Source: Onthophagus taurus (taxonomy: Eukaryota > Arthropoda > Insecta > Coleoptera > Scarabaeidae). From it: 64,000 nt of DNA. A program made the position numbers and the translations under genes. Location: contig NC_091973.1 in assembly GCF_036711975.1 (NCBI RefSeq), positions 186,001-250,000 on the forward strand, in the 5' to 3' direction. Below the pieces are notes generated by a model. It did no database searches. It was not told the DNA's origin and was given only the letters and a program-made list of their open reading frames with translations. Below, in pieces: positions 1-64,000 of this stretch. Numbering within the stretch: position 1 is the first letter of the stretch; each line of letters opens with the position of its first letter.

Positions 1-80
1 AACCTTACAAAAAAAATGACGTAACAAAACATAACCTCAAAGTTTCAATTTATCGCATTGCGAAGAGAATTCTGAAAAAA

Positions 81-2535
81 ATGTTCAAAAAGCCGTTCCG
101 CGTGAAATCAAATACACCAATAAAAAGCTCCGAACGGTAAAAAAACAAATGTTTTATTTGATATATTACAAGGTCGAATATAATTTGTAATGCTTACACG
201 TTGACGCTTTTTTTGGTATTATAATAAGCGCTTCAGGATTAGTTCGGCCTTGATATAATACATGTTAATTTAAAATAATATTCTTTCAGAAAATCACTCA
301 AAGAATCTATTCGAAAGCACCTTCCCTTATTAAGTGGAACAGACGTTGATAATCTTTTCCCGAAGAAAGAAAACGCATCTTGTATGAAAATCATCACCTC
401 AGATAATATAATTGTACAAGTTTATGTAGTTCAAAAACGTGCTGTTGCTTTTGAATATAACTCGATTATTTACCCAACTGTTTATGTATTATGGAAGTAT
501 GATAATATAGCGTTGAATTTCACAACGAATTCGTTTGTCTTTTCAAAAATATCTGGTGGGGCTGATTTAATGTTACCAGGAGTGAGTTTAAATCCAAGCG
601 GTTATGGCATTTTCACCCAAAATCAAATAGCCAGTATTAATACTGTAGAAAATAAAGCTTGTTTAGCTGTTGGCGTTACAGCAATGTCCTCAGATCAAAT
701 ACAAATACATGGAAAAGGAAAATGTGTTATCGTTTACCATTTTTATGGTGACAATTTGTGTACTATTGAAGATATGCCTCTTCAAAAATTACCATTATTT
801 GGACCTCCCGCTTGGTTAACAACTGAAAATATCGAAGAATCCGTTAATGATGAAACCACTGAAGAAGAAATTGAAAGCACTGAAGCTACCAGTTCAGCAA
901 CAATAGTTTCTTCATCAAATGATGATACGGATAAGTTATTAATGGACTGTTTTTTAACTGCCATTAAATATTCAAAAACTATCGAATTACCCATATTAAC
1001 ATCTTCGTTTTATAAATCACAAGTTTTATCGGTGTGTCCACCCGATAAAGTGTTAGATATTAAAAAAACTAGTTTTAAGAAAGTTGGGGTGTTTCTTAAA
1101 CAAATGTGTAAGGTGAGATAAATTCATTATTAAATGTAATATACAAGTGTTCATTAAGTATGGAACCGGCTTAATATTTGCAAAAGTAAAAATTTGACTG
1201 AACAAAATCTTTTGTTAACAACTAAAACTAACAGTAAATGTAGAACTAGAAATGTTCGGATTTAGTCGTCTGCCTAAACCCGAATGTTTCTAGTTCTAAG
1301 TCCAGGTTAGAACGAAACACGTCTGTAAAACACGCGTCAGTTCTCTCCGAAGGTAAAATTAAAACTGACATCGCTTCGCTGCCGTCTTATCGACGCTTCA
1401 TTCTGGAGCCAGACTTTGGCGCCCCTAAGTCGCGAACTCAGATGTTTCTTTTCTTCTATAAAATCGACCGTTACTCCAACTTTTCTTTTTCTTTCTTTTC
1501 CTTTTTTTTTGTTTTCTGTTACACTCTTAGTTTCCCATAGACTACACATTCTGTTTACTTCGTTTGTTTGATATACAGGGTGAAACCCGAATATTTCTAG
1601 TTCTCAGTCTAGTGGTATGTTTCATGTTCTAAGTCTACTGTTACTTCTATACTAATGTTAGTTCTATTTTAGTTCAATTAACACCAGCCTTGGTGAAAGT
1701 TTTCATGCTTACATAAATATAATATGTTTTAGGAAGGAGTTATTGATATTAAAGAAAAGAAAAAAGGAGTTGAAACACTCGAAGGGATTAATCGAGATCA
1801 TCAAATGTTAAAAGAATTTTATGTTGAGATTGATAATCGTCCTAAACCACAACAAGACAAACCTGATGCAAAAACCGATGTGCCAAATCGAAATATCATC
1901 GAAACTTATGCCATTACAAGTTCCACAGAACCTATATTTAAGGAATTTCAATTAAAGTAGTGTATATTAATTATTAATCGTTGTTTATGAATTAACAATT
2001 TGTTTTAAATTTTAGAAAAAATGATACGTTAACAAAATTAGAAATAAGAAAATATATAACGGAATATGTAAAAAGTCATAATTATCAGAACGAAGACAAC
2101 AAAAGATTTGTTAAAATTGAAGGTGATTTATCGCATATTTGTAAAGGTGAAGCGATGGTGACTTGGGAAGAATTAATGGAGAAGATTTGCGCTTCAATGA
2201 AACAGTGCTTTAAGGTAACAACAGGTGTTGAGGAAATTGTATCAAAAGGTAAGTTAGAACCCATTGTAATGACCGTACAAAGACGGGGCGGTAATAAAAA
2301 AGTGACGCTCATTGACAATTTGGAACTTTACGGTATACGTATCGGCGAGTTTGCCAAAGAATGTCAACATGGTGTAGCGGCTAGCACTAGTATTAGTAGA
2401 CCACCTGGGAAAAAATGTGAGGAACTTTTAGTACAAGGCAATCAGGTCTTATTTGTTTACAATTTATTAATCGATAAATATAACATCCCAAAAAAATATA
2501 TCAGGGGCTTAGAAAACGCGCCTAAAAAGAAATAA
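81..2535 (+). CDS. eIF2D: Eukaryotic translation initiation factor 2D (ligatin)
   Basis: Four exons join in frame: 81-136, 290-1112, 1733-1956 and 2016-2535, giving 540 residues. The start MFKKPFRVKSNTPIK matches the conserved N-terminus of the family. A PUA-type region follows (about residues 95-175, with GGADLMLPGV). An acidic linker leads to a SWIB/MDM2-like segment (LPILTSSFYKSQVLSVCPP, ending DIKKTSFKKVGVFLKQM). Exon 4 carries the SUI1/eIF1-like domain (KVTLIDNLELYGIRIGEFA) and ends in a lysine-rich tail. The family acts in the cytosol on the 40S ribosome in non-canonical initiator tRNA delivery, reinitiation and recycling of post-termination complexes. Length is close to the human protein (about 580). 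The gene is complete and converges on filamin. Its second intron holds palindromic repeats. Identification rests on recalled family similarity and domain order. Confidence 0.93.
1241..1298. repeat. Palindromic ACTAGAAACATT element, intron 2 of eIF2D
   Basis: Inverted arms: GAACTAGAAATGTTCGGATT on the left and its near complement ending TGTTTCTAGTTCTA on the right, around a short centre. It belongs to the element family found at eight other places in the window. A half copy reading AAACCCGAATATTTCTAG follows in the same intron at 1582-1600. The rest of the intron shows no coding signal. Confidence 0.75.
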
Positions 2536-3155
2536 GCGCCCCGTTTTTTACGGTGTTACTGTGATATTTATGAACGTTGGATGTCTTTGTGTGCCTGAAA
2601 ATATAATTGTTTAACGGAAAAATTAATAAAATTGAAGGATAATAATATTAATAATAAAGAATTGAAAATAGTTTAAGACATATTTATTGAAATAAACATT
2701 CACTGCAATACAAATTGCAATTTGTGAGGAATAAAATAGAATTCTGTTTATAAAATAAATAAGTTGGGCGAATAAAAAGCTTCTTTTTATTATAAATGTA
2801 TTTAATGCACAATAACTAAAAAATAAACAAAAAAGCAGTATTAACTTTCTCGAACATATAAATCTAACGGTTATATTCTTTTTAGAACAAACCCATATTA
2901 ATTAATATATAATAATAATAATAACGTCATATAAGTAATAACTTTTTCTTTAATATAAATTCTTATTTACAAAAAAAACTTGATTTGAAGATATATTTTT
3001 AAGGCAATATAAAATAAAGATAAATTCGAGAAAGTTAACTTAAGTCAATCAATAATTAGAGGTTAGTTGGTGTCCCTTGAAAATGGCAAATTAACTGAAT
3101 TAAAAATAAAGGAAATAACCATCGCGAACCTTCAAAAAAAAATAAACATTTCTTT
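2536..3155. other. Convergent 3' flanks of eIF2D and filamin
   Basis: This AT-rich stretch has no open frame of note. AATAAA-type signals for eIF2D lie near 2623 and 2690. TTTATT, the same signal for the opposite strand, occurs several times between 2780 and 3000 and would serve filamin. The two transcripts may overlap tail to tail. Confidence 0.5.
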
Positions 3156-6100
3156 TTAAACTTCGACTTTGAACGGCGAACCAGGAATATGATCATCTCC
3201 CCATTTTACGATAACGATGTAATCGCCACGGTCTTTAACCAGATAGCTGACTTGGTACTGATTATGACCCGAATGCTTTATATAAACTTCATCGCATGGC
3301 CCTTTTGGTCCATGTACACCAACAAATAATATATTAGTACCTAAAATAATACATAAATAAACTTTCGTCTTAAAAAATGAAGAAATAATGCATTTTTCTC
3401 ACCTGCATCATTAGCAGCAACTGTAAATTGGTTTTGTTTACCGAGATAAGCCTTTTTAAGTCCCATTCCTTTGCAAGTAACCTTTGAGGCGTTACTTTTA
3501 AACGCAGGCATAGTCGGACCTTGTTTTACGGCTTTTCCGACTTTAGCGATTGTTTCGACAACAACCGATGATGTTTCTTGGGAACCAACGTCAACCATTG
3601 TCGATTCGCCGATGCTGCGGACCTTAAACGGCGATCCAACGATGTGATTGTTGTTGTATTTAATACTGACGAAATAATCTCCGGGCGCTAAAGGCGTATA
3701 ACGGACTTTATAACCTTCTTCGACTTCCGTACAGTCCATCGAAACTTTACTAGGACCGTCAATTGTTACTGCAAGAGTTCCAGCTCCCGCATTTACGGTG
3801 TCAATTATAAAATCGGTTTTGGTTCCTAAACAAAAATTAATTAAATCTGAAATTGGAATGTTTATACAGTGTTTGCCAACAGTCAGCAGTTTCTGAAATT
3901 AAACATATTAACAAATTTTCCAGTTGAAAATATAGTCGATATGATTTTTGGAAAATTTTGTGTTTTCCTGAAAATTTCAATAATATCTCATAGTTTTTAT
4001 ATTATTTCGTAAACTAGAATTTTAAGCTTCAATTTAACATACATATCATATCAAGATTCTTTTGACTTGATAATTTTTTTGGCCAACGTAGGTGTAATAA
4101 AACCGAAAAGAACAGGTATTTGCTGACTTTTTGGCAAACACTGTATAAAATGATTATTACCAGTTTTAATATTGTCTAATCCAGCTCCAGAAGCATGAAC
4201 GGCGGCTGGATCGGCGGTGTCTTTGCCGACTTTTACGCTGAATGGTGAACCAGGAATATGAACGCCGTTAAATTTGCAATGGATTTTATGAACGCCGTTT
4301 TCGCGGGGCATAAATCTTACGGAGTACTCCTCTAAATCGATCATTTGGATGAAGCAATCGTCTTCGTGACCGGATGGACCAATGACCTTGGCGTCTAATT
4401 CTCCGCGCGCGCCGTTTGTGCGCACCATAAACTGAGATGGTTTATCCGCTTGGATAGCTCCTTCCGGAAACTGAGCCACCTCTAAGAGATGAGCATCGCC
4501 GACCGCCGGCGAAATGTAGACTTTAAATGGAGAGTCTGGGACGTGCTCATCGTTGAATTTTAACCCAATTCTATATTCGCCTAATAAAAAAAATATTTTC
4601 TAACTTTTTATAATCTAGGAAAAGTAAGCGGATGAGTCGTTTTGGTTAAAATTAATTTGGGTTGCTTAAAAAATATAAAACAGAGAATTTTGAATGAGTG
4701 CCAGATGAGAATGAAAAACAGATGTGACGTTAAATTGCGGATTCGAGTCGGTTTATATATCCAATTACAAACACAATTTGAAGAATTTATAACCCTTACA
4801 AATTATTTTATAATAAGATCTTGGCAATAATCACTCGTATCAAGATTCATTATTCATTTTCTTACCTGGTTCTGTAACTCTATAAGAAACATCGCACGAC
4901 CCATCTTTGCGATCGGTAAAATTAATTTCAGCTTTACTTGGACCTTCAACTGAAATGGCTAATTGACCACTTCCAGCCTCACGCGTCCAGACGTTGAACT
5001 CATTCAGTTCACCCTGTTCGCCACGCTCTAATCCAACACCTCCAGCTTTAACCAAATGGGCTCCGTGATCTTTTAAAGGACCCACGGTGAACTGGAACGG
5101 AGAACCTTAAATGGAAAGGAAATATGTTTATTGATCCTTAATAATGCTATAATTATCAATAATACCAGGTATGTGAATATCCTTGTATTTGACAGAAACG
5201 GTGTGAACACCCAATTCTTTCGGTATGAAATGAACGGCGTAAAGACCGTCTTCGATTTCATTGATAACGGCATCTTCAGTGACTCCGCCAGGGGAAGTAA
5301 CGGAAGCGCTTAAATCTAACGAAGTGATTCCGGGCATTTTAAAAGTAAGTTTGCATTGACTTCCGACCTCCGTAATCGGCACAGCTTCGCGAGTGCGTTG
5401 AATCTTTTCTCTTTGCCGATTGGAACCTTCCCCGGTGACTTTAACGGTAAACGGAGATCCGTCGACATGATGATCGGCAAACTTCAAATTAACGATGTAA
5501 TAACCCGGCTCGGTTGGTTTGTAGGAAATATTCAAAGTTCCGTCGTCTTTATCGGAACATTGAATTTCCGCTTTGCTTGGACCTTCGATTGAAAGCGATA
5601 AACCACCGAATCCGGCGTTACGAGTGTCAACAGTAAAGGTGTTATCAACGTGAGTTTTGCCTTCTTTCAATGCTTGCCCGGAAACTTGAACTTTTTTAGC
5701 GTCGCCGACTTCGCGTTCGCAAACGTTAATTTTAAACGGCGAGTTAGTAATGTGTTTACCCATTTTCTTAACGGAAACGACGTGTTCGCCAATTTCTCTT
5801 GGTGTAAACGAAATTCCAATGTTTCCGGTGGGTAATCGTTTCAAAAAGCACGGTTCCTCCAATCCGCTGGGAGCTTGAATCGAAGCGTTTAAAGATCTTA
5901 TATCGGCGTCGGAAATTTTTCCGGGTAAAGAAACCTCGGAGCAAGATCCCACGGAAATTTGGTTCCGTTTTCGACCTTCGCCCGTTATTTTAGCATTAAA
6001 AGGCGACCCTTTGATGTGTTTATCGCCGAATCTGACGGAAATTTTGTATTCTCCCGGAGCGGTGGGAAGATAAGAAACGGAAACTGTTCCATCTTTGTTA

Positions 6101-9100
6101 TCGTGACAACTTATTTCGGCTTTACTCGGACCTTCAACGGCCATCGATAATCCCCCGGCTCCTGCGCCTTTTGTTGAAATTGTAAAGTTACTCGGTTCGC
6201 CGCTCACTCCGTGAGTTAAACCTGGGCCGTAAGCCGTCACGTAACCGGAACTTATCGAATCCACGTGGAATTTGTATGGAGATCCTTGCACGTGCTCCCC
6301 ATTATATTTAACGGAGAGCTCGTGAAGTCCTTCTTCGCGCGGATCGTATTTAATGCTAACCGTTCCATCACGATTATCTTCAATTATGGGTTTATCTACG
6401 TTTCCGCTTGGCATTTTAATATCGGCTATAAAAAATGTTATTTGATTAATTAATTAATTGATAAATTTTGTTTTTATGTTGTTATAATATAATGAAAAAT
6501 GAGTAGCCACGACTCATTGGCATTGTGCCTAAGATACAATGACCGGCTTTATTCATTCGGAGAACGTTGGTCTGGCAATAAAATCCTAACGTGATTAGAG
6601 GTATGAAAAATTATAATTCACTTTGTAGGAGCGTACAAGTAGTCATGCAATTGTTACAATTTATAGGAACTAAAAAGGAAGTGTTTTTTACCTTTGTGTG
6701 TTTGAATGTGAAAGCAAGACAAAAATGTTATAGGGCTAAATTGTATTCCGCCGAATCCTTTTCCGCCAACGGGCAAAGAAGGTACAAATTTGGTGTAGAC
6801 GATCGGTCGTTCTTCGCGATCGATATCTGAATACGTGACGCACTTATACTTTTCGACAAAAAAACTGGCGATATCGTTCCAGGTAGCTTGGGGTATTTCA
6901 GGTACGTTTAGCCAATGATACATGGTCGTCCTGCGGGACGGTAAAGCGCACCTTTCGATCGCGTTCTTCGCGGGGTTTTACCACGAAAAGAGTCGAAAAA
7001 ACCCAGTACTGAGACCGTTTTAGATCTATCTGGTAAACATATTAGAGCTAATGTCCCAATTACATTTCGGTGGTGTATATTTTTGGAAACCAGAAGATGC
7101 AGTTTATATATAAAATTGTGGGGGGATATAAAATTCTAAAAATTACCTAAAACTTTTTAAACGGCTCAAAGAGAATTTAGATTAAAACGGTTTCACCACT
7201 CGCTAATTATTTTTTTAACAGAAATCGAAAGGTGCGGTTTACAATTTACTTAAGGTACACTTAATCACCGCGAAATTTTTACTAAAGCTCTCACGAGATC
7301 TGATGACCAACTGGCACTAAACCGTTAAGAGCTTCTTTTCTAAATGGTTCGGTTCGTCATGATGTCAAAAATGATATTAATATGCGAAAATAGAAATAGA
7401 CCGCGTACAAATTTAAGGTGGTTCATGTAAAACTATAAATAAGTGATGACTTTCTGGAATCTGAGATTCCATCGATAGTTTCATTCGTTTTTCAAAGTAA
7501 TTTTATGTTTAATACATATATATTTTATTTTTTTATTGACTTCCTCTGGAGACGAATTTATTTTAGAATGTTATAGCTTTATTAATAGACCAAAGAATTT
7601 GCGCATTTCTATTACATAAATTTTTTTTTATACAAAGAATATTTTTTTATTTCAAAACTTACCAGCAACTAATCCTCCTGTTGTAGGTAACGGGATGTTA
7701 TCTAAATGAACGGATCTGTACGCCGGTTGTTTTCCACTGGATTGACTGGAAGTTGTGGAAGAAGTTGTTTTTTTAACGGCGGATTCAGTTTGAGTTTGCG
7801 TTTGGGTTTGTGTTGTAGTTGTTGTTTTCTCTGTTGTTGTTTTGCTTGTTTCTTCAGCCTAAACAAGACGAAACACATTTTTTTTAATTTTTATAATCGC
7901 CTTTTAACTTAAAAAATGCTGAAAATAGTGAGAGATGATTGAGAAATAGACGACAGGTGTATGGGATTAACGTAAACATTCAGATATGTTCAGAATGATC
8001 AAACGAGAAAAACTTCTGATTTACAGCTCCGGGTAAACTGCGCATATAAATGTATAAATAATTCGGAGCTCCCGAGGATGGACCGAAAAAAATGTCATTA
8101 ATTATCCAGTTAGTTTGATGGCCCATTTGCGGGCGGGTACTAAAATATTCAATTTTAAAATATACGAGGACATATAATTTTATAAACCCAATTTATTAAA
8201 ATATTAAATTTCCAAATTTTTTTAAAATTCAATTTAAAATTAAACGAGTACATTAAAAACAATACCATTTGCTGTGGATAAATCTCAAACTGTCGCCACA
8301 TTAATTAGAGCATTAATTTTCTTGGCACTTTTACTGTCTCGTCGCCTCTAATCATTGTTACATTTTATAATAAATCAAAAAAAAATTAAAATATTTATTT
8401 CTCACCCAAAAACACACCCTCTTCAATCGTTAATCAAAGAAAAGTTCCCCCTTCGCTGTTGAATAGCACATCCAAACTGATCTGAATGCAATCAAGCACT
8501 AGTGTACTAGTCGTAGACAATCGACAATATCTGTATACTTTTAGAAATTCCGACTTCGTGTCGGGTGGGTGCTTCAAAATATAAAGGATTCAACGTCGGT
8601 TAAACTCGGGCAACTTCGTTAAAGTAACGCTACATTAGCATGTGTTGATTTTATATCAAAAATAATTATTTTTCATTTTTTCTTCGAAAAGATTTGATTT
8701 TGAGTCGATGGTGAAGATGAACATGACGACATATTTGTCAACCGCGCTCTAAATACGTCATGCACCCGTAATCTTAAATTACACCAAGCTATTTCCGTAG
8801 CAATATTAATAAAAACGATGGCGAAAAATCGCGCCCTCATATATCCGGTGATGAAATTCCTACGCCAGAAATTTTAATAAACATAGAATTTGATTTCTTT
8901 TTTGACGACCATTTCAAAAAAAATTTTTTTAATGTTAAAAGTTGATTTCTTTAAAAATAAAAAAACGTAGATAACGAACATTTTGGCTGCGTTCCATTCA
9001 CCGTGTCCATTTTATTGGAAATACAAATGTATTCGATTTCAACACTTAGTTGTTCTAAATCTTGGAATCTTTCCAATTTTATGGATTAGTATCATATTCT

Positions 9101-12100
9101 TTTATGATTTTTAAAATTTACATTTTACAATTTTAAAATTACATTTAAATTCAACTTGCCAAAAAAAAAAAATTCTTTATTGCGGAAACGAAAAATACGT
9201 TAAAGTAAAATTAGTACTATGTACAATATTCTCTAGTACCGGTCTCTAATATCTATATTTATGTTGGCACACGACTTATGTGAGAATTAACGCGTTTTCT
9301 CTTCGATATCAACACGAAATTAGGTCGAGCTTTTGTCTCATCCAGATTTATTACGAAATTTGTTGAGCAACCCAACCAATTTAGAATAAAAAAAATTGAA
9401 ACTTACCGTAAATGTGTAGAATCCTTCTGGAACCGGTTGACCACCGAATTTAACACTAAGGGTGTAATCCCCAGCGTCTTTAACGTTGTAATAAATGCTA
9501 AATGTTCCATCTCCGTTATCGACTATATCAATATCCAAATCACTACTAAACAAAAATTAAATTTAAAAAACTAAAATTTTTTTTGGGTAAACATACCTTC
9601 CAGATGTAGATCTGATACGGCAAGTAACAGCCCCGTATCCCGCATTTTCAGCATTTACCGTTATACAGTATTCTTCGCCGCTAGTTAAACATCTTTGAAT
9701 ACCTTCGGTTATTTTACATTTGTCAGCCTGTTATAATAATAAGAGTATTAAGAGAGGATAATCAAAGCGTATCAATGCCGAAAACCTCAAATTCAAGATT
9801 TTCAAACATTTAATTAACATTTTTAATTTGTAACTCCACGAGCCGCAATGATATGATTAAAACGAATGTGGGACGCCTATTTTTGGGTGAATATATTCTC
9901 CCCACAAAAATTAATCCCAAAAACTGACAACAATCACTGTTACGTGATGGTGTTAATAATTGTAAAGATAAAATTACATACGTGTCCTGTTGCAACCGCT
10001 TGAACTTTTAATGGAGCGTTAGGAACATCTTTTCCAGCGTATTTGATGACTACAGTATAACGTCCACAGTCATCCGGAACGTAAGTTGCGTTAAACGTAC
10101 CATCACGGTTATCGACGAGTGAAACTCGCCGTGAACTTCCATCCGGACCCTAAAAACCATAAAAGTCAATTTAAAAAGAACCGATTATATAACAAAATAA
10201 CTAACCAAGACGCTAACTTCTAAATCACCATATCCAGCTTCGTTAGTATCGATTTTAATTGTAGTAGGTAAAGAAGCAGGGACACCTTTTTCGTTAACGC
10301 TAGGTCCGCTTATTTTAATTTTGTCAGGTTCAGCGTAAGGTTTAGTCTTCATAGTAAACGGAATGTTAGGCACTTCTTTACCCCCAAAAGTAATTTGTCC
10401 TTGTATAGTTGCTCCTTCTTTTGGCGGAACGTAAGCGACATCGTAAGTCCCATCGCCGTTATTAACAACTTCGGATTTAATTATTGTCTGGTCTGATTTA
10501 ATGTAAACACCCAAATTGCCTTGGCCGGCTTTGGACGCGTCAACTGTAAATTTCTGAGTCACCCCAACGCGACATTTATCTGCATCCAAACCCGGTCCGT
10601 AAGCTTTGATGGTGTTCACATTTACATCACCCTCAACTTGGACTTTAAATGGCGACCCAGGAATATGTTGTTCTGCGAACTTAATAGCTACATCGTACTC
10701 TCCCGGTTCCGTTGGGACGTATTCTACCGAACAAGAACCGTCGCGATTATCTTTACACGTCATTTTTGCTTCTGATGGTCCCTCGATTGCCAAACCCAAC
10801 CCTCCGGTACCGGCACCTTTTGTTTCTACCGTGAAAACGTTGGGTTTATTAACGATACCTTTTTCTAAACCGGGTCCGTAAGCTCGAACTTTTCTAGCAT
10901 CGCATCCGCGACGCACGTTCACCACAAATGGCGATCCGGGTACTGGCATATTATCGTAGAAAATATCGATGGTATGTCTACCTTCTTCGAATGGCGTGTA
11001 ACTCACTTTGTAAGTGCCATCGGTTAATGGGGTTACTAATTTTTCAGTTTGCGCCCCCGATGGGTTTGTTATCGTACATGTTACTTTGCTATCATCGGTT
11101 GTTGGTAAACCGCGAGTGTCAACCAAAAAATCTGTTGGAGAATCGATGAATACACCTAAATAAAAAAAAATTTGATTAATAATTTTTATTAATTTTTTAT
11201 TAACTTTGTATTTGCTTAAAAAACGTAAAAAATGATGCGATTAATTGCATAAAAATTATTAGGGGTAAAAATCGATGATTTTTTTTACAATTAGCATTTA
11301 CATAATCAAAATTGTTAATTAGATTAAAATAAAAAAAACAACATTAAAAAATGCAACGCACACCATTTTACCATGTAACTGAATTCCACTTCCAGAAACT
11401 TTAATTTTATTAATATCAATTTCCGGTAAAATAATCGCTTGAAATGGACTACCGGGAATATGCTGATCATTAAATGTAATATTAATACCATAATCGCCAA
11501 TTTCCGTCGGTAAATAAGCAACGGAACAAGTGCCATCTCCGTTATCTCTGCAATTAATAGCAGCTTCGCATGGGCCTTCGACGGTTACACCGAGTCCGCC
11601 TTGTCCGGCGCCTCGAGTGTCAATCATAAACTCGGCCGGTTTATTTACAACACCTCGGTACAATCCAGGACCCGAAGCTTTAACTTTAAGAGGATCGCTA
11701 CCCGTTAAGCAAGTCAATTTATACGGTCGATGACTGATCGGTTCACCACCAAACGAAATACCCAGTAAATATTCGCCCAATTGCGTCGGAGTAAAATTAA
11801 CCAAATATCCTTCGTGGGTAGGAATCACGTGAACTTTTACTTTACTTCCAGACGGGCTTGTAATCGAAATCGCGAACTCGGCTTTACCGGCGTCTTGGGT
11901 TATTACGCGAAATTGTTGCAAACTATTTACGGGGGCGGCTGAATAAGAAATGTTTATGAAGCGAAATTTCATTTTCAAGGAATAATCAATTTACTTAAGA
12001 TTAAGTAACACTTACTTGGTTCTAATCCGTCAACTTTTATTTTTGAAACGTCCACGTTTGGTTGAACTCTATATTGCGTTGGGGTTGTGGGAACCTTTAA

Positions 12101-14988
12101 GCCTCCATAATTGAGTGTGCAAGTGTATAAACCCGGGGATGGTGGCTCGTAATCTACCGTATATGTACCATCTTCGTTATCAGACACTTGTACGGCTACT
12201 AATTCTTTAGTATCTTCGTTTTTAATGAGTACTTCTAAATTTCCGGGACCTGCGTCTCTGTCATTTAAAAAAATATATTTATATGTAAATATGTGTATCT
12301 TGATTATTGCTGGAGATATGACAAAATGTTATTGAAGGAAAGTTGCTCCACATTTAATATTCTATGAACAATCCTTGGAACGGCCGACGTCTTTGAAGTC
12401 GGCCGAGATTATTTCTTCCATAAACTTCAAGCAGGGTAGACTTGAACTAGTGACACCATTAACAAGTTTATGGAAGAAACAGTCTCATCATCAGAACTTA
12501 AGATTTGCATTAATTTTTACCTTGCATCTATATTAAAATGTGTAGGGACATTAGATTTAATTCCATTTTGAATGCCAGGTCCAAATGCGTGTACGCCAGA
12601 AACGTCTAATGGTTCAGACACATGTACTCTATATGGTGAATTTCTAGTCGCAACACCACCGTAATTTACTTGAACTGTGTGTTTGTTTCCTTTTGTTGGT
12701 GTGTAAGACCCTTCTATCGTTCCATCTGGTTTAGGAGTGAGCTTAACATTGACGGAGTTACAATTTGAATCTAAGACTTTAACATCAACCGGGGCGGAAC
12801 CAGCTTTTCTTGGATCGATCAAGAATTTTGTTGGCAAACCTTTTTGAACGCCGTTTTGTTCGATTCCGGGTCCGGAGACTTCGACCTTATCAGGGTAATA
12901 ATCTGTGTCGGGTAATATTTGAGCTATGTAAGGACTTTTGGGAATGTCTTCGTTGTCGCATAAGATGTGAACGGCGTATTCCCCCGGTGCTGTGGGGTAA
13001 TATTTAACGTCAGCCGAACCATCGCCATTATCATGACAAACTATTTTTGCCTGGGACGGCCCTTGAATACTAAATCCTAAAGATCCAGTTTCCCCGTTTG
13101 TTTCAACCGTAAATAATGCTGGATAACGTACTACTCCCCCATTTAAACCAGGGCCATAAGCTCTAATTTGAGTATCTTTAAAAGGAAGAACTTCCACTTC
13201 AAATGGGGATTTATAAATTTCTTGTCCCGCGAATGTTACTTTAATTACGTGTTTTCCTTCTTTGATTGGACTATAAACTGCTTGGTAAGTCCCTCCATCC
13301 AACTAAAAAAAGCGATTATAATTCAAAACTTAATTAATTTATTTTTTAATACCTTTTTGATTTTGCATGGAACTTTAACTCCGCCAGGTCCGATTACGAG
13401 GACGTCCGGTTGACCTTCGCCGGCACCATCGGTATAAACTTTAAAATCTGCATCATCTTTCACCCGAATCCCAGCAGGTTGGAGGCCCCTTCCGCTGGCA
13501 CGAACTTTTTTCGCATCGGAAACCGGAGATATCCGAACTCCGAATGGACTATTTGGAATGAAGTGTCCGGCGAAGAAAATATTTACGGAATGTAATCCTA
13601 CGAACGACGAAACGTACTCGCAACGCCATATATCCGGCGAAGTTTGTCGCACTGTTACAGGAACGGTTGTTTTATGACCTTCAGGGTCTAAAATTATTAC
13701 CTCTGGAACTCCTCTTCCGGCTTCTACAAATATTTTTAATCATAAAGTCGTCATTAAAATATAATGTGTCACTGGACCATGAAAATCATTTTCCGTGACT
13801 ACATTTAATAAAGAAATATATGTTTCTTACCTTTAGTATAAATATCAAAATATGTAACCCTATTAATACAAACTCCATCGGCTTGTAATCCTGGGCCCGA
13901 AGCGGTGACTTTAGTTGGATCTCCAGCGTGTCCTTCCACTAAAACCGTGTAAGGACTTTTAGGAACTTCCCTTCCTGCGAATTTAACGGAAACTTTATGA
14001 GGTCCTTCCATGGTAGGGGTGTAGGAAACGGAATAGGTAAGGTTTCTGTCCTCGTTAAATCGAACTTCGACGGGTTCCTTTTGATTCTTAGGATTTTCCA
14101 CGACGACGTCGACTTGTCCGCGTCCCGCTGAAAACGTTTCCACGGTGAAATTCGCCGTGGCACCAGCTATCGGTCCGGTTGGTTCAATTCCGGGTCCGTA
14201 CACTCTTACTCTAAAATTTTTTTATATTTATTAAATTCGCCATAAAAAATTTATTTAAGAATCATGCATGTTAAAACTTGTCAAATCATGCACGTTAAAT
14301 TCCAAAAATGTTTTTAAAACCCACCCTTACAAATTGACTTACCGAGGGGGCGGAAGACTAAATTAAAAAATGCAAGAAACATTCGTGTTAATTCACTTAA
14401 TTCATTTTTTAATGTTTATTTACGTTTTTTTGGTGCGACTTTATTGCTTATTTTATGTATTTACCTGTTTGGATTAGTTCGTGGTCGTAGTGGTGCTCCC
14501 GTTTTGAGCTTAGCGTTTGGATATTGTGATAGGTAGGTCATCATCGACTGCTCATCTATGTTTGGATTTACCATTTCTTCCGGTTTGATTAATTGCGGTA
14601 CGTTTAACCAATCGTCTGCTAAACCCATCGCTTCGGATGCGTTTTGTACCGAATCCTTTGGATCCCAATCCTTAAAACAAATAATTTTAGTATTGATAAC
14701 CATCGATATAAGAAATTAAGCAAGGAAAAGGATGACGCAAAGGGAAACGAGAGCGGTGCACGAGTATGTGCGAGCGAGAACGCAAGCATCACATCTTATG
14801 TATTATTATCTATGTAAGGAAGGCCAGACTTAGATGGCTTGGCCTCTCCTCCAAGATCCTCCACATGTGGACAAGCCAAAAGCCACATGGAGAAGCTGTC
14901 GGAGGAGAGGCCCAATCGGAAGTGGAAGAAACCGTACCAAGTACCAATTATATGATGAACCACCCCTTACAACCGAAGTATTAATATA

Positions 14989-15036
<48 letters not shown>

Positions 15037-17494
15037 ATTGGGGAAGTAAGATAATCCTCTCCATGTGGCCAAGCCAAAAGCTACACGGAGAGAATGTCGG
15101 AGGAGAATCCGGTAAGTAGAGTAAGGTAAGGTAAGGTATTGATATTAATTTAATTAAGATTAATAAATATTACCGGCCAATCTGGGCATAAACCAGGTGC
15201 TACCGCGTCAACTAACGCCCCAACGGCTTTTCCACTATTCCAATCGGTGGTAAAATTACTTATGGGTAAATCGGGTACTTTGCTTTGGATCCAATTCATT
15301 AATCTTTGTTTTGGCGTTGGGCCTTGTCCACCGTTTTGTTGATCGTCTTCGCCTTCCCACATCGGAAGCGAGATGGAATAGTGTAAAATTAACGTCCATA
15401 TTAACCCTAATATTAATTTTAATTTGCAATCGACGATGTGTGTTGAATCTAAAAATTATAATAATACAAAAAATTGAACAATAAATTGCAATAAATATCG
15501 TGTAAATTTTATTTTTAACCGATGACGGAAAGGCAATAAATCTTACATGTTATCGATGTGGAATTTATGTCGTAAGATAATGAATTAGCAGTTATTATTA
15601 AAAATATATAATAATAATAAACCTACGCGAAGTTAGCCCCCAATTAGATAAAATTTTGAATGTAAAAAGAAAAATAAAACAAATCGTGGCGTTTTTTATA
15701 TGACGAACAATACTTATGGCGGCCGACGTTTTTGAAGTCGGCCGAGATTATTTATTATATCACGAACAATACTTGGGATACCGTGTTTGAAATTTATGGA
15801 AGAAATAATCACGGCAGACGTCGAAGACGTCGGCCGCCCTAAGTATTGTTCATGATACTTAAGAATTCTTAAGAATTAAATGTGGTACAGCTTTTATATT
15901 AAAATATTTTTCTAACTAAATTAATTTTTGGGAAAGAATTGAGTTTTGCGAGAATCGATTTTGATAATAATCAAGTAAGGCCCTTAAAAATATGAACGTA
16001 TAAAGAAAACGAGAAACTATTACAAGGTCGCATTACATCATCGCCAGACGGTGAAGGCGAAAAATGTTTCATCTCGTATTCACCGACGTGACAAAAACAA
16101 AAGGAACGAACGTGATTCTTGGAGAACTGACGTCATCCATTCCATGACACTATGTCATATAGGTGGAGAATCTCAAAAACCGATGATGTCATCGCCTCAT
16201 TTTAAAGAAATTCTTTCCTTATCTAACTGATTACTCCGGAATTTTAAGTTAAACCATGTTTAGAGAAAAAAAGAGTTGCTTTGAAGAATTACACCATAAA
16301 ATAAAGGCTTTTTATTTCTATTTTTTGTGGGTTACGTAAAACATTTTAAAGCAAAACCGGCTTTGGTGTAAACTATATATGGCAAGAGCAAGGTATATTG
16401 TTAAATTTGCAATCTAGACGTGGCCGTTCTTAAAACGGACTTAAATTTCTGTGCCACATTCGAGATCGTTCACCTGTGCGAACGGGGCGCATACCGCACT
16501 TTTTACTTTTGCTTTTATTCTATCGCCAATGCAAGCGCAAGCGCGTAACCAAAAGGATAAAAAATCTTAAAAAAAGAAAGAAAAAAAAAGCGATAAGGTT
16601 TTTGCGATAAAGAAAAAACCTCAATACGCGGAAGTTTTTGGTTTTGTTTATTTCCTCGATTTTTTAGAATTTAATTGATAACAAATTTTAATCGAATCTT
16701 ATTGGTTGTAGACTAAACTTTACAAGATATGAATTTATTTCTCCTTTCAAAACGAGGTAAATGTACTGATGTTTTGTAAACACGTTTGGGGACCTCTGTA
16801 TTTGTTGATATCATCGTTATTTTTGTACGCCGTTTCCAGTCGACTAATTAATTTTTTTTTTCACAATCGGTTTAACTCTAATTAACGAACAAGTGTTATA
16901 TATATATATTAATTTTTTTATTTGCTTTACGTGTTTTTCTTGGTTTTAAAAAACATAATGCGGGTAAGTGCAAATAGAACGTGGCATTTAGATCGAATCG
17001 AACGGTTTCGAACGTTACCTTTTACCAAGATTATCAAAAATAAATATTGAAATTTTCTTATCTCCACATAGAATTATTGAGAATTTTTTTGAAATAAAAA
17101 TATTTTTGTTAAAATTTTTAAACTTACCTATATTAACAATACGGATACCCTCGTCATCTTGTAAAAATTTTAACGCAACGGATACATTTTCCAATTTCTG
17201 AGATCTAAACGATGGTTTCTTGTTAAATTTGCCCATTTTCCGGCCGGAAAGTACTTCGATCAGCGTGATCAGTCGAAGACCATCGCTGAGGTCTGTTTCC
17301 AAGTTGCCGATATGTTTTTCGACGGTCTTCAGGTGTTCGTTGGCCCATCTCGTAAACGTGTTCTGTTGTATTTTCTTCCACTGCGCGTCTTCGGCCAACT
17401 CGCGCTCCGTAGCCACCATTTCGTCTTCTTCGACCTCCGCGAACTCATCTACATGACGAGAATCCAAGACCTGATCCGATACTACTCCCTCCAT
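3156..17494 (-). CDS. cher: Filamin (actin cross-linker), full length
   Basis: Eighteen exons in transcript order: 17494-17128, 15448-15174, 14670-14465, 14210-13831, 13723-13353, 13302-12521, 12257-12016, 11938-11372, 11155-10206, 10149-9982, 9727-9597, 9545-9407, 7858-7663, 6425-5166, 5105-4866, 4580-4161, 3825-3403, 3340-3156. Phases agree at every junction and give 2433 residues. The N-terminus holds two calponin-homology domains ([34 protein letters not shown]), the actin-binding region. About twenty immunoglobulin-like filamin repeats follow (signatures [23 protein letters not shown]). Exon 13 replaces a repeat with a Thr/Gln-rich hinge (TQTQTQTQ). The C-terminal repeat, used for dimerisation in the family, is present. 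Known role: cross-links cortical actin, binds membrane receptors and senses tension. The symbol is the Drosophila name (cheerio). The start is the first Met before the CH domain. Confidence 0.95.
3867..4143. mobile_element. MITE-like element with CAGTG termini in a filamin intron
   Basis: The ends read CAGTGTTTGCCAACAGTCAG and, inverted, CTGACTTTTTGGCAAACACT, with TA on both sides (3865-3866 and 4144-4145). This is the pattern of Tc1/mariner-derived non-autonomous elements. The interior shares a string near 4031 (CTTCAATTTAACATACATAT) with the element at 35920-36096. No transposase frame is visible. Confidence 0.7.
6692..6923 (-). CDS. cher: Alternative first coding exon for a short filamin isoform
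   Basis: An ATG at 6923 opens a 77-residue frame (begins [20 protein letters not shown]). It ends at 6692 with one spare G before a consensus donor (CAAAG|GTAAAA). Exon 13 of the long form also ends with one spare G, so this exon can join exon 14 (6425) in the same frame. The product would carry only the C-terminal filamin repeats. Drosophila filamin is known to make a short form of about 90 kDa from the 3' half of the gene; that this exon starts the equivalent is my inference. I recognise no domain in the 77 residues. A GC-richer stretch at 6925-7020 could be its promoter. Confidence 0.6.
7859..9406. other. Large filamin intron before the hinge exon
   Basis: This 1.5-kb intron is AT-rich. 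I see no exon-like stretch, RNA gene or recognisable transposon in it. Its position upstream of the hinge exon makes it a possible site for internal promoter sequences of short filamin forms, but no specific motif supports that. Confidence 0.4.
12367..12485. repeat. Fold-back repeat of the GGCCGACGTC family
   Basis: The strings CGGCCGACGTCTTTGAAGTC and GGCCGAGATTATTTCTTCCA are shared with copies at 15705-15851 and 31900-32040. Inner inverted arms ATTTCTTCCATAAACTT and AAGTTTATGGAAGAAAC are visible. It lies in the filamin intron between exons 6 and 7. Confidence 0.65.
14841..15110. repeat. Duplicated hairpin flanking an AT microsatellite
   Basis: At 14841-14912 the arms GGCCTCTCCTCC and GGAGGAGAGGCC enclose inner arms around AAGCCAAAAGCCACATGGAG. 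A diverged second copy lies at about 15052-15110 (CCATGTGGCCAAGCCAAAAG and GTCGGAGGAGAATCC). Between them is a TA-dinucleotide run at 14986-15034. It sits in the filamin intron between exons 2 and 3 and has no coding potential. Confidence 0.65.
15705..15851. mobile_element. Fold-back MITE-like element, intron 1 of filamin
   Basis: The termini are near-perfect inverted repeats: GAACAATACTTATGGCGGCC on the left, and the right end read backwards is GAACAATACTTAGGGCGGCC. Next to these lies GACGT...GAAGTCGGCCGAGATTATT, the core shared with the copies at 12367 and 31900. The left terminal string recurs inside the element at about 15762. No open frame is present. The remainder of this intron (to 17127) shows no coding signal. 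Confidence 0.7.
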
Positions 17495-19698
17495 ACTATG
17501 TGTTTATTCCACCAATCGCGTTTGCTTCGAATTTCTTAAAAACCAACAACGTTTAATCGATTTATTATATATTTACACATTACTAAACTTATAATTATTG
17601 CGTTTGCTCACATTTCTCAACTTATTTACTTTTTTGTTACTTAGTACTATTTAATATCCTCCTTAATTGCTTAGTTAATTGCTTAATTACAATAAGTAAG
17701 TAAGAAGAGAGAATGAAGTCATTACATTCAACATAAACATCACTCCCGATAAAAAAACCTTATTTGCGATCTTAAATAAACTTGAGTAAGAATACATAAA
17801 ATATTTCCGATGAAAACTTCTTGCTACAAAAAGGAAACCACACCCCAGATAAAAAGTTGCGAAAAAAGGAAAAAAACTGATAACATTTTAAAACAATTTT
17901 CAAAATCACCTTGATCTATTGTTTCTTAATCTATTTTTAAATTGATTTGGACTGATATCAAAAATTGTTTCTTTTATTTAACCAATCGTTTTTACCTCGA
18001 AAGTAATGACAAAGTAGTAGATTTTGGGTTGTTCTTAAATGGTAAAGTTTTCGACCTTTTCTGTTTTTCGCTATGACTAAGAATCAAAAAATATCTATAT
18101 GATACATTAAATGTAAAGACTTACCTCGGACTGAAATTAAAAATGAAATTTCGATATTTTCACAAATATACGAATATCTGGCACATTGTGGAGAAATTAT
18201 CTTTTTTTAATATAGAATGCCGTGAAATGTATTAAAGAATACACCGTGTGTTGTACACCTCTAGAATGCTAAAGATATATGCGGGCTAATAATAGCGCGA
18301 ACACGTAGTGCGAGTGTTGTTTATAGAATGTTCTTCCAGTCACTTCTTTACTTAAGTTCGTTCTTTTTTATCCCAACCCGAGCACTTGGTAGTAATACTT
18401 ATTTTTTTCTTACCAATAGCACGTTGGTTAAACCACCCTACCATTCTCATTCTGTTTTGAAATTAACTATTTTTGACGCGACTTAACGTCAGCGCAAGCG
18501 CAAACACTTCTTCGTGCACTGTAAACGACGATTAAGCACGATTCAAATGTTTATTCACAATCGGTATTATTCGGTTTTAAGAAACCACCATGCATTTTTC
18601 TTTTACAACTAAAAAAAATCATCAAAATAAATCATTAAAATAAATTATTAAAAGAAAAACTTATTTTTTGCAATTTTTTTTGCGATTTTACCCCAAAACC
18701 TAGATTATCGAGGAATTGTTCTTACATTAAAGGGATTTTGATAACATCTGCTTTAGTGGAATAAACTTTCTTATTGTGCAATCGATTACCTAAAAAGGAA
18801 TCGGTTTGGTCTCACTTATATTGCGTAAATTATGTACATGTAAGGAAGTGAATGTGGGTTTATATCCAAATGAAGGATTTTTGGTAAAATTTTTTTGAAA
18901 TGCGTTTAAGACGTTTTTGCGCGCATTATTAATTTGATAATTATTTTAGGTTCATGTTACACTAAGAATTGCTTAAATACGCAATTGGTTGCCATCGTAA
19001 CACAATTACAGTTAACCAATTGCAATTTTTGTAAATAATTTCTCAATAGTTTTTGCAAAATGGTTAGAATTTTTGCTGATAATAATTTTAAAGTCAAAAA
19101 ATATATTTTTTTGTATTATTTTTTCTTTGGATTCTAGTTACCAGATAATTTGAAAAGTATTAATCTGCTCTATTAACAACTCTCCTTATCATTTAAATAA
19201 GGAGACGCACAGCTAAACCTGAATGTTTCTAGTTCTAACACTAGACCTAGAACTACAACTAGAAACATTTGAGAGAAAATAATTTTTTTAACAATATCTG
19301 TTAATCGGTTAATTTCGTATCTCGTGTCCATTAATTTTCCTCATATCTTATTAAATCTTATCATATTTTATTAACTTTCATTAAATTTAAGTGATGACCT
19401 AAATAATAATTTTTTTTTCTTCTAATATAGATGAAATAAATAATTAAATCTGATTGTTCTTTTTTTCAATACTGACTCATATACAATGTATGCAAAATAG
19501 ATTTATGCAAATAAAAATTGGACACGCTGTACGAATTTGAAACGTCAAAATAATCGGTCAGCTTTACGGGATAAACAATTTTACAATTTAACCGGAAGTT
19601 GAACAAAGGAGATGCAGGAAGTAATGTGATACATGGTCGCACGGTTCTACAAATAATTTGTACAGTAACCGCGTTAATGTTGCAATGTGTTTATTAAA
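17495..19698. other. Upstream region of filamin and of the esterase-like gene
   Basis: Divergent intergenic region of 2.2 kb with no convincing exon. The filamin 5' UTR must start in it; an acceptor-like AG just before the ATG suggests an upstream non-coding exon that I could not place. GCGCAAGCGC near 18490 recurs in filamin intron 1 near 16535 and may be a regulatory motif. Confidence 0.4.
19210..19270. repeat. Palindromic ACTAGAAACATT element
   Basis: AGCTAAACCTGAATGTTTCT and, after a linker of CTAGACCTAGAAC type, ACTAGAAACATTTGAGAG. The two half-arms face outward, unlike the inward arms of full copies. Confidence 0.65.
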
Positions 19699-21853
19699 AT
19701 GTTAAAGATACTCGTGTTTCACTTTGCTTTTGTGTATTCTCAATATTCAACTGATCGGCGGCCAACTATGCAAATAAAGCAAGGAACTATTACCGGTGTA
19801 AGTAAAGGTGGTGTTGTAAAAATTTCGATTTTTAACCTTTTTTGTTAGATTAAGTTGTACGGTGAAGATTTAAAAGTAGTAGATGCTTTCTTAGGAATAC
19901 CGTACGCATCTCCACCAATAAATTATTTAAGATTTGCACCACCAAAAAAACATTTAGGTTGGAATAGAACTTTCGAAGCCACCGAATATGCTTCCCAATG
20001 TCCTCAATTACCCATCTCGAATAAATATAACGAGGATTGTTTGCGTTTGAACGTTTGGGCGCCTGCGAATGCCATCAAAACAGGTCCAAAATCAGTGGTG
20101 ATTTTCATCGAAGGAATCGAATTCCAAAAATCATCCGGAACTCCTATTTCGGGTCAAGATTTGGCCATGGAAGACGTTATTGTCGTTTCAATAAACTACA
20201 GGTTGAACGTTTTTGGATTTCTTTGTTTGGGAATACCGGAAGCTCGTGGAAATTTGGGGTTATTAGATCAATATCTAGGCATATTATGGGTTAAAGAAAA
20301 TATTAAATATTTTGGGGGCGATCCAGAAAAAATTACGTTGTTTGGGTATTCAGCTGGAGCTGCCAGTGTAATGCTTCATGTAACATCACCAAGAACTTTA
20401 GGTAAACAAATAATAAAAAAATTAATAATTTTCATCAAAGAATAATAATATCCTCTGGTTTTATCGACTTGACATATCTCAGAAGATCTTTTTCTAACAC
20501 TAAATCTAGATCTTGAAACATTCTGGTTTAGCCGTCTTGAGAGACGTTCGGTTAAATCCGAATGTTTCTAGTATTAGGTTAACGTTTTAATTTTAAGGTT
20601 TATATCAAAGAATAATAATATCTTCTGGAAGCCCTTTATCGCCTTGGCATATCTCAGAAGATCCTTTTGCACCCAGCAAAAAATTAGCCAACATTTTAGG
20701 ATGTTACAACAAAGATCCCAAAATCGTTTTGAAATGTCTTCAATCAAAAAGTGTTTATGATATTTTAAAATCTTACGAAAATTACGTCAAGGTACAATAA
20801 AAGTTATATTAAAATTATTTTTTTATCAAACAAATATTTTTTAGATGGGAAATCCACTATTTTTACCAATCGTAGATGATTTTCTCCCAGAAAACGATAA
20901 ATATTTGCCGAAAAGTGCAGAAATAGCATTACAACACGACACCAAACAACAAGTTCCCATAATGGTTGGGATTTCGAGAAAAATTTCAGACTTTCAGTAC
21001 AATAAATGGCACGATTTATCAAATCAAGGTATCCTACAGTTACAACAACACATCGATCACGTTGAAATCCCCGAAATTATTCGAAAATATAAATTAAACA
21101 CAAACAATAAAGTACATATTATGGAACTTTTAAAATGGAGGTTTATTTCGTCGAGTCAAAGTCATCTTCAGCTGCTATTAAAACAATTAAAAGATTTAGA
21201 TTTTGAGGCGAAAATCGAAGCACCTCTTTATTCACTTTTAGCAACGTTGGAAATGTCTCATATCGGCCCGTTGTATGTTTACTATTTGAATGATTTAGGA
21301 ATTCATTTAAATACGACAAACGCAACGATTACGTCTGATATGTTATTGTTATTTGGGCCGTTGCTATTCAGTCAGTTAGGAAAGAGAAGACTGACCAATA
21401 AAGAATATCGACTTAGCGTTCAAGTAAAGAGTGCTTTTAAAAATTTTATTATTTTTGGAGATCCAACTCCAACACATGAAAACGAATGGAAACGATACAC
21501 ATCAAACGATCATTACGTGGAAACTTTCCAACCAAACATTTTTAAACAAGAAGATGACATTATTGATAGAAATAGGAGGATATCTTTTTGGTTAAATTTG
21601 TTACCCGTTATTTCTCAAAGAGATCAAGTTATTACGACTAGCCCAAAAGAATTTTCTGGATTAGGTAAAAAATCCCAAAGAAATATTCCCAATAATTTTG
21701 TTTTGTGTTTAAGATCCAACAGCAAGTTTTAAGCATGCCATTTACACTTTGGTGGGGTTAGTCATAGCTTTGCTTATCTTATTGGGAATTTGTATTATTA
21801 TATTAAAGAAAAAATACAAAGAAGAGCATAGAAATTTCCATATGGGTTATTAA
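19699..21853 (+). CDS. Carboxylesterase-like transmembrane protein, probably inactive
   Basis: Five exons: 19699-19797, 19849-20401, 20598-20791, 20845-21664, 21714-21853, giving 601 residues. A short hydrophobic signal peptide (MLKILVFHFAFVYS) precedes an alpha/beta-hydrolase domain with the family marks AFLGIPYASPP and EDCLRLNVWAP. The nucleophile elbow GYSAGAAS keeps its serine. The oxyanion-hole HGGGF position reads IEGIEF, the acidic residue after G-x-x-x-x-E is lost (GISRKISDF), and the usual catalytic His position reads TITSDMLLLFG. A single helix (LVGLVIALLILLGICIIIL) and a tail of about 15 residues follow, so topology is type I. This fits the cholinesterase-like adhesion molecules (neuroligin, gliotactin, glutactin relatives) in outline, but I cannot assign an orthologue. 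Parts of exon 3 and of the 3' end are duplicated next to palindromic elements. Confidence 0.8.
20430..20495 (+). pseudogene. Decayed duplicate of the start of esterase exon 3
   Basis: TCAAAGAATAATAATATC, then ACATATCTCAGAAGAT, repeat the opening of exon 3 (20604-20661) with substitutions and a small deletion that breaks the frame. It lies inside intron 2. The copy is followed directly by a palindromic element at 20514-20571, and the intact exon lies beyond that. Confidence 0.75.
20514..20571. repeat. Palindromic ACTAGAAACATT element between exon copies
   Basis: TGAAACATTCTGGTTTAGCC, centre GTCTTGAGAGACG, then GGTTAAATCCGAATGTTTCT. It separates the decayed and intact copies of esterase exon 3. 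Confidence 0.75.
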
Positions 21854-21987
21854 TTTTTTAAATAGGATTTAATGAAGTGTTATTTTAGTTGAGTAACTTG
21901 TTATTTTCAATAAAAACGTTATGATAGTTTAATTGCATAATAAACATTATGGATATTTGTAAAATACCATTGTTTTAATAGTACTGC

Positions 21988-22020
21988 GTTAAGGCTAAAC
22001 CCTAATGTTTCTAGTTCTAG
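21988..22020. repeat. Half palindromic element after the esterase 3' end
   Basis: TTAAGGCTAAACCCTAATGT followed by TTCTAGTTCTAG is the right arm of the element. A much more degraded form (TTAGGTTAATCTGAATTGTT) follows the second copy of the 3' end near 22170. Confidence 0.65.
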
Positions 22021-22030
22021 ATTTAGTGTT

Positions 22031-22175
22031 AAAAGTATAGAAATTTCCATATGGGTTATTAAGTTGCCTAACTTGTTGCGTTAAATAAAAAGGTTATGTT
22101 AGTTTGGTTGCATAATAAATCTTATGAATATTTGTAAAACACTATTGTTTTAATGCTACTGTTAGGTTAATCTGA
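22031..22175 (+). repeat. Second copy of the esterase 3' end
   Basis: The string TAGAAATTTCCATATGGG plus the stop codon and the 3' UTR of the esterase (21829-21987) occurs again here with substitutions and a deletion of about 35 bases. Both copies keep an AATAAA-type signal (near 21910 and 22085). The copy carries no complete exon. It fills most of the gap to the succinyl-CoA ligase gene. Confidence 0.8.
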
Positions 22176-22365
22176 ATTGTTCAAAAACTCAATCAAGGCT
22201 TATCTTAAAACCTATTGAAATATAAAATTACAAAATGGCCACGTCTTAGTTGATAACAGTATCCGTTATCGTTAGATGTCTACGTAATGGTAGGCAAAAT
22301 AACATTCAGTTGACCGGTGAACTTTGGTTCTTAGTTTTCGTTTGGTTTCAACGCTTAGCGAAAAA

Positions 22366-24970
22366 ATGTCATCCCTCTGGTCCACTTTAAAGCGAACAAC
22401 CAAAAGTTTAAATGTCGCTAAAGTAAGAATATAAACAAAATCCTATTTATTTTAGTACCTAATAACTAACCTCACTTTTTTTGATCTCATTAGAGGCAAG
22501 TCAGATTTTTAAACTTGCTCGAATTCCAAAGCAAGAATTTGTTGAGAAATAGCGGTGTGGCTGTTCAAAATTTTTGTTTAGTTGATGAAAAATCTTCAAG
22601 TGAATTTGAAAATTTTAGTAAGTTAATAATACTAAATTAATTTTATTATTAATAATAATATTAACTTTATTAACACTATCATTAGAACTAACACTAAACC
22701 TAGAACTAGAAACATTCAGGTTTAGCCTTGCGTCTTGATACTTGACTTCAATAAAAATATACTACAACCTAATGCTGAATAACAACTAAAACTAGACCTA
22801 ATACTAACACTAGTACTAACACAAGACCTGGTATTAGAAACATTCGGGTTTAGCCTTGCGTTTTTCAAGACGGCTAAATCCAAATGTTTCTAGTGCCAAC
22901 ACAAGACCTAGAACTAGAAACATTCGGATTTAGCCGTCTTGAGAGTTTTCGGCTAAACCCGAATGTTTCTAGTTCTAACACAAGACCCGGAACTAGAAAC
23001 ATTCGGGTTTAGCCTTGCGTCTCTCAAGACGGCTAAATCCGAATGTTTCTAGTTCCAACACAAGACCTAGAAACATTTGGGTTTAGCCGTCTTGAGAGAC
23101 GTTCGGCTAAACCCAAATGTTCCTAGTTCTAGATCTGGTTCTAGGTTTAATATTAGAACTAGAAAGATTCAGGTTTAGCCGTCTTGAAAGGCATATGGCA
23201 AAACTTATATTAATTAATTTTAATATAATAATATATTTTATTTACTAGAAACATTCGGGTTTAACCTTGCGTCTCTCAAGACGGCTAAATCCAAATGTTT
23301 CTAGTTCCAACACAAGACCTAGAAACATTTGGGTTTAGCCGTCTTGAGAGACGTTCGGCTAAACCCAAATGTTCCTAGTTCTAGATCTGGTTCTAGGTTT
23401 AATATTAGAACTAGAAAGATTCAGGTTTAGCCGTCTTGAAAGGCATATGGCAAAACTTATATTAATTAATTTTAATATAATAATATATTTTATTTACTAG
23501 AAACATTCGGGTTTAACCTTGCGTCTCTCAAGACGGCTAAATCCAAATGTTTCTAGTTCCAACACAAGACCTAGAAACATTTGGGTTTAGCCGTCTTGAG
23601 AGACGTTTGGCTAAACCCAAATGTTCCTAGTTCTGGATCTGGTTCTAGGTTTAATATTAGAACTAGAAAGATTCAGGTTTAGCCGTCTTGAAAGGCATAT
23701 GGCAAAACTTATATTAATTAATTTTAATATAATAATATATTTTATTTACTATAGATGCAAAAGAATATGTAGTTAAAGCACAAATCTTAGCCGGTGGTCG
23801 AGGTAAAGGTCATTTCGACAATGGTTTTAAAGGTGGAGTTCAACTGACTACCGAGTAATTCCCTAAAATAATTAAATATATCCAATAAAATAGAAACTTT
23901 TTAGTCGCAACATCGTTAAGGATTACGTTTCAAAAATGTTGGGGCATAACTTAATCACCAAACAAACCCCAAAACAAGGAATTCCAGTTAAACAAGTTAT
24001 GATAGCCGAGAGTGTGAATATCACGAAAGAAACTTACATTTGCATATTAATGGATCGAACTTATAACGGACCTGTGATTATTGCTTCCCCCGCTGGAGGA
24101 ATGGATATTGAGGGTGTTGCTGAAAAGACTCCAGAATTAATCAAAAAAGTTCCAATAGATATCCATCAAGGTAAATTTATAATAATAAAATTAAAATGTA
24201 ATCATTTTTTTTTGTACAAACAGGTGTAACTGATAAAATAGCAGATGATTTGGCAGCGTTTTTAGAATTTAAAGGCGAACCGAAGAAGAAAGCAGCTGAA
24301 GAAATAAAAAAGATTTGGGAAATGTTTAAAAAAGTTGATGCGACCCAATTAGAAATTAATCCTTTAGCGGAAACGGATCAAGGATTAGTAATTTCCGTCG
24401 ATGCCAAGGTCAACTTTGATGATAACGCCAAATTTCGACAAAAAGATGTTTTCTCTTTAGAGGATCACTCCGAAACCGATCCTAGAGAAGTTGAGGCTGC
24501 TAAATATAACTTAAATTATATTGGAATGGATGGAAATATTGGGTAAGAATTTTCCAATAATAATTACAATTTAAAAAATTTTTTTATTTATTAGTTGCAT
24601 GGTAAATGGTGCTGGTTTAGCAATGGCAACAATGGATATAATAAAATTACATGGCGGCGAACCCGCGAATTTCTTAGACGTAGGCGGAAGTGTCCAAGAA
24701 AATCAAGTACGCGCAGCTTTCAATATATTAACTTCCGATCCAAAAGTGAAATCAATTTTTGTTAACGTTTTTGGGGGCATCGTGAATTGCGCCGTTATCG
24801 CAAAAGGCATAGTCGCTGCATCCAAAGACTTAAAGATCCCTCTCATCGTCCGATTAGAAGGCACCAACGTAGCCGAGGCAAAGAAAATTATCAGAGAATC
24901 AGGATTAAATATCCAAGCATCCGACGATTTCGATGAAGCTGCTAAAAAAGCTGTGGCCAGTGCCAAATAA
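22366..24970 (+). CDS. SUCLG2: Succinyl-CoA ligase beta subunit, GDP-forming type, mitochondrial
   Basis: Six exons: 22366-22422, 22494-22617, 23755-23854, 23905-24170, 24224-24542, 24595-24970; 413 residues. The N-terminus is rich in Lys, Ser and Thr without acids ([19 protein letters not shown]), as in mitochondrial presequences. The mature part begins [13 protein letters not shown]. It holds the ATP-grasp segment with [16 protein letters not shown], the metal-site region ([25 protein letters not shown]) and the CoA-ligase domain ([50 protein letters not shown]). The enzyme pairs with the alpha subunit to convert succinyl-CoA to succinate with nucleotide triphosphate formation in the citric acid cycle. 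GDP rather than ADP type is inferred from resemblance ([25 protein letters not shown]). Intron 2 holds the largest palindrome array. Confidence 0.93.
22685..23754. repeat. Palindrome array with three 252-bp tandem units
   Basis: Alternating inverted arms (ACTAGAAACATTCGGGTTTA and GGCTAAACCCGAATGTTTCT), joined by linkers of the type AACACAAGACCTAGAAC, fill most of intron 2. From 22992 the sequence is organised in three nearly identical 252-bp units: 22992-23243, 23244-23495 and 23496-23747. Each unit holds two hairpins, a half hairpin and an AT-rich stretch ending TTTTATTTACT. That stretch is the pyrimidine-rich end of the intron, so the last unit runs into the true acceptor at 23754. Only a few substitutions separate the units, so the amplification is recent. 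Confidence 0.9.
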
Positions 24971-26386
24971 TTTTTTTTATTATATACTTTGTTATACTTA
25001 ACTGTTTTTTATTAATAAAAGCAATAAATTTTCATTTTTTAATAAACTAATAATTTCTAATAGCTTAAAATTAATACTCAAAAATCGCAAAATCTATTTT
25101 TTATAGGTAAAATAAAAGAATAAATTAAATAAACGCGTTTTATTAACAACTTAAATAACTCAAAATATAATAAAAATTATGAACGAAAATTACATTAAAA
25201 AAGTAAACGATTCTTTACGGATTACGAAAAATTCCAATCAAAGGGAAACCTAAAAATAAACTCAAATTAAAATTTGAACTAAATGGTTTTTGTGATTTCT
25301 GATAGTTTTTATAACCACTTTTTGGTTACGTTATAAAAACCATTGGAGACCTCAAAAACTTGATGAAAAAAGTTTTAACTTACGAAATATCTTGATGAGT
25401 AACTCTGTAAATCTATATAAAACGAAGAAACTGCGCAACAAAACTTACAAACTATACAAATAATCTGGACGCTATTACTAAGTAATACTGTACCTTATTT
25501 TGGTTCTGAAAAAGGATATAAAAAAAAATAATAAGTTAAATGAAAAAAAAATGGTTCAAAAACTACTATTCGAAAAAAACAGATTGTTTTGTCGAACTGA
25601 ATTTTATTAAACCCAAAATTTTTGTTTACAAAATAACAAAAGAATCCTACTACCACTTTTTTTAATGAAAATTGATGGGAATTCTTATCATAAAATGTTT
25701 ATAGTTAATAAGGTGAAGTTCTAATTAAAAGTTGTTGATTATCTTGCGAAGACGTGAATACTTCACCCCTTTAACTAATCAAATTTTTTGAAAGTCCATT
25801 TATAAAAAAAAACTGTAAGATACAATGAGTTTTTTTTTTGTTTAACATAAAACAGGGCAAAACAAGTATACCATTTTCATAAATCGGCCAAAGGAAAGAA
25901 AATAAAGAAGATGACGGGATATTATAGGTTGGTTTATATTAATTTGACGTCTATACAAAAATTGGCGACTTATCAAATAGGAAAAATCGTGTATGTTACA
26001 GCTCGTCTTTCAGCCTACGATCTCTTTCATTTACCTAAGTTTCAATTTTTTGGACCATTTGAAAATCTCCGCCGGAATGACCAAGCGCGAGATCATCAAA
26101 CGATTCGTTTTTTTTTTATATACTTGTTTCGATTTTTATATATTTTTTTTGTCGAAAAAATTTTGCGATTTTTTTTATTTTATAATTCTTTTTATAACTG
26201 TGTATATGGGAAATACCTAGGCGATAGTATACCTACTAGACAAATAATTGAAAAAATTTCATACCTTTGACTTGCCTTGGCGATGAAATATTCTTTTAAA
26301 AATCATTTCATTTTAAATTCGCAATGAAACCGGAGAAAAAGGTGAGGAGGAGGAGGAGTTTTATTTTTTAAATTTAATTTTTTTAA
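24971..26386. other. Convergent 3' flanks of the ligase and Pabp genes
   Basis: AATAAA signals at about 25013-25027 fit the ligase transcript. The remainder probably includes the long Pabp 3' UTR, which is very AT-rich. A stem-loop (GTTTTTATAAC and GTTATAAAAAC) lies near 25305-25341. The open frames near 25911-26270 on the + strand are low-complexity and not convincing. Confidence 0.5.
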
Positions 26387-28464
<2,078 letters not shown>

Positions 28465-28539
28465 TCACAACTTACGGATTTCCACAATACACAGTTTTAA
28501 ACTAGGTACAAATAGAAAAACATATGAAACTCAATAGCA

Positions 28540-28660
28540 TAACCGATAGTTGATTATTTTAAGTTTTATGATTTGTTTTGCGATTTTTTTGTGTTTTTAT
28601 ATAGATTTTAAAATTTTTTTTGTATTTTTATAAGAGTTAATTCACTTTTTTTTTGGTGGG
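28540..28660 (-). promoter_or_regulatory. A-rich tract upstream of Pabp, possible autoregulatory site
   Basis: On the Pabp strand this stretch, 100-220 bases before the ATG, is dominated by runs of A (for example a run of nine near 28650, then AAAAACACAAAAAAATCGC). PABP is known in vertebrates to repress its own mRNA by binding an A-rich element in the 5' UTR. That this stretch lies in the transcript and is unspliced is inference. Confidence 0.45.
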
Positions 28661-29565
28661 TTGTGAAACCCTTGTGGAACACAACCACACACGCACACAA
28701 CTACTCAATGAAATGGGATGACAGGCACGTTGGCGTCTTATATCTACTAAGCGGAAGTGACTACGCCGCCATTTCCAGTGACAACTAACACCGGGTCACA
28801 ACAATTTCCGCACTATACTTTTCGCACAACATAAATTAATTAAAAACAGATTCATTAACCAAACAATTATGGCCCACCAATTACCATTAATTACGTTCCC
28901 TTCCCGAGTAATGCGATTAGAAAGTTTAAATCAAAAACAAAATGGCCGCCCTCATAATATTACTACGCCTTCCGGCTGTTGCAAACTCCTGATATGAAAA
29001 AAATTACGTAGGATATCAATGCGACACTATTATCAAAGACGCAATTTCGCGACAAATCGCGATTATTGTTCAACGTTTTTATATTTCGCATTTTTTTTTG
29101 AGTCATCATTCTTTCATGTTTTATTTCATTTTATGTCGAAATCCATTCTTTGTTCCCATACTTTATAAGCTAACATTTCCATTAAATTAGATATCACCTA
29201 AATAATCTCGCCTTATATTTGTTATTATTTAAACAATCGATAGCAAAATTTAAATTTGAATTGTCAAGTGGTTCACCGAGTTGCCGTTAGATGGCGACGC
29301 GGCATCAAGGTTATTTAAACTTTAAATTAATCAAAACGAATTTATTAAAAACCATGAAAAGTTAAATTTAAATCGATTAATTTAAATTTAATAATAAAAA
29401 GTAATATGTTATGGTCTTAATAATCTAAGAAGAATTAATTCATTTAAAATAATTCTTAATTTAAAAAAAAATCATGTAAAGTATATAGAACAAAAAGAAA
29501 ACTTATTTTAATAGTTTTGTCGTTTATAAAATTGTGTAGGTTCGCGAAGAAATCGCAAAGAAATA
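28661..29565. other. Probable Pabp promoter and upstream sequence
   Basis: The less AT-rich patch at about 28670-28800 (with CGCCGCCATTTCC) is the likely promoter. A second GC-richer patch with ATGGCCGCCC lies near 28942, and GATGGCGACGCGG near 29290. No gene is visible. Confidence 0.4.
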
Positions 29566-30891
29566 CAGTGGCGGACAAAAGTCTACATACAGCATTGAAT
29601 TATGAGGTTTTTGGACAACGTAATAAGATGACAGAAAATAAACACAAATCACTCAACAGCTACATACTAAAAATTCAACAAATAATACAAAAATTAGTAG
29701 TAGTAGTTACATATACAGCAGTTTTTAAGTAAAAATAAATTATTAGGTCTATGTGACGACAGTTTTTAAAACTCAATATTTCCTTGGCCCCCCATGAACT
29801 TCTATAACAGCATAGAGGCGTCGTGGCAGTGAAGCAACTAAGTTTGTTCTCTTCTGCTGTTATTTCAGCTCAAGATTCGACTAACGCAGATTTCAGTGTT
29901 TTCGCATCTTACGTTCCTAAAACTCCCAAACATGCTCGATTGGATTCAAATCCCGACTCTGAGGAGGTGTATTCAACTGCCTGGGTGCATAATATAGCAA
30001 CCAATGTTTGATAAGGTTTGCGGTATGCTCGACGGCTTCAAGTTTTGTTCAAAAATAGTTTTATATTTATACAGATCCATAATTCCATCAATGAATGTCA
30101 GTTTTCCTACACCAGATGCTGCTACCGCTTCCCAAACCATGACACTTCCTCCGCCGTTGGTACCACATTTTTCAACTCCATCTGTTGCCATGTTTCGTTT
30201 CCTCAAAATTTTTGTCCGACCATCACTTCCAAAAAGGTTGTATTTCGAATCGTTTCGAATCAGAAATTCATTCCCCTGTCGTCATGAGATTGAGCAAATT
30301 CTAGTCGAAGACGGCGATTCCTTTCTGAAATCAGCGGTTTTCTTCCGGGTGTCCTGCTGAAAAATCGATTATCGCGGTTCTTGGATGTACAGACTTATTA
30401 GATAGAGCCGCAATGTGGTTGGCTAATTTTGGTACGCTAACTCTAGGGTTTTTGCTCACTTCTTTTAATATGGAGCTAATATCTCTTTGGCCGGCCTGTA
30501 CGAACTTTGCTAGCGAATAAATCAGTTTCATTGTTGACGATGATCTGGACTGTTGCTCGACTTAGATTTACAATTTTGGCTTTCTACTTTCTAATTTTAA
30601 CAGAAATTTCTTGTGCACAGTGACGAAACACAAACTAAATACTAATAACTAGATCCGTAATCCCTACTGAATTAAGAAAAAAAATGTAATGCCAGCTACT
30701 TTATGCAACTCCTACTTGATTTCTTTAACTCAAGTGCATTGTATGTTGATTTTTGTCGTGTTAGTTTTTGTATTGTTTGTTGAATTAAGTAATATCTCTA
30801 ATCACACTGTAATACTACTTTTCTATTATCTTATTATGTTTTACAAAAACCTCATAATTCAATGCTGTATGTAGACTTTTGTCCGTCTCTG
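29566..30891 (-). mobile_element. Tc1-like DNA transposon, complete ends, dead transposase
   Basis: Terminal inverted repeats of about 48 bases start CAGTGGCGGACAAAAGTCTA at 29566 and mirror the right end, which stops at 30891 with TTTTGTCCGTCTCTG. TA dinucleotides flank both ends (29564-29565 and 30892-30893), as expected for Tc1/mariner target duplication. Total length is 1326 bp. The arms match at nearly every position, so the insertion is not very old, although the coding part is broken. Confidence 0.92.
29773..30531 (-). pseudogene. Frameshifted Tc1-family transposase
   Basis: Starting from the Met at 30531, the frame opens with a helix-turn-helix-like segment and continues as SAGHPEENR before a stop. 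The following pieces lie in shifted frames: RRLRLE, then YNLFGSDGRT, then GGGSVMVWEAVAASGVGKLT with FIDGIMDLYKY, then SRDLNPIEHVWEF and finally LPRRLYAVIEVHGGPRKY. These are the Tc1 landmarks in order, including the D-L-N-P-I-E part of the catalytic triad. The span of about 250 codons is shorter than the usual 340, so internal deletion is likely along with frameshifts. It cannot encode an active enzyme. Confidence 0.88.
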
Positions 30892-31715
30892 TAGGTAGAA
30901 ATTGCCGTGGCTTAGAGTTAAGCGCCTGCGTTGAGTTGTATAATACTACCTCGGTTTTAGTCGATGTATACGGCAGTCATCTTACATTCGCCGTTGAGTT
31001 AGCGCGGGTACCGTGCAAAAGAAAGTTTTCGATATCAAAAAAAAATAGATATACATTCGCGTTTAGTGTGCGTTGTACTAAAAGATGTGGTACCCTGGCG
31101 ACGAAATCACTAAATAAATCCCGATCGTAAGTAAACTAACAAACAATATTCGCCTTTCAGTAAGTAAGGGCTTTTAAACTCTTTTTAACATTTCCTTTTT
31201 TTGTCGTTGTTAATTTATTCGCGATCAAATACTCAAAGAATTTACTTCTTTGTACAAATAAAAAAAAATATTTAATAAAAATTTAATTATTTTTTTGTTT
31301 CGTCTTAAAATAGTTACGGGTACTGAACTAGTTTCGCTGAATAAAAAACTGATACGGGTTTAAACAGGAAGTTTCACATTGGACGACGGGGTAATTTCGA
31401 ACACGTCCTCCTGTGCGAAAACCCCATCTCTTCAATTTGCAACTTTTCGCGGCTCTAATATCACGGTTTAATTTAAAGGCCGCTTCTCATTGCTATTTCA
31501 TCGAAGAAAATGAAACTTCTCAATGAAGCTTAATCGATCTCGCGTAATCGAAAATCACAATTTTAGTTTTGAAAAAAAACTTTTCTTAAGAAATGAAGTT
31601 TTCTTTTATAAATTAATAGTTATTAAGTATCTGAAAATTTCTCGCACGATGAATTATTATGGAAATGTGGGAGCAAAATAATTGTTAAAATTTTCAATAT
31701 TCCGCCATTTTGATT

Positions 31716-32145
31716 AATGCATAAATTAATCTTCCAGGAATAATTAAATAAGTTTAAAAATTAATGTTGGTAAACCTAAAAGCAACCTAACCCCAATGCA
31801 AATTAATAAAATGAACCCAATCCAACCTCAATGCAAATTTATCAAATCTCAAAGCAAGTCAACCACGCAGTAATTCATCTCCAAAAGAATCAACCTCCAA
31901 GTATTGTTTGTCATTCTTGGGGCGCCCGAGGTTTTCGAAGTCGGCCGAGATTATTTCTTCCATAAACTACAAGCAGGGTAAACTTGGTTTCACGGTCTGA
32001 ATCTCGAGTGATACCATTAACAACTTGTAAAACTACTAATTCACCAAATTTTCATATTTTCGAGAGCAAAAGTGAAAGAGAGCTCGTTTGCCATATTGAG
32101 TTATGCATAAATTAATCTCCCAGGAATAATTAAATAAGTTCAAAA
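31716..32145. repeat. Diverged direct repeat pair
   Basis: ATGCATAAATTAATCTTCCA with GGAATAATTAAATAAGTT occurs at 31719-31757 and again at about 32104-32142 with few changes. Related strings (AAATCTCAAAGCAAGTCAAC; AAATCCCAAAGCAACTCAAC) recur near 31842 and 32617. Confidence 0.6.
31900..32040. repeat. Fold-back repeat of the GGCCGACGTC family, third copy
   Basis: GAAGTCGGCCGAGATTATTT, TCTTCCATAAACTACAAGCA and ATACCATTAACAACTTGT match the filamin intron copy at 12367-12485. The copy sits between the two halves of the direct repeat at 31716-32145. Confidence 0.65.
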
Positions 32146-32656
32146 ATTCCATGTTGTTCAACATCTTCCATGTCTTTTGTGGCATCCCTCGTCCTCTAAA
32201 TTAAGTTGGCAGTTTCGCGAGTTTACCATCCTCATCATGCTATCCAGCTCGTGATTCATCCTGATTCTCCAGCTACCGTCTTCCTGGGTTCCTCAAGCTT
32301 CTCCTAAAACACTCTCAGCGTGACCTCCTTTTTGCGTCATCGACCACGTTCCTAAGTTATTACAGGTCTTATTTGCGTTTTATATATTTTAAACTTGGTC
32401 TTAAACCTTCTTCCGCGATTCATCAAAGTGCTCCAAATGAATTCTTATTCTGTGAGAATATTCTTAGCTTAACAGACACATCGCCTTTAAGGAATGGGGA
32501 TGCGCTAAACAACACGATAAAGTCCAATACTCGTTGGAACACTTGATTAAGCTTTATGTCTGCGAAGATGATTCTGCAAACCTGAAAGCAACCCATCCTC
32601 AAAGGAAATTAATCAAATCCCAAAGCAACTCAACCATGAAGCAACCCATCTCCAAA

Positions 32657-32687
32657 TCTCTCTCTCTCTCTCTAGAGAGAGAGTAGA
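32657..32687. repeat. CT/AG microsatellite
   Basis: A run of TC repeats turns into AG repeats through the palindrome TCTAGA, forming a perfect short inverted repeat. Confidence 0.85.
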
Positions 32688-33364
32688 GAATATATATAAT
32701 TTTTTTTTCGATATAAAACATTCTAGTAATGACAATTTTCTTAAAAAGGAAACCGTAGAAAGTCATGGAAAAGTTAAAACGTGATCAGGGCGTTGATTCG
32801 TAACCCAGAATTGATTTGTGTTTGTAGAGCAATTAGTTGAAACGACGGGAAATGTCGATGACGAATTTGGATAAGATTAAGTGTAGAAAATGTAAAGTTT
32901 GTGAAAATGATTTTACTTGAAACATTTCCTTTGTAATATGAATCCACAATGTATGGATCATTTCACGGTTCGTTTAATTCTCTATTTCATTTTCTTTAAT
33001 GACGTGATATTTTTCTTCCTGGATCTTAATATTCGTTTTCGTTTTCACTTTTTCATTTACTCTTCACGTTAACTGTCTTATATATATATAAGAAATGGTG
33101 CATATATTTCATGACTATTTCATGGTTCGTTTAGTTCCGTTCGTTTCATTTTCAACAATAACGCTAAATAAAAAGAATAGTTTTATTCTTTTAGCGTTAA
33201 TAACTTTCACTCTTTGTGTATCTGTGTGTTTTCTCGGGTGGTCGATTATGAAAAGATTTGATGTCCCACCGCCTTTAATAAATAAAATAAAACAAATCGA
33301 AAGTATAAGTCGCTTTCTATCGATGAGCGCACCTCGATAACTCTTCCAACGGTTGCTTTCTAAT

Positions 33365-33405
33365 TATATAAGCACCGCGGTCGAAGTTCTCCATTCTGTG
33401 TATTT
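33365..33405 (+). promoter_or_regulatory. Possible TATA-type core promoter
   Basis: TATATAAG at 33365-33372 is followed about 27 bases later by the initiator-like CCATTCTGTG in a locally GC-richer stretch. It could drive a non-coding first exon of the PDZ gene 3 kb downstream, but no donor links them. Confidence 0.25.
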
Positions 33406-35688
33406 AGCGAAAACAACGTCCTCGACGAAACAAAGAATATAAAGGAACCTTATCATTACGTTTGTTATGCATATATGTTTGATTTGTTAAACAACGATCG
33501 CGATTAAAGTGTAGTCAAGAAGTCGTTACTCGAAAACGACCACAATCAGGAAATGCACTCCGAGTTTAGAGTTCGGAAGAAGGATTTAATAACCAACATG
33601 AAATTCTAAACTAAAACCAATGTAATTGAATCTTAAAATCAACTCATTTGATTTTGAGGAATTTTGTTTTAATTTTTTATTTTGAATTTCGTTAATAGGT
33701 AATTAAATATTTGTTAGTATGAATCGACCTGATTGAAAGTGCAGAGTTAGACGATTGCCCAACAAAACGCGTTCTAAACATAATATAACGGTTAAGGTAT
33801 TTACCATTGAAGGTTTATAAATGAAATGTTTAAAGAGAAAGTCGCATACCTCTTCGCGTATATGTAAGTACTATAAGAACCTGAAGTCGTGGCAATTTCA
33901 TTCTATTTTCCGATCGTTTTTCCTTCTGGTTCGTCGTTTTGTCCGCGCGTTTCGCTTCGGGCTTGCGATACTTTTCTGGTTAATTTACGATATTATCTCG
34001 GCAAGACCAGGTGTAATAATAGCGCTCGATTCCGTTAGTATTCATGCACCAATAACAACGCGATTTCTGTTATTAACCGTTGCTCCGGAGCGTTGTACTA
34101 TTACTATTTATCCGACAATTAATTTGTGACAATTAACAAAATTAAATGATTAAAATAACACAAGACTCCGTTGGGATTTCTTCGAAATTTTTACCGGAAA
34201 TTCCATTCTGTTTGGCATAACTTTTTCTCTTGGAATTCGTACGACATCACCGAGATTTTCGATGTTACAAATTCTCACAAAGTCTCTTCACAATGACTTG
34301 AAAACTAATAAGGCAGGATTTACACCTTACTAAAAACTTGTAAGGATACCTCTGTTTTACGAGTTTCAACGAGCTTACATTTTATATTAGGCAAAAGGTA
34401 ATAATCGTACTAATTACTTTTCTTTCGGTGGCGTTAATTTTTTTTAACGTCTAATGTCCCCTCATTAAACTCAAAATAATCTGTCTCTGACGATTTAACA
34501 TAAAAAAAGGAAAAATTTCAAACGAACAAAAAGAAAAAGAAACCCCTCAGCGGTAGGATCTCTCGTAGTTCTTGGTCCTTGACGTTAGCTGTGAGTCATT
34601 TTAAAGATATGCATGGGACGGACAGAGAGGGAAAAGACGAAGTGGACGTCGTCTAGCGAAAAAAAAGTGAAGAATACAAAAAAATAAATCAGAAAAAGAG
34701 AACTAATTTAAAGTTACTATGTTGGAAAAAAACATTAAAATGTAATTAAAAGTTTCTTATCGAAAAAAACGATCGGTTCTTCCAAGTAACCGTTTCTCGC
34801 CGCGTCCTTGCAAATGCCATCGAGAGTGAAATCCGAGATGATATGACTGAAAAGAGCCGCAGGCTTAATATGACATAACTCGCGTGAATATACGGTCTTT
34901 ATTTTTTTTTTATTTATTTTTTTTTTTTCGAACCCAATTTCGTTTACGTAACGCGTTCATTCTCGAACTTTTTCGTAATTGGTTTTTGTAAACCGGGACC
35001 CATGTAATTCGTATGCACATTTCGTTGAAGAAAAGAACCGTTGTTACCTCGAAACAACAAGACATCAACCTATTAGGTTGCTACATTTTCTTGCTTACAA
35101 TTCAATAAATATTATTAAGTATAATTTGATTATAAATGAATTCTTAATTTTCTTTTTTGATGTAAGGAAAAAATAAAATAGGAAACGTTCTACGGGATAA
35201 TTGGAGTAAACTAATTACGGCTGAAAGGAGCGGTGAGAACGCATAAAGTTATTATAGGAGCGTAACGGTAACAAGAAGACGCGATACATGTGTCAATTTT
35301 ATTCCATCGCCGAGATCTCGATTCGGAATCACATGCGAAACTCTCTCGTCATTAAAAAAACAATGCTCGTGTTTTGCAAAACCACCATTGTTTTGCAATA
35401 AAAGAATACATTTTTTTAATAACCATTTTTCGATCGAACCAAAACGAAAATTTCAACTTCTCGGAGAAAAGAATTCTTTTTAATTTCGACCTTGACGTCG
35501 TTGACCTTGTCTTTTATATTAATAACTGCATATACTTATATTTATCGGTTGATGTAAGTTGAAAGTACGTTCTGAGATGCGTAAAACGTTCCGGTAATAT
35601 ACAGGTCGATATACACGTAATTTTTTTTGCCAGCAACTAAATGGCATCTATTACGGGTAAGTGCAGAATGTGTTCCAGCCAGACTTAC

Positions 35689-35795
35689 CAGCTTACTGCG
35701 GTCCACGCGACGTTCTTCCTTCCAACTACCGGGCTTCGGCCTCTGGAGATACACGCTGTTCGAAATGATCACCTTCGTTTTTAGACTTTTAAAAC
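35689..35795 (-). CDS. Isolated exon-like stretch, unknown protein
   Basis: On the minus strand an acceptor (TTTATTTCCAG) is followed by 107 bases: two phase bases plus 35 sense codons, then a strong donor (CTG|GTAAGT). The peptide reads FKSLKTKVIISNSVYLQRPK, then PGSWKEERRVDRSKL. Base composition is much richer in GC than the surroundings, like other exons here. I do not recognise the protein and found no neighbouring exon on this strand. It might belong to a gene with long introns that spans the region, or be a chance frame in a conserved regulatory element. Confidence 0.3.
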
Positions 35796-35919
35796 CTGGA
35801 AATAAACAAGATTCTTAAAATGAAGAGTTTTCATTCATTTATTTGATATTATATATAATTTATTTATCGTTTCCACAGTTAATAATTAAAATTTACGAAT
35901 TAAAAATTATTTATAGACA

Positions 35920-36096
35920 CAGTGTCCGCCAAAAAGTTAGCAACACCCTGTTTTCTGAAATCTTTAAGCTTCAATTTCACATACATATCATATCGTATTG
36001 TTTCAAAATTTCGTTTTATTTTTGATATATAAATTTAATTTCCTTAAAATATAAACAAAATATCACAAGATGTAGCTGACTTTTTGGCGGACACTA
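35920..36096. mobile_element. MITE-like element with CAGTGTCCGCC termini
   Basis: CAGTGTCCGCCAAAAAGTTA on the left is mirrored by GACTTTTTGGCGGACACT on the right. The interior (CTTCAATTTCACATACATAT) matches the element in the filamin intron at 3867-4143. No transposase is present. Confidence 0.7.
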
Positions 36097-36404
36097 TATA
36101 AATATAAGAAAAATCTTTTATGGATATATAATATATATGTATAATCTTTTAAATTAGAAATTAAAATCTGTTGATTTAAAAATTTCGTAACCTTTCTGTT
36201 TGGTGAGCTATTTATTGATTTACAGCAATTATATTGACCGATAAACTCGAAAATTCTGCTTCTCGACCAGAAGTGGATATCCTTGAAGAGTTGAACTTTC
36301 ATCATTTTTCGATCCAAACCCTTACGTTGCGATTTGCTTTTGAAACTTGTGTACGCACAGTAATATTGAGCGAGTAAAATTTTAAAATCATTTTTTTTAG
36401 GAAA

Positions 36405-39017
36405 ATGCGTTGGTTTCGAAAGCAAGGAGATTCACCTCGACTACTAAGTTTATCCCCGCTGCGAGCTGAATCACCACGACGTGAATTTCAATTACCGAAC
36501 ACCAACGAAATTTTAGATGGAAGCATCAAATCAACGACTTCTCATCGATCAAGAATAGGTAAGATAAAAAAAATGTATGAATTCAAGTATTACGTTTATA
36601 TTAATTTATTTTAGGAGCATGGACAAGGCATCAAAGTTCAAAAAACGATAAAAACTGTTATAATGTCGAGGAGAGTGTGATAATCGTCGAAAAAAACGAT
36701 AAAAAACGAAACAAGTCTCAATCACGAACCAAATCCACCGATCATTACACCAGGGAAAAACGAAATCCTTTATTAGACAAAGTAAAACATACAAGACTAT
36801 CATGTTTTAGAACGGCTTCAAATGCTTCGCAATCACAGGGTGAGATGCCTTCGACATCTCAAAGTGATATGAATTTAAGTGATCAATTAATAGCTCAAAG
36901 TACAGATCTTCTCGATGAAAGTTTTGGGGAACTTATTTCGAGTCAAAATTATGACAGCCTTCCAAGGACTTCCTGTTTCAGCGCGAAATTACGAGCAATG
37001 TCCGAAAAATATTTACATTCCTCCACAAATAAGTTCCTTGCTAAATTGTATAAAACTTCCGATGGCCCCATTGGAGAATCGACTCCAAATAAAATGACTA
37101 AGAGAAAGTCGGTTCGGGCGAGATTAAGAAGTTTTTCGTATGGAGCTTTACCTGGTATCGAGGAATTCCAGAAAAAACACAATCCTCTTTATGATGACGA
37201 TACAACTTTGGATCGCGAAGATGAAGAAGAACACGATGATCACGTTCTTTTGTTGGACGGTGAAGACACCGATAGTGGAATATTAGTAAACGATTCATCT
37301 TCATCGTCCGTTTTAGAAAGCGATAGTTTTCGATGCGGAAGTTCGTCTTCCATACAAAATACTTGTTTTGATCTTGATCGATCTCAGAGAGCTTTTTCTT
37401 TAGATAGAAAAGATTTTTCACCGCCGGCTTTACCGGCGAAGTCTTCCAAAAGAAAATCAACCGTTGTTGTTGTCAGTTTAGTTAAAACTTTACCAGATGA
37501 AGAACTTGGAATTTTTATTTCTAAAAATTCATCTTCCGATGCTGGTGGTTATCTTGTTGCTCATATTGTTGAAGGAGGAGTTGCTCATCGGTAAATATTA
37601 CAATTTTATTGTTCTATTATTTAATTATTTTTTGCAGAGACGGTACTTTATCCATTGGAGATGAAATAACAATAATAAATGGTAGACACCTTTCAAATTT
37701 AGGAGTTGTAGAAGCTATGCAATGTCTGAGTACTCAAACATTAACGGTAGATATTGTGATATCACGGTCATTAGGACAATCAAATTTTCAACAAAGGGCT
37801 TTGAAACGAATGCAAGAAAGTTCCGTAGATTACGAAAACACGTCCCCATTAAAAAGTTCGTTTCAAGTGGCGTCGTTTTCTAGCCCTTTATCCAGAAGAC
37901 AACATTTCTTCCAAAAGAACAGCGCAAGCCATAGTAGCCATAATAAAATGTTTAGGAAAGCGGGCACCCAAAAGAACTGCGAAACCCCATTTCCATACAA
38001 TTCATTGCAACTCTTAGAGTATTCTTCGAAACTTCAAGTATACTGCGATAAGAGCGAAGAGAAAATTTGCGAAACAGAACGAAATAAGACTGGTTTTGAC
38101 GAATTAAACGCTACAACGAATTTTTGTACGCTTCCTAGAAGACCTAGATCGACGTTGTGTACGTTTCAAACAGTAATTCTTGAAAAGGGGCCTGGCAAAA
38201 AGAGTCTTGGGTTCACGATTGTGGGAGGACGAGATTCCCCCAAAGGCGCTTTAGGGATTTTTATTAAAACTATTTTGGCTAATGGCCAAGCTGCTGATGA
38301 TGGAAGATTAAAAGCGGGTAAAGTCTAAATTCTTTGTAATTTTTTTTTAAATAAATAATTATAATTAATAAACAATATATATGTATATATAGATACGCAT
38401 CATAATTAATTCCAATTAGAGAGATATATCGTCATGAGCCAAAACACGTCGATTTTTTTTATTAGCCCAAATAGTAAAATGGATGATTTCATGGCACTTC
38501 ATTTAGAGAATTGAATAGCGTTTGAAGTTTGTGTGCGGTTATACCTTTAAAAATCCTGTTCAACGGTGTAGCTAAGTAACGCCTAACCCCAAAGTGACCT
38601 TAGTTAAATTAAAAAGATTCTACATTGTGTTATCACACACAATTTGTTATATTAAAGCTCAAGACGATATCATCTCGAACCGTTTTCAAATTAGACCATA
38701 AGTCTCATAAACGTCATAACACGGACTTTATATATAAATATATATATAATATAAAATTAATATATAGGTGATGAAATATTGGCAGTAAACGGTCAAGTAT
38801 GTCATGATATATCCCACGCAGAAGCCGTCAACCTTTTTAAAAGCGTTAAAACCGGACCTATAGCGTTGCACGTGTGCAGGAGGATGAAGTCGAAGCAATC
38901 GTGAGTTATTTTTTAATTTAAAATAAATTTTCCTAATACATATGTATGTTTAATTTTAGGTCCGTCAAAGCAAAGTCATGTACAGATCTGATACAATCAG
39001 CAAACAGCGAAGGTTGA
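36405..39017 (+). CDS. Protein with two PDZ domains, PDZD2/IL16-like
   Basis: Five exons from the Met at 36405: 36405-36558, 36615-37590, 37638-38317, 38768-38900 and 38960-39017, giving 666 residues. An acceptor (TTTTTTTTAG) lies just before the ATG, so non-coding or further coding exons upstream are likely. The first half is Ser/Lys/Asp-rich and disordered-looking. PDZ 1 (about residues 309-395) has the carboxylate loop as ELGIFISKN and contains [22 protein letters not shown] 2 (near the C-terminus) has [20 protein letters not shown] and [19 protein letters not shown]. The tail ends [13 protein letters not shown]. The paired C-terminal PDZ layout resembles PDZD2 and pro-interleukin-16, which act as scaffolds; this assignment is tentative. 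Confidence 0.8.
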
Positions 39018-39396
39018 TGATCGATGAATTTCCCGTCCGATTATGACATATTTAGCTCAATGTCGCCAAATATTTATTATTAGGTTATTTATTATAAGAT
39101 GTACAGAAATTGTATATTATGGATACAAATATAAAACATTTTTTTAAACTATAAATTTGTTTTTTTTGTGTTGAGTATTGATTTGTTAATACGAAGTGTA
39201 TTTATTGATTTTTACGATTTTAAATATTTTTTTTAGTAAATTATTTTAATAGAAAACTTAATATTTAGTTCATCCTAAAAAAATACAAGTTTAAATATTA
39301 AAAAATATATATAGATATATATTTATATATATATATATGTGTGTGTGAACGTGTGGGTTGGGTGAATATATAACAGCAAAAATATATATTGCAATA

Positions 39397-39610
39397 ATGG
39401 TGTTTTATTTGTGTTTTAATACGGATTGCATGAAGGGTGGGGGTTTATTGATTTTAGTTTGTCTTTCTCTATTAGGGGTGGGTATGGCGGGAATAACGTA
39501 CACGTGTATTTTGACGGATGTCAAAGAGGAAATAATAAATTACGACGTTTCCAAAGATCGCACGATTTTCGAGAACATCTTGATCGCAAAATCAAACTTC
39601 ATTCTACAAG
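39397..39610 (+). CDS. Orphan first exon of a membrane protein
   Basis: A Met at 39397 opens 71 codons that end at a consensus donor (CTACAAG|GTAAGC) with one spare base. The peptide (starts MVFYLCFNTDCMKGGG) has one strong hydrophobic helix (LLILVCLSLLGVGMAGITYT) followed by a charged segment (DVKEEIINYDVSKDRTIFEN). I found no following exon before the zinc-finger gene 260 bases downstream. Base composition and codon use look coding. It may be the start of a gene whose remaining exons lie beyond the zinc-finger gene, or a relic. Confidence 0.35.
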
Positions 39611-39870
39611 GTAAGCGCAATTCCACCATCTGATTGCACCTATTTCGCCGATGACGACCGTTTTTTCAACCGCAATCTTTAGGGATGCATGAATTAGGTT
39701 TTTAAAAAACTACGCAATAGAAATTGTATAAATTGTAGCTATTCAGTGTGTGCGCAATAAGCAGATATTAGCACAGAGCTTTTTAGTTGTGCTGCAGGGA
39801 TGATTGCTAACCTAAGACCCACCGATTTTTATGTTGAAATCGTTTCTTTCACGCCAATCAATGCGTGAAA

Positions 39871-41163
39871 ATGGAATTAAATCTTTTTCGTTCTTGCCGC
39901 ATTTGTTCGATTGCTTACGAGAATGCCATCAACGTCTTCAGTGATCTTGGAAAAAAATCATTTTTACAAGCTAAAATTAAAAAATATCTTCATATCACGG
40001 TAAGCGATTATTTTTACATAAATCAATTATTTTTATTTACGTTAATTTTTTATTTCATTTAGGTGTCTTTGGAAGATAAACTACCTAAAATTATTTGCGA
40101 AGGATGCTACAAAAGACTGGAAGGATTTCACAAATTTGCCACAATGGCAAATCGAACTCAAGACAAATTTACCAAAATTCTTATCAACAATAACATAGCT
40201 GAACAAAAAAAATCTGAAAATAAAGGATTATTACATTCTTATCTTACTAAGGTAATATTAATTAATACCAATTAAAATTTATTAATATCAATGAAATCGT
40301 TAGGGTACAAAAGAAGACATTGAAGTAACTGAAATGGAAGTCCGCGTAGATCCAATGGTTTTCCTCCAATGTACACTGGAAGAAGACGAGACTAGTTGCG
40401 AATCGGAGACAATGTCTTCTGAAGAGGATAAACGCGAAGTTGAGAAACGAAAAAAACCAGTCGAATTGGCTCAAACGTCCAAATTAAAACGTATACTGGT
40501 CATGAATTACAATAACTTAGTAGTGGAACGTGACGAAGAAAAAACAAACGTAGCCCATAACGAATTCAAGTCTGAACGGGAATCTGATGGTGAGATATCC
40601 GAAAGGTACAATTGTCCAATTTGTGCCAAAGTTATTTCGACGAAAGGTAATCTAAAGGTACATTTGGAAACGCATCGTCCTAAAGGGAAATATGCTTGTG
40701 ATATTTGCGGAAGAATGTAAGTAATAAAAAAAAATATTAAAAAAGTTGATGGGGGTTTTCTTGTAGTTTCAAAACTCAATGTAATTTGCATCGCCATAAA
40801 GAGTATCACGGAGGAGTTCAATTTCCGTGTTCAGTGTGTGGAAGAGTTTATCCAACAAACAGCACTTTACGCGCTCATTCGATAACACACAGTAATCTAA
40901 GGCCACACAAATGTCCTTTGTGCGATAAAACGTTTAAAAGGAACCAAGACCTAAAGGTTGGTTTAAAATTTAAAATCTACTCCATCAACATTTTTTTCAA
41001 AATTTAGTTTCATATAAATCAGCATACAGGAGCCAGGCCGTATCAATGTCCGTATTGTCCTAAAGCATTTGCGAGTTCGGGAAATTGTTTTTCACATAGG
41101 AAAAGGATGCATCCTGTCGAGGTGGAACGAGACAGGGAAAGGGCGGCCAGTATAATACGATAA
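39871..41163 (+). CDS. ZAD C2H2 zinc-finger transcription factor
   Basis: Five exons: 39871-39999, 40063-40251, 40304-40716, 40767-40956 and 41008-41163, giving 358 residues. The N-terminal zinc-finger-associated domain shows its two cysteine pairs (SCRICS near residue 8; ICEGCYKRL near 56), which bind zinc and mediate dimerisation in insect proteins. An acidic linker follows. Five C2H2 fingers come next: NCPICAKVISTKGNLKVHLE, ACDICGRIFKTQCNLHRHKE, PCSVCGRVYPTNSTLRAHSI, KCPLCDKTFKRNQDLKFHIN and QCPYCPKAFASSGNCFSHRK, each completed by a second His. The Met at 39871 is chosen because it starts directly before the ZAD. This lineage-expanded family has few stable orthologues, so no symbol is given. 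It probably acts in the nucleus as a DNA-binding regulator. Confidence 0.92.
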
Positions 41164-43712
41164 GTCAAATTTGATTTCGAACGTACAGGGTCTTTCGTCA
41201 AATATAAATCATTTCGTTTTGTTATTTTTACTCGCTCAAAAATAATCAAAAAACAATTTTTATAAAAATAACAACATAAAAATATCAGACTGACTTAAAA
41301 AAAATAAATAAAGAAAAAGAAAGAAATGATTTGGATTTCTTTTTAGGTTTTGACCGGAATAATGAGAAATGAAACATAAATGGTAATTAGCTTTAATAAG
41401 AAAAAAAAATGGTCTTGTTTTATAATCGTTGACGTTTATTTGTTTTTGTGTTAGTTTTGCAATACTTTATAGGTGTTACATTCTGTATATTTTTTGATAT
41501 ATTTTACTCTATATATTGATATTGGGGTGCATATTCGAAACATGTATCTAAACGAACATTTTAATCAAAAATGAAAAAAAAAAACAACTACAATGTATGT
41601 TTAGATGTATCAATGTTCTTTCTGTTTGAATTTTAACATATACATATATATTATAAATATATAATATAGAATAACTGTGATCTTTTTTGTATACGATATT
41701 ATTATTTAGTTTAAGAAAGATAATAATACCGACGATAGACAACAATATGTAATTAGTGAGATAAATATAATACTAAACGTCTATAGGTAACAGGATTTTA
41801 AGAAAAAAATAACTGTTCTTTGATTTTTAATTATTAGCAATAACAATTATTTTCTTACTTAAGATTTTTTAATTTATTTTTAAAGCAACAGTATTACTAG
41901 AGTTAATGTACGTGTATTATTGTGATAAAATAAAGCATTTTCATGCAGTCACTTTTGTATTTTTTTTTATTGCTCTTTTATTCAACTCGCGAAGTTATCG
42001 CTTTAACATAAAAGAGTAAACAGTACATATGTCAACTCTGATAATGATAAAGAAAAAAATTTATGATAGCTTCCTTGTTTTATTTCGGATTAACATTTCA
42101 CCTTAATTTCAAATTCCTTTCTTTTATAAGTCAGACTTTAGATTAATTATCGTTCCAGAAATTATTATCGTAGTTTTGATGTTAAAAACAGTTCTGTATT
42201 TACAAATAAGACGTTATCAGAAAATTATAAATAAATTGTTTAACATTCATTTAACATTTTATTACTTTAAGAAATAATATATAATATTATTTATACAGGT
42301 TTTTTACCACACTGTATCTACAATATATTAATCTACTAAATGTGGATTGAAATATCTAAACTAGAGCAAGGAACATTGTCCTCGAGGGCAGCAAAAACAA
42401 TCTTGGAAGATTTGGGAAAGGAGCGTTAAAAGATTGCTAAAAGGTTTGAAATACGATAATACAGTAGCCGAACAATTCTAAAAAGTCATCGTTGAATATT
42501 GTGCACAATATAGCGGCTAAAAGGAGAAGTCAACCATCACCCAAGGCTATTCATGTTCTAAAGAAGGCGGTGATCGGTAACCATTTTTTCTGAATCACCA
42601 TCATTTTAAATAGCGACTAAATCATAGGCATTTTCAACCTGAGAATGAAGACCAAATATTTAATTAATTCAAAACGACAACTTAAATATTAACTGTTTAG
42701 AGTATATTTGAGAATTAATTTCTCAGAAAATTATCATTATATCAAAGATCGGTATTCTGCGTTAGATTCCTTAATTAATTTTGAATAAGACAGCAACATT
42801 TAGTTTGTTCACATTAGTGAGAAATAAATATTTTAAAACAAGCCTACAAGACATTAATATAATTATTTTTATAAATTTATTTCTCAAGAACTAATCGAGG
42901 TATGAAAACGAGGTTTGAAGCTTTAGAAGCTATATATGAAGCTATATCGCACTGAATTATACATAACCATTAATTAAATTTGCTATTTTTCCCATTAATG
43001 AAATTAAAACAAAATAAAATTTGGATCATAATGTAACTTGATCCTGCATGCACCAAACGCAAATAATTACAAAATTAATTCGTCTGCAATTTTCAGTCGT
43101 TTTTAAGTTTATATCATCACAATTATAAAAGAGATTTCCGGTGATTTTTGTATAACATCATGGGAAGTCCCTGTTTACAAATTATTGCCATATTTTATAA
43201 CTTAACAAACAAAGGAACAAGATAAGAATTGAAGATATCCGGGGATTTTTGTATATCATAAGGGGAAAACCCCCGGTTTTGATATTATTGCCGTATTTTA
43301 TAATTCTGTAAACTCATTTTATAGTATGCAGTACATCGCAAACAACGCGATTGATTCAACATAAAAGTGGTGTTGAAATAATTTATTAATAGATAAACGT
43401 TGGAAACGTAATATCGATTATATTGAACGTAATTAAGACGAAACGTAAGTAGAAAAAACGAAATTTATTCTTAAATAAAATTAAAATGATTAAATGAATG
43501 TGTTTAAAAGAAATTAATAAATTATATATCGAAGTTGTCGTTAATATTTGTGACTTAACCTTCTCAATGACCCTTAGAATCAATAGCGTATAGTTGAATC
43601 AAAGTGTATTTAGTGTGTCTACGGCAGTGGCACGCGGCAGACCGAGCTGAGGCCGCCAAATGTCAGTGTGTCGACCTGCATAACAAACATAGTGTTACAA
43701 TTTAATGGAATT
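41164..43712. other. Intergenic region between zinc-finger and NAPRT genes
   Basis: 3' UTR sequence of the zinc-finger gene with an AATAAA signal near 41930 comes first. After that the DNA is AT-rich and apparently non-coding. A stretch at 42350-42560 has fragments that might be a very decayed transposase. GC-richer sequence at about 43610-43680 is the likely NAPRT promoter or 5' UTR. Confidence 0.5.
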
Positions 43713-46700
43713 ATGACTGAAAAAAGCGTTATGGACGACAAGAGAAATGGTCAAAATGGGATCGTACAACCTCTTCTTACGGGTAAATATGAACTTTTTA
43801 AGCTTTTTCGCACAACTCGTATATTATTTTTTAGGTTATGTTTTTAACTCGTATATTCTAAGCTATATATTAAAGCCCGATTATTATAAAATTTGTATTA
43901 CACGTGCGAAACGTTTCTATTGGTCAATACCTGTGTCGATCGAAAAGTGATCTGTTCGATTTTTAAATCAATTTAATTTACACATTTTTTTTATCTAATT
44001 TTGAATAATTCATTTAATTTTAATTCATAAAAAAAATGTTTTAAACTATATCGTGGCATTGTTTTTTCAACCTAAATTATCAAATCGTATAGTTGATAAG
44101 ACCTTTTGTGTTTCAGATTTATATCAAATTACAATGGCTTACGCGTATTGGAAATCCGGGAAAACCAAAGATTACGCCGTATTCGATTTGTTTTTTCGAA
44201 AAAACCCTTTCCAAGGTGAATTTACGATCTTCGCCGGCCTGGAGGAGTGCTTAAAGTTTTTGGAACGTTTCCATTACTCGCTCAGCGGTACGCCCCTCCA
44301 TTAAAAATTATAATATTTAAAATCTTTTTCATTCGTTTTTTCGTTTTTCATAAATACCAAGTAAAAAAAAATTTAGAAAATATGTCGCAACATGTGATGT
44401 AATTTGTTATGAACGAAAAAATCCAATGATAATAATCTATTTTCAAGGTTGAGTTAAACGTTTAGTGGTCAGGAAAGTGGGACTATTTAGAAAAAAAAAG
44501 TCATTCTCTTACTGATAAATAAATTGAAATCATTATATATACATATATATAATATCTATACTAATATCTATATATAACATTATACATATATATAATAATC
44601 ACATTTCAGATTTAAATTATTTAAGATTGACATTATCACCTACAATTGAGGAAGAATTTTTCGAATTTTTGAGTAAATTAACTGCGAAAGAAGTTACTTT
44701 GTATGCCCTGGAAGAAGGGTCAGTTGCATTTCCAAGGTAAAATAATTTTTATTGTTTTAATAAATTATAAAATCGGTTTCATTCCCAGAATTCCGCTATT
44801 ACGAGTTGAAGGTCCGTTAATAATCGTTCAATTGCTTGAAACAACGTTATTAACTCTCGTTAATTATGCGAGGTAGGTATTTTTCAATGGCAAGTGAGTT
44901 TTATTTTTGATAAAAATTGTTGTAGTTTGATGGCCACGAATGCGGCAAGATACAGAATGGCTGCGGGTGAATTAAAGCTATTGGAGTTTGGTCTCCGGAG
45001 GGCCCAAGGCCCTGACGGTGGTTTATCCGCATCGAAATATTCATATATCGGTGAGTTTAGTAGGAAAAGTGGTGCGATGTCGTACCATGGCACCAGATCA
45101 TTAAATTGAACCTGTCGGAAAAGCCGTTGAAATTCGCGGTTCCACCGCAATAGATGGGGGGTGTATCGATCAACCCTCCGTGTATTTGGTACCATTCGGT
45201 GCTACCTTATCAAACTTCGGTTCTAATTTCCTATTTGCACGAACTGGTGCAACTTTTCGCCCTTCTAATTAACCTATTTTAATGTTAGCATCACCGAATA
45301 ATAATAATATAAACAAACTCATTTAAACTTTGTGTTACAAAATCAATCTTTTTTTCTACTGTTTTAGGGTTAAGGTTAATTTGAGCTATTTACCTTTTCG
45401 TCGATTTCTTTTGGTTATATAACGGCCTCTGCATCTGCAATATCACTTATTTTAGCACTTTTTCGCTACTTTTAATTAAGTTTTACGGAGAAAACACTAA
45501 AAACGCCACAAAATTCGCCTACGAAACAAAAGACGGTTTTGTATTTTGGATGTCGGTAACGACACAAACTACTTTACCATCAATTCGAAATTACTTAATA
45601 AAATGATAATTACATAAAATAAAAATGATAATTAATAAATAAAGGAATGCAAGAAGTCACTAAGTGAAATTTTAGTTTTATTTTAAAGTTTAAATCTTAT
45701 ATTTATGTTATCGATAAGATTGTTGTGTCCAACACTTGTCTCCGATTACTTCGAAGAGGCATACGTAGGGCATTATTTCACTATTTAAAAATCAATGTAT
45801 ATGTAGAAGTAAATTGAAGGGGCCTAAGATTAGCATACAGGAAGACTTTACTGCGTGGAATCATAATCTTTCGAAACAGACCTGAGCAATTCGTTGTGAG
45901 AAAAAAGCTTTTATTGAACCGATCCGTATGATGGAAAGATCTTGGAAGGTTTCATGTGGAAGATCTTGGGAAAATTTAATTTTCCACCTGGTTGACCCTG
46001 ATCAACTTATTTTTTTCTAAATCTAAATTTTTCGGATTTATTAAGTTTCTACCATATCAATCTACTAGTGTTGGTTCGGATGATATTTCTCAAGATATTT
46101 TGAATGTTCTTTGTCATATTTTATATGTATGAAAATGTGGACCTGTTTCTAAATTACCATCCTTCCGCTTTTGTCTAAAGTGTTAGAGAAGATTAGATTT
46201 TGAATAAACTTTGACTTATTTATTTATATATTACTTTAGTACGATCCGTATAAGATGTGCACGAGTTAATCTCGTATTAATCAGTTCATAAAATATCATT
46301 AAAGGCGATGCACTTCTTATCTACTCTGTCGCTGCGCTACGTTATAATTTATTATGATTACAATTCCTTCATTATTTGTGAATCCGTGCTTTATCGTAAT
46401 ACGATAATGATGTTGTTTCTTTTGAACACTATTTTATAAACAAATGATATATTGTTATAGTAACCTTTAAAATTATTTCTAGGTGGTTTTGATGGTACAA
46501 GTAACGTACTAGCCGGAAAATTATTCAACATTCCAGTAAAAGGAACGCATGCCCACGCGTATATAACTTCGTTTACAAACTTAGATGAGTTGAACAAACA
46601 TTTTTTGGTCCCAAAAGGAGGAGGCGAGCAAAAAGACCTGATGGAATTGGCAACGAATTGGAGATTATCGCTGGTGCCGCTATTCAAAATGGCTAGTTGC

Positions 46701-48406
46701 GAAGCTAACGATGGCGAATTGGCCGCTCTAATATCCTTTGCGATCGCATTTCCGGATGGATTCATGGCTTTAGTCGACACGTACGATGTTAAGAGGTATC
46801 CATGTCGCATGCGTCACGCCATCACCTTGCGGCCTGTCACCCTACCAAACACCCTATCGCATAACGAGTACAGGTAATCTGCATGCCGTTACGATTAGGT
46901 TAGCGCCTAGCGCACACCTCAAATACGGCTAACCTAGTATTATTTTCACAATGAAATCAGTGTATTAGAGGAGATTTTGATGTATTCTTTTTAAGATTTC
47001 AGAAGTAATAATCTAATGGGATCTCCTCTAAAAGGTTAATAAGTAGCTGAAATAACCGGGTCGATGTAAATAACGGGGTTCGTAAAAGTTATCACTGTAA
47101 ATACATGGGCAAATTATCATTTTTTTACTTTAAATTGGCTAAAAAAACCTAAAACATATTAAAATATAACCATGTTATTATAGGCAATTTTTTTTGGCCA
47201 ATTTATTGGTTTAATATTTTGAGTTACTGATTTCTTTGTGCGCAAAATTGGATTTTTAGGTCAGCAGAAACTACCTGTGCTGGCAATGCGGGGTTGGTAC
47301 ACTCTCGCACAGTATTTACAACAACAGCAAGTGCACTTTTCAGTTCTTTCTGCTGGTCACTAAGATTATTTATTAAATTATTTGTTTATTATATATATTA
47401 ATTATTTATTTGTTTGCTATTTCTTATTAACAAACTGCTTTGTTTATTCCATTTTATGAACTAAAATATTTTCTTTAATTTCTCAGTCATGTTTTGCTTT
47501 ACTCATTACTCAACATAAAAAAACGCTTTGTTATTGTCTTTCTAAAAAAGGGCTTATTCGATATATATAAAGGCATTTTTCATTTATAAACTCATTTTTA
47601 GGAGTGGTTTATTAAATTTTTGCGCTGTCGCTTTGGCTTTAAACGAATTAGGGTATAAAGCGATTGGGATTCGTATAGATAGCGGTGATTTGGCGTATCT
47701 TTCTAAGGTCGCCCGACATCATTTCGTTGAAATCGGTAAAAAATATGATATCCCATGGTTTGGAAATTTAATGATAATGGCATCGAACGATATCAACGAA
47801 GAAACAATACTTAGCTTGAACGAACAAGGACACAAAATCAATTGTTTTGGAATCGGAACGCATTTGGTAACGTGTCAACGTCAACCAGCCTTAGGTTGCG
47901 TTTATAAAATGGTCGAATTGAACGAACAGCCTCGAATAAAGTTAAGCCAAGATGTTGCTAAAGTTACTATGCCGGGGAAAAAAGATGCGTATCGTTTATA
48001 TAGCGAGAGTGGTGATGCTTTGATCGATTTATTACAAAGATCTGTCGAGGATCCACCTAAAATTAACGAAAAAGTTTTATGTAGACATCCTTTTGAAGAA
48101 TCAAAAAGAGCGTATGTTATTCCATCGAAAGTTGAAAAGTTGCACAAACAATTTTGGGCTAACGGAACAATTGTTAACCCGTTGCCAAGTTTGGATCAAG
48201 TCAGGGAAAAGGTACAAATGTCTTTAAAGACTTTACGACCGGATATAAAACGAAATTTAAATCCTACACCATTTAAAGTAAGAAAATATGTTTATTATTA
48301 AAGAAGTAGTGTTTCAATAATTTTTTAGGTTGCCGTTAGCGACGCCTTATATAATTTTTTGCATCAATTATGGTTGGAAAACGCACCAATAGGCGAGTTA
48401 TCTTAA
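43713..48406 (+). CDS. NAPRT: Nicotinate phosphoribosyltransferase
   Basis: Eight exons: 43713-43782, 44117-44287, 44610-44736, 44789-44872, 44926-45050, 46483-46795, 47602-48277 and 48329-48406; 547 residues, near the human length of about 540. Hallmarks in order: [20 protein letters not shown] at the N-terminus, [62 protein letters not shown] (the GTxAH site with the family's active histidine), [32 protein letters not shown] and [20 protein letters not shown]. The enzyme joins nicotinic acid to PRPP, with ATP hydrolysis, to give nicotinate mononucleotide, the first step of the Preiss-Handler route to NAD in the cytosol. The start is the first Met of a short divergent N-terminus; an in-frame Met lies six codons on. 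All key motifs are intact, so it should be active. Confidence 0.95.
45051..46482. other. Large NAPRT intron 5
   Basis: A 1.4-kb intron with no coding frame of the host gene. Short GC-richer segments near 45860-45990 could be degenerate repeats but I cannot assign them. Intron 6 (46796-47601) is likewise featureless except for a GC-rich string near 47270-47330. Confidence 0.4.
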
Positions 48407-50290
48407 AGAAGGAGAAGGAAACATTTTTGGGAAAACAAAGAATTTTACAGTTGAAGATTGCCAGAAAATTTAAATGAAACGGCGTGTTCTAAGAAGTACT
48501 TTTTAAGTCTTGAAAAAGTTTAATATCTGTTGGTTATTAAAAATATATATTTTTTATAAGTATATTGATAATTTAGTTAATAATTTTGTACTTGTTAAAC
48601 TTGTTACAGTTTCTTTTTTTAATTTATTTTTTACTTATTGTTAGTTTTTTTACTTAAATAATTAATCTATTATTATTGAAAACTTGAGATGTAAACGGAA
48701 CGCAAAGGTAAACGGAAATATTAAACATTTTATTAATTTTCGAATATCTTCTACAAGCCTAAGCAAACACACACAACAATTAATGGTACAAATCGCAAAA
48801 GTTTATTTCTAGATATTACAAAGATATCTAAAGCACCAATAAGTCGCTATTAAAAACATAAAAACATTTGCGTGGCTGTGAATGTTGTAATAATTTAACT
48901 ACATACAAATTGTTACCTAATAAAAAGTGTTATACTTATTTAAAAAAGTGAAAAGGAAGCACTTTTGCGGAAACTACTTCAAAAAATGCTGGTCAGTGCT
49001 TTTATTTAAATAACGCTTCTTTTTTTTAATCACGTTCTACTTCACCTTGGCATCTCTTAATTAGTGGGTATATTTAAATAAAGGCATTTGACAGTAGCCT
49101 TAAATAAATACAAAAAATATATAGAATAAAATAGTTATTAGAATATCTTTTGCATTCAAATGTATTAAGTCTTTTATATAGTTTTTTCTTTATATATTAA
49201 AAAATAATAACATTATAAATATAATGTTTTCTAAAGAAATATTTGAAGTTTTTTTTGTTATAGCATTAGAACTAGAAACATTTGGGTTTAGCCATGCGTC
49301 TCTCAAGACGGCTAAACCCAAATATTTCTAGTTCTATATTCCTAGTGACCAAAACATTAAGGTAAGGTAAAGTTTAGCAACTTTCGTTTTCATGGTAAAT
49401 TTGATCAGGGGATTTTGCGAGTTCAGGTGGTCTAGTAACCCCCTGGAATGAGTTTCTGACGAAGAGCATCCACGGCATCTTTGACTGGTACTCTGGTAAA
49501 TAGAGGGCGCTAGATGGGATACGTCCATGATAACACCCCGAAGAGAACATTTAAAACAAACTCCCAGCGGAACCCGACACAGTGTTGTTGGGTCATATAT
49601 GATGTTGAGATGATAAACAAGTGATAATGAATTAAGGTTTTAAATAAGACAAAAATAAAAAATGTAGTGTTTGAGTCCAAAGTTTATTGCTTATTAAAAA
49701 AAAACACATAGCCTTTTTAAGATCAAATTATTATTAATTGTAATTAGTAATTGCTAGTTTATTTACATCAGACTAGAAAGAAGATTTAGCTTTTTGTTTT
49801 TTTTTGTTTTAAAGTAATCCACATTTAAATTAACAAAATAATTCTATATACAAATAAACCTAAATTAAGTAGTAGAGCATGAACGGTGCAATTCAAATAG
49901 AAATTTGATATATTAATTAAAAAAAAAAAAAATGATAACGCAACAATTTCTATTACTAATTTTTTACGAACAAAATCCAAAATTAAATGAACCAGAAAGA
50001 TAAAATTAAAAAAAAGAAGTTGCCGTTAAATAAATTACATAAAAAAGTACATTGTTACTATCGTTCTCTAAAAATTATGTAATCTGAGATGCTTGATCAA
50101 TATTTTTGTTGATCTATCGCTTTTTAGAAGGGGGGATTATTTAAAAGTGAACCGCTTTCGAAACAGCCATAGTTATAATTATTTGGTAACACTCACAAAT
50201 GCTCAAAATATATTTGGTTATAAATAACAGGATCTCAATAAATTACCTCCCAAAAAATAATAAAATAATAACAAATTTGGTCGAACCCAT
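48407..50290. other. Convergent 3' flanks of NAPRT and schizo
   Basis: AT-rich, with no gene. It contains a palindromic element at 49266-49336, followed at 49340-49600 by a locally GC-richer stretch that has a CTCF-like string (AGAGGGCGCTA at 49502-49512). The part next to schizo is probably its long 3' UTR. Confidence 0.45.
49266..49336. repeat. Palindromic ACTAGAAACATT element
   Basis: AGAACTAGAAACATTTGGGT, centre GCGTCTCTCAAGACGG, then CTAAACCCAAATATTTCTAG. One of the best-preserved isolated copies, with no obvious flanking duplication. Confidence 0.8.
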
Positions 50291-53200
50291 CTAGACCTCC
50301 GTTGTTTTAGCTGCCGACATCGCACCACCACCACTACCACCATGTTGCTGATGATTTTGATGCTGCTGTTGTTGCTGCTGCTGCTTTTTATTAAAGAAAT
50401 TACCCAGGAACGACGAATGCTGATAATGCACCGATTTGTTGCCGCCTTTAGTTTTATCTGAACGCGAACATGTGCTAGCTGAAGTCGATTGGAATGATAC
50501 TGACATCCCGCTATCTAAGGATCCCACACTCCCACGACGTTGTGCCTTTTCTCCTGCAACTGCACTGACATCACCCACATGACTTTACTGTTTACCTTAA
50601 GTCTAAATATTTATTGAACACTTACATTGCTCGTGAATATCCAACAACGAATTACTCAATGCTGAACGTTTTATTTGAGATTCGTGCGAAACCGTTTCTG
50701 AAGTCTCTTCGTTTTGTTGCATTTGTTGGTAAGGATATTGACACGGACATACTTCTACATCAGCTACACCGCTATCTCGATTTTCAGTTCCTATTATAAA
50801 AAAATCTTTTCCTAATGTTTTATAAAAGGAGTAAATACATGTACTACATATCGACTTATAACGACGAATAATATTAACAAAAACGCGCGTTATAAATCGA
50901 TTTCTACTATAATAATTGAGATATTTTACCTGAACGATTTCCTCGACTTGATTTTTGCCTCTCCAACTCCGCTTCGATACGAAGATTTTCCATTTCATCC
51001 ATTTCGCAAACGGATTCTTTTAAATCTTCGGCAAACTTGATTCTATCGTGTTCGTTGCGAGCGTTAAATATTATTAATGTTTTATCGTCTACGCGCTGGG
51101 ATAAACGTATACCAAATGGATAATCTAAAAACAATATTTTAACTTCACCTTTATTTTAACGTATTTCATTTAATTAACTTACGTTGTGCTTCGAATAAAG
51201 TAACAGCCATCCCACATAACGGATAACTATTTCTAAAAGTATAGGTAACCGACGATTTTTTCTTGCTTAATATTTTAGTAATAACGAGTAAATCGTTAAA
51301 GAGGAAGACCTCCCGCTGATGAACACCCGGGCGTTCCTTTTTATTAACATCTGGAATCTCGTAAAGTCGACAATAACACACCAATCGACGATGTGGAAGC
51401 GCCATATTCGGTTTTTTACCAACAATTGTCGCTTGAACTTTCATTACTTGAGTCACATGATCCGAACCCGGCTTAAACTCGTTTGCTTTAACGCGCTCAT
51501 AAATTCCGGTCAACATGTCGCTGTCAATATCATGGCAATCATCGATCCCACGCAAATTTTTTATGAAATCCTCCAGTTTCATTCGACGTTCCGGTTTTAT
51601 GTTTGGTGTGTGTAAATCGGTGTTGAGCATTATTATTGCAAAAGCTAGCACAAATATCTAAAAGAAAATAATTTGTAAAAATTATTCGTTTTTTTTTTTT
51701 TGATTTAGTTAGTTGATCTTTTTTCAATTATTTAAAAAAAATGATTTCAGAAAAGGACGGTCCTTTTGTTACCAAAGCGATCCCATGACGCCTGACAATG
51801 GTTAGAAATGACATTAATTAATTAATTGACAAATAGGTAAGAATTAAGAAATTATAAAGATAATTTTTTTCGTAAAACTTAATTTTTATGGAATGTTAAT
51901 TAGATTGTTGAAATAATTGATGATTCAACTTTAGTAATAAGTCATAAAAAGTTTCACAACTTATTTCATATAAGGGATTTAAAAGTATTTCTTTCTTACT
52001 TACGGTATCTGGCGATCGTAATCTAGCAACTATATCAACATTGCATTGACAGTAACGTTGCGAAAAGACTTCCATGAGTCGTTCAATTTTCTGGGCTTCT
52101 CCGGGCATGCGATAGTACTGTTGGAATTTTCTCAAGGCTACATCAACCTGCATACCGGCCAGGTCGAGTTCTAAAGCGAAACATTCTAGTACTGCCATGC
52201 AGAAAGGGTTTTGAAGGTTCCCCAGGTATTCGCCGATCATCTGTTTGCTGAGACCTTTTCGAGAGATTAAGAAACGTGCCACGCCCGTAGGTGTGTTTTC
52301 TAAAAACCCTTTGCGAATTAAATAGGTGATCCCGCGTTCGGGTTTTTTGTTAAACAAATTTAATCCAACGCGATATTGTCGTTTACGAACGGTTTCCGAT
52401 ATTTTACTGCAACTTGTTGTCGTCGGCGGTTCGGTACGTTCAAGGACATAAGTTGCACTTGAAGAGGAAGATATATTTCCTAAACTAGTCTCTAATGTGG
52501 GTTCAGCGTATTCGGGTAGATGTGGTCCACCTTTACGTTTCCAAATTGGCGAATATTCACATTGAACTCGATCAGCTGAAATACTGCTATCGCTTCCCGA
52601 GCTTTGCACGCTCGAAAGTGACCCGTTTTCCGTCGTTTTTGTCAAACCGCCATTCGAACGGTGCGAGCGTGACTCCAGCGACCTCGAAGAGATGCTGGAG
52701 GTGCGTTTGGGAACTTCCGGCGGTACCTTCCTACTGCTAACGCTGCTTCTTGATCTAACGTAACCATTGTTACCCGATGGTGTGCTATTCGCCGAATTTT
52801 GTAAGCTCATTGGTTGTTTCATCTCAATTGGAGAATAATAATGAGGATGTTGAGCGTGTGGCGAATAGTTGTCCCAACAAATTGTTGGCGTACCCGATTG
52901 ACTCCTTGGTATTGGGGCTGTATCCATATTTCTGCGTTCTCGTAACGACATCGACCTCACGGGCACAGCACGTACAATTAGATTTTCATGTCCGCTGTTG
53001 AATAAATAACATAAATACAGGCTTAGAATAAAAGACGCCGTGCTTCTTTTGCGGTTATTAATCGACTACTATTTGCGATTTAATTCACGCACATTTTTTA
53101 TCAAAAGGAATGCAAGGAATTTATTTTGATAGTGATTTTAAGTAAAAAAAAGTGAAAATGACTGGAATCGCCGGCGAAGTACGACCTGTCTTTGCTAGAT

Positions 53201-53807
53201 ATATTCAATGTGAGCCTGCATTTAAAAATATTTAAATAGGATTTAAACTTACTTATCAAACGGTCGGGCGTACTCGGCTTCAGATTGACCTTCGCCAATA
53301 GTGCTCCTATTATCGTCGCCGTTACTCGGAATACGTCGGGAGGTGCGTTTTTCGGCTTTAGCCATTGCCGTAATCGACGCAAATTTCTTACGTAGCGTAT
53401 ACCTTCTAAATGCTCGTTGAATGGTAACCGCGGCTGTACGAGCTTTAACACCACCATATTTTCTTTCCAATAATTCTATTTGTTTATCCAATATATCTTG
53501 GGAAAGCTCATAACTAAATTTTAATTAGGTTAAAAATCCAAGTTGAAAATATAAAAATACTTACGTATTTTGTACCCGTCTTTTGTGGACGTCACCGTTT
53601 CGCAGCGATCCTTTTTTGTGCAAAGGTTGCTGGACAGAAATATACCCTGATCCGTTTGGAGAAGATCGGGCATAAATCGGACTTGTGGCCGGAGTTGAGT
53701 AGTTTTGTGTTTGCATGTAGGTTGGAGCTTGAATATAAGTTTGCTCCTGAATGTGTAGGTGTGTCATATTTGAGGAAACCTGCGGTCTATCCATCTTTTG
53801 TGGAAAA
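50291..53807 (-). CDS. siz: Schizo/IQSEC-type Arf guanine nucleotide exchange factor
   Basis: Seven exons in transcript order: 53807-53565, 53513-53253, 52994-52004, 51657-51183, 51124-50930, 50790-50626 and 50559-50291. An IQ motif ([18 protein letters not shown]) follows the IQSEC hallmark [14 protein letters not shown]. After a Ser-rich segment comes the Sec7 domain ([20 protein letters not shown], then the catalytic glutamate loop [17 protein letters not shown], and [20 protein letters not shown]). A PH domain follows ([26 protein letters not shown]). The C-terminal part has [20 protein letters not shown], a polyglutamine run and the final TTEV. Known role: activates Arf GTPases at the plasma membrane (schizo/loner in fly myoblast fusion and axon guidance; synaptic in vertebrates). 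A Met at 53794 could start translation, but the first exon here has an acceptor and probably joins 60126-60313. Confidence 0.93.
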
Positions 53808-56800
53808 CTATAATAAAAAAAAACCATCACTATATATAAATTCAATAACTTTCTTTATAAACACACCTTCCCACTATAAACCCTGATATACATATAATCA
53901 TTTTAAAATTAATATTTAAAAAAATTAATGCTTCTCAAAACCACCTCAACACGATGAAGAGAGTTTTGGTTCTACCCCTAAGCGAGCAGCTGACAGACTG
54001 AAGAAAGTTAAGGTTGCCCAAAAGATTTACAGGTAGAGGAGGAGAGGATCAAAACATTTTGGGTTCACGTTGCTGTTACACACCAAGGTCGATAATCGGC
54101 TCGTACTTACATTCGCTAAGCGCTAACCTGTCGAGCTCCTTACATAACGAACAGTTATTAAAACATGTTCTCCTTGACGTACAAATCGCGTTTATTACGC
54201 AACAACATCGAGATGCATCAAAAAAATGCTAAATCCAAAAAAATACCTTTCTAATTTGATCGAAATCGAAATTGTTTCACAAAAATGAGCCAAAAAAGAA
54301 AATAATAAATAATTTGTAATGACTGAAAATGATCCGAAAGTGAAAGTGAATGTACCTTTTATATAATCAAAAAAAGAAAACATTGTCATTGACATTTAGG
54401 ATGAAATTTACGTACATTCTAAGCTAGAACGAAAGACGCAGGCGCGCATTTTGTTAAGAACATCGAGATCAGGTGTGGGTGATGCATGAAAAGGATGAAA
54501 CCTAAGAATATATCACATGTGGGCTGTCAGCTGTCGTTTTTTGGGTAGCTAAAATTTCATTCAAAACGCATTTTATGTATATATATATATATATATTATT
54601 TTTTAACCAAAACATTTTAAAAAGATCGACTTCCGTGTATCGTTAGTTCGTTTTGTTTGTAAACACACAAAGTCTTATAGTTCTTCCTAGAATTTCTGGT
54701 AAAAATGAATAAGGGAATTTCCGGGTAAAGTCACAATTCGTTTACTAATTGGAGGTCGCTTTAAAGTTTTTATCCGGTTTATATACAAATAAATATGCCC
54801 TTTTAGTTAGCAAAAATAACGAGTCGTGAACAAAGGATGCGGTTTGGTTGTTAACAATGAGCCCGCTTAGAGATATCAAACAAAATTATTGTATCCAATT
54901 ACGGTGCTTTAAATCCAACTTTTAGTATACGGAAAACTATATTAAACATTTTACAGGTATGTGAGCTTTTCTTGTGGAAAAATAATCGAAATAAAGCGAC
55001 GGCAGATGTTCGTATGAGATTTCAAAAAAAAGAATAATAACCAAGAGAGGTGGAATCAGAGTAAATTCGGGTACAGTTCCGTCAAGGTATCCGAAGCCTT
55101 AGTAGACCTTTTGAGCACGTGGTCAACGAAAAATCGTCAGCAGGCAGGTGGCTGCTGCCGTCGAAGAGCAGATGTTCAAAAATCTGGTTGATTGTAACCA
55201 CCTCTTTAGTAACACACGTGTCTCGCAGCTTCACAACGCCCCAAAGATGCATCTCAGTTTATAAAGCTGAATCATAAATTCAATTAATTACCATGTAAAG
55301 TAATTGCGTTTCATATTAAAACGCTAAATAGACTCGAACAGAGGAGGTTTAAATTAAACATACGCAGAAATATTAAATTCCTATTTTATTACTATTATTA
55401 TGAATGTTTTCGGTTTGAGAAAAGTACCATGACCATGTATACCGCTTGTTAAAAAATTAAATTAAATTTTAATAAGGATATCCAAGGATAAATAAATTAG
55501 GACATTGTGCTAATGGAGGAGTAATTAAATGACGCAATGACGGAATTGAAATTGTCGACGATTTGCGACACTTTTACGTCCCAAATGCTTTTAATTTTAC
55601 GTAAAAGTTTTCTAAAATGTCAACACTTTATAAGCGGGCTATTTTTTTATGGTGCAGTTTAAAAAGGTTTCAAGATTGATTATGATGAGAGGCCATTATA
55701 TGTTTTATTCTCCTCATCGAATAACAACTTAGGGAACACGTTTTCTTGAAATTTCTTGGAAGGCGAAAATTTCGCGTCGCAAAAGCGTAAATCGGGATAG
55801 AATGCAATTGATACAAGTCAATTCTTGGAGCTATTTTCGAATATATTGTAAACATGTTTAAATCGAAAATATTGGTGAAATTCAATAACAGGAGCAAGTT
55901 CGGTTATTGCGCCACCCACGCATTTCTCGTGTTGTAAATAAATACGTTCACAAAAGCCCTTTTAAGACGGAGTTCTTTTCTATGAATTATTTGACACGTT
56001 ACTTCCCCTGCATTCGACTGTACAGGAAATCATCCGTTTAAACCAGTGTACGTGCAGGTAAACATCTCTATTTCTCTCTCTCAACGAAATATGAACGAGA
56101 GAGACATTTCGATATACATTTCGTAATTCCTGGTTGCCGTATCGGTTCCAAAACGAAAATTAGTTATCCGCAATATGCGATCGAAACGGCACTAATAATT
56201 TGCTCTAACGAAATTATTTGCTCTTCTATTACCGGAAGAGCGGCATCTACGCGCTAGTCCATCTGCGGTCAATTAGTGGCCGTGGTTGCTAGTAGTTATT
56301 GATTGTGTATATAAACTTGAAAATGGTCATCTGGACCGTTATTGACGTTGTTAAAAACACAATCCATGTATAAATTTAAATTTAGATTTCTAAATAACTC
56401 TTTTTTACAATCATTTTTATAACATGATTGCGTTGATTACTGTTAAAGAAAGTATCTTTGTTAATAATGTTTTTTTTACTAAATTTGATTGGAACTTCTT
56501 TGAGCTTTCTATGAAACATGTTTATATGCAGTTTTCACAAAACTACCCGTTCCAGAAAAGCGTACCTCTGGGTAAACATGTTTATTGCGGTATATATCAA
56601 TAAAAATATTTACACGAATAACATTTTAATAAATACGTTGAACATTATTTTTTTAAATCAACTTCAACTTGGCTTCCTCTTTATAAATATATGTTCCCCA
56701 TGTTAGGTTTAGACTTTTTATATCATTTCATAAACTAGCGGTACTACAGTCGATATCATTTTTTAAAAATTTCTTATTATTTTTGACTTATAATGTATAT

Positions 56801-59800
56801 TTATGAACTATTTCTATATATTTGACAATTTCTTCTTTAATAACTTTTTCTTGGAAATTTCAATAATATTATCTTATCTATAGTTTTTACGTAGAATAAA
56901 TCCCCAAGTTTATGAGTATAGGTTAAGAATCATCCTGTATTTGAATAATTGGATAAAGAAGGAACTTTTTAAATTATATTTTGGCATTCTGAGAAAAGGA
57001 AAGATTATCTTTGGCATAGTTTTTATTGTTATTCTTACATAATTTCGCAATGAAAAGAGAAAGGGATAGGAATGAAATAAAAAAAATTGAAAAAAAAAGG
57101 TAACAGCATAAAATCCTATCTAGCAATTAGACATTTTCAGCACTTTCACTTAGAACGTAGTAGTTTAATGCTAAGAAATCGCGCTTTTGTTCCTCGATAA
57201 AACCGCATTGAAACTCAAACCACCGCGGACACGTATTTTACATTATAAGTCGATGATAGTAAAATTTATCGAGGCAAGCCTCTATAAACTTTCTAATTGC
57301 TTAGGGTCGTTCGTTAACTCGTTTGAGTATTTCAAAATAATCCTAAAACCTAATACTGAGCGAAACCGCGTCGTCGCTTGTCACAATTTTAGTTACAGGA
57401 AATGACTCACATCATGTATATTGTTCAATTCGTTTGTTGTTCATTTACACAATGACTGTTACAGAACGGTACTAGTTTCATGATAAACAAACCGCCCGAT
57501 CAGGAGGCCGCTGTTGAAATCGGACGCGACCAACAATATCGGCGATACAAACTTAACGTGTGCTTAACCCGGAAACAACTCGTACAAACGGTAAACAACG
57601 TCAGACACGTATTCATAAGGAAGTATTTCCGAATCGTGACTATGATATTAATGATAACCAAAATTTTTATATTCAATTTTTATCTTTTTATAAAAACTTC
57701 ATTTAATTTATCTTGAACACTTTCACATCCTCAACGGCACCAATTTCGTATCACCAACTGTGAAAGTATTAAATGAAATTTCAACTATAAAAAAGGCATT
57801 AAATATAATTACGCAAATAAACAAGAATTATTGAATTCTGTGTATCTCGCAATTTCATTGTAGAGATATTTACGTAGTTATGAATACTTAAGCCCACATT
57901 AAAAATGTGGAAACATAAAACCGATATTACTAGGAATCAGAACTATAGAAATTGAAGCATTGTTAGTGGTAGAACATAAATCCGAGTGGGTGAATAATTG
58001 ATTGTTGGAATATGAACTAAATAAAATGAATTATTTGTGAAAATTAATATTTTTCTGGAACTATTATGCGCATATACTTTAATGGGTGCTTAAATCTATA
58101 AATAGCCAATGGAGCCCACTCAATATCGGAACACAAAGCTTCGAACCGGGAGATTCAACAAATCTACAACGTGCTTGCAACAACATACGGTTCGAATAAT
58201 CGATGATTCGGCCAAACATACACGTCGGATCATGCGTCGACGAGATACATTTATGAACAGGATTACGTGTTGAATTCAGTTCGTTTTGGTTTGGAACAAT
58301 TTGACGGATTCCTTGTTGCCGGGACACCGTAAAATCAATTATCGAGCTCTCCATTAGGACCAAAACATCCGAACCGTACTTAGTCTCTTTGTTTAGCGAA
58401 CTTCCATTCTCTTGGAATTAACACGAAATCATTGGAAACAAAATTCTAACCGAACCACGCTTCGCATTCAACTCGAATATAGACTAAATATATATACAAT
58501 AATATATTTAGTTCATTATATATATATATAAACTTATTCCAAATTGTTATTACTGTTATTACAAAAAAAACAGGTTAAAATTGTGCAATGATTGCATTGT
58601 CCTAGTTTACGAAAGGTAATCAAATGAAGGCTACCGGGTTAACGTGTGCAAAAAAAAAACATCGTCGGTTTGTAAACTAAATATTAAAGTAACAGTAAAT
58701 GCCGTTGGCTTCCCAACAAGGTTAATATTTAACTGAGCCATTATCATCCGGTCAAGTCGAGCGTTCTAAACCAGTTGAAAGAACTGTAAAGCAAATTAAA
58801 ACCGTTGACTTATTCTAATCGCATCAAAAGGCGAGGTTGTTCGTATGAACTTTTACAAAGCAAAATGTACTTGTTTATGTCGCAGTTTGTGACATCGTAG
58901 TATTGCCCCTGTTAGTGTAATAATAACCTTCTGAAATGGATGTTAAAGCTGTGTCCTCGTAAACAAACAAGAAATTGTGAAAACGACATAAATCGTAATA
59001 GTCCACGTAACATCGCAGGTTATCTTTAAGATATTGGCGAAAGCATGGAGGTTTAGAGCTCGTGAAAGTTCCCCGTCAATAACCTCTCCTTTTTCCTATA
59101 AATGTTTCTAATTATGTATCGGCTACAATTTCTCCCCACACAACAACAATAAAAATTTAATGAAATATAGACTAATTGTAGCCTTTTTCATTTAACATTT
59201 ACAAAGTTGTAGTAGTTTTAGTTAAAGTGAAATAATTTGTAGGTCAGGTACGTTGTTATTTACACAGTGGTGACCCAATAACTTCTGTTCCGTTGTGTAC
59301 GACACTTCCATTTTGATGTTTAGACCTCGTTTTCGGATTTAACCTGCTAACGGTCGAGTTTAAACGAACTAAACCGACTCTCGCCATTCAGTTGCGCAAC
59401 GCGCAATAATGAAGCGGACTGTTTTTACGAAATCGCGCTCGCTTTCTTCTCTTGTAAACCTGCTCTCTTAAAAATCTATTCCATGGGATTCTCTTCGAAA
59501 ATTTTTACAATTTCCACTATTATAGCTTGCCACTCTTTTTCGTCACCGAAGCGAATTTCCACAAAGAGAAAACAATCGCCAAGTTCCACTTTAGATGAAC
59601 ATAACATTCTTAAAGCTACTTTTTTTTAATTTCACACATTCAAGTTGTTTTAGTTAAGGTTGTAAAGTTTCACAAATCCTGTTTTACTCTTGTGAGTTTA
59701 TCTTTAATTATTCAAACCACTTTCTAGGTGATTGTTATTTATTTTTTTTATTCTATTTCCTTCCACATCGTTTCACTAAACACCGTCCGAATATCCTGTT

Positions 59801-60125
59801 TACTCTCAACACACATGTCGCCACCGTTTCTGTATCCTCGTTAAGCTCAAATCACGATTCGCGTCGACCAATTGTTGACTCCTTCATTAGTTCCATTTTA
59901 GATCAAAGTCCAACAGATTGATATAACAATTTCGAGTTTCGGATAGACAGTGATAGGCGTCCAAATATTAGATTATAGTTTCGGACGTGATTTATCTCTT
60001 CGTACCATCTATATTGTTGTTTACAATTTTTAACATTTTTTATCCTTATCAAACAATATTTGAAATTGCAATGAATTTATTATTCGAAAAAGAAGGTATT
60101 GATGGATGTAGATGTATAAATTTAC
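53808..60125. other. Long presumed first intron of schizo
   Basis: 6.3 kb without a convincing exon. GC-richer islands at 55080-55250, 56050-56290, 57200-57420, 57480-57620 and 58090-58390 break the AT-rich background and could be conserved regulatory elements. Their open frames (for example 58079-58363 minus) match no domain I know. A TA run lies near 54575-54596. Confidence 0.45.
56700..56905. repeat. Diverged relative of the filamin-intron MITE interior
   Basis: CAGTCGATATCATTTTTT and GGAAATTTCAATAATATTAT with TAGTTTTTA resemble the interior of 3867-4143 (GTCGATATGATTTTTGG; GAAAATTTCAATAATATC; TAGTTTTTA) in the same order. Terminal repeats are not visible, so this is a partial copy. Confidence 0.45.
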
Positions 60126-60313
60126 CTGATGGTGGTAATATGTTTTCTAAGGGGTGGAAGAGCTGCGCAAGCATCGGAAACGGTGACAAAACGGCTGGTA
60201 TGATGATGTCGCGTGGTACATACAACCCGGAACCGCTCCTGGGCCCTAGAATGGTGCACCCTAACAACGGTTCTCGCGCTGGGCGCGTCCTTCACCACCA
60301 GATGGCCGCGCAT
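60126..60313 (-). CDS. siz: Candidate first coding exon of schizo
   Basis: On the minus strand a Met at 60313 opens 62 codons (MRGHLVVKDAPSARTVVRVH) that end with two spare bases at a consensus donor (ATCAG|GTAAAT). The next schizo exon (53807) starts with one base to complete a codon, so the two join in frame. With it the protein would have 928 residues. The exon lies in the only strongly GC-rich part of this end of the window, as promoter-proximal exons often do. The opposite strand is also open here (59987-60379), so the coding strand is not certain from sequence alone. Confidence 0.45.
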
Positions 60314-62070
60314 GACGATCACTTCCGCTCGTTTCCGTTCGAATGCATAACAACACCCGCGACAATCGTGATCAGCTGACCAAAGATGTCGCAAATGAAA
60401 ATATAGACATAAAAAGAGAATGTTCTTGTTTTTCGGTGACGTCACGGTTTTCGAGGCTTTTTTGGTTACATCACGATACTCTGCGCAAAACCGTTTCCAG
60501 CGACGTATGGAACGCGCACAGTAGACTTAATGGTCGCCCGAGCGGTACTAACGCTACCTAACAATTTCCCGACACTGGCGCGCGGGAGCCCCGCTTGTCT
60601 TATCCTTGCCCACTACTATAAACTGGTGTGGGTGAAATGCATTACTAACTATTAATAATTGTCTCTTTTCTTTTTACTTCTTCTTTATTCATTTACAGTC
60701 CATAGGAGCGCGCGTTAATAAGTGTAAAGATCGTGGCGGCCCCATCGACAACTGGGGCCTCCAACACTTCTCCTTTTCGATTCCAACTTTTATTACAATA
60801 AGCGTGAATCACTATCAAAGGTCTGGAATAAACAAAAATTAGCTTACATTACCATCTGTATTACCTAGAACAGAACAAAGCTCCACAATTAAATAAAGAA
60901 ATTAAATATACATTTATAATACTGGAAATTACAAACTATAAATTGTCAAAGCATGAAGTATTAATTTTCATTTTAACTCGGTTGAACGCGTATAGCTATA
61001 TTACGTCGAATTCGCTAGAAGTAAATTAATTAGGAGCAAATTAGTTACGTCCGAAACTACGAATTTGCATTCGAATGTCATTGAAGCGCATTCTAGAAAC
61101 GCTCCGAAACGTCCATTATACGTTGATGAACAAATATAATGTTAAGAACTTTGTTATTGAAGATATCATTCGAAATGTATTAACACGTAACTGGTCGTGT
61201 GTGTGGTCAAATAGACAAAATGTATGTTATGAGAAAACGATTGATGAAAGTCAATATAAATAAAGATGAATGTTGAGAAAGTTTGAAGGCGGAAGTGTCC
61301 GTGAAAAGCCGAAAAATCGAAAATCTATTAGTACAGTTAGTAAGTCGGTGGTGAAAGTAACCGGACGTCGTATCACAATTAATGCGAGCATTTCCACCAA
61401 TTACGCTTTTACGCTTTCGAGTGGCCATAGCAACCGGCCATTCGTCTTTAATTTAATATCAGCATTAATATTAACTTCCTCGGCCGCGTCTACTATTCAA
61501 ACGACGTATTAGAGCGTGAAGATGGTCGGAAGTACGCGTACCGAACGAACAGAGATGGCGAGATTTCAGCTTGAACGTATTTGAAAATCCCGGACGAGAG
61601 ATCTCCCGGAGCCTCAGACACGTGCAGTAGACACTTTACACCTCGTTACGGCCTCAAGAGCGCCAGCGACTCGATCGATAATCGCAAACATGTTCTGTAT
61701 ATGATTAAGAAGAAAAATTGAAAAAGCTTACCCCAACGTTCACTCATGTAGTATCATTCATTATAATACGAAACTTCAACATCACAAAATAACATAAATG
61801 AACTATTATTACGAGAAAGTAACAGACATAATCATTATTTCAACTGTTTGATTTCGTTAAAAAAACAAGATAACCGTTTCGATATTTTAATATCTTATCG
61901 TACACACCGTGTTGTAAACGATGAATAATGCAAGAATTTTATATAAAGTTACATATATGTAATACAAAAAATGGATGTCGAAATAAGCAAGCGCCATCTA
62001 TTAATTAAGTTAACCATTTAATCGAAATAGTTGATATCAACATTATTATTACATACGTGTAGTGTTAGGT
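60314..62070. other. GC-rich probable schizo promoter and upstream DNA
   Basis: 60314-60780 is GC-richer than its surroundings and rich in CpG (for example GGCGCGCGGGAG-like strings near 60575). A 7-bp stem (GGCCCCA / TGGGGCC) lies near 60738-60760. Another less AT-rich patch is at 61530-61680. No coding signal is evident. Confidence 0.4.
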
Positions 62071-62071
62071 G

Positions 62072-62240
62072 AGAAACATTCGGGTTTAGCCGTCTTGAGA
62101 GACGCTCCGCTAAGCCCGAATGATACTAGTTCTAAGTCTAGTATTAGAGAACTAGCAATATTTGGATTTAGCCATGGGTCTAGCATTAGTTCTAATAGTA
62201 GACCTAGAAACATTTGGATTTAGCCATCTTGAAAGACGCA
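62072..62240. repeat. Two palindromic elements and a half copy
   Basis: GAGAAACATTCGGGTTTAGC, centre GTCTTGAGAGACG, GCTAAGCCCGAATGATACTA; then TAGCAATATTTGGATTTAGC and, after a linker, AGAAACATTTGGATTTAGCC. They are arranged as in the ligase intron but more diverged. Confidence 0.75.
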
Positions 62241-62879
62241 CTATTAAATTAAATTTGGTTATGAATGCACAGATTTTTCCTAATTATCCAATTACTTTGA
62301 TTAAATCACTCCAAAAGTTTTATAATCCCAATAAAAAAATGTCGTTTCACGAAAGAAATAACAATTTTTAGCGATAATTAAAATGTTACTTAAAGAAACT
62401 GTTTTGAAAATACAATTTTAGCTGGTTAAATTAAAAACGGTATTCCAGTTATATCTATGTCACATTAATTAGAAAGTTTAAACAATTAAACGGTTATAAA
62501 ACTAACGTTAGTTCATAAATATACTAATAAAAACAATTGGTATATTGTATACAGTTACATATCAAGATCAATAAAGATTGTATTTATTGATTATACGTCA
62601 CAAATTTGGTTAACCTCCGTGTTATTTATTGATGCTTAATAACGTCTACTACGTCAGAGATATTAATTTTAAAGCAAAACTTATTTGGCATTCGATGTCG
62701 TAAAGCGCCCAAAAAATTAACTGTATAAATTAAATTAATACAAATTGAATTAATAACAAAAATTAAATAAACAAAATAAATTAAGTAAACAGTAAATGAA
62801 AAATTGCGATGTATAATAAATGATGAAGCTTTCTATTTAAAGGTACGTTACCCTAGATAAGTGCTAGAAATGTATTAGA

Positions 62880-63010
62880 GAACGTGGACGCTCAAGGGGC
62901 GGCTCCGTGATTGTTTCGATTGTCAAAGTGTGCGTGCGCGGACACGTATCCGAGTTCTGATCGGTCGCAACTAGGTTATTCAGTTCGAATTATCGATACC
63001 AGGATCCTCA
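62880..63010 (+). promoter_or_regulatory. Promoter-like patch with DRE and initiator motifs
   Basis: A GC-rich island (GTGTGCGTGCGCGGACACG near 62928-62946) precedes an arthropod initiator-like TCAGT at 62980-62984 and the DRE motif TATCGATA at 62991-62998. No coding exon follows inside the window. The orientation is a guess. Confidence 0.3.
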
Positions 63011-63238
63011 GAAATTATAATTACATCACCTATAATAAATATTCTAAATCGAAATCACAAAATAAGCATTAAAAAATAAATTGAACGCATTCCTGTATTC
63101 TACAATTTTATTAGTTATTGAAAATGTCATTCAGAAGAAATCCAAAGTAGCCTATATCAACCAAACTTTTTTTTTATTATACAGGTGTCCCGTATCTTCT
63201 GGATCAGAGCATTATGCGGTTGAAGGATACATTATTCT

Positions 63239-63290
63239 GCGTTTAGCCGTCTTAAGAGCCGTTCAGCTAAAATGTTTGTAGTTCTAACAC
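63239..63290. repeat. Degraded palindromic element
   Basis: GCGTTTAGCCGTCTTAAGAG and CGTTCAGCTAAAATGTTTGT, followed by AGTTCTAACACGAC, keep the centre and right arm of the element. The flanking DNA to the window end shows no gene. Confidence 0.6.
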
Positions 63291-64000
63291 GACATCTGGA
63301 AACGCTAGAAAAAAAGCAACTGAAGGTCTTTGATGGAGGATGGCTATTAAATTAAAGTTCCTGAATGAGTGTGGCGTTTGTTGCTATTATTACAGTACAT
63401 TTCCATGTTTACTGCATAAAATATCGAATTTGTTGTGATGCTTTTTTGCCAGCACTTTCATAATAATAATGGGCGTAAATAATGTTGACAATTTGCCCCT
63501 AGGAAAAGTTTGAGTAAACATGTCTCGGGAAATACGTGGTAGCTCAATATTATTTACACCATTATTTAGATCCTATCTTTAAAAATGCAATGACACAATT
63601 ATGAGGTGTATAATGTAAATTAAGTTTAAATGTACCGTTACATAATTTTACATTTTATTACTAATCTGCGCCATTTTTGTCAAAAGCAATCATTCCCACG
63701 AGTGCACTTACTACAAAAAGGAAAAATATGCAAAAATGAGACTTCATAAGAATGCGACTGGATCATATACAGTAAATCACAAAGGTTCTGCCGGTCAAAT
63801 GGAGATTGTCGTCATTGAGGCGTCTTAAAGGTTCCAAGAACGATTCGGAATTCTGTATAAAATTATATAGGTGACGGTTATTCGAAAATGTTCAAAGAAA
63901 TTCTAGATGCCAATTCGTACGGCAATGAAAAACGATTGCATGGGGCGTATCAAGAAGCACACGTCTTCCCAACGCCAAAAAGGAATAGAAATCAGGCGGA

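Follow-up and report, generated by a model that had tools for sequence, protein, structure and literature searches.

Palindromic repeat fragments between duplicated flanks in an esterase gene and at further sites in the Onthophagus taurus genome

Why should one short palindrome lie next to duplicated host DNA again and again within a few kilobases of two genes? The question arises in 64,000 nucleotides of Onthophagus taurus DNA (assembly GCF_036711975.1, contig NC_091973.1, positions 186,001 to 250,000; hereafter the window), for which an earlier note, made from the letters alone, had described such an element at three independent duplications, two in an esterase gene and one in intron 2 of a ligase gene. 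The palindrome, here called P, is a unit of about 127 bp from a dispersed family, with 4135 exact half-sites in 291 Mb (none for the reversed control), and its consensus is a near-perfect palindrome across about 110 bases. In 22 of the 88 islands studied, P lies beside blocks (T and U) that resemble related inverted transposon ends; aligned to each other, the outermost 90 bases of the two score 54, compared with a best of 36 among 500 shuffles, and the two blocks stand in opposite orientation around P and a linker, Q, at loci C1_1058811, L068, L077, and L107. The family also contains short internal arrays of satellite-like P units. By eye, TA follows 19 of 25 ends, or 14 of 20 once five ends fetched by a TA-containing pattern are removed. 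Islands carry no general excess of short target-site duplications (score of at least 14 in 4/76 versus 37/1000 controls, the latter inflated by other arrays). Overall, this looks like a family of non-autonomous DNA transposons with inverted ends T/U of about 90 bp, a linker Q of about 42 bp, and P as the satellite-like core repeated in tandem. Pearl-family MITEs of bivalves (DTC84) and Helentron-borne arrays of oysters are similar, as described, in that a short element bears a palindrome-containing, satellite-like array whose units are also scattered singly with abrupt junctions (PMC5139131, PMC7492417), but they differ from P in sequence and in their ends, and long flanking duplications are not among the features given in the cited passages. 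An Rfam scan of positions 19000 to 24500 returned only hairpin look-alikes, every one under its gathering score. The genome-search matches listed for the window cases are matches to P. Elsewhere in the window, the P profile placed the following units, at none of which a flanking duplication was detected:

1220 to 1309, unstranded: palindromic unit
1574 to 1617, unstranded: palindromic unit, partial
19201 to 19271, unstranded: palindromic unit, partial
49264 to 49338, unstranded: palindromic unit
62072 to 62248, unstranded: two palindromic units
63239 to 63287, unstranded: palindromic unit, partial

At the start of esterase exon 3, a single unit separates two copies of host DNA:

20398 to 20493, + strand: left copy of the intron 2/exon 3 start, decayed (strong core 20434 to 20493, core score 81)
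20494 to 20580, unstranded: single, near-complete P unit (P profile, E 1.3e-21)
20574 to 20668, + strand: right copy with the working exon 3 start, from about 20598 (alignment and COesterase profile)

Alignment and P profile thus bear out the decayed copy (20430 to 20495), element, and intact copy (from 20598) originally described. The strong core pairs 20434 to 20493 with 20604 to 20668; a gentler alignment extends this to 20398 to 20493 against 20574 to 20668, with 76 of 87 ungapped positions identical (87.4%) and the first 20 or so bases weak. COesterase profile positions 24 to 206 match 19852 to 20400 and positions 209 to 269 match the stretch from 20600, and since the profile continues there, the working exon 3 is the one in the right copy. 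Under the gentler alignment the element edges lie 0 (left) and -6 (right) from the copies, a fit that depends on weakly aligned sequence; host and P have TAGGT in common at the right junction (by eye).

The second site lies at the 3′ end of the same gene:

21825 to 21986, + strand: left copy of the esterase 3′ end, with last codons, stop, and downstream DNA (alignment; last codons read)
21991 to 22031, unstranded: half palindrome separating the copies (P profile, E 1.2e-8)
22034 to 22161, + strand: right copy of the esterase 3′ end (alignment)

These copies are identical at 110 of 128 ungapped positions (85.9%), and the element edges lie 4 (left) and 2 (right) from them. The two copies and the half element between them stand as first reported; the degraded half element proposed after the second copy, near 22162 to 22190, does not, since the palindrome model gives -2.4 bits (E 0.43 in 200 bases, at 22147 to 22165) and its alignment score is matched or beaten by 39.7% of 29-base stretches drawn at random from the window. 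The 3′-end case is therefore also copy-element-copy.

The ligase intron has a different topology:

22671 to 23708, unstranded: array of palindromic units in ligase intron 2 (P profile)
22748 to 22788, + strand: linker Q, which separates palindromic units at other loci (Q profile)
22992 to 23243, + strand: 252-bp tandem unit, copy 1, of palindromes plus AT-rich intron end (self-alignment)
23244 to 23495, + strand: 252-bp tandem unit, copy 2 (identical to copy 1 at 250/252)
23496 to 23751, + strand: 252-bp tandem unit, copy 3, whose end directly precedes the splice acceptor (98% to the reference copy)

The threefold 252-bp unit at the end of this intron was correctly noted before and spans 22992 to 23751 head to tail, with ACTA common to the junction; the exon downstream matches ATP-grasp_2. 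It is a plain tandem triplication in which the palindromes are already part of the repeated unit. An AT-rich similarity of 26 to 28 bases bordering the whole array (22635 to 22662, 23716 to 23741) is too simple to count. The claim of three duplications with the palindrome at their junctions accordingly holds as stated for the two esterase sites, the ligase being a case of another kind, and the claim that the copies differ in age shrinks in the same way: the esterase pair is about equally diverged, and only the ligase is clearly of another age.

Three further copy-element-copy sites lie outside the window. At L112, family-derived DNA from 632 to about 1138 is enclosed by copies at 469 to 611 and 1134 to 1276 (143 bp, 94%), with AAACCC common to host and P at the left junction (by eye). 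The copies at C1_863230 are identical at 240 of 254 ungapped positions, the element edges lie 1 (left) and 12 (right) from them, and the right edge carries a 28-base inner fragment of T (model positions 2 to 29). A genome search found two local copies and no third copy of the duplicated DNA at either of these loci, which provide the clear copy counts; the search for L071 was swamped by a neighboring repeat. No recent donor was seen for the L112 insert, the best other match among the scored candidates being 87%. Across sites the duplications range from about 75 to 300 bp, the inserts end at differing points and share no end, and junctions are mixed, some sharing letters as above, two having extra bases (12 at C1_863230, 84 at L071), and others having no shared letters (ends and junctions by eye). 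The fit is close at both element edges in the 3′-end case, C1_863230, and L112, weak at exon 3, and absent at L071. L077, considered as a sixth case, was dropped because its flank has a further tandem copy, placing the element in an array, and L050 (23-base copies, 20/23 identical) was omitted from the counts as too short.

Abutting duplications exceed the random expectation. They occur at 5 of 76 islands and in 29 of 20000 random placements, a count that excludes 12 islands whose 11 loci hold other tandem arrays, the exclusion having been decided after seeing the data; the control draws are not independent, the 29 coming from 10 loci. With all islands kept, arrays included, the figures are 6/88 and 407/20000, a ratio near 3. 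Outside the window the excess persists (3/67 islands versus 23/9982 placements; Fisher p = 6.6e-4), and a later batch added 0 of 6. The excess at other copies that the earlier note had proposed as a check is thus present, but at only about 1 island in 25 (3/73), so flanking duplication is not the family's general behavior. Direct flank similarity is found at 6/88 islands, compared with 103/2000 controls at all loci and 18/2000 without three array loci; for inverted similarity the figures are 1/88, 16/2000, and 34/2000. With array loci excluded, all accepted cases fall among islands scored as lacking T and U (5/58) and none among those with T or U (0/18), in a later run that left the inner T fragment of C1_863230 unscored.

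We lean, at slightly better than an even chance, toward the explanation that repair at staggered breaks, or template switching, incorporated fragments of the P core and copied the flank twice. Core fragments without the outer transposon ends would be taken up as patches in break repair. We infer one of two routes: either a staggered break with two nicks about 75 to 300 bp apart, the stretch between them being copied twice, or a polymerase that takes a P copy as its new template and afterward returns behind the break, so that the stretch would again be copied twice; either would yield copy-element-copy. The mixture of shared letters, no shared letters, and extra bases at the junctions fits end joining or template switching. 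In the esterase, one complete copy of each exon is kept though an edge falls in coding DNA, and such insertions could therefore have survived. The ligase triplication would be a later, ordinary tandem multiplication of 252 bp of an existing P array plus the intron end.

Coincidence is a less probable account, though one we would still give some weight: P may have inserted later into existing tandem duplications, or unequal exchange may have duplicated DNA around old P copies. Local duplications free of P are common, with four direct ones in the window (31704/32090, 31812/32583, 43132/43233, and 14856/15054), and many at other loci, several of these being satellite arrays, and the L077 element does sit in a tandem array. 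Under stricter alignments, moreover, the larger edge gap in the five cases amounts to 0.20, 0.27, 0.21, 1.12, and 0.40 copy lengths, which makes the close fit contingent on the gentler alignments. Random insertion, however, would place one edge only at a junction, and the chance of the other edge's fit in the gentler alignments is 0.062 at exon 3, 0.025 in the 3′-end case, and 0.04 at C1_863230 (0.27 at L112 as first aligned; 1 at L071); nor does coincidence sit well with the duplicated DNA at L112 and C1_863230, for which the genome search found two copies only. Duplications older than their elements, which would have undone the original reading, are less likely because both element edges fit the duplicated segment in three cases, although exon 3 and L071 lend this little or no help. 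That the palindrome's hairpin itself provokes template switching in replication, the mechanism first suggested, now seems very unlikely. Its near-perfect symmetry and three case edges near the palindrome center (by eye) favor it, but the 154 island edges show only a slight bump at the center, whereas 67 fall no more than 15 bases from where the unit ends; the mixed junctions and a half unit alone in the 3′-end case also speak against it.

Mobile-element mechanisms fare no better. We think it quite improbable that a transposase, working on ends that belong to two elements or to sister copies, reinserted an element nearby and duplicated the stretch between (hybrid element insertion or alternative transposition). 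Transposon-like ends exist in the family, and alternative transposition can yield tandem direct duplications with elements at their junctions, as here, but it uses element ends (PMC3744419), and both ends are present in 0 of 5 accepted cases, one of which has the inner T fragment; nor is the duplication seen at any of the 18 islands that bear T or U, array loci left aside. In the cited maize work, induced duplications are far larger (8157 bp to about 5.3 Mb), and three small natural ones are given among 7611 hAT insertions (PMC3744419). Six loci have a similar stretch joined to P at the same place, and two P-free copies of it extend beyond the joining point. The stretch in some of these loci looks, by eye, presumably Penelope-like, which would suit a retroelement that reverse-transcribed in trans and left a target-site duplication of unusual length. 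This we hold to be highly improbable: three open stretches of the P-joined loci had no Pfam match, P inserts have no common end, and the duplications are much longer than the 8 to 10 bp, or none, described for rotifer Penelope (PMC3846280).

The proposed capture of P fragments in break repair has close precedents. In rice, Vaughn and Bennetzen (2014) described insertions of 10 to 1000 bp with tandem or partial flank duplication, ascribed to patch repair of asymmetric nicks, as summarized in PMC7407515. The P sites have the same features, namely, an insert between direct copies (two only at L112 and C1_863230), variable length, and no fixed ends, but here, in O. taurus, one repeat family recurs between the copies. 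Pol alpha-primase/CST fill-in and theta-mediated joining are reported to duplicate the DNA between two nicks where a break leaves 3′ overhangs, with or without microhomology; the inter-nick duplication resembles the P sites, whereas the cited passages describe no captured repeat between the copies (PMC8355091). Against a break-capture reading count the 1- to 11-nt break-capture duplications of primate mitochondrial inserts (PMC2567098) and, in Drosophila, tandem duplications at only 2 of 50 polarized insertions (PMC4056370), as cited. We regard as distinctly unlikely a stronger version in which break copying is the regular means of P dispersal, the hairpin unit serving as preferred patch without transposon ends and a 75- to 300-base target duplication sparing the exon that is hit, which would let the family move into genes and leave them working.

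A literature search run without the organism name found no published flanking duplications at this palindrome family. Most likely, then, these are repair scars that trapped a repeat fragment, the outcome of a process familiar in kind but newly described in this setting. They tie repair-like scars to a dispersed, palindromic satellite core within a single genome and name sites at which the link can be tested. If P proves not to be over-represented among patches, the sites would be an example of patch repair in the Onthophagus taurus genome; if P patches truly exceed those of other common repeats, they would offer evidence from nature on the ways in which satellite units escape from their arrays and on why such insertions into genes are tolerated.

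The consensus of P, the palindromic unit of about 127 bp, is an inverted repeat that is almost perfect across about 110 bases. In the 291-Mb genome searched, whose contig C8 includes the window, there are 2048 + 2087 exact matches to a 19-base P half site, vs 0 to a reversed control. The window holds nine islands (P-bearing stretches), with 1539 bases within P hits.

In the esterase gene, P lies between direct copies of host DNA at two sites. At the start of exon 3, P separates a strong duplicated core (20434-20493 vs 20604-20668), which a gentler alignment extends to 20398-20493 vs 20574-20668 (76 of 87 ungapped positions identical), the outer part being weak. The COesterase profile breaks off at position 206 in the stretch that ends at 20400 and picks up again at 209 in the one starting at 20600, which makes the right copy the functional exon 3. 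At the 3′ end of the gene (the 21.9-kb site), copies at 21825-21986 and 22034-22161 are identical at 110/128 positions with a half P in between, and by reading the left copy contains the last esterase codons and the stop. The further half element that the earlier note placed after the right copy found no support in the palindrome model and alignment check. An open frame after 21733 (21734-21853), whose translation resembles a membrane anchor plus a short tail, may be the last esterase exon. Direct duplications without P also occur in the window, at 31704-32656, 43132-43303, and 14856-15106, the last with an (AT)n stretch between its copies.

The ligase intron carries three 252-bp units (22992-23751), the unit being composed of 213 bases of palindromes and 39 bases of AT-rich intron end; copies 1 and 2 are identical at 250/252 positions, and the left edge (ACTAGAAAC) and right edge (ACTATAG) have ACTA in common. 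This triplication is ordinary tandem multiplication of a pre-existing P array and its neighbor.

Tandem arrays of P are frequent at other loci, many including Q, a linker of about 42 bases, and some are terminated by one of two blocks resembling transposon ends, T and U, whose models span 181 and 98 bases, respectively. Four loci (C1_1058811, L068, L077, and L107) have T and U at their two sides in opposite orientation. Alignment of the outermost 90 bases of T with those of U scores 54, against a maximum of 36 in 500 shuffles, which marks these parts as related. By eye, TA directly follows 19 of 25 listed ends, or 14 of 20 without the five ends fetched by a TA-containing pattern. The T-end pattern, at up to two mismatches, has 745 genome matches vs 4 for a control. 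Because of the arrays with Q, the opposed and related ends, and the abundance of T ends, P resembles the core array of a putative short element of transposon-like build. At six loci (L009:1188-1562 and L091-L095, the latter 72 to 80% alike to L009), a reverse-transcriptase-like stretch, which by eye looks Penelope-like, meets P at the identical place; two P-free copies (L116, L117) continue beyond that point, and Pfam gave no match on three open pieces of the stretch.

Islands elsewhere were drawn from half sites listed on contig C1 (L009-L078), T ends (L079-L084), best matches (L002-L005 and L008, with the overlapping L006 and L007 omitted), the loci joined to the reverse-transcriptase-like stretch (L091-L095), and 20 second-pattern sites (L096-L115); L085-L090 were left out. 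With at least 100 bases required on each side, 88 islands had usable flanks, 66 scored as containing P or P+Q only and 22 as containing T and/or U. Direct similarity between the 350-base flanks (score of at least 50) was found at 6/88, with abutting copies at all six, and inverted similarity at 1/88 (L063, island 576-1206; score, 103). One of the six, L077, sits in a tandem array and is not among the accepted cases, which are the two esterase sites, C1_863230, L112, and L071. Dropping 11 loci with other tandem arrays, a choice made after the data were seen, reduced the islands from 88 to 76, and abutting duplications then occurred at 5/76 islands vs 29/20000 random placements; with array loci kept, the counts were 6/88 vs 407/20000. 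Outside the window, with array loci dropped, the counts were 3/67 vs 23/9982 non-window placements (Fisher P = 6.6e-4, only approximate because control draws overlap, the 29 abutting draws coming from 10 loci), and six additional islands fetched later showed no duplications in the flank test (3/73 outside the window). Island ends also lie 0 to 2 bases from other tandem repeats with spacing of about 363 to 393 bp (L074:654/655, L075:863/864, L098:1163/1166), and P is therefore also found at borders of other arrays.

P insertion and flank duplication are probably coupled, judging from how the inserts fit between the copies. At C1_863230, copies identical at 240/254 ungapped positions surround a P array of about 3 kb at edge distances of 1 and 12; at L112, a family-matching stretch (632 to about 1138) fills the gap between 143-base copies (94%). 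At L071, 75-base copies (67/75 identical) surround P units, and 84 non-P bases (1065-1148) separate these units from the right copy. Genome searches found no third copy of the duplicated segments of L112 and C1_863230; the L071 search was swamped by an adjoining repeat. Left of the L071 duplication site lies another dispersed repeat (100-367; 111 genome matches, mostly query pieces 1-123 and 127-267). If P had by coincidence entered an already existing duplication, which we consider unlikely, only one edge should match. Chance-fit figures for the other edge under gentler alignments are 0.062 (exon 3), 0.025 (21.9 kb), and 0.04 (C1_863230); L112 in its first alignment has 0.27, and L071 has 1. 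Under strict alignments, the larger edge gap ranges from 0.20 to 1.12 of the copy length. In our judgment, both edges fit firmly at three sites (21.9 kb, C1_863230, and L112); exon 3 shows a weak fit and L071 none. Because the exon 3 fit depends on a weak alignment and strict alignments are looser, we gave coincidence slightly more weight and capture slightly less.

Capture of P-core fragments, in repair of staggered breaks or by template switch, is the best explanation, and we favor it by a little. A repeat fragment would be captured while a staggered break is repaired; alternatively, synthesis would jump to a P copy as template and then return. Either fits the sequence alike, since duplication lengths and insert ends vary, none of the five cases has complete transposon ends (C1_863230 has a 28-base inner-T fragment at its end), and junctions by eye are mixed, some with letters common to host and P and others with extra bases. 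Among islands scored with T or U (array loci dropped), duplication was found in 0/18. A hairpin role is possible but unlikely. We count the P cases as kin of events described in passages of earlier work: 10- to 1000-bp rice insertions with tandem or partial duplications, attributed to asymmetric nicks (summary in PMC7407515), fill-in duplications at 3′ overhangs (PMC8355091), mitochondrial DNA capture with 1- to 11-nt duplications in 17/71 events (PMC2567098), bivalve MITEs with palindrome-containing satellite-like repeats (PMC5139131), and transposase-made duplications (PMC3744419). Survival of a full exon copy may account for two of nine islands being cases in this gene-bearing window. The earlier note's observation of a palindrome at three local duplications was mostly right, and the association is real but modest. 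Its best explanation is that an already known kind of repair acted on a satellite-like core that is abundant in the genome; the new hairpin or insertion mechanism proposed in the earlier note is not needed.
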